Below are positions 1 to 64,000 of a stretch of DNA of 64,000 bases, piece after piece (positions within the stretch are counted from its first letter, which is position 1; each line of letters opens with the position of its first letter). Origin of the DNA: Flavipsychrobacter stenotrophus. GTDB lineage: Bacteria; Bacteroidota; Bacteroidia; Chitinophagales; Chitinophagaceae. A program made the position numbers and the translations under genes. The stretch spans positions 186,001-250,000 of the forward strand of contig NZ_PPSL01000002.1 of assembly GCF_002954265.1 (NCBI RefSeq), written 5' to 3'. Under the pieces are notes generated by a model. The model had not been told where the DNA came from. It was given only the letters and a program-made list of their open reading frames with translations, and did not search any database.

Positions 1-23
1 AAACAGACTTCAACCAAAAGCAA

Positions 24-56
24 AAAGGGCAGGATACATTGAGTATCCTGCCCTTT
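24..56 (-). terminator. Rho-independent terminator of the first giant surface-protein gene
   Basis: A perfect 14-bp inverted repeat (arms 24-37 and 43-56, loop ATTGA) begins 21 bp past the stop codon. Read on the minus strand, the stem is followed by a T-rich tail. A strong stem, a short loop and this position make intrinsic termination likely. Confidence 0.85.
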
Positions 57-77
57 GTTTATTGAAACAGTTATTGA

Positions 78-3000
78 TTATTCCTTAACCAATCTCTGTG
101 TTACTTTTTGTTCACCCTGTGTAAGTTCTACCATGTAGATACCTGCGGCGAATGTGCTCAACGGAACGCTTACTGTTCCATTCTGCTGTACGCCCAGATC
201 CTGATTGTAGATACTCACACCACTGATGTCCATAACACGCACTGTAACCTTTTCTTTCTTACCTGATGTAAAGCTGATCTTAACATCGTCAGTTGTTGGG
301 TTTGGTGTCATAGTTACTGCAAGTGATTTAACTGCAGCAGGAACATTAGATTTCAATGCCAGTTCGAAACGATCACCCTGTGTGGTCTTATCCTTACCGA
401 TAGTGAATGGATATTCTGTACCTGCATTCAGATCAACATACTTTTCAAGCAACTTGTCATGAAGAACCAATGAACCACCTGCAGGAACAACTACGTTGTC
501 GGCACGGATGATGAAGTTTTGCTGGTAGCCACTTGCTATTCCCAGAGGTATCACCTTCTCTGCTACGAACGGACGGCTATCTACTGCAAGGTTCAGATTG
601 TCGGCAGACTTAGTGTAGAAGTTGAAATCAGCTGCACCCATAGGCTTAGCGGCATCCAGCATTCTGTCGTTTTCATCTGTTGCCTTGTCATTGAAGTTGA
701 TCTTCAACATATCCCATATGTGGTTCTTCTCGTCATACACACTTAAAGCAGTGTATTGTACAGGAGTCTTATAAAGGTAGTTAGATGTTGAAGCAGACTT
801 GTCAGACTCAGTAAAGTCAATATGAGCACCATCATGATCAGCCTGTACCTGGATACAAGTGTTAGCCTGTACATAGTAAGGAACTGCTGAACCACCAAGG
901 TTAACTGATACGAACTGGCCACCAGCACCCATTGCAGGATCGAAGACAAAGAATGCACCACCCATTACCTGTCCTGCTGCTCTAGCATTAAAGATAACCG
1001 TACCCATGTCTACGGGAGAAGCGTACGGATTACCTACCATGTTGAAGCTCTGAAGTGTTGCGGAAACACCCTGTGCCAACGGAATTGAAACGTTACCCTG
1101 ATTTACATTACCCATCATTTTGAATGTTGTAGATGATGGTGTATAAGCACCAGCCCATCCTGCATAACCCAAACCTTCACCCTTAGCACCTCTGAAGAAC
1201 AGACGAATACCCTGTCCCGGATGTACCATGTTAGAATCAGCTGCACCTGCATTGATCTTAGTGAATGGCTTCCAACCCGGATCGTATCCAACAGACGAGT
1301 TACTTACGTAAGGATCAAGTCTGTAAGCAGAAGGCGCATTAGAAGCAGTAGGTCTGAAACCATTTGCTGTACCACCAGGACCAGTAATATCGATATACGG
1401 CTGTAACTGATTCAATAGGATAGTATCGCTGAACGGATGACCGAAGAAACGGTATCTACGGAAACCACCCATTACATACTGGTCAACCTTTACCTTACCT
1501 GATATTACAGCACCTGAAGCAGGTATCTCAGCAATACGTGCAGTAGAGTTGGTGTCTGTTGAGGCCAGCTCAAGGCTATCATTTGTTGTAAGCGTACCTA
1601 CGGTGATAGTGATAGTACTTCCGATAATCATGCGTGAACCTATGTTAATCGTTGCACCATTGCTATTGTTCAATTCCAGGTTGTTGGTAGTACCAATACC
1701 TGTGATTGTCTGAGCAGAAGCACCATTCAAGACAACCTTACCAGCACCAAGTACCTGAGCACTATTGTTATAAGAACCGCCAACTTCAACCTTACCAGAA
1801 CCATCAACAACCAATACACCACCACTGCTAACAGTAAGATTTCTTGTAGTTGCTGTAAAGGCACTTGGTATTACAGGGTTGAATGCAGCTGCCTGAATTG
1901 ATACATCATCAGCAACTGTAGGTACGAAACCACAACTCCAGTTGGTTGTTCTGTTCCACTCAGACTCATGACCTGCACCGCCTGTACCACCTACCCAAGC
2001 CATAGGCGTAGGATCGATAGTGATAGTTGTACCAACAGTAGTAGTACAAACTGCATTGTGCGCATCGATGATGAGATAGTTATGAGCAGAAGTTATCAAA
2101 CCAGTAGATAGATTGTGCGTAGTTCCGCTGAATGTGAAGCTGGTTGCAGCTGCACCATCCTTACTGTAAGAAACTGTAGCACTATCAGTACCTGTGAAGT
2201 CGATACTACCTGCATAACCCATACAAGGAACGTTGACTGCAGATACTGTAACAACAGGATTAGAATGAACGATTGTATGTACCGGATAAGGAGCACTTGT
2301 ACAAGCAGCATTAGATAGTGTTAGTGTACCATCGAATGAACCTGCACCACCTGCCGGATTGTAGATCAATGTAACAGATGAACCTGACAAAGTAGCACCT
2401 GAGATATTGCTGAATCCGCCGTCAGACAATGCTGTTGCATCCCATGCAACACTATATGTAGTAGGCGCACCAACTATTGTACTAATACCAATCGATGCAG
2501 AAGCAGTAGGTTGGCAGATGTTTGGCATAGCAGCACTTACTGATGCAGAAGGCGTAGTATTGATAGTATCTGCACCATTCATTGTACTTATACAACCTAC
2601 CGCACTTGTTGCTTTCACAAAGTACGTACCATTGGCGGTCACCGGCGCGAACGCAAGTGTTGTTGAAGTACCTGTTTGTGTAGCTATAACCGTAGAAGGC
2701 GATTTGATCAATGAATAGTTGATAACAGAAGTCTGTGAGTTATTCAAACCAACCGCTATACCTGTAGCGGTACAACCATTACCACCGGTAACATTGTAAA
2801 CAACAGGATAATCATTAACAGTTACTGTACCTGTTTGTACCGGAGCACTTGTACAACCTGCACCTGGGTAAGTAACCGTGAGGCTATACTGGCCGGTAGC
2901 AGAAGCATCTGGAACAGTATATGTAACTGCAGTAGCAGTACCAGTTGTAGCATAACCTGCAGGACCACTCCAGTTGTATGAAGTAAGACCACCTGTACCA

Positions 3001-6000
3001 GTTACAGAACCAGCTGTAAGTGTGAATGCTGAACCAGCACACAACGTAGTAGCAGATGAAGTAACCAGAGAAACAGTAGGCAAAGAATTAACTGTTATTG
3101 CTGTAATACCAGGATTACCACAACCAGCAGTGTAAGAGATGATAGCACTACCAGCACCAACACCTGTTACAACACCTGTAGATGAATTCACAGTAGCCAC
3201 CGCTGTATTAGATGATGACCATGCACCACCGGGAACAGTATTCGTGTTAGCCATTGTAGTAGTTCCACCAGGGCATAATGTAGTAGCACCCGCTGTGTTA
3301 GTACCCGGAGTTGGGTTAACTGTCATTACATTTTCAACAGGAGCACCGCATGCGCCAGTGTAACTGATCGTAACTGTAGAAGAAGATGTTATTGAAGCAA
3401 CCGAAGAAACAATACCGGTAGCAGTAACTGTAGCAACCGAAGGCGTTGAAGTACTCCATGTACCACCTGCTGTTGCATCAGTTAATGTTGTAACTGATGT
3501 ATTGTTCCTGATCATCAGACTATCAAGATACATATTGTTACCCGCTGCGCTCACACCCTTGATAACTACATAGTTAGTAGCACCAGAGATAGTAGCAGGG
3601 ATAGTATAGGTAACTTTCTGCCAGCTTGCAGCACCAACTGTACCGGTAAAGGCAGTAGTTAATGTTCTAGAGCGGCATACGCTACCGATTCTTGTACCAC
3701 CAATAGTAGGTGTAGTATTTACATAAACCGCGATACTATCGTAGTTAGACGCTACACCAGCAGTTCCATCACGATACATGTAGAAGCTTACGCGACCACC
3801 ATTTGCACCTGTAAGATCGAATGCAGGAGAAACCAATGCAGCAGTATTACCTGCAGTAATAGTGTTGCTACCGAACATAACCACATTAGTACCGCCACCT
3901 GTTGGCACACCACTTGTAGGGTTTGTAGTAGAAGCACCTACCATAGAACTGAAATAACCATTTGCAGCACCAACACCCTGAACATAGCTCCAACCATCAA
4001 CAGGAGAACCTGAAGTAGAAGGAACACCACTTTCGAAACTTGTAAGTACAAGTGGCGAAGGAGAAGAACATATTGTGCTTGCACCAACTATAGGGTCAGT
4101 AGTACCATCGATGTCTATGATTTTAATAGCATCAGTACCGCAACCATTACCATATGTGATAGTAACAGAATTACCAGACACACCTGTTAAGGCCGCCGTA
4201 ACAACACCAGAGAACGAACCAACTGTAGCAACTGTAGGATCACTTGTACTCCATGTACCGCCACCAACAGTATTGGTAAGGTTGGTAGTACTTGTAAATG
4301 CAGGTGAAGAAGTAGTAGGACACATTGAAGACGCACCAACAATAGCAGCAGGAGGAGCCTTAACAGTGATAGAAGTACCTACTGCATTACCGCAACCGTT
4401 AGAGTAGCTGATAGTAGTAGTACCCGCACCAACACCAAACAACTGACCAGTGTTAGCATCTATAGTAGCTACGGCAGTGTTAACAACACTCCAAGTACCA
4501 CCAGTTGCAGAGTTACTTGCAGTAATAGAAGCACCGATACAGAAAGAAGAGATACCGGTGATAGCACCAGGTGTGCCCTTGATAGTAACCGGTGTACCTA
4601 CACTTGCAGAACAAGCTGTGTAAGAGATATTAGCGGTACCGGCGGCAACAGCCGTCATAATACCTGAAGAAGCGTTAACTGAAGCAATTGAGCTTGCAGT
4701 AGTTGCCCATGAGCCACCGGCGGTAGCATCTGTAAGCAATGTTCTGAATTTATTCGCTACCACCAGCACATTATCAACTCCCATCCAGTTACCACCATTA
4801 GAGCTATAGTAAACTCTAAGCATAACATTAGACTGATTAAGAGCAGCTGCAGGCAGATTAGTAGTGTAAGTAGGTGTAGCTGAGGTCCATGTAGCAGTAC
4901 CAAATGTAGTACCACCGGTAGACGCCAGATTAGACCATGAACTACCACCGTTAGTAGAGTAATCAAGTGTAACCACATCACCAGACAATGCACTATAATA
5001 CAGGTTCAATGAAACTGTAGCTATAGTCATGCTTGAAGTAGAGAATGAAGGAGACCTTAACTCTGTAACCGCAACACCTGAACCATAAGTATTAGGCACT
5101 GCCTGAGCAAAGTTGGTACCATCACCGGTGATGAGGCCGCTGAACCCAGGAGATGCAGCGATCTGGAAATAAGAAGTACTGTTTCCTGAAGTGTTGACCA
5201 CAGACCATGTACCACCTGTAGCACCAGTAAGTGAAGTAAAGTTCTGATCTATCAGCGTAGTAGTACCTGTAGAAGGCACACACAATGTAGTAGTACCAGA
5301 AATAGCTCCAGGTGAACCAGAAACTACTACAGACGAAGTAGCAGCGGTACAACCATTGTTATAAGATATAGTAACCGGTGTACCGGTAACAAGGAACGAC
5401 GTCATAACACCGGTTGAAGCATTGATAGACACAACGGTAGGCGCTGTAGTAGACCATGTACCACCTGTAGTGGTATTGGTAAGCGTAGCAGAAGAGCTGG
5501 TACACAATGAAGTAGCACCAACAATAGCTGCCGGCTGAGCCAATACAGTTAAAGTATATGGCGGAGGCGTACCGCAAGCAGTAACATAAGTAATATCTGC
5601 TGTACCTGTACCAACACCAGTTACCACACCGGTAGATGGGTTAACTGTAGCCACAGATGTATTAGAACTAGACCATGTACCACCAGCAGAACTGTTTGAC
5701 AGCGTCATAGACGTACTTGCGCAAAGTGTAGTTGAAGCACCTGTGATAGAACCCGGAGCCGGTGTAACGGTGATCGTTTTCACAACGCCACCACATGATG
5801 TAGTATAGCTGATATTAGAAGAACCTGCCGCAACACCAAACACAGTACCACCTGAAACCGTAGCCGCTGCTGAATTGGTCGATGACCAAGATCCACCAGG
5901 AGTAGCATCAGTATACACAGTTGAAGGAGCGTATTTAGCCTGAAGCTTAAAGTTATCAAGATACCAAAGAGATCCTGTACCAGCAGAAATACCCGAAGCC

Positions 6001-9000
6001 TTCCACCTTAACAAAGTAGCAGCGTTACCCAATGCACCGGCAGGTAATGTTACACTACCGTTTGGCGTCGCAGAAGACCATGTTGTAGTACCAGTACTTG
6101 CACTGTAGGTTGTTATCGTAGTCCAGCTAGATCCACCATTAGTAGAATAGTCAACGGTAGTACTCACCGCTGCAGCATATACCAGATAATGATTGAATGT
6201 AACGGTAGCTGATGTCATACCAACTGTAGAGAATGAAGGCGTGATCAACTCAACATTTGCACCAGAAGCTGGCGCACTTGTAGGCGAGCTGGCCAGGTAA
6301 ACCGAACCATCACCAATACCACCACCGGTAGTACGATTGAATCCGCAGGCAAAGTTACCTGCATTTACGCTCATGTTCCATGTACCACCAAGTGATCCTG
6401 TATATGATGTATTGAAGTTATTGATCAATACATCGGTAGCTGTAGCCAAAGGCGCACATAACGTAGTAGAACCAACAATAGGAGCCGTAGCACCGCCACC
6501 ACCTACAGTAACTGTAGTTGTTGCAGAGCCGCAAGTACCTGTAAACGTAATTATCGAAGATGTGCCTGAAGCACCGGCTGCACCATTAACACCAGTTGAT
6601 GAGTTAACTGTAACAGCAGCAGGCGTAGCAGATGACCATGTACCAGTTGCAGTATTCAACAACTGACCAAGGTTACCTGTACTTGTAGGGCAAAGTGCAG
6701 TAGAACCTGTAATAGCGGTTGGTGCGGCAATTACAGTAACCAACTTAACAGTAGATGCACCGCAACTGCTACCATAAGCAATGTAAGAAGTACCGCCAGC
6801 CAAACCAGTAACCGCACCTGTAGAAGGGTTAACTGTTGCAACAGTAGGGCTAAGACTGCTCCATGTACCACCTGTAGAAGCATTAGTTAAAGTAATAGTA
6901 GCACCTACGCATACCGAGCTACTACCACCTACCGGCGCAGGCGCCGCATTGATAGTTACCGGGGTAAATGTAGTTCCACAAGGAGTAGTATATGTAATAT
7001 TAGTTGTACCACCGGCAACACCTGTCATTACACCTGTGCTACTGTTGATGGTTGCAATGGCAGTATTACCAGAGCTCCAAGGAGTGGCACCTGCAGGCGT
7101 AGCGTCTGTAAGTGTAGAAGTTGGCGCAATTGAAGGGCCAATGATCTTCACATTGTCCATAGCCCAATAGAAGCCCCATGATGACTGGTAGTAGAACCTG
7201 ATCTGAACATTAGGCTGGCCAACCGCATCTGAAGGTATAGCTATAGAATAGTTAGGCGTACCCGCAGTCCATGAAGTAGCTCCTGAAGAACCACCATAGA
7301 AAGAAGCAAGGTTATTCCAGGCAGTACCACCATCTGTAGTATACTGGATCAACAAAGCCGCATCCCAAACAGAATTAGACAAACCATACTCATTGAATGT
7401 AAGCGTTGCAGTTGTAAGACCTACAGTAGAGAACGTAGGCGAAGTAATATAAGATTTGATCGTAGTACCACTACCTTCAGCATCGGCATTTGCACCAATG
7501 AAGTTGCTACCGTCACCAGTAACAGTGGTATTGGTCCATGTACCTGCTGTAGGTGATGCCGGAACTAATCTCCAGTTATTAGTAGAAGCCGGATTAGAAC
7601 CATAGCTTCTGATAGTCCAAAGACCACCAGAAGGTATCTGGCCTACTGTATCATTAAAGTTCTGAGACAATACTGTAGGTGTACCTGAAGCACATAGACT
7701 TGTAGTACCTGATATAGATGCAGGAGTAGAAGAAACGGTAACTACTTTTCCTACCGAACCGCAAGTGTTTGTATAAGATACAGTAACCGTACCAACCGAA
7801 GCAGTAGAGGTAAGCACACCTGTAGCAGTGTTGATGCTACCGCTACCTGTTGCAGATGTAGATGACCAAGGGTTTGCACCGCCCGGTACTGTATTAGTAA
7901 GAGTAGTAGTATTAGAAGTACACATTATTGATGCGCCACCAATAGCTGCCGGCAACGGTGTAATGGTTTCAGACGCTGTTACGGCGTTACAACCAGTAGT
8001 TACATAACTAATAGTAGTAGTACCACCGGCTACACCACCTACCTCACCGGTAGTGGCATCAACTGTTGCGATAGCCGTATTATTACTCACCCATGTACCA
8101 CCAGGTAATGAGTTGGTTAAGGTAGCAGAGGTAGCCTGGCAAATAGTACCGAAGCCGCCTATTGCACCAGGTGCAGGGTTAACATTTACATCTCTGTAAA
8201 CATCAGCACCACAACCATTACCATAAGTGATTGTAGCAGTACCCGCAGATACACCCGTTACCACTCCGGTAGATGAATTGACAGTAGCAATAGAACCAAA
8301 TACACCATGAGACCATGTACCACCCAGTGAAGCTTCAGACAACGTAGTGGTCTGACCAATACACGCATCAACAGTAGTTAATGGCGTAATGTCAACAGGA
8401 GCATCATTAACAGAGAATGAAATAGTAGCAGGTGCACCGCAACCAGTAGCATAGGTAAATGTGGTGCTACCACCAGCAATAGTAGTTATAACACCGGTTG
8501 AAGCATTTATGCTTGCAACGGTAGGGCTAGAAGATGTCCATGTACCACCTGGTGTGCCATTAGACAGGGTAGCAGTACCACCCATACATAATGAAGTAAC
8601 AGTAGGCGTAACACTAATAGCGGTAGGTGCCGGATTAACCACCACGTTTCTTGTAGTAGTAGTACCGCAAAGATTGGTGAAAGTAATAACCGCAGTACCT
8701 GCAGAAACACCTGTTACCGCGCCTGTTGATGAATTGACAGTAGCGATAGCACCATATGAACCATGAGACCATGTACCGCTACCTGCAGTAACCTGATCGA
8801 TAGACAATGTAGTGGATACACCTATACATGCTGTAACAGTGGCCGGTGTGATAGATGGTAACACAGCAGGGTAGTTATATACAGTAGTAGTAGCAGTAGC
8901 ATTACAACCTGAAGTAGGGTTAGTTGCAGTTACAGAATAGGTAGTAGTACCCGTTACTGAAGCTGAAGTAACTGCTGAAGCTGTAGACGCTACACCTGAT

Positions 9001-12000
9001 GTAGGTGTCCAGGCATAAGTACCACCGGTAAGTGGAATAGAGAAACGGTAACCGGTATTAGTAAGACCTGTAGCATTAACACTTGCTGCTCCGAAAGGAC
9101 TTGCATAAAGCGTACCACCAGCATTCTGAATACCTACGTTAGAGGTATTTACTGCTGATTTACGGGCGATCATCAGATCGACAATATTACTTGTTTCATA
9201 AAGAATGATCTGACCATCGAATGCAAGGTCAGTAGAACCAAACGTGCTTACATCTTTGAAATAAACTACAAAACTACGGTTTGGTGAAGTACCAAAGGTT
9301 TCATATTGTATTGCTGTCAAGGCGTTCAGATCTCTTCCGAAAAGTAATATAGCTGGGTTAGAGTTACCATTACTTGGTAAATTATTAGGGCTATAGTTAG
9401 TTGCCGGAATAGCGTTACCCAATGTCATGAAACCATTACACTGCAATGAGAATTGAGTATAGTTAGTACCAAAGAAATTGAACGTAAATGGCAAAGACAG
9501 TGCAGCAGAGTTTGTTTCATCTCCACTAACTGATGTTACAGCAGCACCGGTTAGCGTTCTATACGCAAATGGAACAGATGTAACGGTGTAGCTGGTACCT
9601 GAAGCAATGTAGCCTGCACCGGTAAGCGTAACAGGACTACCTGCGCAAACCGTGAACGACGATGCTGTAGCAGTAGCAGAAACTGCGCTGCCTACACCAA
9701 CTGATTTAGTAAGTGTAGCCGTACAACCTGTTGCAGATGTACCGGTAATAGTATAAGTGATGGCAGAACCGGCAGTACTTACCACCGATGCACCTGTAGT
9801 AGCAGACAAGCTGGTATTAGGTGCCCATGAATAAGTGGATGCACCAGATGCCGTAAGCGTAACGCCAATGCCGCTACAAACTGCTGCGGTAGCAGGGCTT
9901 GCAGCCAATGAAGGGCTACCATTGACAGTGATGTTACGCACAACGTAACAACCTGTAGAAGTATTAGTATAAGTAATAGTAGCTGTACCAATAGAAAGAG
10001 CAGCTATAACACCTGTAGAAGAGTTAACACTTGCTACAGCTGGTGCACTTGAAGACCATGTATTACCACCTGATGAAGTCCAGGTGGTAGAGAAACCTGT
10101 ACACAATGCTGTTACACCACCGCTGATAGGCGCAGGTGTAATATTATTAATGGTAACAGTTGTATTATTAGTGCATGTACCGTCTGAAGCAGTTACTGTA
10201 TAAATAGTAGTAGTAGCAGCAGGGCTGGCATTTACAGATGCTGTATTTGTGGCATCCAATCCTGAAGAAGGACTCCAAGAGTAGTTGATTGCCGAACCTG
10301 TATTAGAAGCAGTAAGTGGCAATGCAGTGCCGGAATTGCAATAATTCGTACCAGATGGTGTAGCTACTGAAACAGTGAAACCACCATTTGCCACATTGAC
10401 AAGGTAAGTAGCACTGCCACCACAAGTAGGATTGTCGTAAGTAATGGTTGTTGATGAACCAGCAATAACACCATAAACCACACCTGCCTGATCTACAGTA
10501 GCCACTGAAGGATCGCTGCTAGACCATGTACCACCTGAACCACCCTGTGTAAGATTCATAGAACCAGGTAAACACAATGTAGCAGAAGGCCCGGTAATAA
10601 CAGTAGTAGCACCATTGAAAGTAACAGAAGTTGTACCAGTGCCCACGCAACCAGCAGCTGTAGTACCTGTAACTGTGTATGTAGTGGTAGCTGACGGTGA
10701 AGCATTTACAGAAGTACCCGCAGATGAGCTTAAAGTAGCAAATGGAGCCCATGTGTAAGTAGAACCACCTGAACCGGTAATAGCAACCGGTGATCCTGAA
10801 CTACAATAAGTAGCTGATGATGCTGTTATAACCGGCACAGGATTAATAGTTTTAGTACCTGTACCTAAGCAACCGTTAACACTTGTACCTGTAGCAGTAT
10901 AAGTAATAGCAGTAACCGGAGTGGCAGTAACAGTAGCACCGGTTGTAGCACTTATAGTAGTATTGGGTGCCCATGTGTAGGAAACCGCACCACTTGCTGT
11001 CATTGGTACATTATAACAAGGTGTAGCTGCAGAAATACTAACCGTAGGCAATGGATAATTACCTACTGCAACTGTACCTGTACCTGAACAACCTGCTGTG
11101 CTGGTAACCGTAAGAGAATAAGTAGTCGGAGAGGAAACAGTAGCAGCTGTAGTACCTCCCGCTGTAGATGTAACACCAGATGTAGGTGTCCATGCGTATG
11201 TAGGTGAAGTAACCGGCATAGAGAAACGGTAACCGGTATTGGTAAGACCTGTAGCGTTAACGCTTGCAGCGCCAAACGGACTTGCATATAGTGTACCTGT
11301 AGCATCCTGTATACCAACATTACAAGTAGATGTTGATGACTTGCGGGCAATCATCAGGTCTATGACATTGATCGTTTCATAAAGAATGATCTGACCATCA
11401 AACGCAAGGTCTGTTGAACCATATGTACTTACATCTTTAAAGTAAACCACAAAACTACGGTTAGGCGCAGTACCAAATGTCTCATACCTTAAGGCTGTAA
11501 CCGCATTAAGATCTCGGCCAAATATCATTATAGCTGGCCTAGGCGCAGCAGTATTAGGAAGATTGGAAGCACTATAGTTAGTAGCAGGAATTGTGCTACC
11601 TAATGTCATGAAACCGTTACACTGCAAAGAGAACGTAGTATAGTTAGTACCGAAGAAATTGAAGGTAAATGGCAAAGACAGCGCAGCAGAGTTTGTTTCA
11701 TCTCCGCTAACTGATGTTACTGCCGCACCCGTTAAAGTTGCAAGGCTAAATGGAATAGTTGTAACTGTGTAGCTGGTGCCACTGGTAAAATAGCCGGCAC
11801 CGCTAAGGGTAACATTACCACCCGGACAAACAGAAGCAGATGTAGTTGCGGCAAGAACTGCAACACCTGTACCCACGCCCACTGCCTTAGTAAGTGTGCT
11901 GGTACAACCGGCAACTGATGTGCCAGTTATAGTGTAGGTAATGGCACTTGCAGCGGTAGTAAAGACCGTTGAACCCGTTGTAGCTGATAGTGAGGTATTA

Positions 12001-14333
12001 GGTGCCCAAGAATAAGTTGGTGCGCCCGATGCAGTAAGTGTTACACCTACTCCGCCGCAAACTACAGCACTTGCTGGTGTAGCGCTCAAAACCGGAGTAG
12101 CATTTACATTTATATCTCTTGTTACAATACAACCAGATGATGTATTGACGAACTGAATAGTTGCGACACCGCCACTACCGGAGAGCACACCAGTTACAAC
12201 ACCAGCAGCGCTAACCGTTGCTATGGCAGTATTAAGGCTCGACCATGTACCGGCACCCATAGTTGCTGACCAGGTTGTACTTGCTCCCTGACAAATAGTA
12301 ACAGTACCCCCTGAAATAACCGGGGTAACATTATTAACCGTCACTAAACCCGACTGTGCATGGCATTGTGAAGTAGGATTGGTCGCAAATACATAATAAT
12401 AAGTAGTTGCGGCCGAAGGGGTTGAAACCACTGTACTTGTTGATGTACTGCTTAACCCAACGGCAGTGCCACCTGCACCATCAGTCCATAAAAATTGGGT
12501 AGCACCTGCACCAGAAGGAGTGGCGGTTAAAGTTATGCCGGCACCCGTAGCACAATAATTAGCCGTGGACGGTGAAGCAGACAATGTAAAACCGACGCCT
12601 GCTACTATTACCGGCTTAGTTAAAGTAACCGAGCAGCCGGCATCGACATATGAAATAATTGCAGTACCGGTAGACACACCATATACTGTACCTGTGGCAG
12701 ACCCCACTGTGGCAACAGCCAGATCACTACTGGAATAACTACCAAGTGCTCCGGATGCGTACACTAAAGGACTAGGTGTCATGGCCGCAAAATAATAAAC
12801 AGTACCTGGATAGCACACAGTATCACCACCGGATGGAACGGATCCGCCAACAGTAACATCTATAAATGTTGGCACCGGGTCATAAGTTACTGTCGATGTA
12901 GCTGTTGACGTACAACTACCTAATGAAGCAACAACCGTATAGGTAGTAGTGACTGAAGGACTCGCCCCCACCGTAGGACTACCCGAAGAACTAACAGAAG
13001 ATGTTAAAGAAGCTGCGGGCGCCCAAACAAATGATGTACCTGTGCCTGCTGGTGTCAGCGTTACGGGTCCATTGACATTGTTACTACAATAGTAGGTAGT
13101 ACTCCGGGTAACAGTTGGTGTTGTTGGCAATGGAGCAACAGTTATTGTCTGATCGACCGCACACCCGGCCAAACTTGTATATCTCGCGGTAACAGTACCC
13201 GCAGATGTTCCGGTATATCTACCAGTTGCACCAACTACACTAGCCGCTCCGGTACCACCGGCAACAACACTCCAGGTTCCACCAGATGGTGTTGCCGATA
13301 AAGTAATAGCTGTACCACTACAAAATGTAAAAGAACCTGTAGAACTCGCTACACCACTTGGTGTAGGGTTAACTGTAACAAGCGCTGTTCCGGTAACCGT
13401 ACAGTTTCCTCGCGCTGCTGTAACTATATAACTACCTGCACTAGCAGGAGCAACAGTAAAGCTGGAAGGATTTTGTGAAGCTGCATTAAATGAGTTAGGA
13501 CCACTCCATGAATAAGTAGCACCAGTAAGTGTGTTGGCAGTAAGTGCAAGCGTTGCACCCTCGCACAACGTGGCTGGTGTAGCAGTAGCGGTAACAGCAG
13601 GGCAATAAGAGAATGTAAGACCTGAAGTAGGAAGAGTTGTACCGGCTATCTGTGAAACCATAGCAGCAACAGCAGCCGATGTGCGGGATGTAGAAGCAGA
13701 AGAGCTATTCCAGTTTCCACTGGTCAAAACAGAGCGACCAACCCAGTTATTGGCTGTAGCACTTGGCCCCCAAATACCGCAATAACCTGCGAGAGTAGCA
13801 TAGTTCCCTGTAAAAGACCCATACACCATCTGTATCATATTAGATGTTTCGTATAACCTGATCTGAAAATTCCATACCTGCGTTCCTCCATAATGCCTAC
13901 AGTTAGGCCACTCCACAACAAATATTCTGTTAGGTGAAGTACCCAATACAGACTTTCTTACAGGCAACGCGCCGGTAGTATTGTACTGTAGATCCTGAGC
14001 ATTCGCCCCTATCGTAAAAATACCCGCAGTATTAGTCGTGTTAGGCGTGTACGTATAGTTTGTTGTTCCACCAAATTCAATATAGCCGTTTGATGAAACA
14101 AAAACATTGGCATTAGCAGCAAATGCCGTTCCCATCACATTAAATGCAAATGGTATTGTGGTAGAAGTTGTTCCATCGTCCCACGATGAGAGGAGCGCTA
14201 CATACAGCGGATCGCCTGTTGTAACAGCTGTGTAAGTCGTAGATGACTGAGCAAAACTGTAAAACGAACTCTGCGCAAAACCTGTAAAAACGGTTAGGCA
14301 GCTAACAACGAGAAAGAGGTATATCTTCTTCAT
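78..14333 (-). CDS. Giant T9SS-secreted Ig-repeat surface protein (4751 aa)
   Basis: This is a very large secreted, probably cell-surface protein, likely an adhesin or matrix protein. The ATG at 14333 gives a clean signal peptide (MKKIYLFLVVSCLTVFTGFAQ); a longer reading would need a TTG eight codons upstream. A beta-sandwich domain fills about residues 20-270 and recurs twice, at about 886-1060 and 1613-1790. Dozens of Ig-like repeats follow, many of the bacterial Big_2 type with the pattern GGTWSSS..IATVNSSTG..G. Four MAM/jelly-roll-like domains lie at about 2230-2400, 2630-2800, 3025-3200 and 3425-3610. From about 3925 the protein matches the C-terminus of the neighbouring giant protein. 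The last 80 residues form a T9SS type A sorting domain (TMTPNPTTDDVKISF, ending QRLVKE). The family is clear; ligand and exact role are not. Residue positions are approximate. Confidence 0.93.
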   Translation of the reverse strand: MKKIYLFLVVSCLTVFTGFAQSSFYSFAQSSTTYTAVTTGDPLYVALLSSWDDGTTSTTIPFAFNVMGTAFAANANVFVSSNGYIEFGGTTNYTYTPNTTNTAGIFTIGANAQDLQYNTTGALPVRKSVLGTSPNRIFVVEWPNCRHYGGTQVWNFQIRLYETSNMIQMVYGSFTGNYATLAGYCGIWGPSATANNWVGRSVLTSGNWNSSSASTSRTSAAVAAMVSQIAGTTLPTSGLTFSYCPAVTATATPATLCEGATLALTANTLTGATYSWSGPNSFNAASQNPSSFTVAPASAGSYIVTAARGNCTVTGTALVTVNPTPSGVASSTGSFTFCSGTAITLSATPSGGTWSVVAGGTGAASVVGATGRYTGTSAGTVTARYTSLAGCAVDQTITVAPLPTTPTVTRSTTYYCSNNVNGPVTLTPAGTGTSFVWAPAASLTSSVSSSGSPTVGASPSVTTTYTVVASLGSCTSTATSTVTYDPVPTFIDVTVGGSVPSGGDTVCYPGTVYYFAAMTPSPLVYASGALGSYSSSDLAVATVGSATGTVYGVSTGTAIISYVDAGCSVTLTKPVIVAGVGFTLSASPSTANYCATGAGITLTATPSGAGATQFLWTDGAGGTAVGLSSTSTSTVVSTPSAATTYYYVFATNPTSQCHAQSGLVTVNNVTPVISGGTVTICQGASTTWSATMGAGTWSSLNTAIATVSAAGVVTGVLSGSGGVATIQFVNTSSGCIVTRDINVNATPVLSATPASAVVCGGVGVTLTASGAPTYSWAPNTSLSATTGSTVFTTAASAITYTITGTSVAGCTSTLTKAVGVGTGVAVLAATTSASVCPGGNVTLSGAGYFTSGTSYTVTTIPFSLATLTGAAVTSVSGDETNSAALSLPFTFNFFGTNYTTFSLQCNGFMTLGSTIPATNYSASNLPNTAAPRPAIMIFGRDLNAVTALRYETFGTAPNRSFVVYFKDVSTYGSTDLAFDGQIILYETINVIDLMIARKSSTSTCNVGIQDATGTLYASPFGAASVNATGLTNTGYRFSMPVTSPTYAWTPTSGVTSTAGGTTAATVSSPTTYSLTVTSTAGCSGTGTVAVGNYPLPTVSISAATPCYNVPMTASGAVSYTWAPNTTISATTGATVTATPVTAITYTATGTSVNGCLGTGTKTINPVPVITASSATYCSSGSPVAITGSGGSTYTWAPFATLSSSAGTSVNASPSATTTYTVTGTTAAGCVGTGTTSVTFNGATTVITGPSATLCLPGSMNLTQGGSGGTWSSSDPSVATVDQAGVVYGVIAGSSTTITYDNPTCGGSATYLVNVANGGFTVSVATPSGTNYCNSGTALPLTASNTGSAINYSWSPSSGLDATNTASVNASPAATTTIYTVTASDGTCTNNTTVTINNITPAPISGGVTALCTGFSTTWTSSGGNTWSSSAPAVASVNSSTGVIAALSIGTATITYTNTSTGCYVVRNITVNGSPSLAASPATAAVCSGIGVTLTASGASTYSWAPNTSLSATTGASVVSTAGSAITYTITGTSATGCTATLTKSVGVGSAVSATATASSFTVCAGSPVTLTGAGYIASGTSYTVTSVPFAYRTLTGAAVTSVSGDETNSAALSLPFTFNFFGTNYTQFSLQCNGFMTLGNAIPATNYSPNNLPSNGNSNPAILLFGRDLNALTAIQYETFGTSPNRSFVVYFKDVSTFGSTDLAFDGQIILYETSNIVDLMIARKSAVNTSNVGIQNAGGTLYASPFGAASVNATGLTNTGYRFSIPLTGGTYAWTPTSGVASTASAVTSASVTGTTTYSVTATNPTSGCNATATTTVYNYPAVLPSITPATVTACIGVSTTLSIDQVTAGSGTWSHGSYGAIATVNSSTGAVTGVSAGTAVITFTNLCGTTTTRNVVVNPAPTAISVTPTVTSLCMGGTATLSNGTPGGTWTSSSPTVASINASTGVITTIAGGSTTFTYATGCGAPATISFSVNDAPVDITPLTTVDACIGQTTTLSEASLGGTWSHGVFGSIATVNSSTGVVTGVSAGTATITYGNGCGADVYRDVNVNPAPGAIGGFGTICQATSATLTNSLPGGTWVSNNTAIATVDATTGEVGGVAGGTTTISYVTTGCNAVTASETITPLPAAIGGASIMCTSNTTTLTNTVPGGANPWSSTSATGSGSINTATGVLTSTASVGTVTVSYTNTCGSVGKVVTVSSTPASISGTTSLCASGTPTVLSQNFNDTVGQIPSGGLWTIRSYGSNPASTNNWRLVPASPTAGTWTNTTVTGDGSNFIGANADAEGSGTTIKSYITSPTFSTVGLTTATLTFNEYGLSNSVWDAALLIQYTTDGGTAWNNLASFYGGSSGATSWTAGTPNYSIAIPSDAVGQPNVQIRFYYQSSWGFYWAMDNVKIIGPSIAPTSTLTDATPAGATPWSSGNTAIATINSSTGVMTGVAGGTTNITYTTPCGTTFTPVTINAAPAPVGGSSSVCVGATITLTNASTGGTWSSLSPTVATVNPSTGAVTGLAGGTSYIAYGSSCGASTVKLVTVIAAPTAITGSTALCPTSTGNLGQLLNTATGTWSSATPAAVTVNSSTGVNGAAGASGTSSIITFTGTCGSATTTVTVGGGGATAPIVGSTTLCAPLATATDVLINNFNTSYTGSLGGTWNMSVNAGNFACGFNRTTGGGIGDGSVYLASSPTSAPASGANVELITPSFSTVGMTSATVTFNHYLVYAAAVSTTVDYSTNGGSSWTTITTYSASTGTTTWSSATPNGSVTLPAGALGNAATLLRWKASGISAGTGSLWYLDNFKLQAKYAPSTVYTDATPGGSWSSTNSAAATVSGGTVFGVAAGSSNISYTTSCGGVVKTITVTPAPGSITGASTTLCASTSMTLSNSSAGGTWSSSNTSVATVNPSTGVVTGVGTGTADITYVTACGTPPPYTLTVLAQPAAIVGATSLCTSSSATLTNTTTGGTWSTTAPTVVSINASTGVMTSFLVTGTPVTISYNNGCTAATSSVVVSGSPGAISGTTTLCVPSTGTTTLIDQNFTSLTGATGGTWSVVNTSGNSTSYFQIAASPGFSGLITGDGTNFAQAVPNTYGSGVAVTELRSPSFSTSSMTIATVSLNLYYSALSGDVVTLDYSTNGGSSWSNLASTGGTTFGTATWTSATPTYTTNLPAAALNQSNVMLRVYYSSNGGNWMGVDNVLVVANKFRTLLTDATAGGSWATTASSIASVNASSGIMTAVAAGTANISYTACSASVGTPVTIKGTPGAITGISSFCIGASITASNSATGGTWSVVNTAVATIDANTGQLFGVGAGTTTISYSNGCGNAVGTSITVKAPPAAIVGASSMCPTTSSPAFTSTTNLTNTVGGGTWSTSDPTVATVGSFSGVVTAALTGVSGNSVTITYGNGCGTDAIKIIDIDGTTDPIVGASTICSSPSPLVLTSFESGVPSTSGSPVDGWSYVQGVGAANGYFSSMVGASTTNPTSGVPTGGGTNVVMFGSNTITAGNTAALVSPAFDLTGANGGRVSFYMYRDGTAGVASNYDSIAVYVNTTPTIGGTRIGSVCRSRTLTTAFTGTVGAASWQKVTYTIPATISGATNYVVIKGVSAAGNNMYLDSLMIRNNTSVTTLTDATAGGTWSTSTPSVATVTATGIVSSVASITSSSTVTISYTGACGAPVENVMTVNPTPGTNTAGATTLCPGGTTTMANTNTVPGGAWSSSNTAVATVNSSTGVVTGVGAGSAIISYTAGCGNPGITAITVNSLPTVSLVTSSATTLCAGSAFTLTAGSVTGTGGLTSYNWSGPAGYATTGTATAVTYTVPDASATGQYSLTVTYPGAGCTSAPVQTGTVTVNDYPVVYNVTGGNGCTATGIAVGLNNSQTSVINYSLIKSPSTVIATQTGTSTTLAFAPVTANGTYFVKATSAVGCISTMNGADTINTTPSASVSAAMPNICQPTASASIGISTIVGAPTTYSVAWDATALSDGGFSNISGATLSGSSVTLIYNPAGGAGSFDGTLTLSNAACTSAPYPVHTIVHSNPVVTVSAVNVPCMGYAGSIDFTGTDSATVSYSKDGAAATSFTFSGTTHNLSTGLITSAHNYLIIDAHNAVCTTTVGTTITIDPTPMAWVGGTGGAGHESEWNRTTNWSCGFVPTVADDVSIQAAAFNPVIPSAFTATTRNLTVSSGGVLVVDGSGKVEVGGSYNNSAQVLGAGKVVLNGASAQTITGIGTTNNLELNNSNGATINIGSRMIIGSTITITVGTLTTNDSLELASTDTNSTARIAEIPASGAVISGKVKVDQYVMGGFRRYRFFGHPFSDTILLNQLQPYIDITGPGGTANGFRPTASNAPSAYRLDPYVSNSSVGYDPGWKPFTKINAGAADSNMVHPGQGIRLFFRGAKGEGLGYAGWAGAYTPSSTTFKMMGNVNQGNVSIPLAQGVSATLQSFNMVGNPYASPVDMGTVIFNARAAGQVMGGAFFVFDPAMGAGGQFVSVNLGGSAVPYYVQANTCIQVQADHDGAHIDFTESDKSASTSNYLYKTPVQYTALSVYDEKNHIWDMLKINFNDKATDENDRMLDAAKPMGAADFNFYTKSADNLNLAVDSRPFVAEKVIPLGIASGYQQNFIIRADNVVVPAGGSLVLHDKLLEKYVDLNAGTEYPFTIGKDKTTQGDRFELALKSNVPAAVKSLAVTMTPNPTTDDVKISFTSGKKEKVTVRVMDISGVSIYNQDLGVQQNGTVSVPLSTFAAGIYMVELTQGEQKVTQRLVKE
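8985..11806. repeat. Long direct repeat inside the giant gene, period 2181 bp
   Basis: Two segments of about 640 bp, 8985-9625 and 11166-11806, are nearly the same in sequence. The shared string AGAAACGGTA lies at 9041 and 11222, exactly 2181 bp (727 codons) apart. Both encode the same beta-sandwich domain (SGDETNSAALSLPFTFNFFG). The Ig-like domains N-terminal to each segment also match in order but are more diverged, so the whole unit of about 2.2 kb appears duplicated in frame. Confidence 0.85.
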
Positions 14334-15273
14334 ACTCACAAATTTTAAATTCTTCAAAATGGGTATACTTTAAACAATAATTAACACCCCGAAAGGACGG
14401 AGTGTAGAATTTATTCGCAAACTATAGAATTATAAACTTAAAAACAAATAATTGTTATGAATTTTTAATTTTCAGTAAATAATATCTATAACTATTAAAC
14501 AATGTAACCTTTATAATACCTATTAGTTAGTTTTTACAACAACATATGATTATCAACAGTTTGTAAATAGCCGATATAATATTTGTTACGTAATTATTAG
14601 CTTTTAGTTATAAACCAAAGTTAATGCATAATGCATATCAAAAAACAACCATTAACGAAAAAACAACTAAAAATATTTGGGTTACATTTATCTACATGTG
14701 TAAGTGCGTTTTCAGCCTGCTTATGCAAGACACAAAAATGAGTATTGGCGCATATTTGAAAGGAAAATAGTAGCTCATACGAAAAATTATTGTAAATCCA
14801 AAAAAACGTGCATTTGTGGATAACTAATTCGTAAAAACATCGAAAAATGGAGTGAATTGCACTTAAAACGAGTGTATCAACATGCATAAACGAGCACCAC
14901 CGTTATATAGAATGCTGAAATGCAACCATATATCTATCCCAAAAAGATATTGAGGTACATACATTTATATACACTAGATCACTTACAAAAAAGTAACGAA
15001 TAGCATGCAATTTTGCAGGTCAAAACGAGATGGTACAAAGTCATATCCACCTCAGAAAACGGTTGTCTAAAAGTGTGTAGATACCATAAAAGCCACGGTA
15101 AAAAGTGTGAAAATACAGCACGATCTATGCACTATAATTGAAAGATTCTCAGCCAAAATTCTGTTGGTCAATTTGACCACGTGCCGCATTATTCTTACCA
15201 CAAACCAATATGTGAACAGCCTTCTACAGCCGCCACCTTACCGGTAATGAAAGACAGATAATGGCACTAAACA
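14334..15273. other. Gene-free AT-rich region upstream of the giant gene
   Basis: About 940 bp without a credible gene; the only longish reading frame (minus strand, 14621-14887) has no recognisable features. It probably carries the promoter and control region of the giant gene. Near the start codon there is a weak hairpin (about 14386-14405, ACACCCC with GGAGTGT, one G-T pair). A 15-bp palindrome (TGGTCAA-T-TTGACCA) sits at 15165-15179. No exact TAnnTTTG box was found close to the start; TATAGTTTG (minus strand, near 14420) is off by one base in spacing. Confidence 0.6.
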
Positions 15274-15312
15274 AAGAAGCCGGAAGCACATATAATGTGC
15301 TTCCGGCTTCTT
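15274..15312 (-). terminator. Rho-independent terminator of the second giant gene
   Basis: A perfect 17-bp inverted repeat (arms 15274-15290 and 15296-15312, loop TATAA) lies 17 bp past the stop codon of the 2769-aa gene. The minus-strand transcript ends the stem with UU and then GUUUAGUGCC, so the U tract is short. The stem is strong. Confidence 0.8.
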
Positions 15313-15329
15313 AAAAATGTTCCTTGTTA

Positions 15330-18300
15330 TTATTCCTTAACCAACTTCTGTATTGAATGCTCAGTACCCGAAGTAAGCTCTATCATGTATATTCCTGAAG
15401 CAAACTTACCAAGAGAAACTACGGTGTTGCCATTCTGTACAGCACCCAGATCCTGAGTGTAAACTGTTACACCAGACATGTCCATAACTCTGATAGATAC
15501 ATTGTCCTTCTTGTTAGAAGTGAACGATATCTTAACATCATCAGATGTAGGGTTTGGCGCCATAGTTACCTTGAAGCCGGTAGCAACTACCTGTGCAGGC
15601 TTCATAGCAATCTCAAACCTGTCATTGCCCTGCGAAGATTTGTCGTTAGAAACAGTAAACCTGTATTCAGTACCTGCCTGCAGCTCTACATATTTCTTCA
15701 GCATCTTATCGTGCAGGAACACAGCAGTACCTTCGGCCAGCTTCATATCGTCGGCCCTGATAATGAAGTCTTGCTTGTAAGGGCTAGATATACCAAGTGG
15801 AATCGTAGCGTCCTTTACAAACGGACGAGCATCAATAACCATTTTCTTATTATCAGCAGACATACTGTAGAAATTGAAATCTGCACCAGATGGCTTAACG
15901 GCATCATACTTAGCATCTTCAGCATCATTTGCCGCGCTGTTAAACCTTAACTTCCACATATCCCACATATGATAATTTGCATCATAAATATTCAACGTCA
16001 GATGTTCGGAAGAAGATTGCTTGAATAACGGCGTAGTCACAGTATCTGACTTCATACTCTCAGTGAAAGTAATGTGTTTGTTGTTGCCTGCGGCACGTAC
16101 CTGGAAGCAGGCATTTGCTTGTAAGAAGTAGTTAGAACCGTCAATATCAACAGGCTGGAACTGACCAGCAACCCCGAGTGAAGCATTCCAAACATAAGCA
16201 GCGGCACCCGTAATATCGCCGGTACCACTCATATTCAGATCGCTTGCGTTCCACAAAGCAGCACCAATATTTACCGGAGATGCGAAAGGATTACCTACCA
16301 TGTTGAAATCCATAAGAGTAGGATCTGGCCCTGCCCCTCTGTTCAATGTGATTACCTTTGTGCCTTGGTTAACATTACCGATCATAGCAACAGTGTTTTC
16401 ATGAATTATATATGGGAATCCAATCAAACCTTCGCCCTTGGCACCTCTCATAAATAAACGTAATCCCTGACCCGGCTTCAACTTGTTAGAGTCTGCGGCT
16501 GTACCATTGATCTTAGTAATTGGTTTCCAACCCGGATCGTAGCCTAGACTTGAATTCTCAGTAAATGGATCAAGTCTGAAAGCAGAAGGGGCGTTAGTAG
16601 TTGTAGTAGTAAATCCATTACCTGCACCACCTGAACCTGTGATATCCATATAAAACTGTAGCTGGCTCAATGACAAAGTGTCACTGAATGGATGTGCCCA
16701 GAAACGGAAACGGCGATAACCTGCAGGTATGTATTGATATACTTTTACCTTTCCTGTTATTGATGCACCTGCACCAGGAATCTCACCTATCCTTGCGCTA
16801 CCATTCGCATCAGAGAATAAAGCAAGGCTGTCATTCGTAGCCAGGTCTCCCGCATTAACGGTAAGCAAAGATTTCACAGTCGCGCGTGCGCCGGTGTTGA
16901 TAGTAGCCCCTGCACTATTGTCGATTGTAAGACGGTCTACAAAACCGATACCATCAATAGTTTGAGCAGACGTGCCGTTCATAATCATTGTACCTGCGCC
17001 TATTACAATACCGTTGTTCGAAACATTACCCTTAACGTTCAATACTGATGCGGTATTTAAGGTTAGTGTTGCTCCGGAAAGCAATGTTATATCTAATGCA
17101 TTAGCAATAGAATCAGCTAATACTTCAGGGCGGGGAGTAATGTTTGAAATGTGTACTATGTCAGTATCTCCCGGCACTTCCAGACAAGTCCAGTTATTTG
17201 CCTGATTCCATTCCGTAGTATGGCTGGTTACACCACCCACCCAATTCATACTTATAGGGCTAACATTCTGTGTAGTATTGTAAGTAGTTGTACAATGTAC
17301 ATCCTGAACGTCTATCAATACATAAGCATGACTTGCCGTAACATGTGGAAGTGCGAGTGTAAACGCACCACCGGTAAGCACCTCTGGCGAAGCAGTAATG
17401 CCATCTACAGAATAATTAAAGCTAGCATCAATCGTACCGGTAAATAAAATTTCAGCGTAGTGATTGTTACAAGGAGTAGCGGTAGATGCACCGATTGACG
17501 CCGTTGGCGGATCGTAAGAGTTGAAAGCGACATCATATGCTGGTGTGCTGGTACAACTTGCATCTGATACAGTTATTGATGAATGATACGTTTGTCCTGC
17601 AACCGCAGTACCTGGCACTACCAGTGTTATAGTACCACCAGACAACACAGCATTTGAAACATCTAAAAATCCTGCAGCCAATGCAGTAGCATCGTATGCA
17701 ACACTGTAGTTGGTTGGTGTTCCATCAACTGCAGAATATCCTATTGGCAAAGTAGTTGCGCCTATACATAAAGCAGGGGCAGCGTCTGGGCTGATATCCA
17801 CTTTATTAACTGTGAGCGTATTGGAAGCACTTCCGCTTAAATTCGTTCCTGTCACAGTGATCTGGTAGCTGATGGTTGGTGTTCCAAAAGCCAGACCTTG
17901 CACTACTCCTGTAGACGAATTAATGGTAGCCAACGAAGGGTCAGTACTCGTCCACTGTCCCGAAAGATCGGTAGGCAAGGGAGAACCTGTATAAGGAGAA
18001 CCTATAGAAGCCGTTGAATAAGACAATGTAGTAGTAGCCAGGTAACACAATGGCGTAGGAACACCTGTGATCGAACCTATATTTAAAGTTGGCTTATTTC
18101 TGATTATAGAAATAGTATTATCTGAAATATTCGCTACGATCAGGTCAGGATATTTATCCTTATCTAGGTCTGCTACAATTACACCGGCAGAGGCTGCACT
18201 ACCTCCCGTATGAAGAATGAAAGGAGCAGAGAAGGCCGGCGTACCAACAAGAGTAGTAGTGTTTGTATAAATCAGCATTGTGTCAGATGTTGCTCCACCA

Positions 18301-21300
18301 ATAGCATTATTAGAGCTAACTGCAATCACGTCCACCTTTCCATCACCATTCATATCAGCAACAGCCAAACCAGCAGGAGCAAGAGAAACTGTACCCGATG
18401 GGCCGGCATATGTCAATCCGGTCATTGAGTAAGAAGGAGTAGCAACAAATGGTGCTGTAGTGTCATTGGTATTCAAGTAAACATCAATTGTGCTTGATAA
18501 TTGATTACTCACAACCAGATCCAAAGAACCATCTCCGTTAAAATCAGCAGTCGCAATATCCGCCGCACCTATTCCGGTAGTAAGTGGACCAGACTGCAAG
18601 GTGAAAGATATCGTTCCTACCGATGGGCATGTATTCTTGAATATTGATACTGTACCTGCACCGGTTCTGTTCTGGTCTATCATTGCAATATCAATTTTAC
18701 CATCACCGGTAAAATCTCCCGAACAAGCACTTGAGCCCGTGGCACCAGTGTTATTATTAGAGGTATATGTTACTGTATCGAAAAAAGCACTTGCGGTACC
18801 GAAAGAAACTCCTGATGTGGTCTTGTTCCTTATAACAACCAGACGACTTTCATTTGTACCTGTTCCACTACTACCAAAACAACCACCTGCGATATCCGGT
18901 CTGCCATCTTTGTCAAAATCCGCGATAGTGATCTTTTGTGCATTTGCGGCACGCGGGTTATAGCTCACATCTGTACGGGTATCATATGTAATGGCACCGT
19001 GTAACGTTGTGCTGTAACCGGTTGTAACGTTTCTAAATACGTTTATAGCAGCCGAGTTGATTGAAGATACAATCACGTCCGGCTTGCCGTCATCATCCAT
19101 ATCGGCAATCTTAACCGAAGTTCCTATTGCAGATGATGCTCTGAAACTAACACGACGGAAAGTTGACGTGGAGAAATCAGCCGAGCCACCGTTCGTCCCA
19201 ATATTTTCATAGGTTGCGATGTAAGATGTTGCAGGAGAAAGTTTACCTGTAAGCACTACAAGATCAAGATCACCATCACCATCCAGATCACCCACCGCAC
19301 TGTTCCACGGCGTAAAACCGAAATTGGTACTGGAATCGGTGGCATATGTAACTGGTGTCTGGAATGTCTGTGCTGTTGTAAAATATTCATTCTTATAATC
19401 AGGTACAAAAACCTTTGGTGAATTAGCTGACAAATGCGTTGTAATGTCATTAACCGTAACAAGGTCCGCAGTTGCACCTACAGGAACAGTGACAATTAGC
19501 GTACTGATGGTAGAAGTAGTATCGGCATTTACTCCGGTAGCACCAAACGATACTTTATTGAAACTTGGTACAATATTAAAATTAGACCCGGTAATAGAAA
19601 TTGTCTGACCTGGTGCCACCCCTGCATAAGCACTAAGCGCAGTTATTATAGGTGGGTGGCCTACAAGAACTAACGACTGTTCTGTACCCGTTATGGCAAG
19701 AGGTGAACTTGAAGATATGCGTATCTTGTATGTACCCACCGGAGTAAGTGATGGTATAGTAACAGCAATAGGACTTACCGTACTACTGGCGCTGGCAATA
19801 GGTGAAACGTATGAGCCGGCAATGTCAGATACTTCTACGGTATAAACAGTACCTGCTGGTAGTGTAGGCCCTGTATAGGTATAGCCAACTGTGAGGGCAA
19901 TAGGGTTGTCATTATAATATGGACCAGCTGGTGAAGGTGCATTTGTAGTTATAAATGCTTTTGGCACAACCTCGCCCGTACTCAACTGTAATGCGTCATA
20001 TACATATGTACCGTCGTCAAACTTGATTTGTGCAAGATTGGCACCAAGGCCGGCTGCTGTACCAAAAAATACTTTTCCTTTCGTGCTTACAGCAGTACCG
20101 CTTTGGAATGAACCCTGCCAGCCGCGTATAGTTAGCAATGCACCACCGGTCCAGCCGGTAGCAGATGTTCCAAATTTAATAGAGTGTGCTGCACCTGTTC
20201 CCAGAGTAATGGTACTGTTAGACGTTAGTGTTACTGTTCCACAGTTGATTATGGTAGTTCCACCAATACCACCTGTAGATATGGCACCACCACTTAGATA
20301 AGTAGGCGCTGACAATGTAACAGTGGCTCCGGTAAATGTAAGGGTAGCCGGTGGTGCTGACGGTGAAATATTTAATACACCACCCGACAACGTGATACCA
20401 CCTGCACCTAAGGTAACTGTCGCAGCTCCTGTAATATTCAATGATCCCGATGACATGGTAAGTGTTCCCGAAGTTCCTTGTGTTACTGCGGCAGCATTTG
20501 CAAGCGTTACAGAAGTACCTGAAATATTCATACTTCCCAGTGTAACAACACCAGCTGTATTCGCAACTCTAAAAGTACCACCTGATGCGGAAATACCGCC
20601 CAAACCAAGACTTGCTGCAACAGAACCATTTATCGTCAGCGATCCGCTGGATATGGCAACAGGGCTTCCTGAAGCGTTCTGCTGTAAAGTTGCGCCATTG
20701 GTAAGTGTGACATTAGCACCTGAAACCGTAAGACTTCCTAAAGTTAACGATACTGAGTTTACCACCGTCATTGAACCGCTTGAAGCCACTATACCACCAG
20801 TGTACCCCAGCGTAGTTAACGCCGCCGGTGTGACAACAAGCGCACCACCACTAACGGTAACACCGCCATCGGCAAATGTACTTCCAGTTAATGAAGGTGC
20901 AAGAGTAAATGTTCCTGCCCCAACAGTCAAAGAGCCGGTGTGTGCATGAGCACCACTGGTAAGCGTTAGTGCTCCGGAGCCCAATTTTGTAAGATTTCCG
21001 GGACCGGTGATCGTATTCTTTAAACTTGTTACGCCGGTACGGTCACCAAAAGTCGTATTTGAAGTTTGTGTAATAGTCAATGCTGACCCAGAAGCAAGGT
21101 TCAAAACATTTACCTGATTACCAGAAACTTTTGTCCATGAACTGCTCAATTCAGAAACAGTTTGCGTATTGTTGAGTGTTAATGTCAAAGTAGTTGTTGA
21201 CGCTTCCGCAATTTCCAGGGGACCAGAGCCCAGAGATGAACCTGAAAGTACTGTAGCAGCACCTTCACTCAGCTTAAAGCCACCCGCTCCTGAAATTGAA

Positions 21301-23639
21301 GTTGAAGACCCGGCAATTGTCATAAGACCAGCTCCCCTCTTTGTGAGTTGGCCGGTAAAAGTGATCGGGCCGGATAATGTAAGCGCTGCACTTGCATTGA
21401 TAGTTGCGTCAGCAGCTATTGTAACAGGGTTAGCCAACGTAATAATAGCAGCGGTTTTTAATGCCCCCAGGCCATAGGTAGTACTTATATTATTACCTAT
21501 ACCTTTTAATGATATAGGGAAATTGGTTGCTGTTGTAGGTGCAACGGTCATGTAAAGCTGACTGTAAGGATTGATAGAGATGCTGTTTGAAGCAACATCA
21601 TTCCATGCACCTGCACTCGTAAGATCTAATACTGCGCTGTTAAACGGCGTAGTTGCACTACCTACGGTAATGCCGTTTGTCGCGGTGCTCGTGCCAGTCA
21701 GTTTCAGCAAACCACCATTAAGATTAGTTGTTGTAGGAACATCGCCAATTGTACCACGACCAAGCAATGTCTTAGCTGAAGAACCGGAGAATACCCCAGT
21801 TACCGAGAATGTTGTTCCAACAGCAGTGGTAGTGCCCGGTGCTACAGTTAGTGAACCACTATTCCAGGTAAAATCACCAGTATTATATTTTGTAACTGCG
21901 GTAAGACCTGTAGAAGCAGCTATTGTAGTAGTAGAAAAGACGTGGCCTGCAGCTACTGCAGTTGAAAATGTCTGAGCTGTTCCGTTAAAAGTAACATTGG
22001 CACCGGAAGCAACTTTTGTAGCTGTTGGCGACCAGGTATAATTACCTCCAATACTTAAGTTTCCCAGAGTGAGCGTACTGGTGTAGCCACTGGCAATTGA
22101 TAAATTTCCGGCGACAGTACTTGTACCTACAAATGAAGAAAGGCTGGCAGATGTACCCAAAGTAACATTAGGCAATGCCGCAACACCACCAAGGGTAGTT
22201 GCAGATCCCATAAACAACATGGCTGCTGTCGGCACAACGTTTATAGTACCAGACAATGAATATCCAGCGGCGTTACCGGCTGTAATGACATACCCCTTTA
22301 CATTAATAGTATTACCACCATCATTAAATACATTGGGAGAACCGGTATTATCCATTTTCAGGGAACCAGCTAAAGTCATTGTGGTACCAGATGCCAACGT
22401 CAATGTTCCTGTTTTAGTTCCGGCTACACTTATAAAGCTATCTATAGTGAAGGAACCGGAATTACCTGTAAGCGTTTGTGCGCTTGAAGAAACAGGAATA
22501 AGGTTAGCTAACGGAGCATTAAAACTTGCACTATTCGTTAATGTTATGCTACCCGCAAATCTCATGTTGTTGTATACAGGAGGAGCGGTAATTGTAGTAG
22601 CTGCACCATCAAATATTATGTTACCGTAGGTTGTAATGAAATTCAATGTGTTCGCTGTACCATTGTTGTATATAACCGTGCTTGAAGCATTAAGTGTACC
22701 TAACGTTGGCGTGGTAGCATTTGATATAGTCAAAGTTCTTCCACTATTCACATCTATTTTACCTATGATGCTAAAACCAGATGGGATTGTAAGGTCATTA
22801 TTTTCTACCACTATCTTTGAACCTCCCCCGGTTACAGTCCAGTTAGCAGTTAAAGTAGGTGTACCTCCATTACGGATATTAAAAGTCTGACCAGAATTAG
22901 TAAAATTTGTTGGTGCTGTACCTGTACCATTTGTATTTACTCCCCAGTTAGCAGTAGAACTTAGTGTTCCCGAGCCACTCCAATAATAATTTGTAACGCC
23001 ACAGATATTGGCTGAAGATGAACTATTACGCGCACTAGGCGTACCGGTAGTAAAATCAGTATTATTACTATTATTATCAGTACATCCTGCCGATGCCCTG
23101 ATGGCAGCTAACGAAGCACTGAGTGTTGCAGTTGGTCCGGCACCTTCAAAGCCATTAGTACCAGTACCAAACCCCACTAAATCAACGAGTGCTCCACCTG
23201 ATGGATTTGCCACAGTTAACGCTGTAGTATTACTACAAAGAGCAACTTTACCAACAGTGGCAGACATATTTGTTGATCCAGTTAAATCGGGCGTAGGTAA
23301 CGAGGAACCTACTGCACCACCACTGGCCAATTGAATCAGATAATACTTACCTGGAGCAATTACGGCAGAAGGAATTGTTGTTACACCCCAACTCGTACCC
23401 GTTGTTGCAGCATACTGAATACTCCAGTTAGTGATTGTAATTGTGCTTGTGGTAGGATTGAACAATTCTACAAAGTCATTTAGATATGTCGCACCAGTTG
23501 CACCACCACCACCATATACCTGACTTATCACCAGTGTAGACGTCTGCCCGTTTGCCGTTCGTGAAAACAGCATTGAAACAAGTAAAGTAAGCGTTAAAAC
23601 AGTTGACCGAAATGCCGTCGATTGTAAAGAATGTCTCAT
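15330..23639 (-). CDS. Giant T9SS surface protein with lamin-tail, beta-helix, IPT and VCBS domains (2769 aa)
   Basis: This is a secreted multidomain surface protein. The ATG at 23639 starts a long signal peptide (residues 1-32, ending TANGQ). About residues 33-150 look like a lamin-tail domain (LVISQVYGGGG..FVELFNP). Residues 230-1190 are repetitive G/S/T-rich beta-strand repeats (GNLTKLGSGALTLTSG type), as in passenger beta-helices. An IPT/TIG domain lies at about 1335-1420. About seven FG-GAP/VCBS repeats with Ca-binding DxDxDGxxD motifs follow at 1430-1840 (LDGDGDLDLV, ADFNGDGSLDLVV). A Big_2 repeat comes next, then a C-terminal region homologous to the upstream giant protein, ending in a T9SS type A domain (TMAPNPTSDDVKISF). 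A TAnnTTTG promoter box sits just upstream. The likely role is adhesion or matrix; the ligand is unknown. Domain limits are approximate. Confidence 0.92.
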   Translation of the reverse strand: MRHSLQSTAFRSTVLTLTLLVSMLFSRTANGQTSTLVISQVYGGGGATGATYLNDFVELFNPTTSTITITNWSIQYAATTGTSWGVTTIPSAVIAPGKYYLIQLASGGAVGSSLPTPDLTGSTNMSATVGKVALCSNTTALTVANPSGGALVDLVGFGTGTNGFEGAGPTATLSASLAAIRASAGCTDNNSNNTDFTTGTPSARNSSSSANICGVTNYYWSGSGTLSSTANWGVNTNGTGTAPTNFTNSGQTFNIRNGGTPTLTANWTVTGGGSKIVVENNDLTIPSGFSIIGKIDVNSGRTLTISNATTPTLGTLNASSTVIYNNGTANTLNFITTYGNIIFDGAATTITAPPVYNNMRFAGSITLTNSASFNAPLANLIPVSSSAQTLTGNSGSFTIDSFISVAGTKTGTLTLASGTTMTLAGSLKMDNTGSPNVFNDGGNTINVKGYVITAGNAAGYSLSGTINVVPTAAMLFMGSATTLGGVAALPNVTLGTSASLSSFVGTSTVAGNLSIASGYTSTLTLGNLSIGGNYTWSPTATKVASGANVTFNGTAQTFSTAVAAGHVFSTTTIAASTGLTAVTKYNTGDFTWNSGSLTVAPGTTTAVGTTFSVTGVFSGSSAKTLLGRGTIGDVPTTTNLNGGLLKLTGTSTATNGITVGSATTPFNSAVLDLTSAGAWNDVASNSISINPYSQLYMTVAPTTATNFPISLKGIGNNISTTYGLGALKTAAIITLANPVTIAADATINASAALTLSGPITFTGQLTKRGAGLMTIAGSSTSISGAGGFKLSEGAATVLSGSSLGSGPLEIAEASTTTLTLTLNNTQTVSELSSSWTKVSGNQVNVLNLASGSALTITQTSNTTFGDRTGVTSLKNTITGPGNLTKLGSGALTLTSGAHAHTGSLTVGAGTFTLAPSLTGSTFADGGVTVSGGALVVTPAALTTLGYTGGIVASSGSMTVVNSVSLTLGSLTVSGANVTLTNGATLQQNASGSPVAISSGSLTINGSVAASLGLGGISASGGTFRVANTAGVVTLGSMNISGTSVTLANAAAVTQGTSGTLTMSSGSLNITGAATVTLGAGGITLSGGVLNISPSAPPATLTFTGATVTLSAPTYLSGGAISTGGIGGTTIINCGTVTLTSNSTITLGTGAAHSIKFGTSATGWTGGALLTIRGWQGSFQSGTAVSTKGKVFFGTAAGLGANLAQIKFDDGTYVYDALQLSTGEVVPKAFITTNAPSPAGPYYNDNPIALTVGYTYTGPTLPAGTVYTVEVSDIAGSYVSPIASASSTVSPIAVTIPSLTPVGTYKIRISSSSPLAITGTEQSLVLVGHPPIITALSAYAGVAPGQTISITGSNFNIVPSFNKVSFGATGVNADTTSTISTLIVTVPVGATADLVTVNDITTHLSANSPKVFVPDYKNEYFTTAQTFQTPVTYATDSSTNFGFTPWNSAVGDLDGDGDLDLVVLTGKLSPATSYIATYENIGTNGGSADFSTSTFRRVSFRASSAIGTSVKIADMDDDGKPDVIVSSINSAAINVFRNVTTGYSTTLHGAITYDTRTDVSYNPRAANAQKITIADFDKDGRPDIAGGCFGSSGTGTNESRLVVIRNKTTSGVSFGTASAFFDTVTYTSNNNTGATGSSACSGDFTGDGKIDIAMIDQNRTGAGTVSIFKNTCPSVGTISFTLQSGPLTTGIGAADIATADFNGDGSLDLVVSNQLSSTIDVYLNTNDTTAPFVATPSYSMTGLTYAGPSGTVSLAPAGLAVADMNGDGKVDVIAVSSNNAIGGATSDTMLIYTNTTTLVGTPAFSAPFILHTGGSAASAGVIVADLDKDKYPDLIVANISDNTISIIRNKPTLNIGSITGVPTPLCYLATTTLSYSTASIGSPYTGSPLPTDLSGQWTSTDPSLATINSSTGVVQGLAFGTPTISYQITVTGTNLSGSASNTLTVNKVDISPDAAPALCIGATTLPIGYSAVDGTPTNYSVAYDATALAAGFLDVSNAVLSGGTITLVVPGTAVAGQTYHSSITVSDASCTSTPAYDVAFNSYDPPTASIGASTATPCNNHYAEILFTGTIDASFNYSVDGITASPEVLTGGAFTLALPHVTASHAYVLIDVQDVHCTTTYNTTQNVSPISMNWVGGVTSHTTEWNQANNWTCLEVPGDTDIVHISNITPRPEVLADSIANALDITLLSGATLTLNTASVLNVKGNVSNNGIVIGAGTMIMNGTSAQTIDGIGFVDRLTIDNSAGATINTGARATVKSLLTVNAGDLATNDSLALFSDANGSARIGEIPGAGASITGKVKVYQYIPAGYRRFRFWAHPFSDTLSLSQLQFYMDITGSGGAGNGFTTTTTNAPSAFRLDPFTENSSLGYDPGWKPITKINGTAADSNKLKPGQGLRLFMRGAKGEGLIGFPYIIHENTVAMIGNVNQGTKVITLNRGAGPDPTLMDFNMVGNPFASPVNIGAALWNASDLNMSGTGDITGAAAYVWNASLGVAGQFQPVDIDGSNYFLQANACFQVRAAGNNKHITFTESMKSDTVTTPLFKQSSSEHLTLNIYDANYHMWDMWKLRFNSAANDAEDAKYDAVKPSGADFNFYSMSADNKKMVIDARPFVKDATIPLGISSPYKQDFIIRADDMKLAEGTAVFLHDKMLKKYVELQAGTEYRFTVSNDKSSQGNDRFEIAMKPAQVVATGFKVTMAPNPTSDDVKISFTSNKKDNVSIRVMDMSGVTVYTQDLGAVQNGNTVVSLGKFASGIYMIELTSGTEHSIQKLVKE

Positions 23640-23660
23640 AAATGGGGATATTTTAATCTG

Positions 23661-23668
23661 CAAATTTA
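23661..23668 (-). promoter_or_regulatory. Bacteroidota -7 box TAAATTTG of the 2769-aa gene
   Basis: TAAATTTG on the minus strand matches the Bacteroidota -7 consensus TAnnTTTG. Transcription would start near 23654, leaving a leader of about 15 nt before the ATG at 23639. A TTG about 20 bp upstream could serve as the -33 element. Confidence 0.6.
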
Positions 23669-23800
23669 TTTAATTTATATTGCATTACCAACAAGTAAAT
23701 ATTATTAAAATATTATGCTTGGGTCGGTAAAAATAATATTTTTTTGTTATCTAGTATTATTAATCGCCTGTAATATTAATATTTAATATTTCTATCTGTT

Positions 23801-25225
23801 CTAGTTCCTTATTATCTGATAGTTATAAACACTAGCGTTTGTTATTATTTTAACTATATATATACCTGCCGCTGGCACGGAGAGGGTCTTCTTCATAACT
23901 CCTGCCGGTTGCCATTCATCATTTATAATATTTATTGATCTTCCGCTAATATCAGTAATGTATGCTGTTACGCTTTGCGGTGCTGCCAGATCAAGTGTCA
24001 TAGTAAAGTCACCAGAAGATGGATTAGGATAAACAGCCATCCTGGCTTTTTCCTCACCCACTTCATCTACCCCACTCGTACAACCATATACTTTGGTAAG
24101 ACTGCCACCCAGTGCATAAAAATCACCTCTGAACGCCTGCAGGTATATATTAGCAGCAGTAGCATCATGTATGATCAATGTATTTTCATCGTTTGTGGTA
24201 TTGGCTGCACTTGTCCAGTTATGAGAGCCGGTAAGCACCATAGGATCTGAGCAGGCATCTGAAGGATCTATTACCACATATTTATTATGGTAAAGATCGC
24301 TGCCTGTATAGGTGATAAAATTGCTACCCAGGTTAGCTGTCAGGGTTGCATATGCGCCGTTACCACTGTAGTTACTATATTGATCAACTATGCCTGCCAC
24401 ATAAGCACCATTCATTTTCACTGTTGCGATTGAGTTGGCACAACCATTATCCGTCATAGTATAAACTCCAAAATACAGGTCTTTATTTGCCGTGAGAATA
24501 GCTGATTTTATTTTATTATTTGTTCCATCTGATGGACTAAAGTAGAGTTCTACCTGCTTGCCATCTATTGTAAAGTTGTGGCGGCCAAGGTCGGCTTTGT
24601 ACGGTCCGAATTTAGAATTGGTAAGATTATAAGTCATACCTGTATCACCCCACATCTGGTTAAACTCTCCTATATAAGCATGCGCCAGTGCAGAATCCTG
24701 CACAATGACCACATTATCATAGTCTTGATTGAACTGCGCTACCGACCAGTTGGTAGATCCCGTCCACACTATAGATTCATCAGGGTTAGGCGAATGACCA
24801 TCAACCACCATAAATTTATCATGCATAATGTTGTAAGCACTGCCGATTGGGCTTGCCAACTTTGGGATTGCCGCGTTCACTGTAGTAAGGCCGGTATTTG
24901 CGGTAGCGGTTGTGCCATTATGTATCCAACGGATCTTTACACCGCGTGTATATGCGGCATTGATGGCATTAACTACATTGCTCAGATCTCCCGATCCGGA
25001 ATATGAGGTGAAATTATAAACAGCAATATCAAGAGTATACTTAGCACGATTGATATATGCAATAAGGGTATCATCAATACGGCCATTCAGGTTTATGGCG
25101 TCAACACCGGTAGAAACTGACGTCTCAGGTGGGTGGTTGAAGTAGTACTTGATCTTGTTACCGGCATGGGCATGGGTGGCCACGATAGAGAGAATAGCCA
25201 GTAAAGAAAACTTAAGGAATCGCAT
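23801..25225 (-). CDS. Secreted phospholipase D-like protein with T9SS sorting domain
   Basis: This 474-aa protein belongs to the phospholipase D superfamily, which cleaves phosphodiester bonds in lipids or nucleic acids. Both HKD active-site motifs are intact: H135/K137/D142 (HDKFMVVDG) and H313/K315/D320 (HNKYVVID), each followed by a TGSxNW motif (TGSTNW, TGSHNW). The pair suggests a complete single-chain enzyme. An N-terminal signal peptide ends at about residue 21 (THAHA), and the C-terminal 80 residues are a T9SS type A domain (VYPNPSSGDFTMTL), so the enzyme is probably exported and surface-bound or released. The substrate cannot be read from the sequence; Nuc-like nuclease activity is as possible as lipase activity. 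It has its own promoter-like box at 25291-25298 and lies among other T9SS cargo genes. Confidence 0.9.
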   Translation of the reverse strand: MRFLKFSLLAILSIVATHAHAGNKIKYYFNHPPETSVSTGVDAINLNGRIDDTLIAYINRAKYTLDIAVYNFTSYSGSGDLSNVVNAINAAYTRGVKIRWIHNGTTATANTGLTTVNAAIPKLASPIGSAYNIMHDKFMVVDGHSPNPDESIVWTGSTNWSVAQFNQDYDNVVIVQDSALAHAYIGEFNQMWGDTGMTYNLTNSKFGPYKADLGRHNFTIDGKQVELYFSPSDGTNNKIKSAILTANKDLYFGVYTMTDNGCANSIATVKMNGAYVAGIVDQYSNYSGNGAYATLTANLGSNFITYTGSDLYHNKYVVIDPSDACSDPMVLTGSHNWTSAANTTNDENTLIIHDATAANIYLQAFRGDFYALGGSLTKVYGCTSGVDEVGEEKARMAVYPNPSSGDFTMTLDLAAPQSVTAYITDISGRSINIINDEWQPAGVMKKTLSVPAAGIYIVKIITNASVYNYQIIRN

Positions 25226-25251
25226 CAGTTCAGCTTTTTAAAAGATAACTT

Positions 25252-25287
25252 ACCCATACAAGACATTGTTAAACGCTTGTAATGGGT
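25252..25287. promoter_or_regulatory. Imperfect inverted repeat in the leader of the PLD-like gene
   Basis: ACCCATACAAG (25252-25262) and CTTGTAATGGGT (25276-25287) pair except for one extra base. The element lies between the predicted promoter and the start codon, so it could be an RNA hairpin or an operator. GGGTCGG follows directly; the same string occurs upstream of the 2769-aa gene and near the promoter of the gene at 30053-31063. Confidence 0.4.
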
Positions 25288-25290
25288 CGG

Positions 25291-25298
25291 CAAAGATA
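25291..25298 (-). promoter_or_regulatory. -7 box TATCTTTG of the PLD-like gene
   Basis: An exact TAnnTTTG match on the minus strand. It predicts a start site near 25284 and a leader of about 59 nt, which contains the inverted repeat at 25252-25287. Confidence 0.55.
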
Positions 25299-25335
25299 GG
25301 TATATAAAAATTATAAAGAGGCATCAGTTTGCAGA

Positions 25336-27537
25336 TCAACGAATAAGGGTCACATCGCCTGTTTTCACCATTGTACCACCCAGTATGCAGCCAAAGGTTA
25401 TTTTATAGTAATACACACCCGCATCGGCCGGCCCGTTATCTGTAGTGCCATCCCATGCGCCTACATTGCCACTATATACTACCTGCCCCCAGCGATTAAA
25501 AACCGACATGGTCTTCAGCGAGTAAGAGAAATCTTCCTGCACGCGGAATATATCATTAAGGCCGTCCGCATTAGGAGAGAAAGCCGATGGAATAAATACA
25601 TTGCCATCACAGCACTTTTCCACCTTTACCTGCACATCTGCCTGCGGGCTCTCACAGTTATTCACCACATTGGTAACGTGATACAGGTATTGTGCAATGG
25701 CATCAACAGGAGGTGCCGGAGCACCCGATACCATCGTGCCGTCAGGCAGATACCAGTGCAGCTCGTTACCGTATGCATTAAGTGCAATGGCCGGATTATT
25801 TAAACAGTAATAGGCCGGAGAAGTAACCACAGGAGCCGGAGGTGTGAAGATGGCAACATTTATGTCTGCCCTACCCTTGCAGCCATTGGTGTCATTGGTA
25901 ACAGTAAGGTGGTAGATGCCTGCATTGGCAGGCACACCCGCAGATAATACAGGGTTTTCAACACTACTTGTATATCCGCCGGGGCCATTCCACTGATAGC
26001 TGTAAAAAGAATTGACAGGTGCAACAACCGGTGATAACTGAAAAGATGTGTTGTAGCACACCTGAGTATCCGCTACCAGTGTAACGGCCGCCGTAGACCT
26101 TGTAATAATGTTTACTGTAGCTGTTCTGAAAGGGCACGACGTACCCGGCAATGTAGCAGTGACCGTGTAAACAGTGCTCACCATTGGGAACGCGAGAGGT
26201 ATCATTGTGTTGCCACCCGATAGATCAGTGAGCGGCACCCAGCTATAGCTATAGATACCGTCGCCAATAACCTGCAACTGCACGCTGTCATTACCGCATA
26301 CAATGGTATCGGCAGGTCGTGTGGTAATATATATGGTATCATAAATAGTAAGTACGGCACTGTCAGCAGCAAAGCTGGTACTGTTACAGATGGATGGCGC
26401 ATAAATTGTAATACCCAAAGTCTTAGCTCCGTTGCTAGCTGTAGGTATACCATACACAGGCACATCAGCATAAGTAGCGTATGCCGGTATCACCACACTA
26501 TCGGCAAGAGGTATGTAGTCTACGCCACTTACCGCACTACCTGTAGTAGCAAACCTCACCACCTGTGGTGTGGCTTTCGCCTTAGCATTCTTCACTTTGA
26601 AATGCCCCGGCAAGCAACCCTTGATGCAGATGGGCGATAACCCGTCAAACACAGCGGTTGCCAATGCCTGCACCTTATATTCACCGGTCTTCAGACTTCC
26701 GGCTTCCAGAAACACGCCTGAATCGTATTTGTCATTACCGGCGTCTGCGATAACTATCCTGAAGTGATAGGTATCGCATGGGCTAACCACATGCATTGCC
26801 TTCAGCACTTTGGTCATGCCTTTGTGGGTAATGCTTGTGCCCGAAATGTTGTCATTATAATATGCTGTAAACGGAGATCCGGGCCCCATTGATGTGCAAC
26901 CCGCAAGACTACCCGAAGCACCGGGTATACCATTGTTTATAGAATTGATGGCAACGGGAATAGTTGTTCCCGGCACCTTTGCCATATTATCCAGACCAGT
27001 GATGCCGGGACCTGAAATAAAGAATGCGAACACATCATTGTAAGGTCCGCACACCGCACTTATATATTCTTCTGAGCTGAACACATAATCTATACTCACC
27101 GTATCCCCCGCAGGTACTACGTCGAAGTCAAGCCCGCAGGCATCCTTTGTGTATTGGCCGGAAAGCACATTAAGCATAGAGTCGCCCGGAGTGCCATTCT
27201 GACTGCTGGCCAACGCGTCTGAGGGACCGTTAACACCGTAAGAACCCAGTACCGACTCTGCCCTGCCCGTTGTCAATACTATACCGCTGTCCAATCCCAG
27301 ATTACTGCTCACTACAGTAAATAATCCATTGGCTTGAGATGGGCAGCGCAACACGGCATTAAGTACAGTAACACCCTGCCCCGCCAGCTTTTGCGCCAGC
27401 ACTGAGGCCGTCTGCCCACCTGCAACATTTATCTGTGCACCTGCATCACCACACAATAACATACTAACAAAAAAACACACACTACGCAATGCTGCACAAT
27501 GTGGTTTTCTAATTATATCAAGTAACCTCTTTTTCAA
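25336..27537 (-). CDS. Choice-of-anchor L protein with gliding-motility-type C-terminal domain
   Basis: This 733-aa secreted protein is T9SS cargo with the C-terminal domain seen in gliding-associated proteins (VFIPSAFSPNADGLNDIF at about 645-665, then VFNRWGQVVY), the CHU_C or type B sorting domain. Residues 35-290 form a choice-of-anchor L domain (GIVLTTG.., VDYVFSSEEY-like IDYVFSSEEY, DVFAFFISGPG). A Calx-beta-like stretch (about 305-400) and Ig/PKD-like repeats follow. The start is probably the TTG at 27537: the signal peptide (KKRLLDI..FFVSMLLCGDAGAQ) needs it, the next Met is inside the hydrophobic core, and an in-frame stop lies about 25 bp upstream. The type B domain usually goes with attachment through gliding or adhesion machinery. 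The exact function is unknown. Confidence 0.88.
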   Translation of the reverse strand: MKKRLLDIIRKPHCAALRSVCFFVSMLLCGDAGAQINVAGGQTASVLAQKLAGQGVTVLNAVLRCPSQANGLFTVVSSNLGLDSGIVLTTGRAESVLGSYGVNGPSDALASSQNGTPGDSMLNVLSGQYTKDACGLDFDVVPAGDTVSIDYVFSSEEYISAVCGPYNDVFAFFISGPGITGLDNMAKVPGTTIPVAINSINNGIPGASGSLAGCTSMGPGSPFTAYYNDNISGTSITHKGMTKVLKAMHVVSPCDTYHFRIVIADAGNDKYDSGVFLEAGSLKTGEYKVQALATAVFDGLSPICIKGCLPGHFKVKNAKAKATPQVVRFATTGSAVSGVDYIPLADSVVIPAYATYADVPVYGIPTASNGAKTLGITIYAPSICNSTSFAADSAVLTIYDTIYITTRPADTIVCGNDSVQLQVIGDGIYSYSWVPLTDLSGGNTMIPLAFPMVSTVYTVTATLPGTSCPFRTATVNIITRSTAAVTLVADTQVCYNTSFQLSPVVAPVNSFYSYQWNGPGGYTSSVENPVLSAGVPANAGIYHLTVTNDTNGCKGRADINVAIFTPPAPVVTSPAYYCLNNPAIALNAYGNELHWYLPDGTMVSGAPAPPVDAIAQYLYHVTNVVNNCESPQADVQVKVEKCCDGNVFIPSAFSPNADGLNDIFRVQEDFSYSLKTMSVFNRWGQVVYSGNVGAWDGTTDNGPADAGVYYYKITFGCILGGTMVKTGDVTLIR

Positions 27538-27570
27538 AAATCTATTGTTATTAAAATACCCTCAACACTG

Positions 27571-27658
27571 TCTACTATACACTAACTACCATCAACTACT
27601 TAAACAAAGCTCTCTACTCACAACCATCCACTATACACTATCTACTATCTACTATCTA
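27571..27658. repeat. 7-bp tandem repeat touching the zinc-hydrolase stop codon
   Basis: Three perfect CTATCTA units occupy 27638-27658, with degenerate relatives (CTATACA, CTAACTA) upstream to about 27571. The last unit ends exactly on the TAG stop codon (27656-27658, minus strand) of the neighbouring gene. The same heptamer occurs at 41583-41687 and 46118-46173. Confidence 0.75.
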
Positions 27659-28666
27659 CTGATACTCATTAGTCACTTTATACCCGGTCACTTTTCCCTG
27701 CTTAAAGTATTTTACATCTTCCTTATAAAACTTCTCGTTGCGCTCAGTTATATACTTCGGATCAAGATCTGTAAGATCGGGCTTACCTGCGTTTACCCAG
27801 GCGGTGTACCAGAAGCTGGCTGTAGCCGAAATAGCCGCCCTCATCTGGTTCTCTACCATGCCTCCCAGCAGTTCATGATACACATGTGCATACTCATAGG
27901 CATGGGTCTTTTGTCCGTACTTATTCTCTTCAGGTTGGCCATTTGTGCCCAGCTTATAGAGCATTTCTATCGGCTTATCTTTACGTAATTTCTTGTCGTT
28001 ATAGAGCAATGGGATCATCAGCTTGTGGCTGCTGTCTATGATGTCCCAGGTGGCTTTTTCTACATTGTCTATGTAGTGCACATCAGCTGTGTACAGGCTG
28101 TAGTTCTTACCAAACAATTCAGGCAAATGCGACTCCCATAGTGCATGTATACCCTTCTGCCCTGTTAACTGTCCATCATGATTAATGGTGGTATGCAAGG
28201 GCATATGCGCATCCCCAATATAATGGCCAAGGTTGGCCGACAAGAAGAGAATTTCCGACTTATTCTTTGCCTTCATGGCAGCGGTAAGTTTGGTCATCAC
28301 TTCCTGTATCGTCCATGGTAGTGTACCAAACTTATCTACACTGTCTTTACCATACTTTGCCTTAGCCGCATCAAGCGTTTTGGGCATAGAGGCAGGTGTA
28401 GTATAATTGTAATTTTCAAGGTCTATATAGTGCCTGGGGAACTCTGTTTTATCGCCCATGGTATACTTACGGATATCAGGCGCCACAGATTCTTCTGTGA
28501 TGAAATCAGCATGATTATAAAAGAATAATCCCACCTCGAGTGGCAAGGCTAGTATCGCACCCCTGTTTATTTTACTGTGCCCCCATACGCCCCAGGCATA
28601 GGTGGTCGCAGCGCCACAAAACAAAGAACAGATAATTGCTATTGCTACTGATATCCTCTTTATCAT
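27656..28666 (-). CDS. Secreted zinc-dependent phospholipase C / S1-P1 nuclease-like hydrolase
   Basis: This 336-aa exported enzyme has the trinuclear-zinc fold shared by phospholipase C and S1/P1 nucleases. A signal peptide ends before W25, which would be the mature N-terminus and, as in P1 nuclease, a zinc ligand. The remaining likely ligands are present in the right order: H30 (GHSKINRG), D64, H79, H148-xxx-D152 (HYIGD), H158 and H174-xxx-E178. The last position is Glu where P1 has Asp. The best family match is the Bacteroidota zinc-dependent PLC-like group; whether it cuts lipid or nucleic acid is undecided. The gene starts 14 bp after the stop of the upstream T9SS gene, so the two are probably cotranscribed. 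The stop codon lies in a 7-bp repeat array. Confidence 0.85.
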   Translation of the reverse strand: MIKRISVAIAIICSLFCGAATTYAWGVWGHSKINRGAILALPLEVGLFFYNHADFITEESVAPDIRKYTMGDKTEFPRHYIDLENYNYTTPASMPKTLDAAKAKYGKDSVDKFGTLPWTIQEVMTKLTAAMKAKNKSEILFLSANLGHYIGDAHMPLHTTINHDGQLTGQKGIHALWESHLPELFGKNYSLYTADVHYIDNVEKATWDIIDSSHKLMIPLLYNDKKLRKDKPIEMLYKLGTNGQPEENKYGQKTHAYEYAHVYHELLGGMVENQMRAAISATASFWYTAWVNAGKPDLTDLDPKYITERNEKFYKEDVKYFKQGKVTGYKVTNEYQ

Positions 28667-28680
28667 AAAGTTATTTTCGA

Positions 28681-29925
28681 CTAATATACGGTAAACCTTG
28701 AAGTTTGCAACCCTTCATTGCTCTGCACCGTTACTATGTAGGCTCCGGCCGGCAAAGAAAAAGACTGATCATTAGCAGCGGTAAATTCTCCTACCGTTTG
28801 CCTAACTACCAATTGCCCTGCGAAATTATAAATATTTATTGATGTATTGGTAAGCACCTTACCCGTTGATATATTGATAACATCAGTTGCAGGATTTGGA
28901 AATACATTTATGCGGCCGCTGTTGCCTGAAACCTCATCTACTCCCACATGCGATATGCCTGCCAGCCATATGGTCATATTCATGATCAGCAACCGGTGGT
29001 TGCCCAGCGCGTCTCCCAGGTAACCGGGATACAGGCTACAGGCAGGGTTACCCGTACCATCATCCGTAGGCGAGCTATCTCCCAGTGCGGCTACCTTTCC
29101 TGCACCATATCTGGCATAAGCAACCATAGCACCTGCATTGCCGGGGGTAGTCCCTGTCTTAAAAACCACTCCTTTTACAGTACTGTTCAGTGATGGCGCA
29201 AGCGTCATAGTGGTGCCATTGGCCCATTGTACCCGACTTACAGTGCCCATAGGGCCGTTTATGATAGAATCAGTAGCCGCGGCACTAATATTGGTCGAAG
29301 TACCCGAAATATCATCCAGGTCGAAGTAGATACCAAAGGGGTAATTCTGCACGCTGTTATTAGACAAGAGATCGTTCCATATATTCGGAGAATCCCAGCT
29401 ATCGCCGTTACGGTCGCTGTTATTGTGGTCAGAGACCATAAACAAACCTCCGCCATTCTGTACAAACTGCATGATTGCTGTTTTTTCAGCTGCCGTAAAT
29501 GGAATATTCGGTTCGTCTATGACAAACACTTTATAGTTGACCAGATCCTGCGGATTGGCTGTATTACTATACGTTATCTGCCCATTGTAAGGAAGGCTTT
29601 CTACTGTATATCCCCTCTTCGCACAGTCAACAGCCCAGGCAGATAAGCCGCCAGACCAGTATGATTCGAGTGATGATGCGGTTATTCCGCTTTGTGCAGG
29701 TGTTGGCACACGTTGCGCATTACTTGATGTATAAAAAGTACCCGTACCTATCTGTGCATCAGGGTACCAGTCTATATTCCTCACATCAGCATCTACTACC
29801 CAGTCGGCATTACCTGCAGACTCTGCCTTAGTAGCATCAAACAATATCTTTATCTGGCTGTGTACCGCAGTATTGCATACCAGCGCTATCGCACAAAGCG
29901 CAAGCCTGAAAATATTTCTTTTCAT
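28681..29925 (-). CDS. T9SS-sorted secreted protein with a glutaminase-like (DUF4350-type) fold
   Basis: The protein is 414 aa from the ATG at 29925 (MKRNIFRLAL); ten further upstream codons would need a TTG and would spoil the signal peptide. After the signal peptide (cleavage near VHSQ) the core resembles class I glutamine amidotransferase/ThuA-like or DUF4350 folds: VFVIDEPNIPFTAAEKTAI, then QNGGGLFMVSDH, an alpha/beta pattern with a Gly-rich turn. No catalytic Cys triad is evident, so binding or a different chemistry is possible. The C-terminus is a T9SS type A domain (VFPNPATDVINIS). It is probably the first gene of a two-gene unit with the zinc hydrolase. The family assignment is tentative; secretion is clear. 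Confidence 0.8.
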   Translation of the reverse strand: MKRNIFRLALCAIALVCNTAVHSQIKILFDATKAESAGNADWVVDADVRNIDWYPDAQIGTGTFYTSSNAQRVPTPAQSGITASSLESYWSGGLSAWAVDCAKRGYTVESLPYNGQITYSNTANPQDLVNYKVFVIDEPNIPFTAAEKTAIMQFVQNGGGLFMVSDHNNSDRNGDSWDSPNIWNDLLSNNSVQNYPFGIYFDLDDISGTSTNISAAATDSIINGPMGTVSRVQWANGTTMTLAPSLNSTVKGVVFKTGTTPGNAGAMVAYARYGAGKVAALGDSSPTDDGTGNPACSLYPGYLGDALGNHRLLIMNMTIWLAGISHVGVDEVSGNSGRINVFPNPATDVINISTGKVLTNTSINIYNFAGQLVVRQTVGEFTAANDQSFSLPAGAYIVTVQSNEGLQTSRFTVY

Positions 29926-29995
29926 CACTATTAGTTCAAAAAAATTGAATGTCAAAAATACACCTTTATAAAGTTCTGTTTAGCAATAGTGGCGA

Positions 29996-30038
29996 AATTG
30001 AAAGAGGGCGTCTCTTTTGGAGACGCCCTCTTTCAATT
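29996..30038 (-). terminator. Terminator downstream of the 336-aa T9SS gene
   Basis: A perfect 19-bp inverted repeat with a 5-nt loop (arms 29996-30014 and 30020-30038, GC-rich core GAGGGCGTCTC) lies 15 bp past the stop codon at 30053. The stem base is A/T rich, giving a short U-rich end on the minus strand. Confidence 0.8.
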
Positions 30039-30052
30039 AGATTATTAGTTGA

Positions 30053-31063
30053 TTACTGAACAATAACCTTAGTGATACCTGAAGTAACACCATTGCTGAT
30101 CTTAGCAATGTACATACCCGGTGTCAAAGACAAACCGTTGAACGCTACGTTCTGGTTGCCATGTACTACGTCTACGTTCTGAGTAGCTACCTTGCGCCCT
30201 ACCATGTCAGTCAAAACAATAGTGTAGTTACCTGCATCTTCAGCATCGAAATTGAAACCGATTGCAGAAGTAGAAGCATTAGTAACGCTTAATGGCAATG
30301 TACCCTGAGAAGCTACATCATTGATACCTGCTTTACCAGTCCATGTAAGAGTGAAATCATCAATAGCAGTACTTGGGCGATTACCTGTTCCGGAAGAGAA
30401 ATCGATAGTAACTATACGGAAGTAAACATTAGAAGACAGGTTGTCTAGTGCAGCACCGAAACTGGCAGTGATAGTGTTGTTGCTGAATAGATTACCGCCT
30501 GTAGTCATAGTACCTGATGTAGGAGTAACGCCTGTCCATGTACCTGCTGCACCTATCTTATACTGCAATCTCCATGTAGTTACACGAGGGCTTGATACAT
30601 CCAAAGACTGCAACTTAAAAGTGCAACCCAATGCGCTGATGCCACCTGTGTTAGCTACCTGAAAAACGAAAGAAGCACCGGAATCAAGATTTGGATGAGA
30701 AGCGTTAGAAGGAGAAACCTGACGAACACCCATAGCCCTGTTGGTTTCGCTCTGCTGCAATGTGCAAGACGTTCCTGAAGTTACCGCGTTAGCAGATGCA
30801 TAATTCTTAAAACCACCACCTACTACTGCTGAAGTAGCGCAAGTAGTGTCATTGAATATACCATAACTTGTAGAACCGCTGAATGTTTCAAGTGTACCGC
30901 CGAAAGTCATGCTCGCGCCGCTGTATACATTCCAACCCGTTGGCAGGCCTGCACCAATCGCATCAAAATTCTGAGTGTAAGGAGCAAAGCCACTAAGGCC
31001 GTACTGGGCATTGGCTGCTAGGGATAAAACAACCATTGAAGAGAGTAGAAGAATTTTTTTCAT
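30053..31063 (-). CDS. T9SS type A-sorted secreted protein of unknown function
   Basis: The protein is 336 aa from the ATG at 31063 (MKKILLLSSMVVLSLAANAQ), a typical signal peptide; the longer frame would start at a TTG upstream of the promoter-like box. The body (about 20-250) resembles the jelly-roll segments found with secreted nucleases: APYTQNFDAIGAGLPTGW, then FRIVTIDFSSGTGNRPSTAI and DDFTLTW. The last 80 residues are a T9SS sorting domain (FNFDAEDAGNYTIVLTDMVG, MYIAKISNG). No catalytic motif was found, so it may be a binding or matrix protein. It follows the TonB receptor/DUF5689 operon on the same strand but has its own promoter-like box and a strong terminator. Confidence 0.85.
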   Translation of the reverse strand: MKKILLLSSMVVLSLAANAQYGLSGFAPYTQNFDAIGAGLPTGWNVYSGASMTFGGTLETFSGSTSYGIFNDTTCATSAVVGGGFKNYASANAVTSGTSCTLQQSETNRAMGVRQVSPSNASHPNLDSGASFVFQVANTGGISALGCTFKLQSLDVSSPRVTTWRLQYKIGAAGTWTGVTPTSGTMTTGGNLFSNNTITASFGAALDNLSSNVYFRIVTIDFSSGTGNRPSTAIDDFTLTWTGKAGINDVASQGTLPLSVTNASTSAIGFNFDAEDAGNYTIVLTDMVGRKVATQNVDVVHGNQNVAFNGLSLTPGMYIAKISNGVTSGITKVIVQ

Positions 31064-31091
31064 CTGTCTGTATTTTATGTTTAAGATTGGA

Positions 31092-31132
31092 CAAAGGTAA
31101 CGGGTAAATCTCAAAAAAAACCGACCCGTTAC
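31092..31132 (-). promoter_or_regulatory. -7 box TACCTTTG with overlapping inverted repeat
   Basis: TACCTTTG (31092-31099, minus strand) fits TAnnTTTG and predicts a leader of about 22 nt for the gene starting at 31063. A 9-bp inverted repeat, GTAACGGGT (31097-31105) and ACCCGTTAC (31124-31132), overlaps the box and reaches upstream past the -33 region. This is the position of a possible operator. The repeat could instead end transcription from the DUF5689 gene, though no U tract follows it. Confidence 0.45.
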
Positions 31133-31171
31133 GTTTTAACATTATTTAATTATTACTAACTATACCGCTAA

Positions 31172-31996
31172 TTAATTGCAGCGTGTACCTGTCATGTTTA
31201 TATCAGTAGTATCCCTGATGATCAATTGCAAACTACCATACACAGATACGATTGCAGTAGCAGTACCATTGCCTGTAGGTGTAAGATACGGCTGAAAATT
31301 GCAGTAGCCGCTGGTGCGGACAGTTGCGGTAACAGAATGATCACAACTTTCAATAACCCTGTTGGTAGCCGATGCTGTAGCACTTGGTAATGCATAAGAG
31401 GTGCCGGCAGAAGTTAACTGGAACTGCACGTTAGATATTTTCACCAACGTATTGAGGTAAGCGAACGGATTTGATTTTACCTGATCAATAGTAACATCAC
31501 GAGCCTGAACAGTGTTATTCGGGTAGTTACCCTTTACAATGTAGTTACCCAAAAGACCTGAAGGAATAGGCACTGTGTTACCTGCCTGGTCAGCAGAATA
31601 TACTATCTCCGGCAAGCCATTGTAATTGGCAAGTGTAAGGCCTTTCAACTTTACATAGATCTTGCGGCCTGCAGGGTAATCATTGTAGATATATGACTTG
31701 TCCATGTACAATACCACGCCACCGAATGAAGTATCTTCTATGATGATCTGCTTGTAGTAGTTACCAGACTTATCATCAGCTACTACTATACCATACACCG
31801 TAGTATCACCCATCACCCTTGAATGGCCCGAACCTAGCGCCTGGCCAATGTTAGAGATCTGTTTCAATGATGCCTGCACAGGCAGGTTTGGATCATACTG
31901 GCTGGTATCAAGCGGGCTATCGTATGTTTTCTTAAAACATGAGCTGAGTAAAAGACTTGCTGACAATACGCACAATGACAAACGAACGAATTTCAT
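31172..31996 (-). CDS. DUF5689 domain lipoprotein
   Basis: This 274-aa protein has a lipoprotein signal peptide (lipobox LLLSSC, Cys20), so it is probably anchored in the outer membrane. The body matches the DUF5689 domain of Bacteroidota (QISNIGQALGSG, YGIVVADDKSGNYYKQIIIEDTSFGGVVLYMD), which has an OB-like pattern and often occurs with TonB receptors and secreted nucleases. It starts 35 bp after the TonB receptor stop, so the two form an operon. By analogy with receptor-lipoprotein pairs it may bind substrate at the cell surface. The role is inferred; the family name is fairly sure. Confidence 0.85.
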   Translation of the reverse strand: MKFVRLSLCVLSASLLLSSCFKKTYDSPLDTSQYDPNLPVQASLKQISNIGQALGSGHSRVMGDTTVYGIVVADDKSGNYYKQIIIEDTSFGGVVLYMDKSYIYNDYPAGRKIYVKLKGLTLANYNGLPEIVYSADQAGNTVPIPSGLLGNYIVKGNYPNNTVQARDVTIDQVKSNPFAYLNTLVKISNVQFQLTSAGTSYALPSATASATNRVIESCDHSVTATVRTSGYCNFQPYLTPTGNGTATAIVSVYGSLQLIIRDTTDINMTGTRCN

Positions 31997-32031
31997 ATAA
32001 ATAATTTTATTTGTTGCTGATTAAATAATTT

Positions 32032-34863
32032 TTAGAACCTTAAGCTAAGACCGGCTAAGAAATTAAGGCCCATTGCATAAGTATATTTGTTAGGGAATTT
32101 ATTGGCATTGTTGTATTTGTAATCATATCTCAGCTGCTCGTAGCCTATCAGCTTGATGTCGGTATTATTCAACAGGTTGCTTACACTTACGTTCAACGCC
32201 AGTGTGCTTCCTTTCTTCAATACACGCTTTGTCCATTTAGATGAGTTCCATGTCTTGCCGGCGTTCACATCTACGGTAAATGCTGAAGGCAGTTTTTCCT
32301 GCGCGGTGATCGCATCCCACTGTGCACTACCCCTGTCTACCATGTCTACAGCCAGTGTAGTACGGCGCTCTGGATTGATACCTACATAATTACGGTCCAT
32401 GTAGTTAACATTGAAACCAAGGCGGGTATTGTAGCCCGGGCGGTAAGTAAGCCCTGCTGTGTATACAGACTGCGGACCTGAGGCAACATAAAAGTTCTCA
32501 ATATACACCGTCTTAGAAGTAATAGTAGCCGCCGGATTGTTATCCTGATAAATAGATACTGTAGGTCTGTTGGTATAGAAGGTCTGTCCTACCGCCGCAT
32601 TACCATTCAGCGTAAATGATTCATTGATCTTGTAGCTCAATGACAACTCACCACCTATTGAGCGGGTAGCTACATTCTGCATTACATAGTTTACATAAGA
32701 CTGAATGTCCGGATCATCATTAAAAAATCTCGTAATAGTTGTAGCGTTCGTCACATCATTTACATACCCTGTAAACGTAGCAACGAAGGCAGTAGATTTA
32801 AACTGGTAACCTGCTTCCAGTCCTGAAGAAAGAGCTACTACTGGGTTATTTACAGCTGTGTTTCTTGTACGCTCAGAAATAAAGGTGTTGTGTACATTAG
32901 GTGCATACTGTCCTATGCTCGCATTGGCAAAGAACACATTCTTTGCATTAGGCTGATAGCGTATACCACCTTTACCTGCAAATGTCATGAAGCTGTGATC
33001 ATCACTCTTACCATAAGAATCACCAGGGAAGATACCACTCTTAGTTTTACCATCTCTGCTGAATGAAGTATTACCCAGGTCAACCGCTGCAAAGAAATTG
33101 AATTGCTTTACATTGTATACTCCCTGTGCCCATACATGAGACTCAAGCATGTTCAAAGTATAGTCGTAACCGTATTTATCACCTTTCTTAATGATCTGGT
33201 TGATGTGGTTGAGGTCGTTCTGTATAACATTAGCATTACCCGGAGAAGCCTGTGCTGCAAACTGGTTGAAATTCACATAGTAGTCGCCACCCATAAGGTC
33301 TGTAACTTCTTTATAAAACTCATCCGACTGCTTCATTACTTTTATTCCTCCCTGCACGTTCAGGTGCTCGTTCACAGAATGGTCGATAGTACTGTTGAAC
33401 GAAAATTTGTTCATATTATCAACCTGGTTGCTGAATACGTAGATAGACTGGAGACCTGTTACTGATGAACCACTACCATTTGCATTTTCAATGGTCCTGA
33501 AGTTCATGTAGTTCGCCTGATACAGGTTATCCCACTGTATCTGCATCTGGTTAGGATTAGCTTCATACTGTGCGGTTACTGCGGCAGCAACGGTAGGGTT
33601 TGGAGTAAGTATACCGTTAATATAGTAGCCCGGCAGATTACGATAATAATCAGGAGCTGGGTTATAACCATTGTAGAAATCTATACCGCCCCTTGTATTC
33701 TGCCCAAACTGGTAACCCAGTGATGTATTCCAACGGGTGCGGTCAGAAAAATTGTGTGTGTAGTTAGCTACGGTTATTGGCTGGAAAACATAAGATGTTC
33801 TTCCGCTGCGCTTATCTGCGCCATTATTCTGGTAGCCCCACGATGGGTTATATTTATGATCACCTGCCAGTTCGTATGTCTCTTCTATAGCCGTTGACAC
33901 AAGCCCTCTTGATGTTGGCGAGCCTATAGTAGTTAAACTGAGTATTCCTTTCTTAAATGTCTTGCTGGCGCTGCCGAAGAACGAATAGCCATTGTAAAAA
34001 GTACCATCATAATACCCTTCCTGTGCCCAACGCTTAGAGAATGACAACGAATAGGCCCAGCCATTTTTCAGAAGGCCTGAATTATGAGTGACCATCAATC
34101 TGTTGCGGTAAGAGCGATTACTAGCCGCATAAGATACACTTGTTCCTTTGCGCTGAGATGCCGCTGTTGCATCTATGTAATTGGTGCTTCCATTAGGTGC
34201 GCCAAATGAGAAATCAGCCGGTTTGATACCATATACTACATTCCTGCTCCTCAGCACGTCATTCAATCCACCAAAAGCAGCAAACGAACTCCATCCTCTT
34301 GCTACATCCCTGATGTCAAAACCATTGAACTGGGTCTCACCTACATTAATACCTCTTGGCCTGAAACGGTAGCTGCCGAAGGTACGTGTGGTATTAAAAA
34401 GGAACTGGTCTTGTGCCGGTGTAAAATAGCCCATCATGTTCTGGCCATTGTCACTGTTGTTATTATCATCATCAGCATCTACCCCTGTCGCATCGTCTAC
34501 CGCTATTGTAGGTATCTGATTCTCCATTTCTGTCTTGGTAGAAGACGGCGTAATTTCTATCGTGCCTGCATCTACATTCTCACTGTTCACATTCACTTTC
34601 ACTGTCTTACTCACAGCATATTCACCTGCTATTACTATATCATAGCTACCGTAAGGGAGCTCGTTGATAACAAATGAGCCGTCACCTGTAGAAATGGTAA
34701 ATGCTTTAATTGTGGGAACTGAGACATTTAGTTCGCTGAATGCCGCTTTTGTTGCTGCATTTATAAGCTTACCTTTCACTGTTCCGTACTTCTTGCCCTT
34801 CTGGGCATAAGCAGCGGAACAAAGCATGAGCATGATTATTAATAAACTCTTCAATTTCAGCAT
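32032..34863 (-). CDS. TonB-dependent receptor with carboxypeptidase-like regulatory domain
   Basis: This 943-aa outer-membrane transporter starts at the ATG at 34863; two more upstream codons would need a TTG. The signal peptide ends at about residue 20 (SAAYAQ). A CarboxypepD_reg-like beta-sandwich follows (GTVKGKLINAATKAAFSELNVSV). An acidic linker (DADDDNNNSDNG) precedes the plug. The rest is a beta-barrel of alternating aromatic strands ending in a terminal Phe (GLSLRF), as outer-membrane proteins do. Such receptors import ligands with energy from TonB. The ligand is not visible, but the cotranscribed DUF5689 lipoprotein and the divergent nuclease-family gene point to nucleotides, DNA fragments or phosphate compounds. 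Confidence 0.9.
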   Translation of the reverse strand: MLKLKSLLIIMLMLCSAAYAQKGKKYGTVKGKLINAATKAAFSELNVSVPTIKAFTISTGDGSFVINELPYGSYDIVIAGEYAVSKTVKVNVNSENVDAGTIEITPSSTKTEMENQIPTIAVDDATGVDADDDNNNSDNGQNMMGYFTPAQDQFLFNTTRTFGSYRFRPRGINVGETQFNGFDIRDVARGWSSFAAFGGLNDVLRSRNVVYGIKPADFSFGAPNGSTNYIDATAASQRKGTSVSYAASNRSYRNRLMVTHNSGLLKNGWAYSLSFSKRWAQEGYYDGTFYNGYSFFGSASKTFKKGILSLTTIGSPTSRGLVSTAIEETYELAGDHKYNPSWGYQNNGADKRSGRTSYVFQPITVANYTHNFSDRTRWNTSLGYQFGQNTRGGIDFYNGYNPAPDYYRNLPGYYINGILTPNPTVAAAVTAQYEANPNQMQIQWDNLYQANYMNFRTIENANGSGSSVTGLQSIYVFSNQVDNMNKFSFNSTIDHSVNEHLNVQGGIKVMKQSDEFYKEVTDLMGGDYYVNFNQFAAQASPGNANVIQNDLNHINQIIKKGDKYGYDYTLNMLESHVWAQGVYNVKQFNFFAAVDLGNTSFSRDGKTKSGIFPGDSYGKSDDHSFMTFAGKGGIRYQPNAKNVFFANASIGQYAPNVHNTFISERTRNTAVNNPVVALSSGLEAGYQFKSTAFVATFTGYVNDVTNATTITRFFNDDPDIQSYVNYVMQNVATRSIGGELSLSYKINESFTLNGNAAVGQTFYTNRPTVSIYQDNNPAATITSKTVYIENFYVASGPQSVYTAGLTYRPGYNTRLGFNVNYMDRNYVGINPERRTTLAVDMVDRGSAQWDAITAQEKLPSAFTVDVNAGKTWNSSKWTKRVLKKGSTLALNVSVSNLLNNTDIKLIGYEQLRYDYKYNNANKFPNKYTYAMGLNFLAGLSLRF

Positions 34864-34907
34864 AAACAAATTTATAATACCTAAGTGAATTACTTTAAAA
34901 CAAGCAG

Positions 34908-34915
34908 CAAAAGTA
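34908..34915 (-). promoter_or_regulatory. -7 box TACTTTTG of the TonB receptor operon
   Basis: TACTTTTG on the minus strand fits TAnnTTTG, with a predicted leader of about 38 nt before the ATG at 34863. A second match, TAAATTTG at 34867-34874, is only 3 bp from the ATG and is less likely. Confidence 0.5.
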
Positions 34916-35042
34916 AGATACTCCGTTCAGTAAAAGCGCAATAGGGGTTAAGTTATTGTTAAAGGCATGTCATTTCTATATTATAATATACCTCATACAG
35001 CAAAAGTGCTGGGATTTTAATTTCCTTTGCAAAAAAACATAC

Positions 35043-36080
35043 GTGATAAAACAATCATTACTCACAGCACTTATTGCAGTTTCAGGATTTGCGGCATTTG
35101 CACAGAAGGAACATCACAAGGTTATTGCCATAGGTTTTTATAATGTGGAGAATTTCTTTGATACAGAAGATAACCCAGCAAAACAGGATGAAGACTTCAC
35201 CCCCACTGGTCCGTATGGCTATACAATGGAGGTGTATTCCGCAAAAAAACACAATATCGCTACAGCATTAAGCAAGCTCGGTACCGATGTTACCCCCGAC
35301 GGTCCGGCTATTATAGGTATCGCTGAAGTAGAGAATGAAGGCGTATTAAAAGATCTGGCTAAAGAGCCCGAGCTGAAAAGCCGCAACTATCAGGTTATCT
35401 GCTTCCCAACGCCCGACGAGCGCGGCATCAGCACTGCCATGATGTACAACCCTAAATATTTCAAGGTACTCCATGCTCAGCCTTATCATATTCCGCTGGA
35501 AACCATAGGGAAAAAGAGGCCTACAAGAGACATATTATACGTTTGTGGCATTCTTGCAGGTGATACAATCCACGTATTAGTAAATCACTGGCCATCAAAG
35601 AGTGGTGGTGAGGCGGGAAGCGCACCGGGTCGTAGGTTGGCTGCTCAAACAGATAAAAACATCATTGACTCTATACAAAAGGCAAATCCCAACAACAAGA
35701 TCCTGCTTATGGGCGACTTGAATGATAACCCTACATCAGACGGGGTGATCAATGTATTAAAAGCACATGCCTTCAGAAAAGACCTTACAGCTACCGACAT
35801 TTACAACCCATGGATCAATATGTACAAAAATGGCCTGGGTACAGAAAGCTTTAGAGGTGAGTGGAATCTGATAGATCAGATAATGATATCAGGCGCATTC
35901 GTAAATAATGCTAATAACAAATGGCAGTACCTCCGTCAGGAAATCTTTAACAGGGAGTTCCTGAAAAACTCACTGGGTAAGGACAGAGGCCTTCCGCACA
36001 GGTCTTTCACTGTCAATCGTGTTTGGGACAACGGTTTCAGTGATCACTTCCCTGTTGTTATGTACTTTATAGAAAAGTAA
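35043..36080 (+). CDS. Secreted endonuclease/exonuclease/phosphatase family enzyme
   Basis: This 345-aa exported metal-dependent phosphodiesterase starts at the GTG at 35043, which opens a good signal peptide (IKQSLLTALIAVSGFAAFAQ). The in-frame codons before it have no signal sequence and would start at a TTG. Motifs of the DNase I-like superfamily are in order: FYNVENFFD (metal/phosphate site), GIAEVENEGVL (catalytic Glu), NHWPSKSGG (His), LLMGDLNDNP (Asp/Asn) and GFSDHFPVV (Asp-His pair). It probably cuts DNA, RNA or small phosphoesters in the periplasm or outside the cell. It diverges from the TonB receptor/DUF5689 operon, which suggests a shared scavenging role. A strong terminator follows. 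Confidence 0.88.
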   Translation: MIKQSLLTALIAVSGFAAFAQKEHHKVIAIGFYNVENFFDTEDNPAKQDEDFTPTGPYGYTMEVYSAKKHNIATALSKLGTDVTPDGPAIIGIAEVENEGVLKDLAKEPELKSRNYQVICFPTPDERGISTAMMYNPKYFKVLHAQPYHIPLETIGKKRPTRDILYVCGILAGDTIHVLVNHWPSKSGGEAGSAPGRRLAAQTDKNIIDSIQKANPNNKILLMGDLNDNPTSDGVINVLKAHAFRKDLTATDIYNPWINMYKNGLGTESFRGEWNLIDQIMISGAFVNNANNKWQYLRQEIFNREFLKNSLGKDRGLPHRSFTVNRVWDNGFSDHFPVVMYFIEK

Positions 36081-36109
36081 TCAATATTACACTACCTAAA
36101 ATCACTCAG

Positions 36110-36142
36110 GCGGGTGTCTCATCATATGAGACACCCGCTTTT
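36110..36142 (+). terminator. Terminator of the nuclease-family gene
   Basis: A 13-bp perfect stem (36110-36122 with 36126-36138, loop CAT) is followed by TTTT on the plus strand, 30 bp past the stop codon. This is a standard intrinsic terminator. Confidence 0.85.
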
Positions 36143-36288
36143 CATTTACAGATCATAGGCAACTGGCAACAGAACGTGATTGAAAATTACCGTTAGTAAA
36201 AGGCGTTATTGGCAACAAAAAACTAGTCAATAAACACGTATCTATTATCATTGGTCAGACTCCACCACCCTGTTTCATACAAACAAAA

Positions 36289-36318
36289 GCGGGTTATTGA
36301 ATTACTTCAATAACCCGC
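36289..36318 (-). terminator. Terminator of the GtrA gene
   Basis: A 13-bp perfect stem (arms 36289-36301 and 36306-36318, loop TTAC) lies 22 bp past the stop codon. The minus-strand sequence after it is TTTTGTTTG. Confidence 0.85.
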
Positions 36319-36339
36319 TCTCTATATCTAAAAATGTCA

Positions 36340-36888
36340 TTAATCAACGATCACTTCCTCTTCTACTTCTTCTTCACTCACCTCAATAGCTGCTTCAGGG
36401 GTGATTTTAAAAGTAAAGAACCGCTGCGTAAGGTAACTTAGCACTGTTGTGATCATAGCAACAAATATATTGGCAATATCTGCTCTTACTATCGGCATGA
36501 TAATGGCAAAAACCTTTGTCAGCACGTAAGACATCAACAAAAATATCAATGTAGACATTATATACCTGAACAGCTGCACCCGGCCATGTATCTGAGATTC
36601 AGGAAAAACAACATAGCTGGAAAGTAAGAAACCGACAGGCAAACAAAATAGGAATTGAACAGCCCACGCAGCAATACGGCTGGTAATATGAAGGTCTCCA
36701 ACAATATGAACATATTCAGCCTGGTGCAATATCCGCACGAAAACAACGGAATAGATAAGCAGGCCGGCTACGGTATTAGCACCTCCGCAGGCTATGTACC
36801 TGAAAGTTTGTGTGGGTATAATTTTTGCAAAGGGTTTATGGCAAAAATCAATTACAGCAACAATTATATCTCTTAATTTACCTAACAA
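36340..36888 (-). CDS. GtrA family membrane protein
   Basis: This 182-aa inner-membrane protein has four hydrophobic segments and the GtrA/DPMS pattern: FRYIACGGANTVAGLLIYSVVF at the first helix, and SYLTQRFFTF at the end. GtrA proteins are thought to help move lipid-linked sugars across the membrane or assist glycosyltransferases. The start is the TTG at 36888: there is no upstream ATG, GTG or TTG that fits, and the -7 box at 36906-36913 would start transcription near 36899, leaving room only for this codon. The C-terminus is acidic (EVSEEEVEEEVIVD). A glycosyltransferase partner is not adjacent. Confidence 0.85.
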   Translation of the reverse strand: MLGKLRDIIVAVIDFCHKPFAKIIPTQTFRYIACGGANTVAGLLIYSVVFVRILHQAEYVHIVGDLHITSRIAAWAVQFLFCLPVGFLLSSYVVFPESQIHGRVQLFRYIMSTLIFLLMSYVLTKVFAIIMPIVRADIANIFVAMITTVLSYLTQRFFTFKITPEAAIEVSEEEVEEEVIVD

Positions 36889-36905
36889 GCAGTAGTCAAT
36901 TTGGG

Positions 36906-36913
36906 CAAAACTA
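36906..36913 (-). promoter_or_regulatory. -7 box TAGTTTTG of the GtrA gene
   Basis: TAGTTTTG on the minus strand fits TAnnTTTG. It predicts a start site near 36899 and a leader of about 10 nt, which supports the TTG start codon at 36888. Confidence 0.55.
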
Positions 36914-37071
36914 AGACATTTTTTTAAATATCTTCATACCTCCGGCCCCACCACCATTAAGAAATTGTAGCTGCGCACGTCTATTTTACACTGGCACGTG
37001 TTTTCTATACAACCCTGTAAACATAGTTTGTACTTAACTCACCAATTGAGCACTAAGTAAATTAGGTTTAT

Positions 37072-37079
37072 TATCTTTG
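37072..37079 (+). promoter_or_regulatory. -7 box TATCTTTG of the CorC-like gene
   Basis: An exact TAnnTTTG match ends 7 bp before the ATG at 37087. The start site would fall at or next to the ATG, so the message would be leaderless or nearly so. Confidence 0.55.
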
Positions 37080-37086
37080 GACCAAT

Positions 37087-38358
37087 ATGACCATTTCCCA
37101 TTTACTGCTGTATATACTAGGATGCATACTACTGATCGGCTTTTTCGCCGGTACAGAGATCGCATTCATATCGGCAAACAAGCTCAACATCGAACTCAGG
37201 AAAAAACAAGGCAAATTCTCCGGGCAGATACTGGCAAGGTTTATGGAGAACCCCTCTGAATTTATCGGCACCAGCCTTGTTGGCGTCAATGTATTAGTTG
37301 TTATTTATGGTCTGTTGCTCTCACAGACCACAGAACTCATCTTGAAGAATTACAGCATACACCTCTCTGAATATCCAAAACTGGCAGTTGACACACTTAT
37401 TGCCACCGTGGTTATCCTCATCTTCGCAGAGTTTCTTCCCAAAGCCATCTTCAGGTCTAAGGCAGAGGTAGTACTTACCATATTCGCAGTACCCATGCTG
37501 CTCATGTATTACCTGTTCTTCCCCATTGCCAAGGTATTCGTTTCTATTTCAGAATTTATACTTAAATATCTCTTCAATGTGAAGATTAAAGAGAATAAGC
37601 AGGTATTTAACCGCGTAGATCTTGAAGTATTTGTAAAGCAAGGCATGCATGGCCATGAAAATGAGAACGGGGAAGTAAATGCCGAACTGTTTGAAAATGC
37701 ACTCTACCTTGTAAACGTGCGTATCCGTAAATGTATGGTTCCCCGCAATGAGGTGGAAGCCATTGACATTAACACCACCACGGTAGAGGAAGCTAGACAA
37801 AAATTCATCCAGACCAAACTGTCCAAGATCATTGTTTATAACGACACTATCGACGACATTGTGGGCTATATACACCACCTGGACCTTAACAGAAGACCCG
37901 GTGAAGTAAAAGAGATCTTGCACACTATCACTGCTATACCCGAGGCTATGAGTGCTGTAGACCTTATGAACAGGTTTACCAAAGAGCGCAAGAGCATAGC
38001 ATGGGTGGTAGACGAGTTTGGCGGTACAGCCGGAATAGTAACTATGGAAGATGTGCTGGAGGAAATATTCGGCGACATCAATGATGAATACGACATTGAA
38101 GAGCACGTGGAGAAACAACTGGCGGAAAATGAGTACATCTTCTCAGGCAGGCTGGAGCTCGACTACCTTAATGAAAAGTATGGATTCGAGTTCCCTACTG
38201 AGCAATCAGAAACTTTATCTGGCTACATCATTGCCGGGCACGAGACGATACCAAAGATCAAGGAACAGATCATACTCGACGATTACGAATTTGACATTCT
38301 GCTGGTGACCGATACTCGTATTGAAACCGTGAAAATGAAAGTATTGAGCAGGAAATAA
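37087..38358 (+). CDS. CorC/HlyC family transporter (CNNM and CBS domains)
   Basis: This 423-aa inner-membrane protein has the HlyC/CorC layout. An N-terminal CNNM domain with about four membrane segments (LLLYILGCILLIGFFAGTEIAFIS) spans residues 1-180. Two CBS domains follow (VRIRKCMVPRNEVEAID; SIAWVVDEFGGTAGIVTMED), then a C-terminal CorC_HlyC domain (GRLELDYLNEKYGFEFP..TLSGYIIA) at about 335-420. Members act in Mg2+/Co2+ movement; a haemolysin role is not supported for most. The gene stands alone with its own promoter. Gliding protein GldE has the same layout, but nothing here shows that role. Confidence 0.9.
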   Translation: MTISHLLLYILGCILLIGFFAGTEIAFISANKLNIELRKKQGKFSGQILARFMENPSEFIGTSLVGVNVLVVIYGLLLSQTTELILKNYSIHLSEYPKLAVDTLIATVVILIFAEFLPKAIFRSKAEVVLTIFAVPMLLMYYLFFPIAKVFVSISEFILKYLFNVKIKENKQVFNRVDLEVFVKQGMHGHENENGEVNAELFENALYLVNVRIRKCMVPRNEVEAIDINTTTVEEARQKFIQTKLSKIIVYNDTIDDIVGYIHHLDLNRRPGEVKEILHTITAIPEAMSAVDLMNRFTKERKSIAWVVDEFGGTAGIVTMEDVLEEIFGDINDEYDIEEHVEKQLAENEYIFSGRLELDYLNEKYGFEFPTEQSETLSGYIIAGHETIPKIKEQIILDDYEFDILLVTDTRIETVKMKVLSRK

Positions 38359-38424
38359 TGCATTGCAGCAGTAAGGGTAATTTACTTTTCAGGAAACACT
38401 TTTTAGTTTTAACTTTTGACTTTT

Positions 38425-38949
38425 ATGATCCAGCGCCCGTTCAATCTTACCCAGTGGATAGAAGATAACCGCCACCTGCTAAAGCCACCTGTCGGCAATC
38501 AGAATGTTTATAAAGAAGCGGGTGATTTCATTGTAATGATAGTAGGCGGGCCAAACAGCCGCAAAGATTTTCATTTCAATAACAGTGAAGAACTATTCTA
38601 CCAGCTGGAGGGCGATGTAGCCGTTCGCATAGTTGAAGATGGCAAAATAGTTACGGTCCCAATTAAGCAGGGCGATATGTTTCTGCTGCCGGGCAAAGTG
38701 CCGCACAATCCGCAACGCGGGCCGGGTACAATAGGTCTCGTGATAGAAAAGAAACGCGATGCAAGCGAGGTAGACGGTTTTATGTGGTTTTGCGAGAACT
38801 GTAGCGAGAAGCTATACGAAGAGTTTATGAATGTATCTGACATAGTAAAACAACTGCCACCTGTAATGGAAGCTTTTTATGCGGATGAACATAAACGTAC
38901 CTGCAAAAAATGCGGCACTGTAATGGAACCACCCGCTATTCTTAAATAA
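38425..38949 (+). CDS. nbaC: 3-hydroxyanthranilate 3,4-dioxygenase
   Basis: This 174-aa cupin enzyme opens the ring of 3-hydroxyanthranilate with O2, the step leading to quinolinate in kynurenine catabolism or NAD synthesis. The ATG at 38425 is preferred over a TTG three codons upstream. The Fe(II) ligands H50, E56 and H94 are visible (DFHFNNSEELFYQ; GKVPHNPQRGP), as are the substrate-side RxxR-like residues. The C-terminal rubredoxin-like iron site has both Cys pairs, C123/C126 (CENC) and C160/C163 (CKKC), typical of the bacterial form. No other kynurenine-pathway gene is adjacent. A terminator follows. Confidence 0.93.
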   Translation: MIQRPFNLTQWIEDNRHLLKPPVGNQNVYKEAGDFIVMIVGGPNSRKDFHFNNSEELFYQLEGDVAVRIVEDGKIVTVPIKQGDMFLLPGKVPHNPQRGPGTIGLVIEKKRDASEVDGFMWFCENCSEKLYEEFMNVSDIVKQLPPVMEAFYADEHKRTCKKCGTVMEPPAILK

Positions 38950-38966
38950 GACAAATCATTTTTTAT

Positions 38967-39006
38967 AAATTGAAAAGATCGCCACCACGGCGGTCTTTTC
39001 AATTTT
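38967..39006 (+). terminator. Terminator of the dioxygenase gene
   Basis: A 17-bp stem (AAATTGAAAAGA with TCTTTTCAATTT outside, CGCC with GGCG inside) with a 5-nt loop is followed by further T residues, 18 bp past the stop codon. The rest of the gap to 39258 holds only a -7-like box. Confidence 0.8.
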
Positions 39007-39219
39007 CCTTTATTATACTGCTACCAAGATAGTTTTATACGCCAACTCATTGCGTGCTCAAACACGAAAAATACCCTTTGAGGTTCTTTGCGCCCCATCC
39101 CTGCGACAACCGCGTCTAAACATTTATATACGGCGAAAATTATTAACTAAATGCTAATCATCATGCATAATTGTACTGTTTCCTAACCTTCTTATGACAG
39201 AAGAATGAGATTTTATTGG

Positions 39220-39227
39220 TATTTTTG
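39220..39227 (+). promoter_or_regulatory. -7 box TATTTTTG of the NHL-repeat gene
   Basis: TATTTTTG fits TAnnTTTG, predicting a leader of about 25 nt before the ATG at 39259. No clear -33 TTTG was found at the expected distance, and the region is T-rich, so support is moderate. Confidence 0.4.
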
Positions 39228-39258
39228 TTGATATAACCTATATTTTTAAAATGTCCTT

Positions 39259-41466
39259 ATGACTAATGCCCGATATACATTACCTGGTCTTATCCTACTG
39301 ATAATATGCTCCTTTACCGCTAATGCCCAGATAATAAGGACTATAGCCGGAACAGGTGTTTACAGCAGTGCATTTGTGGGTGACGGCGGACCGGCAAAAA
39401 TTGCGGGTTTAGGCTGCCCTTACGCTGTTTTTGTTGATACAAACGGTATCCTCTACTTTACAGACAATGCCAACCATGTAGTTAAAAAAGTGACACGCAA
39501 TGGTATCATAACCACAATTTGTGGCAATGGGGTGCCTGTATATGGCGGCGATGGCGGCCCTGCTACGGCGGCTTCATTGGCTGCACCTACAGCAATAATC
39601 ATGGACCCGGCAGGTAATCTCATTATTGGCGATGCCGGCAACAAAGTGGTGAGAAAGATCAACTCCGCAGGTATTATTTCAACTATAGCGGGTACACATG
39701 CCTTTGTGCCGGTTGGTGGAGATGGCGGACCGGCTACCGATGCGGGGCTGGGGTCGGTAAGTGGCCTTGCATATGATGCAGCAGGCAATTTGTATATAGC
39801 TGATGGCAATACTAAAGTGCGCAAGGTAAATACCGCAGGAATCATATCTACCGTAGCCGGCAATGGCGCACTAGGTAATGCCGGCAACGGCGGCCAGGCA
39901 ACAGCGGCTTCTTTTGATGGCATATCTGATATAGCATTTGACGCGGCAGGAAATATGTATATCGCGGAAAAAAACAGCTTTACCGTGCGTAAGGTAAATA
40001 CTGCAGGTATTATTACAGCCTATGCAGGATTAGGCCCTGCTTCCTCTGGCTCTACCGGCGATGGCGGCCCCGCTTCCGCGGCAAGGCTTAACGGAACAGC
40101 AGGGCTCAGATTCGATACCGCAGGCAACCTTTACCTTACAGAACAAAATGTACACAAAATAAGAAGGATAAACCCCGCAGGTATCATTTCTACTTATGCA
40201 GGAAGTATAAGTGCGGGATTTGCAGGTGACGGCGGACCTGCTACAACTGCCCGCTTTAACTACCCATCACAAATTTGCTTTGACAAAAGAGGGAATATGT
40301 ACATCACCGACAAAGGTATACAAGGCCCAAGCGGATCGCCCTGGGGACACCGTATACGGCAGATATACAAGGTCGATACATTCCACATAAGTGTGGCCCC
40401 AAGCCCTGTGCTATGTGGTAATACCGCGGCTACATTCACTGCACATCCTACACAAGCTTATTATACTTACGTGTACAAGTGGTTTGTAAATAACCTGCCT
40501 GTTGGCACCAACTCAGCCACATATGCGTCTACAACTGTCCATAATCAGGATACCGTGATCTGCAATATAATTGACACCGCCAATGGCGGCATGTTGCTGG
40601 CCAAATCAGATACGATTATCATGACCGTACTGCCACCGATTTTGCCGTTGGTACATGTAACCCACTCCGGCGACACTATTTGCGCGGGATTGACCATGAC
40701 GTTTTCTGCCACCGCTACTAACGGAGGAACTGCACCTGTTTTCAAATGGTATGTAAACGGTGTCTACATGTGGACCGGCACCATGTTTGCCTACATCCCT
40801 GTAACAGGCGATTTTGTTACCTGTGTATTGACCAGCAATGACCCATGCGCTTTCCCCGTTACATCTCATGTAGATATTCCCCTAACGGTAATACCCAGCT
40901 TCAGGCCCTACATACACATACATGCAGACCCGGACACTGTTGTAGCCTACTGGAGCCAGATCATCACATTGTTCAGCAACCTTACTTACAGTGGCACAGC
41001 ACCTACATTTCAGTGGTACAATAACCACGGGCCTATTGCCGGTGAGACTAACAACTTCTACCAGCAAGCAATGTATGGCCCCGACACTTTCTATTGCATC
41101 ATGCATAGCAACGGTTACTGTGCCGTGCCCGATTTTGATACCAGCAACATCATCTACATCAGCACGGGAAAACTGGCTGTAGAAGACCTGGCAACACAAT
41201 CGGCTAGTTTCACTATCTACCCTAACCCCAATAACGGGCATTTCACACTAAAGGGTATTATCCATGATGGCAAATCCGGCAGCGTTAGTGTTGATGTGAA
41301 AAACGTACTCGGTCAATCTGTGTATACGTCTACTATCAACCACACAGGCAAGGCAATTGAGCAATCCATTGACTTGGGGAATGATCTCCCACCCGGCATG
41401 TATTACCTGATGACTAGCGATAGTCACGGTAATCGAGCGATCCCTTTTTTAGTACATAGTCATTAG
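39259..41466 (+). CDS. NHL-repeat secreted protein with T9SS sorting domain
   Basis: This 735-aa exported protein has a signal peptide ending at TANAQ (about residue 24). Residues 25-370 are NHL beta-propeller repeats, each with a pattern like ISTIAGTG..GDGGPATAA..P..I..D..GNLYIAD.....VRKV. Ig-like domains follow (about 380-630, with paired Cys such as VLCGNTAATF and TICAGLTMTF). The T9SS type A sorting domain ends the protein (FTIYPNPNNGHFTLKG). Such NHL proteins are common, poorly characterised surface proteins in this phylum; the propeller probably binds protein or sugar. No catalytic site is seen. The neighbouring genes do not suggest a pathway. Confidence 0.9.
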   Translation: MTNARYTLPGLILLIICSFTANAQIIRTIAGTGVYSSAFVGDGGPAKIAGLGCPYAVFVDTNGILYFTDNANHVVKKVTRNGIITTICGNGVPVYGGDGGPATAASLAAPTAIIMDPAGNLIIGDAGNKVVRKINSAGIISTIAGTHAFVPVGGDGGPATDAGLGSVSGLAYDAAGNLYIADGNTKVRKVNTAGIISTVAGNGALGNAGNGGQATAASFDGISDIAFDAAGNMYIAEKNSFTVRKVNTAGIITAYAGLGPASSGSTGDGGPASAARLNGTAGLRFDTAGNLYLTEQNVHKIRRINPAGIISTYAGSISAGFAGDGGPATTARFNYPSQICFDKRGNMYITDKGIQGPSGSPWGHRIRQIYKVDTFHISVAPSPVLCGNTAATFTAHPTQAYYTYVYKWFVNNLPVGTNSATYASTTVHNQDTVICNIIDTANGGMLLAKSDTIIMTVLPPILPLVHVTHSGDTICAGLTMTFSATATNGGTAPVFKWYVNGVYMWTGTMFAYIPVTGDFVTCVLTSNDPCAFPVTSHVDIPLTVIPSFRPYIHIHADPDTVVAYWSQIITLFSNLTYSGTAPTFQWYNNHGPIAGETNNFYQQAMYGPDTFYCIMHSNGYCAVPDFDTSNIIYISTGKLAVEDLATQSASFTIYPNPNNGHFTLKGIIHDGKSGSVSVDVKNVLGQSVYTSTINHTGKAIEQSIDLGNDLPPGMYYLMTSDSHGNRAIPFLVHSH

Positions 41467-41491
41467 TCCATACTAGATAGTCCGCCCATCT

Positions 41492-41529
41492 ATATTATAG
41501 ATCCTGCCAACTGGCAGGATCTATAATAT
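41492..41529. terminator. Perfect 18-bp inverted repeat after the NHL gene
   Basis: ATATTATAGATCCTGCCA and its exact complement are separated by only AC. It lies 25 bp past the stop codon. No T run follows on the plus strand, so it may end transcription weakly or act as a different hairpin element. Confidence 0.6.
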
Positions 41530-41582
41530 CAGCTATGCCCATCGTTACTATCTACATCTATTATCCAAATCACCTTCGTCGG

Positions 41583-41687
<105 letters not shown>

Positions 41688-41690
41688 GAT

Positions 41691-41698
41691 TATCTTTG
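41691..41698 (+). promoter_or_regulatory. -7 box TATCTTTG of the glycosyltransferase gene
   Basis: An exact TAnnTTTG match lies between the heptamer array and the GTG start at 41703. The start site would fall at about the first codon, so the transcript may be leaderless. The -33 region would lie inside the array, which has no TTTG. Confidence 0.5.
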
Positions 41699-41702
41699 CC
41701 CC

Positions 41703-42833
41703 GTGCTGAGTACAATAGTTTTCTGGGCGTTCGTAGGATGGGCTGTAATACAGGTATTGTATGCGGTCTTCTTATTCCTGCGTTTTTTCAGGTTGCCTGC
41801 ACATAATGAAACTATTGAACCGGCAAGAATGCAAGGTGTAAGTATCGTCATCTGTGCAAAAAACGAAGCAGATAACCTGCGCAAACACCTGCCGGGCATC
41901 CTTACCCAAAACTATAGTCATAACAATTCCCTGCTCTATGAAGTGATTGTAGTAAATGATTGCTCTGATGATACTACGCATGAGGTGTTAGCAAGCCTTC
42001 AAATGCAATATCCGCACCTGCGCGAGATCATTATAACACCCGACACACAGCGCACAGTGGTTGGTAAGAAATTTGCTCTCAGCACCGGCGTTACTAATAC
42101 CACACACAACTGGATATTATTGACCGACGCAGATTGCGAACCCGCTTCAGATAGTTGGCTTGCAAAAATGGTTGCACCACTTGCTCAGGGAAAAGAAATT
42201 GTTGCAGGGTATGCAGCACATAAGCCAGCTCCGGGACTGCTCAATAAGTTCATTCGCTGGGAGACCACGCATACATTTCTGCAACTTTCTACCTATGCTA
42301 TGATAGGCAAACCCTACCTGGCTATCGGTCGCAACCTGGCATGCACAAAGGCCGTATGTCTGCGCGCCTACAATTCACCCTTATGGACTGCAGGCCCTAC
42401 CGGCGATGATGATCTGCTGGTAAAAGAATCGGCCACTAAAGAGAATATGGCGTTGGTAACAGACCCTTCTGCACGTACCTGTTCCATAGCGAGGGAATCC
42501 TTCAGCACATGGCGGAAACAGAAACAAAGGCACACCTCCGATGGCAAACATTACCACCCTGCGGTACAGGTACTGCTGTCACTCTATGGCATATCGCAGG
42601 CCGCTGTATGGGTATACTTTGTTTACCTTGTATTCACTCCCTATTGGCAGGTAGCTGCAATTATATTGTTGGTGCGCTGCCTTATCTATTGGTTGTTATG
42701 GGCAGGAGTAGCTAACCGACTAAAAGAAAAAAACATCATTTACCTGCTCCCATTATTTGATATAGGCTGGATGCTCTATAACTTTGCCTTTCTACCATAC
42801 ATACTTCAAAAAAACAAACAGCATTGGACATAA
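41703..42833 (+). CDS. Family 2 glycosyltransferase, membrane-bound
   Basis: This 376-aa protein transfers a sugar from a nucleotide-sugar donor, probably to a lipid or surface glycan. The start is a GTG. An N-terminal membrane segment (about 1-27) precedes the GT-A domain: VSIVICAKNEADNLRKHLP, VIVVNDCSDDTT (donor site), ILLTDADCEP (DxD-type metal site) and GPTGDDDLLVKES (catalytic acid region). Three hydrophobic segments at about 285-365 anchor the C-terminus. Its last 10 bp overlap the rsmG start, so the two are cotranscribed. The acceptor and product are unknown. Transcription may be affected by the heptamer array upstream. Confidence 0.87.
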   Translation: MLSTIVFWAFVGWAVIQVLYAVFLFLRFFRLPAHNETIEPARMQGVSIVICAKNEADNLRKHLPGILTQNYSHNNSLLYEVIVVNDCSDDTTHEVLASLQMQYPHLREIIITPDTQRTVVGKKFALSTGVTNTTHNWILLTDADCEPASDSWLAKMVAPLAQGKEIVAGYAAHKPAPGLLNKFIRWETTHTFLQLSTYAMIGKPYLAIGRNLACTKAVCLRAYNSPLWTAGPTGDDDLLVKESATKENMALVTDPSARTCSIARESFSTWRKQKQRHTSDGKHYHPAVQVLLSLYGISQAAVWVYFVYLVFTPYWQVAAIILLVRCLIYWLLWAGVANRLKEKNIIYLLPLFDIGWMLYNFAFLPYILQKNKQHWT

Positions 42834-43459
42834 TCTTAAAATACTTTGCCGACTTCAATGATACTCAGCTGCAGCAATTGCAGCAACTGGAAGAATTGTA
42901 TAAACACTGGAACGAGCAGATCAATGTGATATCCCGTAAGGATATCGACTCGCTCTATGAAAGGCATGTGCTGCATTCCTTGTCCATAGCCGTGCTATGC
43001 AATTTTGAGCCGGGTACGCAGGTAGTGGATATCGGCACAGGTGGCGGCTTTCCGGGCATACCGCTGGCCATATTCTTCCCCGAGGTCAACTTCCTGCTGA
43101 CGGATAGCATCGGTAAGAAAATAAAGGTGGTCAACGAAGTAGCCAATGCCATAGGTTTAAAAAATGTTACAGCAGTACATAGCCGTGTAGAAGACATAAA
43201 GGGCCGCACGTTCGACTATGCTGTATCTCGTGCAGTGGCGCCGCTGGGTGATCTCTGGCGGTGGGTGAACCCATTGCTGAGACCGGGCCAAATGAGTGAA
43301 GAATTACCAAACGGACTTATCTGCCTGAAAGGTGGTGACCTGGATAAAGAGATCACAGAGTCCGGGTTAAAAGAAATTGTGCAGGCGTGGGAGGTAGACA
43401 ATATTTTCGACGAAGAATCGTTTAGAGAGAAGTATGTTATATATGTACCGAAGAAATAG
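42824..43459 (+). CDS. rsmG: 16S rRNA (guanine(527)-N7)-methyltransferase RsmG
   Basis: This 211-aa enzyme methylates G527 of 16S rRNA using S-adenosylmethionine. The SAM-binding loop is clear (VVDIGTGGGFPGIPLAIFFP, about residues 67-86), along with the RsmG pattern NVISRKDIDSLYERHVLHSL and the downstream AVSRAVAPL. The length is normal for the family. The start is the TTG at 42824, overlapping the preceding glycosyltransferase by 10 bp; the expected N-terminus (DIILKYF) begins there. It is coupled to the glycosyltransferase gene, with no link in function. Confidence 0.95.
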   Translation: MDIILKYFADFNDTQLQQLQQLEELYKHWNEQINVISRKDIDSLYERHVLHSLSIAVLCNFEPGTQVVDIGTGGGFPGIPLAIFFPEVNFLLTDSIGKKIKVVNEVANAIGLKNVTAVHSRVEDIKGRTFDYAVSRAVAPLGDLWRWVNPLLRPGQMSEELPNGLICLKGGDLDKEITESGLKEIVQAWEVDNIFDEESFREKYVIYVPKK

Positions 43460-43534
43460 GCAATAATATATTTTTTGTTTTATTGCGAAAACATATTAAT
43501 TTTACTTCAACACATAACTTAATACGTATTCCCT

Positions 43535-44647
43535 ATGAGAAAGCTACTATACGTTGCGTCTATTGCAGGCTTCATCACCTTTATGATCTCTTGCCACAAG
43601 AGCAACATCCAGGCTCCTGCAGGTACTACCACTGTAGAACTACCTGCTACAGCTGCAAGATATTACAATGCACAAACCGAAGGCTATAACCCCGGCATCA
43701 ATGACAAAGCTACATTGGGCAGGGTATTGTTTTATGATGGACACCTGTCGGTAAACAACGTTATTTCGTGCGGTAGCTGCCACAAGCAGGCCAGGGGCTT
43801 TGCCGATGGCAAGCAGTTCAGCACAGGCTTTGAAGGGCGGCTAACAGGTCGTAATTCTCAAAGTATTGCCAACTTAAAAGGCTCTGATACTTCTTTCTAC
43901 ACCAACTTCCTTTCCGGCACCAATTTCCCGCTGTTCTGGGATGGCAGGGAAAATATAGTTACCAACCTGGTCAACAGGCCTATTACCAACCACGTGGAAA
44001 TGGGCATAGACGATGCGTCTGTACTGCCGGGCAAACTGGCTGCACTGCCTTTCTACCCACCACTCTTCCAGAAAGCATATGGAGATGCTACTATCACATC
44101 AGGGCGTATATCTGAGTGCGTGGCTGCGTTTCTGGTGTCTATTCAGGCACATAACACTAAATTCGACAGGTACAAAAACGGCGATATGACCGCGCTGAAT
44201 GCTTTAGAAACTCAAGGCCTGAACCTGTTTACAACAAAGTACAATTGCGATAATTGCCACCGCGTAATGACCAACAATTACTATTCATCTGGCTTTGTAG
44301 ATATAGGCCTTGATGAGACACCTTCTGATAAGGGTAATGGTAATGTTACAGGCAACAGCTTCGATGATGGCAAATTCGGCATACCTAGCCTACGCAATAT
44401 TGCACTCACGGGGCCATACATGCATGATGGCAGGTTCAAGACGCTTAATGATGTGTTGAATCACTACAGCCATGGCATACAGAATAGTCCTAACCTTGAT
44501 ATACTCTTGAAAAGTAATGATAACAAAGCCCGCGCTATGGACATATCTGAGCAAGAAAAACAGGCATTGATCGCTTTCCTCAATACGCTTACTGATTATT
44601 CTATGATCAGCGACCCTAAATTCTCTAACCCCTTTAAAACTAACTAA
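43535..44647 (+). CDS. Di-haem cytochrome c peroxidase family lipoprotein
   Basis: This 370-aa exported protein of the MauG/bacterial cytochrome c peroxidase family has a lipoprotein signal (FMISC, Cys20). Two haem c sites are visible: C79-GS-C82-H83 and C238-DN-C241-H242. TGPYMHDGRF provides a likely axial Met in the C-terminal haem domain. The family reduces H2O2 to water with electrons from cytochrome c; some members oxidise other substrates. It is followed after 3 bp by a small outer-membrane protein gene and then its paralogue, so a three-gene unit is likely. Peroxidase activity is inferred from the family. Confidence 0.9.
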   Translation: MRKLLYVASIAGFITFMISCHKSNIQAPAGTTTVELPATAARYYNAQTEGYNPGINDKATLGRVLFYDGHLSVNNVISCGSCHKQARGFADGKQFSTGFEGRLTGRNSQSIANLKGSDTSFYTNFLSGTNFPLFWDGRENIVTNLVNRPITNHVEMGIDDASVLPGKLAALPFYPPLFQKAYGDATITSGRISECVAAFLVSIQAHNTKFDRYKNGDMTALNALETQGLNLFTTKYNCDNCHRVMTNNYYSSGFVDIGLDETPSDKGNGNVTGNSFDDGKFGIPSLRNIALTGPYMHDGRFKTLNDVLNHYSHGIQNSPNLDILLKSNDNKARAMDISEQEKQALIAFLNTLTDYSMISDPKFSNPFKTN

Positions 44648-44650
44648 TTA

Positions 44651-45346
44651 ATGAGAAAAATATTTCTTGCTGCCATCCTCTCCGCAGGATGCTTAAGCTC
44701 TGCGTTTGCACAAACCGACAATATCAACACCCCTAAAGAGAAACTATACAATCATGTCTTTGGTGTGCAGCTGAATGACCTGATGAGACAGATTTTCACC
44801 TTCAATAACAGCACTGCGGCAGCCAACACTAACCCGTTTCTTTTTACTTACAATATCAATCGCGTAAAGAGCGGCTGGGGACTAAGAGCAGGCCTGGGTA
44901 TGACCATTAACTCATCTACTACCAATGATAATGTTACCAAGCGTACGTCAGATATAAACGATATGCAGTTCAGATTGGGTGTAGAGAAGGCATTCTCTTT
45001 ATCTAACAAATGGAGCACAGGCGTGGGTATAGACGGTGTTATAAAAACTAATGACGACAAGACAACAGCGGTAACCAATAGTGGCTACATATACACTACC
45101 AACACTGTTTCTAAGTTTACAACCCTTGGCGCGGGTGGGATGGCATGGCTGCGCTACCATCTTACCGACAGAATATTGCTGGGTACAGAAACCAGCTTCT
45201 ACTACCTGCGTGGCAGTAACAAGCAAACCATCACCACCTCTAACAACGGCCCATTCGGCAATGTAGATGAGACCAAAACAGATGATGATGTTACGGAAGG
45301 TAAGATCAGCGTGCCTGTAGTGTTCTACATCTCGGTAAAATTCTAG
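44651..45346 (+). CDS. Outer-membrane beta-barrel-like protein, first of two paralogues
   Basis: This 231-aa protein has a signal peptide (cleavage near SAFAQ) and alternating hydrophobic strands ending in a barrel-like VFYISVKF. It starts 3 bp after the peroxidase stop codon. It matches the next gene over most of its length: NHVFGVQLNDLMRQIFTFNN here corresponds to DHYIGVQINELTKQILGVNN there. No enzyme motif is seen. The function is unknown; it may be a small porin-like or structural protein used with the peroxidase. Confidence 0.8.
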   Translation: MRKIFLAAILSAGCLSSAFAQTDNINTPKEKLYNHVFGVQLNDLMRQIFTFNNSTAAANTNPFLFTYNINRVKSGWGLRAGLGMTINSSTTNDNVTKRTSDINDMQFRLGVEKAFSLSNKWSTGVGIDGVIKTNDDKTTAVTNSGYIYTTNTVSKFTTLGAGGMAWLRYHLTDRILLGTETSFYYLRGSNKQTITTSNNGPFGNVDETKTDDDVTEGKISVPVVFYISVKF

Positions 45347-45377
45347 TTCACCGGTTATTGCTTATACATACTGCCAC

Positions 45378-46022
45378 ATGAAGAACATAATAATAGCGGC
45401 ATTGCTCTCCATTAGCTCAGTGGGCTTATGCCGTGCGCAAGACGATGCAGATCCACCCAGAAAACCGCACCAATTCGACCATTATATTGGCGTACAGATC
45501 AATGAACTGACCAAGCAAATCCTCGGCGTCAACAATACCAGTACAGTTGCCGACAACCCATACTTGTTTACATACCATCTCACAGAGCGCTCTTCAGGGC
45601 TAGGTTTCCGCGTGGGCAGCGGGTTTAACTATATTTCTCAAACCCTTGATGGTGGCGGAAAATCTACAGTGAAATCATTCAATTGCCGCATTGGATTTGA
45701 GAAGACTTTCAAGTTGTCAGATAAATGGAGTACCGGTGTCGGACTAGACCTATTGTATAAAAACGTAGATACTTCTTACGATCAGCAATCTGCATACGGA
45801 TATAAACAAACTTATAAAAGCAAAAAGATAGGTGCCGGTCCAATGGGCTGGCTAAGGTATAGTTTGTCGAAAAAAATTCTTGTTGGCACTGAAATAAGCA
45901 TGTACTACCTTACCGGAAATGACAAAATGACAAGTAGCTACACCAGCGCCGATTCAGACGAAAAAGTATCTGAATTCAAATTCAATCTTCCGGTCGTTTT
46001 CTTCCTTTCCATGAAGTTGTAA
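45378..46022 (+). CDS. Outer-membrane beta-barrel-like protein, second paralogue
   Basis: This 214-aa protein starts at an ATG 31 bp after the first paralogue and has a signal peptide (cleavage near CRAQ). It shares the strand pattern LFTYHLTERSSGLGFRVGSG, the KWSTGVGLDLLYK segment and the C-terminal VVFFLSMKL with its neighbour. The pair arose by tandem duplication. The function is unknown. A perfect hairpin that probably ends transcription from both sides follows at 46059-46092. Confidence 0.8.
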   Translation: MKNIIIAALLSISSVGLCRAQDDADPPRKPHQFDHYIGVQINELTKQILGVNNTSTVADNPYLFTYHLTERSSGLGFRVGSGFNYISQTLDGGGKSTVKSFNCRIGFEKTFKLSDKWSTGVGLDLLYKNVDTSYDQQSAYGYKQTYKSKKIGAGPMGWLRYSLSKKILVGTEISMYYLTGNDKMTSSYTSADSDEKVSEFKFNLPVVFFLSMKL

Positions 46023-46058
46023 GAACCAACCCAACTCATAAAGGCTATTCTTTTTCAC

Positions 46059-46092
46059 AGATTTGACAACTTTTTTAAAAGTTGTCAAATCT
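46059..46092. terminator. Bidirectional hairpin, first copy of a repeated element
   Basis: A perfect 16-bp palindromic stem with AGATTTGACAACTTTT as its left arm lies between convergent genes. The T and A runs at the stem top and ends suit termination on both strands. The same arm sequence makes a second hairpin at 56970-57003, also between convergent genes. Confidence 0.7.
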
Positions 46093-46117
46093 TACATACT
46101 CCACGCCCAACACCAAC

Positions 46118-46173
46118 CTATCTACTATCTACTATCTACTTACGACTTACGACTTACGACTTACGACTTACGA
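46118..46173. repeat. 7-bp tandem repeat overlapping the SdpB-like stop codon
   Basis: Three CTATCTA units (46118-46138) are followed by five CTTACGA units (46139-46173). The array encodes the last residues of the SdpB-like protein (SRKS) and its TAA stop (46161-46163). A change in unit number would alter the C-terminus or the reading frame. Confidence 0.85.
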
Positions 46174-47021
46174 CTACCCCCCAGATACAACACCAGCATA
46201 CCGGCCATCGCGAAGAAGAATGAGATAAGCCCGAAGTTGATCACGATAAGACCATGAAATATAAGTGCAGGAATGAAGAACTTCCTTTTGATCTTTTCGG
46301 AAAAAAACAGGCAAAGGGCCAGTAATAATTCGAATGCCAATACACCCCACGACAACACTTTGACCAAAGGAGTACGCGTTACAAGTTCATTGATTTGCTG
46401 CAGCCAGAACGTTGCACCCAGCCTGTAATGCGAGGTATAGTAAAACACAGCAGTCCCTTCGCGCCATACCCTTGAAAACAGCTTAGTGTAACCCGCATTG
46501 AAGTATATGTATGCCGCCTGCACCTGTATCATTAGTAGTGCAATATTGCCCACTATATTACCCTGTGAAGCAGTCGTTTCCACATGCCGCCATTGATTCT
46601 TTCTCGGGTCACTAAGACACAAGGGCAACAGCAGTAGGGACATAACAAAGGTGATCTCATCGCCTCCATTAACAATGAGAAAATAGTTGTGATAGCTGAA
46701 GCAGGCAATAAAGTGCAATACCCCTGTTACTTTGGGATAGAAACCAGTCATTACCAGCAGCAGGATTACTACTACCACACCCTTTGCCACGCCCGGGGGC
46801 ATGACCATGAATAGGTCCAGCTGCTTTAAAGGAACAGATATAGTAGAGCTATGTTTGGCACTATATTCCGGTAGACGCTTGTAGTTGTGATTGGCCACTA
46901 TGCTCATGTCATTGCACAATATAGTAAGCAACATCCCCAACGCCAACAGCAAGCGGGCCAGTGCAATACGGGGCGTATGCACCTGCTTGTTCTTCAGGTA
47001 TGTAATAAGCTTGTCCATCAT
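46161..47021 (-). CDS. SdpB family membrane protein (HTTM domain)
   Basis: This 286-aa integral membrane protein has about eight hydrophobic segments and resembles SdpB, a member of the HTTM/gamma-carboxylase-like family: RIALARLLLALGMLLTIL, FIACFSYHNYFLIVNGGDE, then YIYFNAGYTKLFSRVWREG and TAVFYY. In Bacillus subtilis, SdpA and SdpB are needed to mature the SdpC toxin. The start ATG at 47021 overlaps the SdpA-like stop (ATGA), which indicates translational coupling; the next codon is also ATG. No SdpC-type precursor is seen nearby. The C-terminal four residues come from a 7-bp repeat array. Confidence 0.8.
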   Translation of the reverse strand: MMDKLITYLKNKQVHTPRIALARLLLALGMLLTILCNDMSIVANHNYKRLPEYSAKHSSTISVPLKQLDLFMVMPPGVAKGVVVVILLLVMTGFYPKVTGVLHFIACFSYHNYFLIVNGGDEITFVMSLLLLPLCLSDPRKNQWRHVETTASQGNIVGNIALLMIQVQAAYIYFNAGYTKLFSRVWREGTAVFYYTSHYRLGATFWLQQINELVTRTPLVKVLSWGVLAFELLLALCLFFSEKIKRKFFIPALIFHGLIVINFGLISFFFAMAGMLVLYLGGSRKS

Positions 47022-47590
47022 GGCGCAGCAATATTTACGGCAACTATATACATAGGGGTTATCTTCCGCCTGCTGTCTTTGCGCATATCCCAACTGGCAG
47101 CGTCATACATAGCTATAATGTACTTCCCCTTTAACAGTGTTATCTGTGGCTTGGAAACTGGAGTATAAACCAATGTATCGGCACCGATAAATTGTTGAAT
47201 ATACCCGTCTTCGGGAGCCAATATCAGGTAGGGATGCATGGTACTGAGAAGCCGCTTATCATCAACTATCACGGATACTTCCTGTGCCAGTACCTTCGGC
47301 CGCCGGTCAAGCCCAAACATAAAATCGGGCACAAATGGCCGCATATCTACCTCCGTTATCTTATTCCCATCCACCCTATATAGCTTACTAATTGTTGTTT
47401 GTGGCGATGCAGTATACAAGTCCCACCTAGGCACATAAAGTGTAGAAGCTACCCTTCGGTTCACATACCGGTTATGCAAAGCCTCAACCGGAAGGAACGA
47501 GCAGGCAACATACAACAAGAACAAACCATACCCCAGGCAGGTGCCTGTGAATACCATACGGTCTGTTATTTTGTGCTTCATCCCGGTCAT
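47018..47590 (-). CDS. SdpA family protein
   Basis: This 190-aa protein has one N-terminal membrane segment (FTGTCLGYGLFLLYVACSFL) and an extracytoplasmic body. The segments VPRWDLYTASPQ and FMFGLDRRPKVLAQEV match the conserved P-x-GW-x-FFT-x-SP and FGLxRxxR motifs as I recall them for SdpA. B. subtilis SdpA is about 158 aa, so this one is slightly longer. SdpA works with SdpB to process the SdpC toxin. The stop overlaps the start of the SdpB-like gene. The ATG at 47590 is used; an in-frame ATG at 47581 is also possible. A -7 box lies at 47626-47633. Family recognition is from motifs only, without an alignment. Confidence 0.75.
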   Translation of the reverse strand: MTGMKHKITDRMVFTGTCLGYGLFLLYVACSFLPVEALHNRYVNRRVASTLYVPRWDLYTASPQTTISKLYRVDGNKITEVDMRPFVPDFMFGLDRRPKVLAQEVSVIVDDKRLLSTMHPYLILAPEDGYIQQFIGADTLVYTPVSKPQITLLKGKYIIAMYDAASWDMRKDSRRKITPMYIVAVNIAAP

Positions 47591-47625
47591 ATTTTAGCCC
47601 TGTAATAGTGCTGCTACTAAAGTAC

Positions 47626-47633
47626 CAAAGTTA
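47626..47633 (-). promoter_or_regulatory. -7 box TAACTTTG of the SdpAB-like operon
   Basis: An exact TAnnTTTG match on the minus strand predicts a leader of about 29 nt before the SdpA-like ATG. Together with the terminator at 47687-47712 it separates this operon from the DUF2723 gene. Confidence 0.55.
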
Positions 47634-47686
47634 TTCATTTAGTGGTTGGTAAAAGCTGATTATCGTCGCTAACAGCCACATAACAA

Positions 47687-47712
47687 AGCCGCCCCGAAAT
47701 TTCGGGGCGGCT
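47687..47712 (-). terminator. Terminator of the DUF2723 gene
   Basis: A 26-bp GC-rich palindrome (AGCCGCCCCGAAA with TTTCGGGGCGGCT) lies 68 bp past the stop codon. The minus-strand tail is TTGTTATG, so the U tract is short, but the stem is very stable. Confidence 0.7.
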
Positions 47713-47779
47713 CATATGTTACAGTAAGAAGGTAGCTATAGCACACACTTTTTACTTTTCAGTTTTAAATTTTTACTTC

Positions 47780-50700
47780 CTATTCCTCTTCCCCCGCCTG
47801 TGGCGCTACAGGCGCATTCTGCTTCAGCTGTGCACCAAAGTTAGGCTGTATGCGCTGCATGCTGTTGGCGATGGTCTTGGCATAGCTTGTATCTCCGGAG
47901 TAGAACGCAGAGCTTGCCAGCGACTGCATTACCTGGAATTGCTGCCTGATATCGAACGTCACCGCATCCTTGTTGTTGTCTTCAAGAGAAGCAGCCCAGT
48001 TAAGTATGGTCTGAGAGTTACGTACTATCTTCTTCGTCAACTCCTGCCCTTTCTTCAGTTCACCTGCACGGTAGTATGCAGCGGCTATGAAGTAGGCGGT
48101 ATAGTCGTAGTAGTAAGAATGCTCTGTGATACCGGCCATTACCTTATCCAGCAACTTCACCGCCTGGTCTTTCTTACCTTCTGCAACCAGTGCATTGGCA
48201 ATGTAAGATGCATCCATACGGTAAGTAACAAACTCATGGCGGTTTGGCTCATCGAAGTAAACGTCGTTGCGCTCACCACCACCAAATGTATATCCCATGA
48301 ACAGGTTGTAGCTCTTCTCTGTATTAATGGTACCCAGTATCGGAGAATTCTTCTTGATAGAATCAACGAACTTATAAGGCATCAGGCGATATACTGTTCC
48401 TTCCAGTCTTAAGAAGTCTCCTGTTCCACCATAGTCACCAGTACGCAGACCCGCATCAAAATAAAGCGGGCGTTTCCAGCCTTCCTTAGCTACTGCTGCT
48501 ATGATGTTCAGTATCGCAAGGTCGCTCTTATAAGCACTTTCCTTAGGATAGTTGAAACGCATATCAGTGATGATGTTTGCTGTATCAGCGGCTGTTGCCA
48601 GGCCATTCTTCACCAGGTCTTCCTTGCTCATTGTAGGTACAAAGAAGTTTTTTGTCGGCATGTAGTTCAGCTCATTTCCACCACGTGTGCCCACCTTGGC
48701 ATTAGGATCATTGCTGTTCATGAAGGTACAAACATCAGCCAGGTTGATATACTGTGTCTTAGACAAGCCCACCTTAGGATTATCGTAGTACATAATATAG
48801 TTAGCCCTTTCACCGGTGTAGTCTGCCTTCTTCCATATCATTGGTACCGCATCTGCCTGGTTGGTCTTATAGTTCAGCTGATCTACATACCAGTCTATAC
48901 CCAGCAGGCTGGTGTTGATGATACGTATGTCTTTTCTGAATCCTTCAATTTCCTGTATGTACCACAGCGGGTAGGTCTGGTTATCACCAAAGGTGAATAG
49001 TACCGCATTTGGCGCGCAGGCAGAAAGAGTGTTATGCGCCACATCATGTGCCAATGTCTTGTGCGAACGATCGTGATCATCCCACTCTACATTAGCCATT
49101 AATACAGGCACAGCTACAAGGCATATACCTGTGCTGGCATATGCTCCTACACTACCCTTCATAGCCTTCTGGAACCAATCGTTGACCATCAGTACCCCAA
49201 GCCCTATCCATATTGCGAATGTATACGTACAACCCGCGAATGCGTAGTCACGCTCACGTGGCTGCAACGGGTTCATGTTTAGGAATATTCCGATAGCGGC
49301 ACCGGTAAAGAAGAACATCATCAGCACCACCATACCATCATTGCGCTTGCGGTTGAACTGGTATACAAGACCCATTATACCCAGTATAAATGGCAGGAAG
49401 TACAACTTATTGTGTGCACCATTCCTTGTATATCCTTCACCCATACCTTCAGTGTCACCAAGGCCACGCATCTTGTCTACTGCGCCTATGCCCGATATCC
49501 AGTTACCACGCTCAGGGTCCAGCTGGCCTTCTATGTCATTCTGACGGCCGGCATAGTTCCACATAAAGAACCGCCACCACATCCAGTTCATCTGGTAGCC
49601 AAAGAAGTACTTCAGGTTATCGGAGCTGGTAGGATCCTGGCCATCTGCCAGGTTCAGCATGCTCTTGTAGAAGTTCACGTGATTGCCTTCCTGATCCCAT
49701 ATACGCGGGAAGAAATGCGATTGGTTGCCCTTGTAAATAGGGACTCTCTTAGCACCTACTATATCATAATGGTCTTTACCATTGGCTTTGCTCTGTGAAT
49801 ACAGCTTGCCCGATGTGTCTATCTCATCGTACTGGCTGTTGAAGTAAGGGCCAAAGAATATTGGCTGCTGTCCAAACTGCTCACGATTCACATAATCAAG
49901 GAAGCTGATCGGGTTATCAGGGTTGGTCATATCAATAGGTACATCGGCGCGTGAGCGGATGATAGCTACGAAATAACTGGAGTAACCAATGATAATAAAG
50001 ATGATACATAATACTGCGGTATGCAGCGATACCATGCTTTTCTTCTTAGAATAGTATATGCCAAATACAAGCAAGCCTATTACAATAGCCAGGAAGAACA
50101 AAGAACCCATATCGAACGACATACCAAAACCATTGGTAAACATGATGTCGAACTTAGACGCGATCTTAGGAATATACTGTATAACACCAAACTGTACGAA
50201 ACCAAGTATACCACAACCGGCAAGGAAGGCAAGGATGGTACCCTTAACGGTAACATCATAACGCCTGTAGTAATATACCATAGCTACCGCAGGTATGGTC
50301 AGCAAGTTCAACAGATGGACGCAAACCGACAAACCTAACAGGTAGGCTATCAGCACCAGCCAACGGTCTGAATGCTTTTCATCAGCCACATCTTCCCACT
50401 TCAGCACTGCCCAGAAGGTAATTGCCGTAAAGAATGAAGAAGTTGCATAAACTTCCGCCTCAACAGCAGAGAACCAGAATGTATCTGAAAAAGTATATGC
50501 CAATCCACCCACAAGGCCTGCGCCCATGATGATAGCCAGCTGAGTCCCATCCGGCTCATCGCCTTTCTTTACTAACAGCTTCTTGGCAAAATGGGTGATG
50601 GTCCAGAAAAGGAATAATATGGTAAGTGCACTTGCCACTGCCGACATAGCATTAATAGCATATGCGGCATGGGTAGAATCACCACCTGTCAATGCGTTTC

Positions 50701-50905
50701 CGCCTGAGAATATGGCGAACATACGCTGCATCATCATAAACAAAGGCGCCCCCGGTGAGTGGCCCACTTCCAGCTTGTATGCGCAGGAAAGGAACTCCCC
50801 GCAATCCCAGAAGCTTACGGTAGGCTCCATTGTACTGATGTAAACAAACAGGGCAATGGCCCCGGTAACCCAACCTAATAGGTTATTGACTTTACGATAG
50901 TGCAT
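47780..50905 (-). CDS. DUF2723 multi-pass membrane protein
   Basis: This 1041-aa inner-membrane protein has an N-terminal DUF2723 domain: TMEPTVSFWDCGEFLSCAYK, then GHSPGAPLFMMMQRMFAIF, followed by about ten more membrane segments through residue 600. The WDCGE region resembles the acidic active-site loops of GT-C glycosyltransferases, so a role in sugar transfer to proteins or glycans is a reasonable inference. The C-terminal 400 residues are soluble, with TPR-like helices near the end (EGKKDQAVKLLDKVMAGI). The length and layout match Bacteroidota members. The ATG at 50905 follows a -7 box by 22 bp. Confidence 0.88.
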   Translation of the reverse strand: MHYRKVNNLLGWVTGAIALFVYISTMEPTVSFWDCGEFLSCAYKLEVGHSPGAPLFMMMQRMFAIFSGGNALTGGDSTHAAYAINAMSAVASALTILFLFWTITHFAKKLLVKKGDEPDGTQLAIIMGAGLVGGLAYTFSDTFWFSAVEAEVYATSSFFTAITFWAVLKWEDVADEKHSDRWLVLIAYLLGLSVCVHLLNLLTIPAVAMVYYYRRYDVTVKGTILAFLAGCGILGFVQFGVIQYIPKIASKFDIMFTNGFGMSFDMGSLFFLAIVIGLLVFGIYYSKKKSMVSLHTAVLCIIFIIIGYSSYFVAIIRSRADVPIDMTNPDNPISFLDYVNREQFGQQPIFFGPYFNSQYDEIDTSGKLYSQSKANGKDHYDIVGAKRVPIYKGNQSHFFPRIWDQEGNHVNFYKSMLNLADGQDPTSSDNLKYFFGYQMNWMWWRFFMWNYAGRQNDIEGQLDPERGNWISGIGAVDKMRGLGDTEGMGEGYTRNGAHNKLYFLPFILGIMGLVYQFNRKRNDGMVVLMMFFFTGAAIGIFLNMNPLQPRERDYAFAGCTYTFAIWIGLGVLMVNDWFQKAMKGSVGAYASTGICLVAVPVLMANVEWDDHDRSHKTLAHDVAHNTLSACAPNAVLFTFGDNQTYPLWYIQEIEGFRKDIRIINTSLLGIDWYVDQLNYKTNQADAVPMIWKKADYTGERANYIMYYDNPKVGLSKTQYINLADVCTFMNSNDPNAKVGTRGGNELNYMPTKNFFVPTMSKEDLVKNGLATAADTANIITDMRFNYPKESAYKSDLAILNIIAAVAKEGWKRPLYFDAGLRTGDYGGTGDFLRLEGTVYRLMPYKFVDSIKKNSPILGTINTEKSYNLFMGYTFGGGERNDVYFDEPNRHEFVTYRMDASYIANALVAEGKKDQAVKLLDKVMAGITEHSYYYDYTAYFIAAAYYRAGELKKGQELTKKIVRNSQTILNWAASLEDNNKDAVTFDIRQQFQVMQSLASSAFYSGDTSYAKTIANSMQRIQPNFGAQLKQNAPVAPQAGEEE

Positions 50906-50927
50906 AATATTTAATTAGACAAGGCGA

Positions 50928-50935
50928 CAAAAATA
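50928..50935 (-). promoter_or_regulatory. -7 box TATTTTTG of the DUF2723 gene
   Basis: TATTTTTG on the minus strand fits TAnnTTTG with a predicted leader of about 16 nt. The surrounding A/T richness makes a chance match possible. Confidence 0.45.
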
Positions 50936-51041
50936 GTAAAAACAAACAGTTATCAGCCGACTGCTTTTACGCTGTCAGAAAGTTTCAAATAAATTAATTG
51001 ATTTAATTGGCTAAAATAACTTGTAAAAAGTTCTGTTTATA

Positions 51042-51482
51042 CTAAACGAGGAGGTTTTTCACATTTTTTAACTGGCTGCGCTCCAGTATCTGAGATAATG
51101 TAATATCGGGTATTTTCTTCAGGCTGTTGGTGATGTCTATCACATCCGTTTCATAGGTAGCCGTTTGTACCAGCCATATATAATCCAGCCTGCCCGTTTC
51201 CGGCAGCAGGGATACGTTATCTACTTTCAACTTATATAATAAATATCTATCGGGACTATTGGGGAACTGGTATTGATATACCGGCAGGTAGCTGATATTC
51301 CCCTTTACCGCCAAAGCCAGGGTCATATCCGGTTCGCAGGCGAACTCTATATCGAAATAATTATTCAGCATCCAGCACAGCCTGTATGCCGGCAAACCGC
51401 TCACAATGCCAATAAGGGCAGTATCCTCAAAAAAGGCATCCTCCATAAAGGCTTCATCCAGCTTGTACTTGGTCACGCTCAT
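51042..51482 (-). CDS. IPExxxVDY family protein
   Basis: This 146-aa cytoplasmic protein matches the small Bacteroidota family named for its IPExxxVDY motif, seen here as the variant LLPETGRLDYIWLV (about residues 91-104). The N-terminus TKYKLDEAFMEDAFFEDTALIGI and the LAYRLCWMLN-like segment (PAYRLCWMLNNYF) are also typical. The biochemical role of the family is not known to me. The gene stands alone between the DUF2723 gene and an intergenic region of small hairpins. Confidence 0.85.
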   Translation of the reverse strand: MSVTKYKLDEAFMEDAFFEDTALIGIVSGLPAYRLCWMLNNYFDIEFACEPDMTLALAVKGNISYLPVYQYQFPNSPDRYLLYKLKVDNVSLLPETGRLDYIWLVQTATYETDVIDITNSLKKIPDITLSQILERSQLKNVKNLLV

Positions 51483-51797
51483 ATTCTACTGTGAAGGTAC
51501 GGACTAAGTGAAAATTTAAAAATGAAAACCTAAACAGTTTACCACGACTGGGTAACCTAGCCGCATACACTCGAGTCCCGTTTTAAAATGAGTAGCTCGG
51601 AAAGAGCTTTATCAAAAGCGTAGGGCGTGAGCCCTACGTCCAAAATCAACTAACTATAAGCCCTGTAAGGGCGCACTCCATTATAAGCACACAACAATAA
51701 CCATCTGATCAATAATGACACCTACCCTACCCCCCAATAATAAACCCCAAGAAATTAAAGAATAATCAATATTTTCGTAGTCTAAAGCAAATCCATC
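51483..51797. other. Gene-free intergenic region with two small GC hairpins
   Basis: About 315 bp between divergent genes. It holds CGTAGGGC-gtga-GCCCTACG (51619-51638) and GCCCT-gta-AGGGC (51660-51672). These resemble small dispersed intergenic hairpins common in Bacteroidota. A weak TATTTTCG (51770-51777) may be the promoter of the SPFH gene. No small gene was recognised. Confidence 0.55.
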
Positions 51798-52748
51798 ATG
51801 CCTGTCTTCTCCGGGGTACTCCTCGTTATCATCGTTGCACTGCTGTTCTTATGTTTTGTTACCGTGCAGCAAGGCACAGTAGCCGTTATTACCGTTTTCG
51901 GGAAATTCCGCAGAATCCTCCATCCGGGGCTTAACTTCCGTATCCCCTTCATTGAAGTGATCTTCAAACGTATCTCCTACCAGAACCGCTCTAAAGAACT
52001 AAAGTTCCAGGCCATATCTCAGGATCAGGCCAATATCTACTTCTCAGCCATGCTCCTTTATTCCGTTTTGAACGAAGAAAGCACGACCATAGAAAATGTG
52101 GCCTTTAAGTTTGTAGACGAACAGAGCTTTATGCAGGCACTTATCCGCTCGGTAGAGGGCGAGGTACGCGGCTTTGTAGCCACTAAGAAACAATCGGAGA
52201 TACTACAGCTGCGCTCTGAAATAATACAACATGTAAAAGGCGAACTCGACATTCAACTGGAAGGTTGGGGCTACCACCTGCTGGATATACAGATCAATGA
52301 TATCACCTTCGATGAAGCTATCCTCCGCTCTATGGCGCAGGTAGTGGCCTCTAACAACCTGAAGGCAGCAGCAGAGAACGAAGGACAGGCATTGCTCATC
52401 ACCAAGACCAAAGCAGCAGAAGCAGAAGGTAATGCCATCAAGATATCTGCCGAGGCAGAACGCCAGGCCGCACAGATGCGTGGACAGGGCGTGGCCCTCT
52501 TCCGCGAAGAAGTAGCCCGTGGTATGGCGCTTGCAGCCAAAGAAATGGAGTCGGCCAACCTCGATGCCTCTTTTATCCTCTTCTCTATGTGGACCGATGC
52601 TATCAAGCACTTTGCAGAATATGGCAAGGGCAACACCATATTCCTCGATGGCAGCAGCAACAACTACCAGCGCACCATGCAGCAGCTGATGTCTACCCTG
52701 CAGGGCTTTGAAGGTAACGACGGCAACACACCGGAAAAGAAAAAGTAA
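51798..52748 (+). CDS. SPFH/Band 7 domain protein (stomatin-like)
   Basis: This 316-aa membrane-anchored protein has one N-terminal segment (VLLVIIVALLFLCFVTV), then the SPFH domain (GTVAVITVFGKFRRILHPGLNFRIPF..ISYQNR). A long Ala/Glu-rich coiled-coil region follows (about 190-260: NLKAAAENEGQALLITKTKA). Such proteins form rings that organise membrane domains or regulate proteases. The gene is alone, without the usual NfeD partner next to it. A good terminator follows at 52772-52806. Confidence 0.88.
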   Translation: MPVFSGVLLVIIVALLFLCFVTVQQGTVAVITVFGKFRRILHPGLNFRIPFIEVIFKRISYQNRSKELKFQAISQDQANIYFSAMLLYSVLNEESTTIENVAFKFVDEQSFMQALIRSVEGEVRGFVATKKQSEILQLRSEIIQHVKGELDIQLEGWGYHLLDIQINDITFDEAILRSMAQVVASNNLKAAAENEGQALLITKTKAAEAEGNAIKISAEAERQAAQMRGQGVALFREEVARGMALAAKEMESANLDASFILFSMWTDAIKHFAEYGKGNTIFLDGSSNNYQRTMQQLMSTLQGFEGNDGNTPEKKK

Positions 52749-52771
52749 AGTTCAACTAACCACTATAGTAG

Positions 52772-52806
52772 AAAGTGCGGTATTGTAAAATGCCGCACTT
52801 TTTTTG
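52772..52806 (+). terminator. Terminator of the SPFH gene
   Basis: A 12-bp stem (AAGTGCGGTATT with AATGCCGCACTT, one G-T pair, loop GTAA or similar) is followed by seven T residues. It begins 24 bp past the stop codon. Confidence 0.85.
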
Positions 52807-52853
52807 TAGGTTTAATTGTCGGCAACAATGCCCCAGCCCAATTTCTTTATCCT

Positions 52854-54086
52854 ATGAATCTGCTAAAATTTCTTATCGTTGTAACTTTGCTACACATCCT
52901 CTCATTAAGTGGGTTAGCGCAAACCAATTATGTGCTTAATGGAAGTTTTGAGCAATATAGTACCTGCCCCTTTGTGTACGATCAGATAAGGTTAGCAAAC
53001 TATTGGCAAGCTATTGATACTGTACATATTATGGGCTATGGGCCGCTATGTTCGCCTGAATATTGTAACAAATGTGCACCTGTAGGTTCTCTTGTAGGAG
53101 TCCCTCTAGGTAGTTTATATTTTCATTTCCCACGCACGGGAAAAGGGATGATGCAAATTGAAGCTTATTATGACAATGAATACCCCACTGAGCCATACCA
53201 ACGTGACTATGCGCAAGGAAAATTATATGATCATCTTGTGGCGGGTAAGACTTATTGCGTTTCTTTTTACGTAACCTTAGCTCAGGGATCTCAATATGCA
53301 GTTAATAAGGTCGGTGCATACCTGGATAATGGGGCTATAGATGCCGGGCAGGATAGTGTGGGCTGCGCCTCGCCTCATCCCACTATCATACCGCAGGTGT
53401 ACACTACGGCCATTATCGACGATACTACCAATTGGGTAAAGATACAGGGTAGTTTTATAGCTAGTGGTAATGAGCGATTCATCACCCTCGGCAATTTTTT
53501 TGATGCAGATAATACTGATACTGTCAGGCAACATCCTCATACCGAAAATTATTATTCCTGGTATCTTATAGACGACGTAAGCGTCATAGAAAGCACCGCC
53601 ACAGCCTTTGCCGGGCCGGATGCGCTGATAGGGCTGGGAGATACCATACACATAGGTAGTACAGAAGATGGCATGCCTACAGAGTGGTATGTGCTTGGCG
53701 GCACTATGCCTATAGGCTATAGTGGAGGTATAGATGTACACCCCACAACTACCACCTCTTATATGGTAATGCTGGACTTGTGCGGACATATCACCTATGA
53801 TACGGTAAAGATCTATGTGGTGCCTGCAGGTGTATCATCTCTTGGCTTTCCTACAGACCTCATCAACCTCTACCCTAGTCCTGCTACTAACCAACTGCAT
53901 ATAGACCATGCAGCAAGCTGCACCATCACCCTCACAGATATCACCGGCCATACCTGGCAACAAACCCACCTGCTTACCGACAAAGAAACCATAGACATCT
54001 CTACCCTACCAACCGGCACATACATTGCCACCCTCACCGATGATAAAACAGGTGATAGAGTGGTGAAGAGGATGGTGAAGGAGTAG
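52854..54086 (+). CDS. T9SS-sorted secreted protein with a carbohydrate-binding-like domain
   Basis: This 410-aa exported protein has a signal peptide ending near SGLAQ. The body begins NYVLNGSFEQYSTCPFVYDQI, the NGSFE opening common in secreted Bacteroidota proteins with galactose-binding-like beta-sandwich domains. Strands continue to about residue 245, with several Cys residues (CSPEYCNKC) that may form disulfides. An Ig-like stretch (about 245-325) and a T9SS type A domain (LINLYPSPATNQLHIDHA, ending RMVKE) complete it. No catalytic motif is seen. It is followed by four copies of a small hairpin repeat and no classical terminator. Confidence 0.85.
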   Translation: MNLLKFLIVVTLLHILSLSGLAQTNYVLNGSFEQYSTCPFVYDQIRLANYWQAIDTVHIMGYGPLCSPEYCNKCAPVGSLVGVPLGSLYFHFPRTGKGMMQIEAYYDNEYPTEPYQRDYAQGKLYDHLVAGKTYCVSFYVTLAQGSQYAVNKVGAYLDNGAIDAGQDSVGCASPHPTIIPQVYTTAIIDDTTNWVKIQGSFIASGNERFITLGNFFDADNTDTVRQHPHTENYYSWYLIDDVSVIESTATAFAGPDALIGLGDTIHIGSTEDGMPTEWYVLGGTMPIGYSGGIDVHPTTTTSYMVMLDLCGHITYDTVKIYVVPAGVSSLGFPTDLINLYPSPATNQLHIDHAASCTITLTDITGHTWQQTHLLTDKETIDISTLPTGTYIATLTDDKTGDRVVKRMVKE

Positions 54087-54101
54087 CGCTGGCATTTACC
54101 C

Positions 54102-54257
54102 CCGATGCTGAAGGCATCGTATGTCTGTAGAAAATGAAAACACGAATAGCACCGATGCCGAAGGTATCGCATGTCGCACTAAGCACACAACCCGCATATA
54201 CAAACGTTCGATACCTTCAGCATCGTGAACTATAGACATATGATACCTTCGGCATCG
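54102..54257. repeat. Four-copy hairpin repeat GATGCYGAAGGYATCG
   Basis: Two direct copies (54102-54125 and 54152-54175, each followed by TATGTC or CATGTC) and two inverted copies (54209-54225 and 54235-54257) lie within 156 bp. Each is a 6-bp stem with a GAA/TTC loop. Direct and inverted copies can also pair with each other into larger hairpins between the convergent T9SS and AraC genes. Confidence 0.85.
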
Positions 54258-54283
54258 ATCCCGCTCCGCACTCTTTCCCGCTC

Positions 54284-55210
54284 TTACACCCTAAACGCCA
54301 CCGGCGCTACAGATGTTTGTTTCTTAAAGAAATTAGAGAAATGTGCTACCTCTTCAAACCCGAGGCACCAGGCTATTTCAGAGATATTCCAGTCGGTTTG
54401 CCTCAGCAATATTTTAGCCTCTTGCGCTATACGGCTGCTGATGATCTCGGTAGTGGTCTTACCGGTATTCTCTTTCAATACTTTGTTCAGATGGTTCACG
54501 TGCACCGACAGGTTATCTGCATAGTCTTTGGCCGTACGCAGCTCCAGTTTTTGTTTGGGAGATTCTATCGGAAACTGCCGCTCCAGCAATTCAGAGAACA
54601 ATGACGATACCCTTGCAGCTGCAGTATGCGGCGGATTGATAGCCGATACAGGCTGTAGCTTCTGACCATAGTGTATCAACTCCAGCAGGTAATTGCGCAG
54701 CAGGTCGTACTTATACACATAGTCAGATGCAAGCTCTTTATGCATCTTCTTAAATATTGCCTCTATCTCACCCGCCTGCTCTTCAGTTATCTCAAACACG
54801 GGCACGTTACCCGGCTTAAATATGGGTAGTTCATCCAGCACTACGCCACTCTTACTATGTATCAGAAACTCTTCTGTAAACAGGCAAAAATGTCCGCTCT
54901 GGTCCATGTTATGCGGCTGCCAGTGATAAGGCACTTTGGGCGTGCCAAACAATAGCGCATGTTTTTCTATTTCTATTACCTTATCGGCATACTCGGCAGT
55001 GTTGCGCCCCGATATAAAGTTTATCTTGTAGTAGGCCCTGCGGTTGTATGCCATTGGCGGTTTACCACTGGCCGCTTTCATCAAGGCACCTACATCAAAC
55101 ACGTTAAAATGGCCTATGTTCTTAAATACGGTATCGGGCGTATATTTCTGTCCGTCGTCAAAAAAGCCCGCCGTCTCTTTATAAAAATCTTCCAGTGTTA
55201 TTATTGCCAT
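54284..55210 (-). CDS. AraC family transcriptional regulator
   Basis: This 308-aa DNA-binding regulator has an N-terminal sensor domain of cupin-like pattern (about 20-180) and a C-terminal AraC double helix-turn-helix (about 205-308: YADNLSVHVNHLNKVLKENTGKT.., AKILLRQTDWNISEIAWCLGFEEVAHFSNFFKKQ). The start is the ATG at 55210. The frame extends 120 bp further upstream, but a -7 box at 55224-55231 lies inside that extension and would start transcription near 55217. The effector and targets are unknown; no obvious target gene is adjacent. Confidence 0.9.
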   Translation of the reverse strand: MAIITLEDFYKETAGFFDDGQKYTPDTVFKNIGHFNVFDVGALMKAASGKPPMAYNRRAYYKINFISGRNTAEYADKVIEIEKHALLFGTPKVPYHWQPHNMDQSGHFCLFTEEFLIHSKSGVVLDELPIFKPGNVPVFEITEEQAGEIEAIFKKMHKELASDYVYKYDLLRNYLLELIHYGQKLQPVSAINPPHTAAARVSSLFSELLERQFPIESPKQKLELRTAKDYADNLSVHVNHLNKVLKENTGKTTTEIISSRIAQEAKILLRQTDWNISEIAWCLGFEEVAHFSNFFKKQTSVAPVAFRV

Positions 55211-55223
55211 AGCCGGTAAAATC

Positions 55224-55231
55224 CAAAGGTA
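55224..55231 (-). promoter_or_regulatory. -7 box TACCTTTG of the AraC gene
   Basis: An exact TAnnTTTG match on the minus strand, 13 bp before the ATG at 55210. It decides the start codon, because any upstream start would precede the predicted transcription start. Confidence 0.55.
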
Positions 55232-55467
55232 TCTATTTAGCAGCATTCCACTTGTGTAGCCATTATCCCATAATGGCATAAAGGGGATATAACGGCATAT
55301 TATGACCCATTTCGGGCGCAGATCTATCATTTCGATAAATGTTCTATCTCAGTCATTTTCAGACCGCTCTCCGCTCTGTTCCTTTCGCGCTCCATCTGTT
55401 GGCACGGCTTTTTAATAGTTTATACAAGAAGGCATAAGTGAATTTGAACTATTAAAAAACAAACGTC

Positions 55468-56172
55468 ATGAAAAAAGCATTATTAGCGCTATCTATACTA
55501 GGTGTTACCTGTTTAAGCGCAAACGCACAAACAAAAATTACAACTACTACAACTACAGTTAGCACTGAAACCGCTAAAGCTGTAGATACGCCCAATTATG
55601 CAAAGAACTACAAGGTGTGTAAAGGCAGCTCTACCTACTATGTATGCGGCGATAAGCCATCTGGCAAAAAGAGAACTGTAGCTACCAAAACAACTAAAGC
55701 GCGCACTGCTACGGCCGCGGTAAATACTACTCCTGCAATACCATCTGCACAGGGACCTAATGCCAAAAACTTCAAGGTATGCAAGGGCAATGGCAACTAT
55801 CACATTTGCGATGAACCACAGAATGCAACCAACACAGTACCCGGCCCTACTACCAAACTGGCTGTAGGTACGGCAGATAAGAAACCTATCAAAAAGACCA
55901 CTACGGTTACCGAAAATGGTGTTGTAGCCACAACCACTACACAAACATTCGCTCAGCCACCTGCAACACCGAAATCACAATCTATTGCTGATCAGTCTGA
56001 CAATACGTTACCTGTAGCTACCGTTACCGGCCACGTAGATACCATAAACAACGCCAATGCTCCATACCATGGTAAGAACAGCCCGCAGTATGATGGCGCA
56101 CAAAAAAACAAAGCACGTAATCTGAACACACCTCCGGGATCACCCAATTCAATACCCATCAGTCAGAAATAA
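55468..56172 (+). CDS. Secreted Thr-rich protein with two Cys-motif repeats, function unknown
   Basis: This 234-aa exported protein has a signal peptide (ALLALSILGVTCLSANAQ). It contains a repeated motif: AKNYKVCKGSSTYYVCGDKP at about 45-64 and AKNFKVCKGNGNYHICDEP at about 99-117. Each holds a Cys-x8-Cys pair, suggesting a small disulfide-stabilised unit. The linkers are rich in Thr, Lys and Pro, with runs such as KITTTTTTVSTET. No T9SS domain or lipobox was found, so the protein is probably periplasmic or released. No family is recognised. A terminator follows. Confidence 0.75.
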   Translation: MKKALLALSILGVTCLSANAQTKITTTTTTVSTETAKAVDTPNYAKNYKVCKGSSTYYVCGDKPSGKKRTVATKTTKARTATAAVNTTPAIPSAQGPNAKNFKVCKGNGNYHICDEPQNATNTVPGPTTKLAVGTADKKPIKKTTTVTENGVVATTTTQTFAQPPATPKSQSIADQSDNTLPVATVTGHVDTINNANAPYHGKNSPQYDGAQKNKARNLNTPPGSPNSIPISQK

Positions 56173-56191
56173 TCATTTTTATAGTTCAGAA

Positions 56192-56228
56192 AATAGCCCG
56201 CTCTTTTATTGGAGCGGGTTATTTTTTT
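56192..56228 (+). terminator. Terminator of the Cys-repeat protein gene
   Basis: The stem CCCGCTC with GAGCGGG, extended by A/T pairs, has an 8-nt loop and is followed by seven T residues. It begins 20 bp past the stop codon. Confidence 0.85.
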
Positions 56229-56366
56229 GTAGAAAACACTCCCAAATATTGCATAACAAAATAAAACACATATCCCTGCAGGCTTACATTCCAGAAAAGA
56301 TATCCACATTTTTTGGCTATGTGGTGAGGTCGTAATTAATTTTACACCACTAAAAAGCGCATCACC

Positions 56367-56963
56367 ATGACCACACAATTAAATCCCGATCTGCTGACCA
56401 CCATCGCTCAGAAACTCGCCAACCAGATCATCGCATTCCAGCAGTTTATCGAAGCCCGCCCTGTGGGCCAGCAATTCCCCACAATTCAGGAAGCCAATCA
56501 ACAACACAAGCTGATCACCTGCCTGCTCAGGCTGGTAAAACAACCCGCCCGTCCACGTAAAGAAAAAGTACAGGACCCATCGGATATCGCAGCTTTAAAT
56601 TCCTGGGCAAAGACGGTTAATGACATCTTTTCCATGCCTACAGAAAGTGATCTTCCGGCAAAAGAGGTTGCGCCAAAATTCAATACCCCCGCCATTACCC
56701 AGCGCGACTTCGATCAGTACGGACATCTGTTGGGCAAAAGCAGCTTTGCCAATCTTACAGACAAAACCACAATAAAATTCAACGGCAGATATGTAAATGC
56801 AAAATGGCTGGAATATAACTTGTTCCAGTATTGCTTACCCGCTGACAATCGTCATTTTATAGATGATGCCCGAAAGGTAATTGGCGAGGTAGACCATAAG
56901 ATCACGCAAGAGAGCATTGCGGCTTATCTGGCTGGCAAAACAATGCAAAAGTTGGCTGCATAG
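56367..56963 (+). CDS. Hypothetical protein, 198 aa
   Basis: A predicted soluble protein with no signal peptide, starting MTTQLNPDLLTTIAQKLANQ. The first 80 residues look helical; a basic stretch (PARPRKEKV) follows, then a mixed region (FNGRYVNAKWLEYNLFQY) and a helical end. Codon use resembles that of neighbouring genes, and the spacing to the terminator-like hairpin at 56970 supports a real gene. No family or motif was recognised. The nearest genes give no clue to its function. Confidence 0.65.
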   Translation: MTTQLNPDLLTTIAQKLANQIIAFQQFIEARPVGQQFPTIQEANQQHKLITCLLRLVKQPARPRKEKVQDPSDIAALNSWAKTVNDIFSMPTESDLPAKEVAPKFNTPAITQRDFDQYGHLLGKSSFANLTDKTTIKFNGRYVNAKWLEYNLFQYCLPADNRHFIDDARKVIGEVDHKITQESIAAYLAGKTMQKLAA

Positions 56964-56969
56964 TTATAT

Positions 56970-57003
56970 AGATTTGACAACTTTCCTAAAAGTTGTCAAA
57001 TCT
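56970..57003. terminator. Bidirectional hairpin, second copy of a repeated element
   Basis: The arms AGATTTGACAACTTT (56970-56984) and their exact complement (56989-57003), with a 4-nt loop, lie between convergent genes. The sequence matches the hairpin at 46059-46092 almost exactly. Confidence 0.75.
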
Positions 57004-57024
57004 GCACTGGTCCTCTGGTTTCAG

Positions 57025-57642
57025 CTACACCTCCTCCTTCTTCGGCACACTACCAAACACTACATCCCACAACACCGAGCTTACGCCAAAACCTTTATCA
57101 GGCTGTTTGTAGTGATGCAGGTGATGATTGCGCCAGAGTGCCTTTAGGTACTTTGGCGGAGCAAAGGCATGAATGGCATAATGCATAGAGCCATAGAGGA
57201 TATAACCAAAAAGAAAACCGGGAAAGAAGGCCAGTGCATCCCAACCCAGTGCTGCATACATTGAGTAGTATATGATCACCGCCAGTATAACACTGGGCAC
57301 CGGTGGCATAAATAGTCTGTCCTTGTCGCGGGGATATTCATGGTGCACCCCATGTATGGTATAAAGTATGCGCTGCGCCCAAGCACTGTCGGCTATTATG
57401 TGAAATATATAGCGGTGCATGGCATACTCAAAAAGAGTCCAGGTAAGAATACCACCAAAAAAAAGTAGTACTTCACGACCTAAGGCCAGTTCTCTTGTAT
57501 GCGCCCCGTAATAGAGCATGGCGGCTATCACCGGGAAATACATTGTATAAACAATGGCGGGGTGTGTTTTGGTCATCAGTTCCAGCACTCCGTTCTGAAA
57601 TAATCTGGCCTGTCCTTTGTTTTTGATCTTTGCGATTTCCAT
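57025..57642 (-). CDS. Fatty acid hydroxylase superfamily membrane enzyme
   Basis: This 205-aa integral membrane di-iron enzyme has about four hydrophobic segments and the histidine clusters of the superfamily: HRYIFH (about 77-82), HGVHHEYP (about 97-104), HYAIHAF (about 154-160) and HHLHHY (about 173-178). The pattern is closest to fatty acid 2-hydroxylases and sterol desaturase-like proteins, which hydroxylate lipid chains with O2. In Bacteroidota a target such as sphingolipid or ornithine-lipid acyl chains is possible, but the substrate is not shown here. The ATG at 57642 gives a normal length. It is transcribed toward the hairpin at 56970-57003. Confidence 0.88.
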   Translation of the reverse strand: MEIAKIKNKGQARLFQNGVLELMTKTHPAIVYTMYFPVIAAMLYYGAHTRELALGREVLLFFGGILTWTLFEYAMHRYIFHIIADSAWAQRILYTIHGVHHEYPRDKDRLFMPPVPSVILAVIIYYSMYAALGWDALAFFPGFLFGYILYGSMHYAIHAFAPPKYLKALWRNHHLHHYKQPDKGFGVSSVLWDVVFGSVPKKEEV

Positions 57643-57894
57643 GTTTCCCGGTTGAGTAGATTAGGGATAAATGCCATCTGCCTTTCACATTTAAATTACA
57701 ACCTCTTATATTATAAAGATACAGCGGCAACACTTATCACGAAAAATTCTATTGCAAAAATTATGCCAGCGGGAAGGAAAATGGGCTGACCATGTAATAA
57801 TGACTTTTCTTCACATATGCACGCTGAAAGCACCCTGGTGCTCAACTTCTGATAAGACACCAAGCGCACCTACATTCTAAATAAAGCTAATAAA

Positions 57895-58362
57895 TTAAGA
57901 CAGTAATTTCTGGCGAACGAGGAATTCAAGTTGTTCGTTACTGATGGTGAGTTTGCTGTTCATTTCCTTTTCATCTACCTTTTCCCTGAAAACCTCATAT
58001 GCTTTGGTGATGGTCATATCTAATTCTTCTTCATTCCAGGGTTTGGTGAGGTAGTGGAATATCTTGCCTTTGTTTACCGCGTCTATAACAGCATTCATGT
58101 CGGCATAGCCGGTAAGTAATATTCTTGTAGGTAGCGGAAACTCGTCAATAATATTTTCCAGAAACTCAACTCCAGTCATATTAGGCATTCGCTGATCGGT
58201 AATGATAACATTAACGTCATTATTCTTTAACACCTTTATAGCCTCTTCTCCGCTTATGGCAGTCAACACTTTATACTTTATCCTAAAGACAGCTTTGAAA
58301 GAAACAAGATTGTTTTCCTCGTCGTCAACATATAAGACCACTATCTTGTTGGGCTTGGACAT
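57895..58362 (-). CDS. Response regulator, single receiver domain with coiled tail
   Basis: This 155-aa two-component receiver has the acidic pair D13/D14 (YVDDEENN), phospho-acceptor D56 (VIITDQRMP), T84 and K107 (YLTKPW), all conserved. A helical tail (about 120-155) replaces an output domain, so it probably acts through protein contacts. Its start region, KIVVLYVDDEENNL and FKAVFR, closely resembles the partial receiver at 63844-64000 (KIKVLYIDDEQNNL and FKATFR), so the two are sister genes flanking the enzyme/kinase cluster. It diverges from the ThiF-nitroreductase gene, with 122 bp between them. Confidence 0.9.
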   Translation of the reverse strand: MSKPNKIVVLYVDDEENNLVSFKAVFRIKYKVLTAISGEEAIKVLKNNDVNVIITDQRMPNMTGVEFLENIIDEFPLPTRILLTGYADMNAVIDAVNKGKIFHYLTKPWNEEELDMTITKAYEVFREKVDEKEMNSKLTISNEQLEFLVRQKLLS

Positions 58363-58484
58363 ATATTATTATAATTTTACTAAGATGTAACTCTACGCAA
58401 GATAATAAAATAATTGGAAATTACCTCGGTCTCATTGTATATTTATGTCCAAAACAAATTACAGTTTAAACAAACAGTTCTGCT

Positions 58485-60785
58485 ATGTTAACAGAAAGAT
58501 TACAATTTACAAAAAATCTAAATGAGTTGTATGTACCCTCATTATTCAGGCTTGCGGATAGTGGCGATCTGAAAGCATTTAATGAGCTACTTGCCAACGA
58601 TAGCATAATGGTCTTTGATGAAATATATGACCAATTAAGAGAACTGATCAAAAGCCGCAATCCAAAACAAAAACTTACCGCAGCCGACTATGAACTGCGC
58701 ATAGCCCAACACATTGGCAGCACTCCTATCACTGAATATGGCGTATGGGCGTACTACCCATGGTCTCAAAGATTGGTGCATATCCTTGATAAAGAAGAAT
58801 TTATAGAGCTACGCACATCGGCCAACAAAAATAAAATAACAATAGCTGAGCGCGAACGCCTGGCCACAAAGAAGGTAGGTGTTATAGGTCTGTCGGTAGG
58901 ACAGTCGGTATCCATGACGCTGGCGCTGGAAAGAGGATGCGGAGAACTACGTATTGCGGACTTTGACAGGCTGGAGCTGAACAACATGAACCGCATACGC
59001 ACAGGTGTACATAACCTGGGATTATTAAAGACCTATGCAGTTGCAAGGGAAATAGCAGAACTGGACCCCTACTTTAAAGTGGTCTGTTTTTCTGAAGGCA
59101 TTACCGAAGCGAATATCCATCAGTTCTTTACCGAAAACGGGAAATTAGACCTCGTTATAGACGAATGTGACGGTGTTAACATAAAAATATTGTGCAGAAT
59201 AAAGGCCCGCGAACTGAATGTGCCGGTATTGATGGAGGCCAGCGACCGTGGAACTCTGGATGTAGAACGATTTGACCTGGAACCCGACAGACCAATCATA
59301 CACGGTTGGTTAGAAGGGCTAACCCTGGATTTTGAGATCATTAATAAGCTCAAAACGGCCGAAGAAAAGCTACCATACATGCTACCTATTTCAGGATTAG
59401 ACACGCTGTCGCCAAGAATGAAGGCTTCAATGGTGGAAATTGAGCAGACCATCACCACCTGGCCTCAACTGGCTACTGCGGTAACACTTGGCGGAGCACT
59501 CACAGCCGATACGTGTCGCAGAATATTCCTCGACCAATTCACCAATTCGGGCAGATACTTTATAGACCTGGAAGAGCTGATACCGGATACCCGCGAGAAG
59601 CCTGTGATCAACTACCACATTGAGGAACAGCCACTTACAGTTGACTACATGAATGAATTGGCGGCAGAAGCCACTGCTGGCATGCAACTACACAGCGAGT
59701 TGCCGGAACGGGCAGTACTTATGGAATTGCTGGAAGCAGCCAGACAAGCGCCGTCGGCAGGCAATAACCAGCCATGGAAGTGGCACCTCACCAATTCCTG
59801 CCTTTTCCTGTTTCACGACAGGATACGCTCAGTAACCTTTGGCGACTTTGAAGATATAGCATCTTATGTAGCTTTGGGAGCTGCGGTGGAGAACCTGGAA
59901 CTGGCAGCACACAAACACCACATAGGGCTCGACATTACACCATTTCCTATTGACAGTAAAAAATTGATAGCCGTTATCCGCTTCAGTAAAGAGGCAACAG
60001 CGAACGGGCTTTATATGCCTGATGAACTGGTAAAGGAAATAGGCAATAGATTTACAAACCGTAATCTGGGGCCGAGGGTGGCACTTGAAGCAGACGCGAT
60101 AACACAGCTGCGGGCAGCGGTGGCATCTATTCCCGGTGCAGAACTATTGCTAAAAGAAGATGAAGCCGATATGGCCGAGCTGGCCGACATTATGAGCTCT
60201 TCTGAAAGGCTGCGTATGCTGCACGCCGAGGGGCACTATGAGTTTTATAACAAGGAAGTGAGGTGGGACGACGAACATAGCCGCACCACCGCAGATGGCA
60301 TTGACATAGGTACACTGGATGTAAAACCGTCTGAAGTAGTAGGTCTGAAACTGGTAAAAGACCCGAGGGTGGTAGCGCTGCTGGCCGAATGGAGAGGCGG
60401 CAAAGGCCTGGAAAGTATAGCCAGAAAAGCGATTGCCAGCGCATCGGGTATAGGTCTTATAGTGATGCCGAAATATAGTCCGCTCGACTACTTCATGGGT
60501 GGTAGGGCTGTAGAGCGTATGTGGTTGATGGCATCTAAACTGAATGTCTCCATGCAGCCTATGCTGGCCGCACCGCTGCACTTTGCACGGCTCAACCATG
60601 GAAATGGAGAAGGACTGCCGGACTTTATGAAAGAAGAATTTACTGAACTTTATAAAAGGTTTGAAAGAGTATTCCCCGGCCTGGAAGGAAAGGGCGAGAT
60701 ATTCTTGTTTCGTTTATGTATAGCTAAAACGCCATCAGTTAAATCGTATCGCTTACCTTTAGTAAATATATTAACGGAGTCGTAA
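58485..60785 (+). CDS. ThiF/E1-like and nitroreductase fusion protein (Rv1355c family)
   Basis: This 766-aa fusion has an N-terminal helical region (1-120), an E1/ThiF-type adenylation domain (about 125-345) and a nitroreductase-like flavin domain (about 405-760). ThiF marks are GLSVGQ (135-140, a variant nucleotide loop), D159/D161 (ADFD), NNMNR (166-170), K182 and D226/D229. The flavin site motif is ARQAPSAGNNQPW (419-431). The layout matches the Rv1355c family named from Mycobacterium tuberculosis. ThiF domains activate carboxylates as adenylates; nitroreductases do flavin redox steps. Together they suggest small-molecule modification. The substrate is unknown. The stop codon abuts the next ATG (TAAATG), so the two products likely act together. 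Confidence 0.87.
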   Translation: MLTERLQFTKNLNELYVPSLFRLADSGDLKAFNELLANDSIMVFDEIYDQLRELIKSRNPKQKLTAADYELRIAQHIGSTPITEYGVWAYYPWSQRLVHILDKEEFIELRTSANKNKITIAERERLATKKVGVIGLSVGQSVSMTLALERGCGELRIADFDRLELNNMNRIRTGVHNLGLLKTYAVAREIAELDPYFKVVCFSEGITEANIHQFFTENGKLDLVIDECDGVNIKILCRIKARELNVPVLMEASDRGTLDVERFDLEPDRPIIHGWLEGLTLDFEIINKLKTAEEKLPYMLPISGLDTLSPRMKASMVEIEQTITTWPQLATAVTLGGALTADTCRRIFLDQFTNSGRYFIDLEELIPDTREKPVINYHIEEQPLTVDYMNELAAEATAGMQLHSELPERAVLMELLEAARQAPSAGNNQPWKWHLTNSCLFLFHDRIRSVTFGDFEDIASYVALGAAVENLELAAHKHHIGLDITPFPIDSKKLIAVIRFSKEATANGLYMPDELVKEIGNRFTNRNLGPRVALEADAITQLRAAVASIPGAELLLKEDEADMAELADIMSSSERLRMLHAEGHYEFYNKEVRWDDEHSRTTADGIDIGTLDVKPSEVVGLKLVKDPRVVALLAEWRGGKGLESIARKAIASASGIGLIVMPKYSPLDYFMGGRAVERMWLMASKLNVSMQPMLAAPLHFARLNHGNGEGLPDFMKEEFTELYKRFERVFPGLEGKGEIFLFRLCIAKTPSVKSYRLPLVNILTES

Positions 60786-61487
60786 ATGGGTGAATTAATA
60801 AGAATACGAGCATTCCGGGCAATTGATGACGAACCTGCGTGCAATTTGTATGCAAAGGAGCATATGGACGTGCTGAAGATATTTGGCATAACCAAGATCA
60901 CCACGGCCAACAATAGCTGGATAAAGAACCCTAATGTCTACGTAATAATGGCAGAGCGGGTATCTGATAACCAACCCGTTGGTGGTGCACGTGTGCATTT
61001 ATACCATGAAGACTATCCATTGCCCATGGATGACGCTGTTAAAGACTTTGACCCATCAGTAAAAGAATTATTGGCCCGCCACGCCCGCAGTGGAGGAACA
61101 GGTGAAATATGCGGGTTATGGAATTCGCGCGATGTGGCCGGTTGGGGTATCGGCACCATGTTCCTGTCACGGGCCGGCGTATCCCTGTGCACTCAGTTGC
61201 CCATGCAAACTATGCACGTGTTGTGTGCAGAACACACTATTGGCATTACGCTGGAAAAAGGATTTGTTATTGAAAAAGAACTAGGCAACAGCGGAACCTT
61301 CTACTACCCTAAAGAAGGACTTGTTGCCACCGCCGCAGTGATCAATGATGTGCGCACGCTGGCAGACGCTAATGAGGTAGACCGGAATATAATAATGAGC
61401 CTTCGGGAAAACCCGTTGCAGACGAGGGAAGAAACCAACAACGAACATAAAATTAAGATCGAATATCAGCTTCGCTTAAATTTATAA
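60786..61487 (+). CDS. GNAT-like acyltransferase, possibly an N-acyl amino acid synthase
   Basis: This 233-aa protein shows a GNAT-like core: GGARVHLYHED (67-76, strand 4), RDVAGWGIGTMF (115-126, acyl-CoA/ACP loop) and a C-terminal ITLEKGFVIEKEL segment. The overall pattern resembles FeeM-type N-acyl amino acid synthases and autoinducer synthases, which join a fatty acyl group to an amino compound. The gene starts directly after the stop of the ThiF-nitroreductase gene, with no gap, and is followed 40 bp later by a receptor kinase. It may make the signal that the kinase senses, but this is inference. Plain N-acetylation is the main alternative. Confidence 0.65.
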   Translation: MGELIRIRAFRAIDDEPACNLYAKEHMDVLKIFGITKITTANNSWIKNPNVYVIMAERVSDNQPVGGARVHLYHEDYPLPMDDAVKDFDPSVKELLARHARSGGTGEICGLWNSRDVAGWGIGTMFLSRAGVSLCTQLPMQTMHVLCAEHTIGITLEKGFVIEKELGNSGTFYYPKEGLVATAAVINDVRTLADANEVDRNIIMSLRENPLQTREETNNEHKIKIEYQLRLNL

Positions 61488-61527
61488 AATTAATATCGTA
61501 CTATTATTCTTTCTGACTTAAAGACAT

Positions 61528-63675
61528 ATGAAAACAATTTATTCTTTAGTTGTTTTTGCGGTTTCGTTATTTGTTTACAGTGCTGCCAAAGGCCAGGCGT
61601 TTGTTTATACCGACTCCAACCAGGTAAACATAGTAGGTAAATATGTGGGTGTATTTGAAGACCCGACCAACCAACTAACATTTGACGAGGTAAGACTGGC
61701 TGATAAATTCAAGCCGTCGGAAAAGGAAGTCCCCAATTTCGGCATCACGAACTCTACTTACTGGCTAAAACTGGAAGTAGAAAATAAAACTACCGACCCG
61801 CGCCTTCTGCTTACGTTGTCCTATCCTCAACTGGATGAGGTTGACTTCTTCAAACCAGACAGCAACGGCGCATATCGCGAAATTAAGAGCGGCGAGCAAG
61901 TAGAGATAAGCAAAAGAATTTATTCCAGCCAGAATTTCATTTTCAATCTTAATCTTCCGCAGCAGGTAAAAAAGATCTACTACTTTAAGATAAAGAGCAG
62001 CGAGCAGATATTAGTACCCATAAGCCTGGGAGCTACCAATGTGGTCTTTAATGCCATCAATAATCAGGACAACCTGACCAGCATCTATCTCGGTATCATC
62101 TTTGTGATGATCTTTTACAACATCTTCGTTTACCTGAGTGTAAAAGATAAAAGCTACCTCTATTATGTATTCTACATTCTGTTTGTAGGACTTACGCAGA
62201 TAGGCTTCCAGGGTTATAGCTACCGGTACTTCTGGCCAACATTACCTGCACTTGCCAATAACAGCGTGATACTTTTCCCTGCGTTAACGGGTATTACCGC
62301 AATAGAATTTTTTAAGAAGTTTCTATATGCCGACGGAGCACCTAAAAAGGTAAACATCATCCTCAACCTGCTTAATGTTTTTTACCTGGTTAACTGTGTG
62401 CTAAGCCTGGCCGGGCTGCATCAATTAAGCCAGCAATTGTTGCAACCCAATGCTATGATCGCCTCGTTCATCATACTGGGCTTGTCTATCAATGCGATCA
62501 GAAAAGGCAGCAGGCCGGCTATATTTTTCCTGGTGGCGTGGGTTACCTTCCTGATGGGTATTATCGTCTTCATTCTTAAAGACGTAGGTGTATTACCTTA
62601 TAATAACTTCACCAATTACATACTGCAGATCGGGTCGGCAATTGAAGTAGTGGTGCTATCGTTTGCCCTGGCAGATAAGATAAACATTTACAGAAAGGAG
62701 AAAGAAATATCTCAGGCAGCTACTTTGAGTGCGTTGAAAGAAAATGAAAAGATCATCACCGAGCAAAACATAGTGCTGGAAAAAAGGGTGGACGAAAGAA
62801 CACTTGAATTGAACCTGTCTAACAAGGAACTGAACAAGGCGATGACCGAACTGAAGGAAGCAGAGACGCAATTGGTGGAATCTGAGAAAATGGCGTCTTT
62901 AGGTCAGTTGACGGCAGGGATAGCCCATGAGATCAACAACCCCATAAACTTTGTAACTTCTAATGTAAAACCACTGAACAGGGATGTACGCATGCTGCTG
63001 GAAACGGTAGATGTACTGGAAAAAATTGCCATTGAAAACATACCGGTGGCCGAAAAACAAAAACAAATAGCCGAATATAAGGAAGAGATAGATTACGATT
63101 ACCTGAAGGTAGAGATAGATCAATTGCTCAGCGGAATAGGAGAAGGTGCATCAAGGACTGCCGAGATAGTAAAAGGCCTGCGTATCTTCTCAAGGCTTGA
63201 TGAGGATGACCTCAAAAAAGCAGATATCAATGAAGGCCTGGAGTCTACCCTTATTATAGCAAATAACCTGCTGAATAATGTGATAAAGGTTGATAAGCAC
63301 TACAGCAACATCCCATTGATAGAATGCTATCCCGGCAAGCTTAATCAGGTGTTTCTCAATATGATATCCAACGCAGTTTATGCAATTAAGAAAAAATATG
63401 CCGATAAAGATGGTGGTATTTTGGGGATAAAAACGTATATTGATGACAACCACCTGGCCATATCTATTTCAGACAATGGAACAGGCATGGATGAACAGAC
63501 CAAAAAGAAATTGTTTGAACCATTTTTTACTACAAAAGATGTAGGAGAAGGTACCGGTTTAGGACTTTCGATCGCCTACAATACTATTGTAAAACACAAC
63601 GGATCGGTACAGATAAATTCGGAATTGGGACAGGGGACCGAATTTATTATTAAATTACCTTTGATACAGAAGTGA
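61528..63675 (+). CDS. 7TMR-DISM sensor histidine kinase
   Basis: This 715-aa receptor kinase has a signal peptide (about 1-23), an extracytoplasmic 7TMR-DISMED2-like beta-sandwich (about 40-165), and seven membrane segments (about 180-390: YLGIIFVMIFYNIFVYLSV; YLYYVFYILFVGLTQIGF). A coiled coil (about 395-460) leads to the kinase: H-box H467 (GIAHEINNPINF), N-box (FLNMISNAVYAI), G1 (SDNGTGMD), F-box (LFEPFFTTKD) and G2 (GTGLGLSIAYN). All catalytic motifs are intact. The extracellular domain probably binds a small ligand. It sits between two enzyme genes and a receiver gene, all on the same strand. Confidence 0.92.
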   Translation: MKTIYSLVVFAVSLFVYSAAKGQAFVYTDSNQVNIVGKYVGVFEDPTNQLTFDEVRLADKFKPSEKEVPNFGITNSTYWLKLEVENKTTDPRLLLTLSYPQLDEVDFFKPDSNGAYREIKSGEQVEISKRIYSSQNFIFNLNLPQQVKKIYYFKIKSSEQILVPISLGATNVVFNAINNQDNLTSIYLGIIFVMIFYNIFVYLSVKDKSYLYYVFYILFVGLTQIGFQGYSYRYFWPTLPALANNSVILFPALTGITAIEFFKKFLYADGAPKKVNIILNLLNVFYLVNCVLSLAGLHQLSQQLLQPNAMIASFIILGLSINAIRKGSRPAIFFLVAWVTFLMGIIVFILKDVGVLPYNNFTNYILQIGSAIEVVVLSFALADKINIYRKEKEISQAATLSALKENEKIITEQNIVLEKRVDERTLELNLSNKELNKAMTELKEAETQLVESEKMASLGQLTAGIAHEINNPINFVTSNVKPLNRDVRMLLETVDVLEKIAIENIPVAEKQKQIAEYKEEIDYDYLKVEIDQLLSGIGEGASRTAEIVKGLRIFSRLDEDDLKKADINEGLESTLIIANNLLNNVIKVDKHYSNIPLIECYPGKLNQVFLNMISNAVYAIKKKYADKDGGILGIKTYIDDNHLAISISDNGTGMDEQTKKKLFEPFFTTKDVGEGTGLGLSIAYNTIVKHNGSVQINSELGQGTEFIIKLPLIQK

Positions 63676-63732
63676 AATGTTTAAGTAAGCATATACAACC
63701 AACACCGTAAATTACCCACATAACGCATTAAA

Positions 63733-63759
63733 TTGATGATGCGTAAATAACATCATCAA
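63733..63759. promoter_or_regulatory. Inverted repeat between the kinase and receiver genes
   Basis: TTGATGATG (63733-63741) and CATCATCAA (63751-63759) are separated by nine bases. It lies 58 bp past the kinase stop and could be an operator for the second receiver gene. No U tract follows, so a terminator is less likely. Confidence 0.4.
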
Positions 63760-63843
63760 AGAATTGACTTTAGAATAGTTTGACTATTAAAAATAGAACC
63801 CGAATTATTATTTTTTAATTCAAGACAGGATTAAATTAAACCG

Positions 63844-64000
63844 ATGGAAAAAATAAAGGTTCTATATATTGATGATGAACAAAATAACTTGAATGGGTTT
63901 AAAGCCACCTTCAGGTTCGACTATACCATATTCATAGCAGCAACCACTACAAAAGCAAAAGAGTACCTACGTGACCATAACGATATAAAGATCATACTCT
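63844..64000 (+). CDS. Response regulator, partial (cut by the window end)
   Basis: Only the first 52 residues are present. They match the start of a receiver domain, with the acidic pair in KVLYIDDEQNNL and a FKATFRFDY segment nearly identical in pattern to the receiver at 57895-58362. The phospho-acceptor Asp lies just beyond the window edge. The gene starts 168 bp after the kinase, and it is probably that kinase's partner. Any output domain is unseen. Confidence 0.85.
   Translation, partial: MEKIKVLYIDDEQNNLNGFKATFRFDYTIFIAATTTKAKEYLRDHNDIKIIL

Follow-up and report, generated by a model that had tools for sequence, protein, structure and literature searches.

At its right-hand end, the window analysed here (64,000 nucleotides of Flavipsychrobacter stenotrophus DNA) places two biosynthetic enzymes before a membrane receptor kinase. 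Do these enzymes make a small molecule that the kinase senses, or do the regulators control its production, as the sequence-only reading proposed? The gene contents and motifs first described were confirmed by ORF calls and Pfam. A REC-only response regulator of 155 aa, RRup (57895..58362, minus strand; Pfam Response_reg 3e-20), diverges from an operon that opens with a 766-aa ThiF-nitroreductase (58485..60785, plus strand). The 233-aa gene for a TrzA-like, GNAT-type protein (60786..61487, plus strand) abuts it without a gap, its start codon following directly on the preceding stop (TAAATG), and a 715-aa kinase gene follows (61528..63675, plus strand). Receiver genes had been noted on both sides, and both are present, but the right-hand one encodes a 365-aa REC-HisKA-HATPase protein (REC-HK; plus strand, 63844 to about 64941, L002 9844-10941) that the window end truncates (63844..64000 lie inside); its HisKA domain scores only 15.9 bits. 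Past the window end come a 133-aa REC-only gene (L002 10928-11329) and then genes for an XRE regulator and an NtrC-type AAA+ regulator; among annotated loci, an NtrC-type gene follows the cluster only in those of the window's genus. The cluster is larger than first described, with REC-HK and REC downstream, and its tailoring enzyme is variable. No conserved DNA-binding output gene was found in the cluster. The C-terminal tail of RRup is conserved, reading EFLVRQKLLS in the window and exactly EFLLRQKLLS in 54 of the 92 tails listed.

The enzyme half of the cluster is, judging from its sequence, known chemistry, that of the published oxazolone pathways OxzAB and TrzAS. The ThiF-nitroreductase scores 789 bits against NCBIfam NF005901 (Rv1355c, TrzS; cut-off 476) over aa 12-763, a full-length match that identifies it as a putative oxazolone synthetase of the Rv1355c family (TrzS/OxzB). 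Pfam recognizes ThiF (3e-15) and Nitroreductase (3e-8), corresponding to a ThiF-like cyclase at about aa 1-370 and a nitroreductase-family flavin oxidase at about aa 395-766. An E-C-D motif at 227-229, in the numbering of the window enzyme rather than that of M. smegmatis, is invariant in nine full-length sequences; for M. smegmatis TrzS, an ATP-site Asp and FMN-site residues have been named (D217, R540, Q651). According to the available text of PMC12856293, pairs of TrzS/OxzB with TrzA/OxzA (OxzAB: de Rond et al. 2021, as cited there) yield N-acyl oxazolones, lipids of unresolved function; signalling is raised as a possible role, and for the authors what oxazolones do physiologically is still a major question (PMC12856293).

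The identity of the 233-aa protein is less sharply drawn. It had been labelled FeeM-like, a label that fails by sequence: the Pfam FeeM model (PF21926) gives E 0.061 and 13.5 bits against a cut-off of 27, and none of 34 aligned relatives matches at E<=0.01, the level at which two of the 34 match GNAT Acetyltransf_1. FeeM membership was accordingly rejected. In 59 related genomes the FeeM model matched in four, once over the cut-off and never at the place of TrzA; it also matches two of 14 control genomes. The AlphaFold model (pLDDT 91.1) has an order of alpha and beta elements that, by eye, fits GNAT. By hhalign, the similarity to the neighbour of a Rhodococcus TrzS appears only remote (E 9e-4 over 173 columns, probability only 23.5). 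The TrzA profile found nothing significant among the sequences of solved structures (best E 0.71), and gave no direct match to a Streptomyces GNAT or to the FeeM part of a Nitratidesulfovibrio fusion; a natural FeeM-ThiF-nitroreductase fusion does exist outside this cluster. From these weak hits, the model and the adjacency to TrzS, we propose that the protein is an N-acyl amino acid synthase.

The kinase is more readily classified. Pfam finds 7TMR-DISMED2 (6e-38), 7TMR-DISM_7TM (2e-50) and HATPase_c (5e-23), and HisKA at 8e-5 (23 bits, below the 26.9 cut-off) with the H box present; the catalytic motifs had been called intact, and visual inspection of the translated sequence does show the H, N, G1 and G2 boxes. 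The protein is thus predicted to be a 7TMR-DISM histidine kinase, encoded on the plus strand as 7TMR-DISMED2 (about 61636-62028), 7TM (about 62074-62679) and coil/HisKA/HATPase (about 62713-63672). A plausible scheme can be assembled from these parts. If its family is a guide, the TrzA-like enzyme would acylate an amino acid, likely an aromatic one; TrzS, by analogy with TrzS/OxzB biochemistry, would use ATP to close the N-acyl amino acid to an oxazolone, which its flavin domain would desaturate. The oxazolone or its hydrolysis product, presumably exported, would reach the membrane, where the periplasmic 7TMR-DISMED2 and 7TM half of the kinase may recognize it, setting kinase activity, in either direction, towards the neighbouring REC, REC-HK and REC proteins and their putative output.

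If the scheme is sound, synthesis and sensing genes should stay together. The comparison drew on the 80 best among 353 confirmed relatives, retrieved by a single peptide pattern; seven duplicate loci were dropped and, afterwards, L035, a second copy of L108. The kinase lies no more than two genes from TrzA in all 103 loci with more than 3.5 kb downstream (one genome counted twice), spanning several Bacteroidota families, and adjoins TrzA or is one gene away in 11 of 11 genomes newly added from a phylum-wide sample. The arrangement is far beyond chance, because it recurs across the phylum. Among 59 relatives, a close sensor match (E<1e-45) occurs in 20/20 TrzA-positive and 2/39 TrzA-negative genomes (4/39 at the looser E<=1e-15); sensor relatives without TrzA (L194-L200) are diverged kinases that stand outside any such cluster. 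The co-occurrence that had been suggested as a check thus holds for the synthase-kinase pair in every locus examined with enough sequence, and it is not confined to close relatives. Among loci with enough sequence to tell, 81 of 86 have an RRup homologue nearby, 92 of 98 have REC-HK and 64 of 95 have the second REC (one genome counted twice in each). Where calculable, dN/dS is 0.00-0.15, denoting purifying selection, and no positive selection was seen between near species. The synthesis genes thus keep a stable linkage to the gene for a membrane receptor kinase, as in loci of the quorum-sensing type, and the recurrence of the synthase-kinase pair supports the original proposal. A ZIP-like metal transporter occurs near the cluster in 10 loci, probably by synteny.

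Self-sensing belongs equally to a model in which the product is an antibiotic whose detection by the kinase switches on protection, much as in autoinducing bacteriocins. Antimicrobial N-acyl amino acids are known from the literature, but the list of the 14 most frequent additional neighbour families contains none that looks immunity-like by eye, and its commonest member occurs in only 15 of 109 loci, so that we find self-resistance highly improbable.

The enzyme beside TrzA is exchangeable. Across 110 loci it is ThiF-NTR (the ThiF-nitroreductase fusion) in 56, ThiF in 27, a soluble methyltransferase (MT) in 13, an FAD oxidase in six and ICMT in two; four loci have none (two of these at contig ends), and two have fragments. 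Four loci cut upstream carry no enzyme-type label. Because TrzA, kinase and REC-HK of near full length were required, the main tree set comprised 92 of 109 loci. We counted enzyme-type changes on trees from equal resamples of 120 columns. The sensor regions need few (7TM 13.3+-1.5, DISMED2 18.3+-2.0), as against coil/DHp (24.8+-1.3), ATPase (24.3+-1.5), TrzA (24.3+-1.4) and REC-HK (25.7+-1.2); on the sensor tree, 38.1 are needed once the labels are shuffled. In trees of 91 loci, which, like the distance tests and the 99-locus set, leave out the truncated kinase L118, MT-type sensors (8 of 13 loci) form one clade (99.7), as do oxidase-type sensors (5 of 6; 92.6); AU tests on the kinase halves reject such clades (p 6e-72 and 6e-5). 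Since the main set held only these 8 MT and 5 oxidase loci, the test was repeated on 99 loci, giving 14 changes for the sensor, 23 for the kinase and 25 for TrzA. All 13 MT sensors, including five with different downstream genes, fall in one clade (99.8); in this quick tree the six oxidase sensors do not, though a tree that holds them together scores higher (p 0.95). For L100, an unrelated gene (49.7 bits) was wrongly taken as the REC-HK, an error that affects only the REC-HK figures of this set.

The sensor half therefore follows the tailoring enzyme, and the catalytic half, TrzA and REC-HK do so far less. By this measure, the receptor's sensor half appears to co-vary with the presumed signal-making step while the kinase half is conserved, an effect that is weak or absent for ThiF versus ThiF-NTR (all 75 such loci: 7TM 8.4+-1.3, DISMED2 10.9+-1.6, ATPase 11.3+-1.1, TrzA 10.2+-1.1). 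Enzyme type is not the sole determinant of the sensor, since, among 81 pairs of one enzyme type whose kinase halves are alike, 29 differ in the 7TM region (<45%). Such a pattern should arise from a self-made signal and its receptor, as in ComQXPA. We therefore favour, as probable, a self-contained small-molecule signalling locus whose product would be both made and sensed by its own kinase, given that exchanges of the tailoring enzyme and of the sensor half go together.

The main caveat on a signal-receptor reading is the physical linkage of enzyme and sensor. Where the gene order is TrzA-enzyme-kinase, the enzyme lies directly against the sensor half, and block recombination alone could therefore move both, merely as neighbours between two conserved recombination sites and with no functional match. 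The association is indeed strongest in that order (7TM 6.1 vs ATPase 15.7 changes; 55 loci), and NTR-DISMED2 distances correlate most where the two adjoin (0.83). In the order enzyme-TrzA-kinase (35 loci, ThiF and ThiF-NTR types only), the label test gives the sensor no advantage (7TM 5.0, DISMED2 5.8, ATPase 5.7, TrzA 5.0). Even there, however, ThiF distances track 7TM, a value that none of 500 permutations reaches. Given REC-HK, the correlation is 0.50 for ThiF-7TM and 0.29 for TrzA-7TM, with three of four intervals for the difference including zero; this distance test favours functional coupling. The single sensor clade of all 13 MT loci, five of them with differing downstream genes, also speaks against passive co-movement, as do breakpoints that recur within the kinase gene, near the sensor/kinase boundary. 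We judge it very unlikely that adjacency accounts for the whole pattern.

The exchange itself can be seen at the DNA level. Two Sphingobacterium genomes (L120 and L128) are syntenic over 20 kb at 74-80%, barring short gaps and one main block that runs from the 3' end of TrzA to about kinase codon 346; identity is 93% in TrzA, 18% in DISMED2, 29% in 7TM, 89% in coil/DHp and 88% in REC-HK. Five further pairs, not all independent, have breakpoints near kinase codons 333-385. Six more distant species of the window's genus likewise differ in NTR (35-42%), TrzA (37-45%), DISMED2 (27-36%) and 7TM (36-44%) and are conserved in coil/DHp (74-85%), ATPase (72-83%) and RRup (76-92%).

These exchanges also bear on whether the kinase senses an outside cue, the lipid being an output (a protective lipid, surfactant or antibiotic) rather than a signal. 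Such a role would fail to predict that the sensor half is swapped with the tailoring enzyme while the receivers are not, REC-HK having been conserved across the L120/L128 exchange. It would fit the sensor's relatives: by sequence, DISMED2 resembles solved sensor domains including that of RetS (2xbz, E 7e-11), and the DISMED2 of LadS binds calcium, according to the available text of PMC7695008. Calcium is also the only DISMED2 ligand that we encountered in the literature consulted, which weighs somewhat against a lipid ligand. Antimicrobial N-acyl tyrosines and stress-linked oxazolones in the literature, and two loci (L049, L051) that keep TrzA and kinase without a tailoring enzyme, are compatible with it as well. 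On balance, we regard purely environmental sensing as unlikely.

Small-molecule synthases encoded beside their multi-pass membrane kinases are familiar from Vibrio (LuxM/LuxN, CqsA/CqsS), with other synthase families, other sensor domains and no exchangeable tailoring enzyme. RetS and LadS share the DISMED2 and 7TM sensor architecture of the cluster kinase and, to our knowledge, are not encoded with a small-molecule synthase. For Bacteroidota, no autoinducer system dedicated to a small molecule is known to us, and a narrow literature search found no paper that combined all the terms sought. The agr system of Staphylococcus has the ComQXPA-type layout of processing enzyme, variable-sensor kinase and response regulator. 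Like the cluster, Bacillus ComQXPA combines a processing enzyme, a kinase with a variable N-terminal and a conserved cytoplasmic half, and a response regulator, and its pherotypes show impaired cross-communication (PMC4008528, available text). Both ComQXPA and agr use modified peptide signals and a DNA-binding regulator, whereas the cluster has a fatty-acyl amino acid route, no peptide gene that we noted and receivers without DNA-binding domains. Its genes belong to families other than ComQ prenyltransferase, ComX peptide and ComA regulator, and membership in ComQXPA was rejected.

On the enzyme side, TrzAS, OxzAB and TyzACB (Mycobacteriales, Proteobacteria) likewise set an acyltransferase beside a ThiF-flavin oxidase fusion (separate genes in TyzACB), but the available text of PMC12856293 describes no linked membrane kinase. 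NasY clusters (stieleriacines, thalassotalic and kyonggic acids) share the N-acyl amino acid synthase, ThiF and nitroreductase, with a methyltransferase in Stieleria; no kinase is mentioned in the available part of PMC12479983. Producers of N-acyl tyrosines named in the abstract are Pseudomonadota, Actinomycetota and Planctomycetota, not Bacteroidota. In a search whose coverage left most subscription journals outside, we found no paper connecting a 7TMR-DISM kinase with a synthase of N-acyl amino acids or oxazolones; the relevant words co-occur in PMC7695008 and PMC8776678, whose available texts draw no such connection. Of the combination for which the sequence-only reading knew no described signalling system, the enzyme pair is known (OxzAB/TrzAS), and the new part is the link of oxazolone-type enzymes to a 7TMR-DISM histidine kinase.

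A broader view is that, across Bacteroidota, tailoring enzyme and sensor half are swapped jointly, yielding signal “dialects” on a conserved synthase/relay chassis. We think the balance tips slightly towards phylum-wide private chemical languages, in which one N-acyl amino acid synthase would serve at least five finishing enzymes (oxazolone cyclase-desaturase, cyclase alone, soluble MT, ICMT-type MT and FAD oxidase), each with a matching 7TMR-DISM sensor half, in cassettes exchanged between strains. N-acyl oxazolones and N-acyl tyrosines are products of many bacteria, mycobacteria included, and Bacteroidota abound in soils, waters and guts; private languages, if real, would supply a new ligand class for 7TMR-DISM kinases and a function for N-acyl oxazolones. 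Because genomes record the natural exchange of enzyme and sensor at such a locus, both the role of oxazolones and signalling in Bacteroidota become directly testable. The stretches examined of three mycobacterial plasmids hold no c-di-GMP genes. In M. tuberculosis such genes are found close to trzAS (PMC12856293, available text), and we found them near trzAS on three Rhodococcus plasmids.

The cluster that starts at 57895 and runs to the window's end opens with a divergent REC-only regulator gene with a Pfam receiver match (RRup, 57895-58362). Facing away from it is the gene of a 766-aa protein with Pfam ThiF and nitroreductase domains, whose stop codon abuts the start of the 233-aa TrzA gene (TAAATG). 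A 715-aa 7TMR-DISM histidine kinase follows, with Pfam matches to DISMED2, 7TM and HATPase. Past the window (stretch L002) come, in order, a 365-aa REC-HisKA-HATPase protein (REC-HK), a 133-aa second REC protein, an XRE regulator and an NtrC-type AAA+ regulator that has no receiver domain; the last two occupy L002 11573-13389. Among the annotated loci, only the window's genus has an NtrC-type gene at this place 3' of the cluster. Pfam and domain annotation recognised no DNA-binding domain in the cluster's receivers. RRup homologues share a near-invariant C-terminal tail, exactly EFLLRQKLLS in 54 of the 92 tails listed and mostly different at 1-3 positions in the others; the tail may serve in docking or in output.

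The sequence-only reading had supposed that the enzymes make a molecule that the kinase senses, or whose production the regulators control. The association of TrzA with the kinase is conserved. Of 99 relatives, 26 have a TrzA relative, as do 13 of 395 genomes sampled across the phylum (E<=1e-10); GTDB genomes gave 353 confirmed places, of which the best 80 were used. Duplicate removal reduced 117 annotated loci with TrzA to 110, with one genome still present twice (L035 and L108). With that genome counted twice, a 7TMR-DISM kinase lies no more than 2 genes from TrzA in 103/103 loci having >3.5 kb downstream; because the loci were collected via TrzA, this figure covers the present TrzA clade rather than every acyltransferase. 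On the same counting, REC-HK is present in 92/98 loci, the second REC in 64/95 and RRup in 81/86. The TrzA-kinase pair also recurs in 11/11 genomes newly added from the phylum sample, which represent the window's family and four others, with one (G201) outside the window's class. In this distant Bacteroidota lineage the regulator adjoining the kinase is a REC-PAS-HisKA_3-HATPase protein (L162 3244-4653). Among 59 relatives, a close match to the kinase's sensor half (DISMED2 and 7TM; E<1e-45) was found in 20/20 TrzA-positive and 2/39 TrzA-negative genomes, the latter rising to 4/39 at E<=1e-15; in the stretches examined around them, the matches in TrzA-negative genomes are diverged kinases without the cluster.

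The ThiF-nitroreductase protein and TrzA are an already known enzyme pair. The former reaches 789 bits with the NCBIfam model NF005901, "Rv1355c family" (cut-off 476), and Rv1355c is TrzS. Matches to NF005901 occur in 12 of 390 Bacteroidota genomes, 11 of them TrzA-positive; the twelfth, in G105, is weak and lies at the nitroreductase end. In the published pathway, TrzA acylates tryptophan, and TrzS performs an ATP-driven cyclisation followed by O2 desaturation to give an N-acyl oxazolone; OxzAB and TyzACB carry out the same chemistry on tyrosine or phenylalanine (PMC12856293, PMC10404671). Oxazolones are destroyed by acid and by methanol (PMC12856293). The authors describe the physiological role of the oxazolones as unresolved and raise signalling as a possibility, on account of their likeness to known signals and of nearby c-di-GMP genes (PMC12856293). 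On three Rhodococcus plasmids (L138, L216, L219), GGDEF-domain genes adjoin TrzS and its divergent neighbour, echoing the c-di-GMP genes that adjoin trzAS in M. tuberculosis (PMC12856293); none stood beside TrzS in the stretches examined of three mycobacterial plasmids.

A plasmid of Nitratidesulfovibrio vulgaris carries a natural fusion of FeeM (5e-44), ThiF (3e-49) and nitroreductase (2e-8) domains in a single 989-aa protein (L218 2227-5196), and thereby connects the synthesis of N-acyl amino acids with both TrzS activities. This protein is presumptively the whole oxazolone pathway in one chain. The window's TrzA was itself tried as a FeeM protein, and the Pfam test rejected that assignment. 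Its predicted structure (pLDDT 91.1, pTM 0.89) has an order of elements that, judged by eye, is compatible with a GNAT fold. Profile comparison of TrzA with the Rhodococcus neighbour of TrzS gave E 9e-4 over 173 columns, at a probability of only 23.5. On a Streptomyces plasmid, a GNAT gene comes directly after a homologue of the front half of TrzS that consists of ThiF alone (L139 4914-6712).

Synthase, kinase and receivers form the constant part of the cluster, and the tailoring enzyme, encoded between TrzA and the kinase or 5' of TrzA, is exchangeable. It is a ThiF-nitroreductase in 56 of the 110 loci, ThiF alone in 27, a soluble SAM methyltransferase in 13, an FAD_binding_4 oxidase in 6 and an ICMT-type membrane methyltransferase in 2; four loci have none (two of these are cut by a contig end) and two have fragments. 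Each type could plausibly act as a finishing step on an N-acyl amino acid.

The type of enzyme is tracked by the sensor half of the kinase. For the 92 loci whose proteins are near full length, the tree of the sensor half requires 12 changes of enzyme type, against 22 for the kinase half (coil/DHp and ATPase), 24 for TrzA and 26 for REC-HK. At equal column numbers, 7TM requires 13.3+-1.5 changes, DISMED2 18.3+-2.0, all other parts 24-26 and shuffled labels on the sensor tree 38. A tree of 91 of them places the 8 methyltransferase-type sensors in a single clade (99.7) and the 5 oxidase-type sensors in another (92.6). When the kinase halves of these proteins are tested instead, both groupings are rejected (AU p 6e-72 and 6e-5, respectively). 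This set, with its 2 ICMT loci, is missing five of the 13 methyltransferase loci and one of the six oxidase loci, so the test was repeated with 99 loci. There, the 13 methyltransferase sensors all fell into one clade (99.8), which takes in five loci with differing downstream genes (L068, L069, L082, L124, L133). The 6 oxidase sensors were split in a quick tree, and a tree holding them together had the higher likelihood (p 0.95). Changes numbered 14 for the sensor, 23 for the kinase half and 25 for TrzA. Among non-independent pairs with alike kinase halves, 7TM identity fell below 55% in 29/30 pairs of different type; in pairs of the same type it was at least 55% in 46/81 and below 45% in 29/81.

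The exchange is visible in DNA. Two Sphingobacterium loci, L120 (methyltransferase) and L128 (ThiF), align at 74-80% identity along 20 kb, broken only by short gaps and by a block that begins at the TrzA 3' end and extends to about kinase codon 346. Outside the sensor, identity is 93% for TrzA, 89% for coil/DHp, 81% for ATPase and 88% for REC-HK; within it, 18% for DISMED2 and 29% for 7TM. Five further pairs, one sharing L128, have breakpoints near codons 333-385. In one of the five, L156/L100, the ThiF part is alignable and the divergent block consists of nitroreductase and sensor.

Within the window's genus the same block diverges with no change of enzyme type. Between the window and six more distant species, identities are 60-68% for ThiF, 35-42% for nitroreductase, 37-45% for TrzA, 27-36% for DISMED2 and 36-44% for 7TM. 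The remaining parts give 74-85% (coil/DHp), 72-83% (ATPase), 76-92% (RRup), 65-82% (REC-HK), 57-86% (second REC), 85-98% (NtrC in those that have it, with one aligned along 45% of its length) and 60-73% (BioD). The two nearest genomes, G010 and G004, match the block closely, DISMED2 having diverged the most (70% and 66%). Against window 58485-62295, G010 (L031) has ThiF at 100% in the aligned part, nitroreductase at 87%, TrzA at 97% and DISMED2 at 70%; its two fastest parts, nitroreductase and DISMED2, thus flank a conserved TrzA. Selection is purifying wherever measurable.

Enzyme and sensor half may, alternatively, move together simply through physical linkage. The association is carried by the 55 of 92 loci in which enzyme gene and sensor half are direct neighbours (7TM 6.1 versus ATPase 15.7), and the 35 loci with TrzA in between, which include two enzyme types only, show no difference (5.0 versus 5.7); the ThiF and ThiF-nitroreductase labels are weakly separated at best. 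Pairwise distances in 24 loci of this second order relate ThiF to 7TM beyond REC-HK (0.50, reached in 0/500 permutations). The corresponding value for TrzA and 7TM is 0.29, and the interval of the ThiF minus TrzA difference touches zero (-0.02 to 0.41). These results leave linkage some probability, although it does not account for the breakpoints near the sensor/kinase boundary.

Gene content, conservation and exchange are what the sequences show. In the most likely mechanism, TrzA and the tailoring enzyme would produce a signal that is detected by the DISMED2-7TM half, and the receivers would relay the kinase's state. We infer the substrates, product and exit of the enzymatic step, the binding of the signal by the sensor half, and the output of the receivers to which the state would be passed. 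Small-molecule synthases also adjoin membrane kinases in LuxM/LuxN and CqsA/CqsS. Our literature searches found no paper linking synthases of N-acyl amino acids or oxazolones to 7TMR-DISM kinases. The stieleriacine enzyme sets are related to those of the cluster; in the parts of that paper considered here, a kinase goes unmentioned and Bacteroidota are not named among N-acyl tyrosine producers (PMC12479983).

Individual loci show further peculiarities. A MAG titled Azovibrio restrictus and another labelled Bacteroides carry nearly identical clusters (L070 and L072), probably owing to contamination or mislabelling. The L118 kinase occupies two frames (606 and 123 aa), so that either the gene is broken or the assembly is wrong at this point. 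Genome G009 (L035/L108) has two tandem TrzA copies with one TrzS and one kinase, possibly for a double signal.
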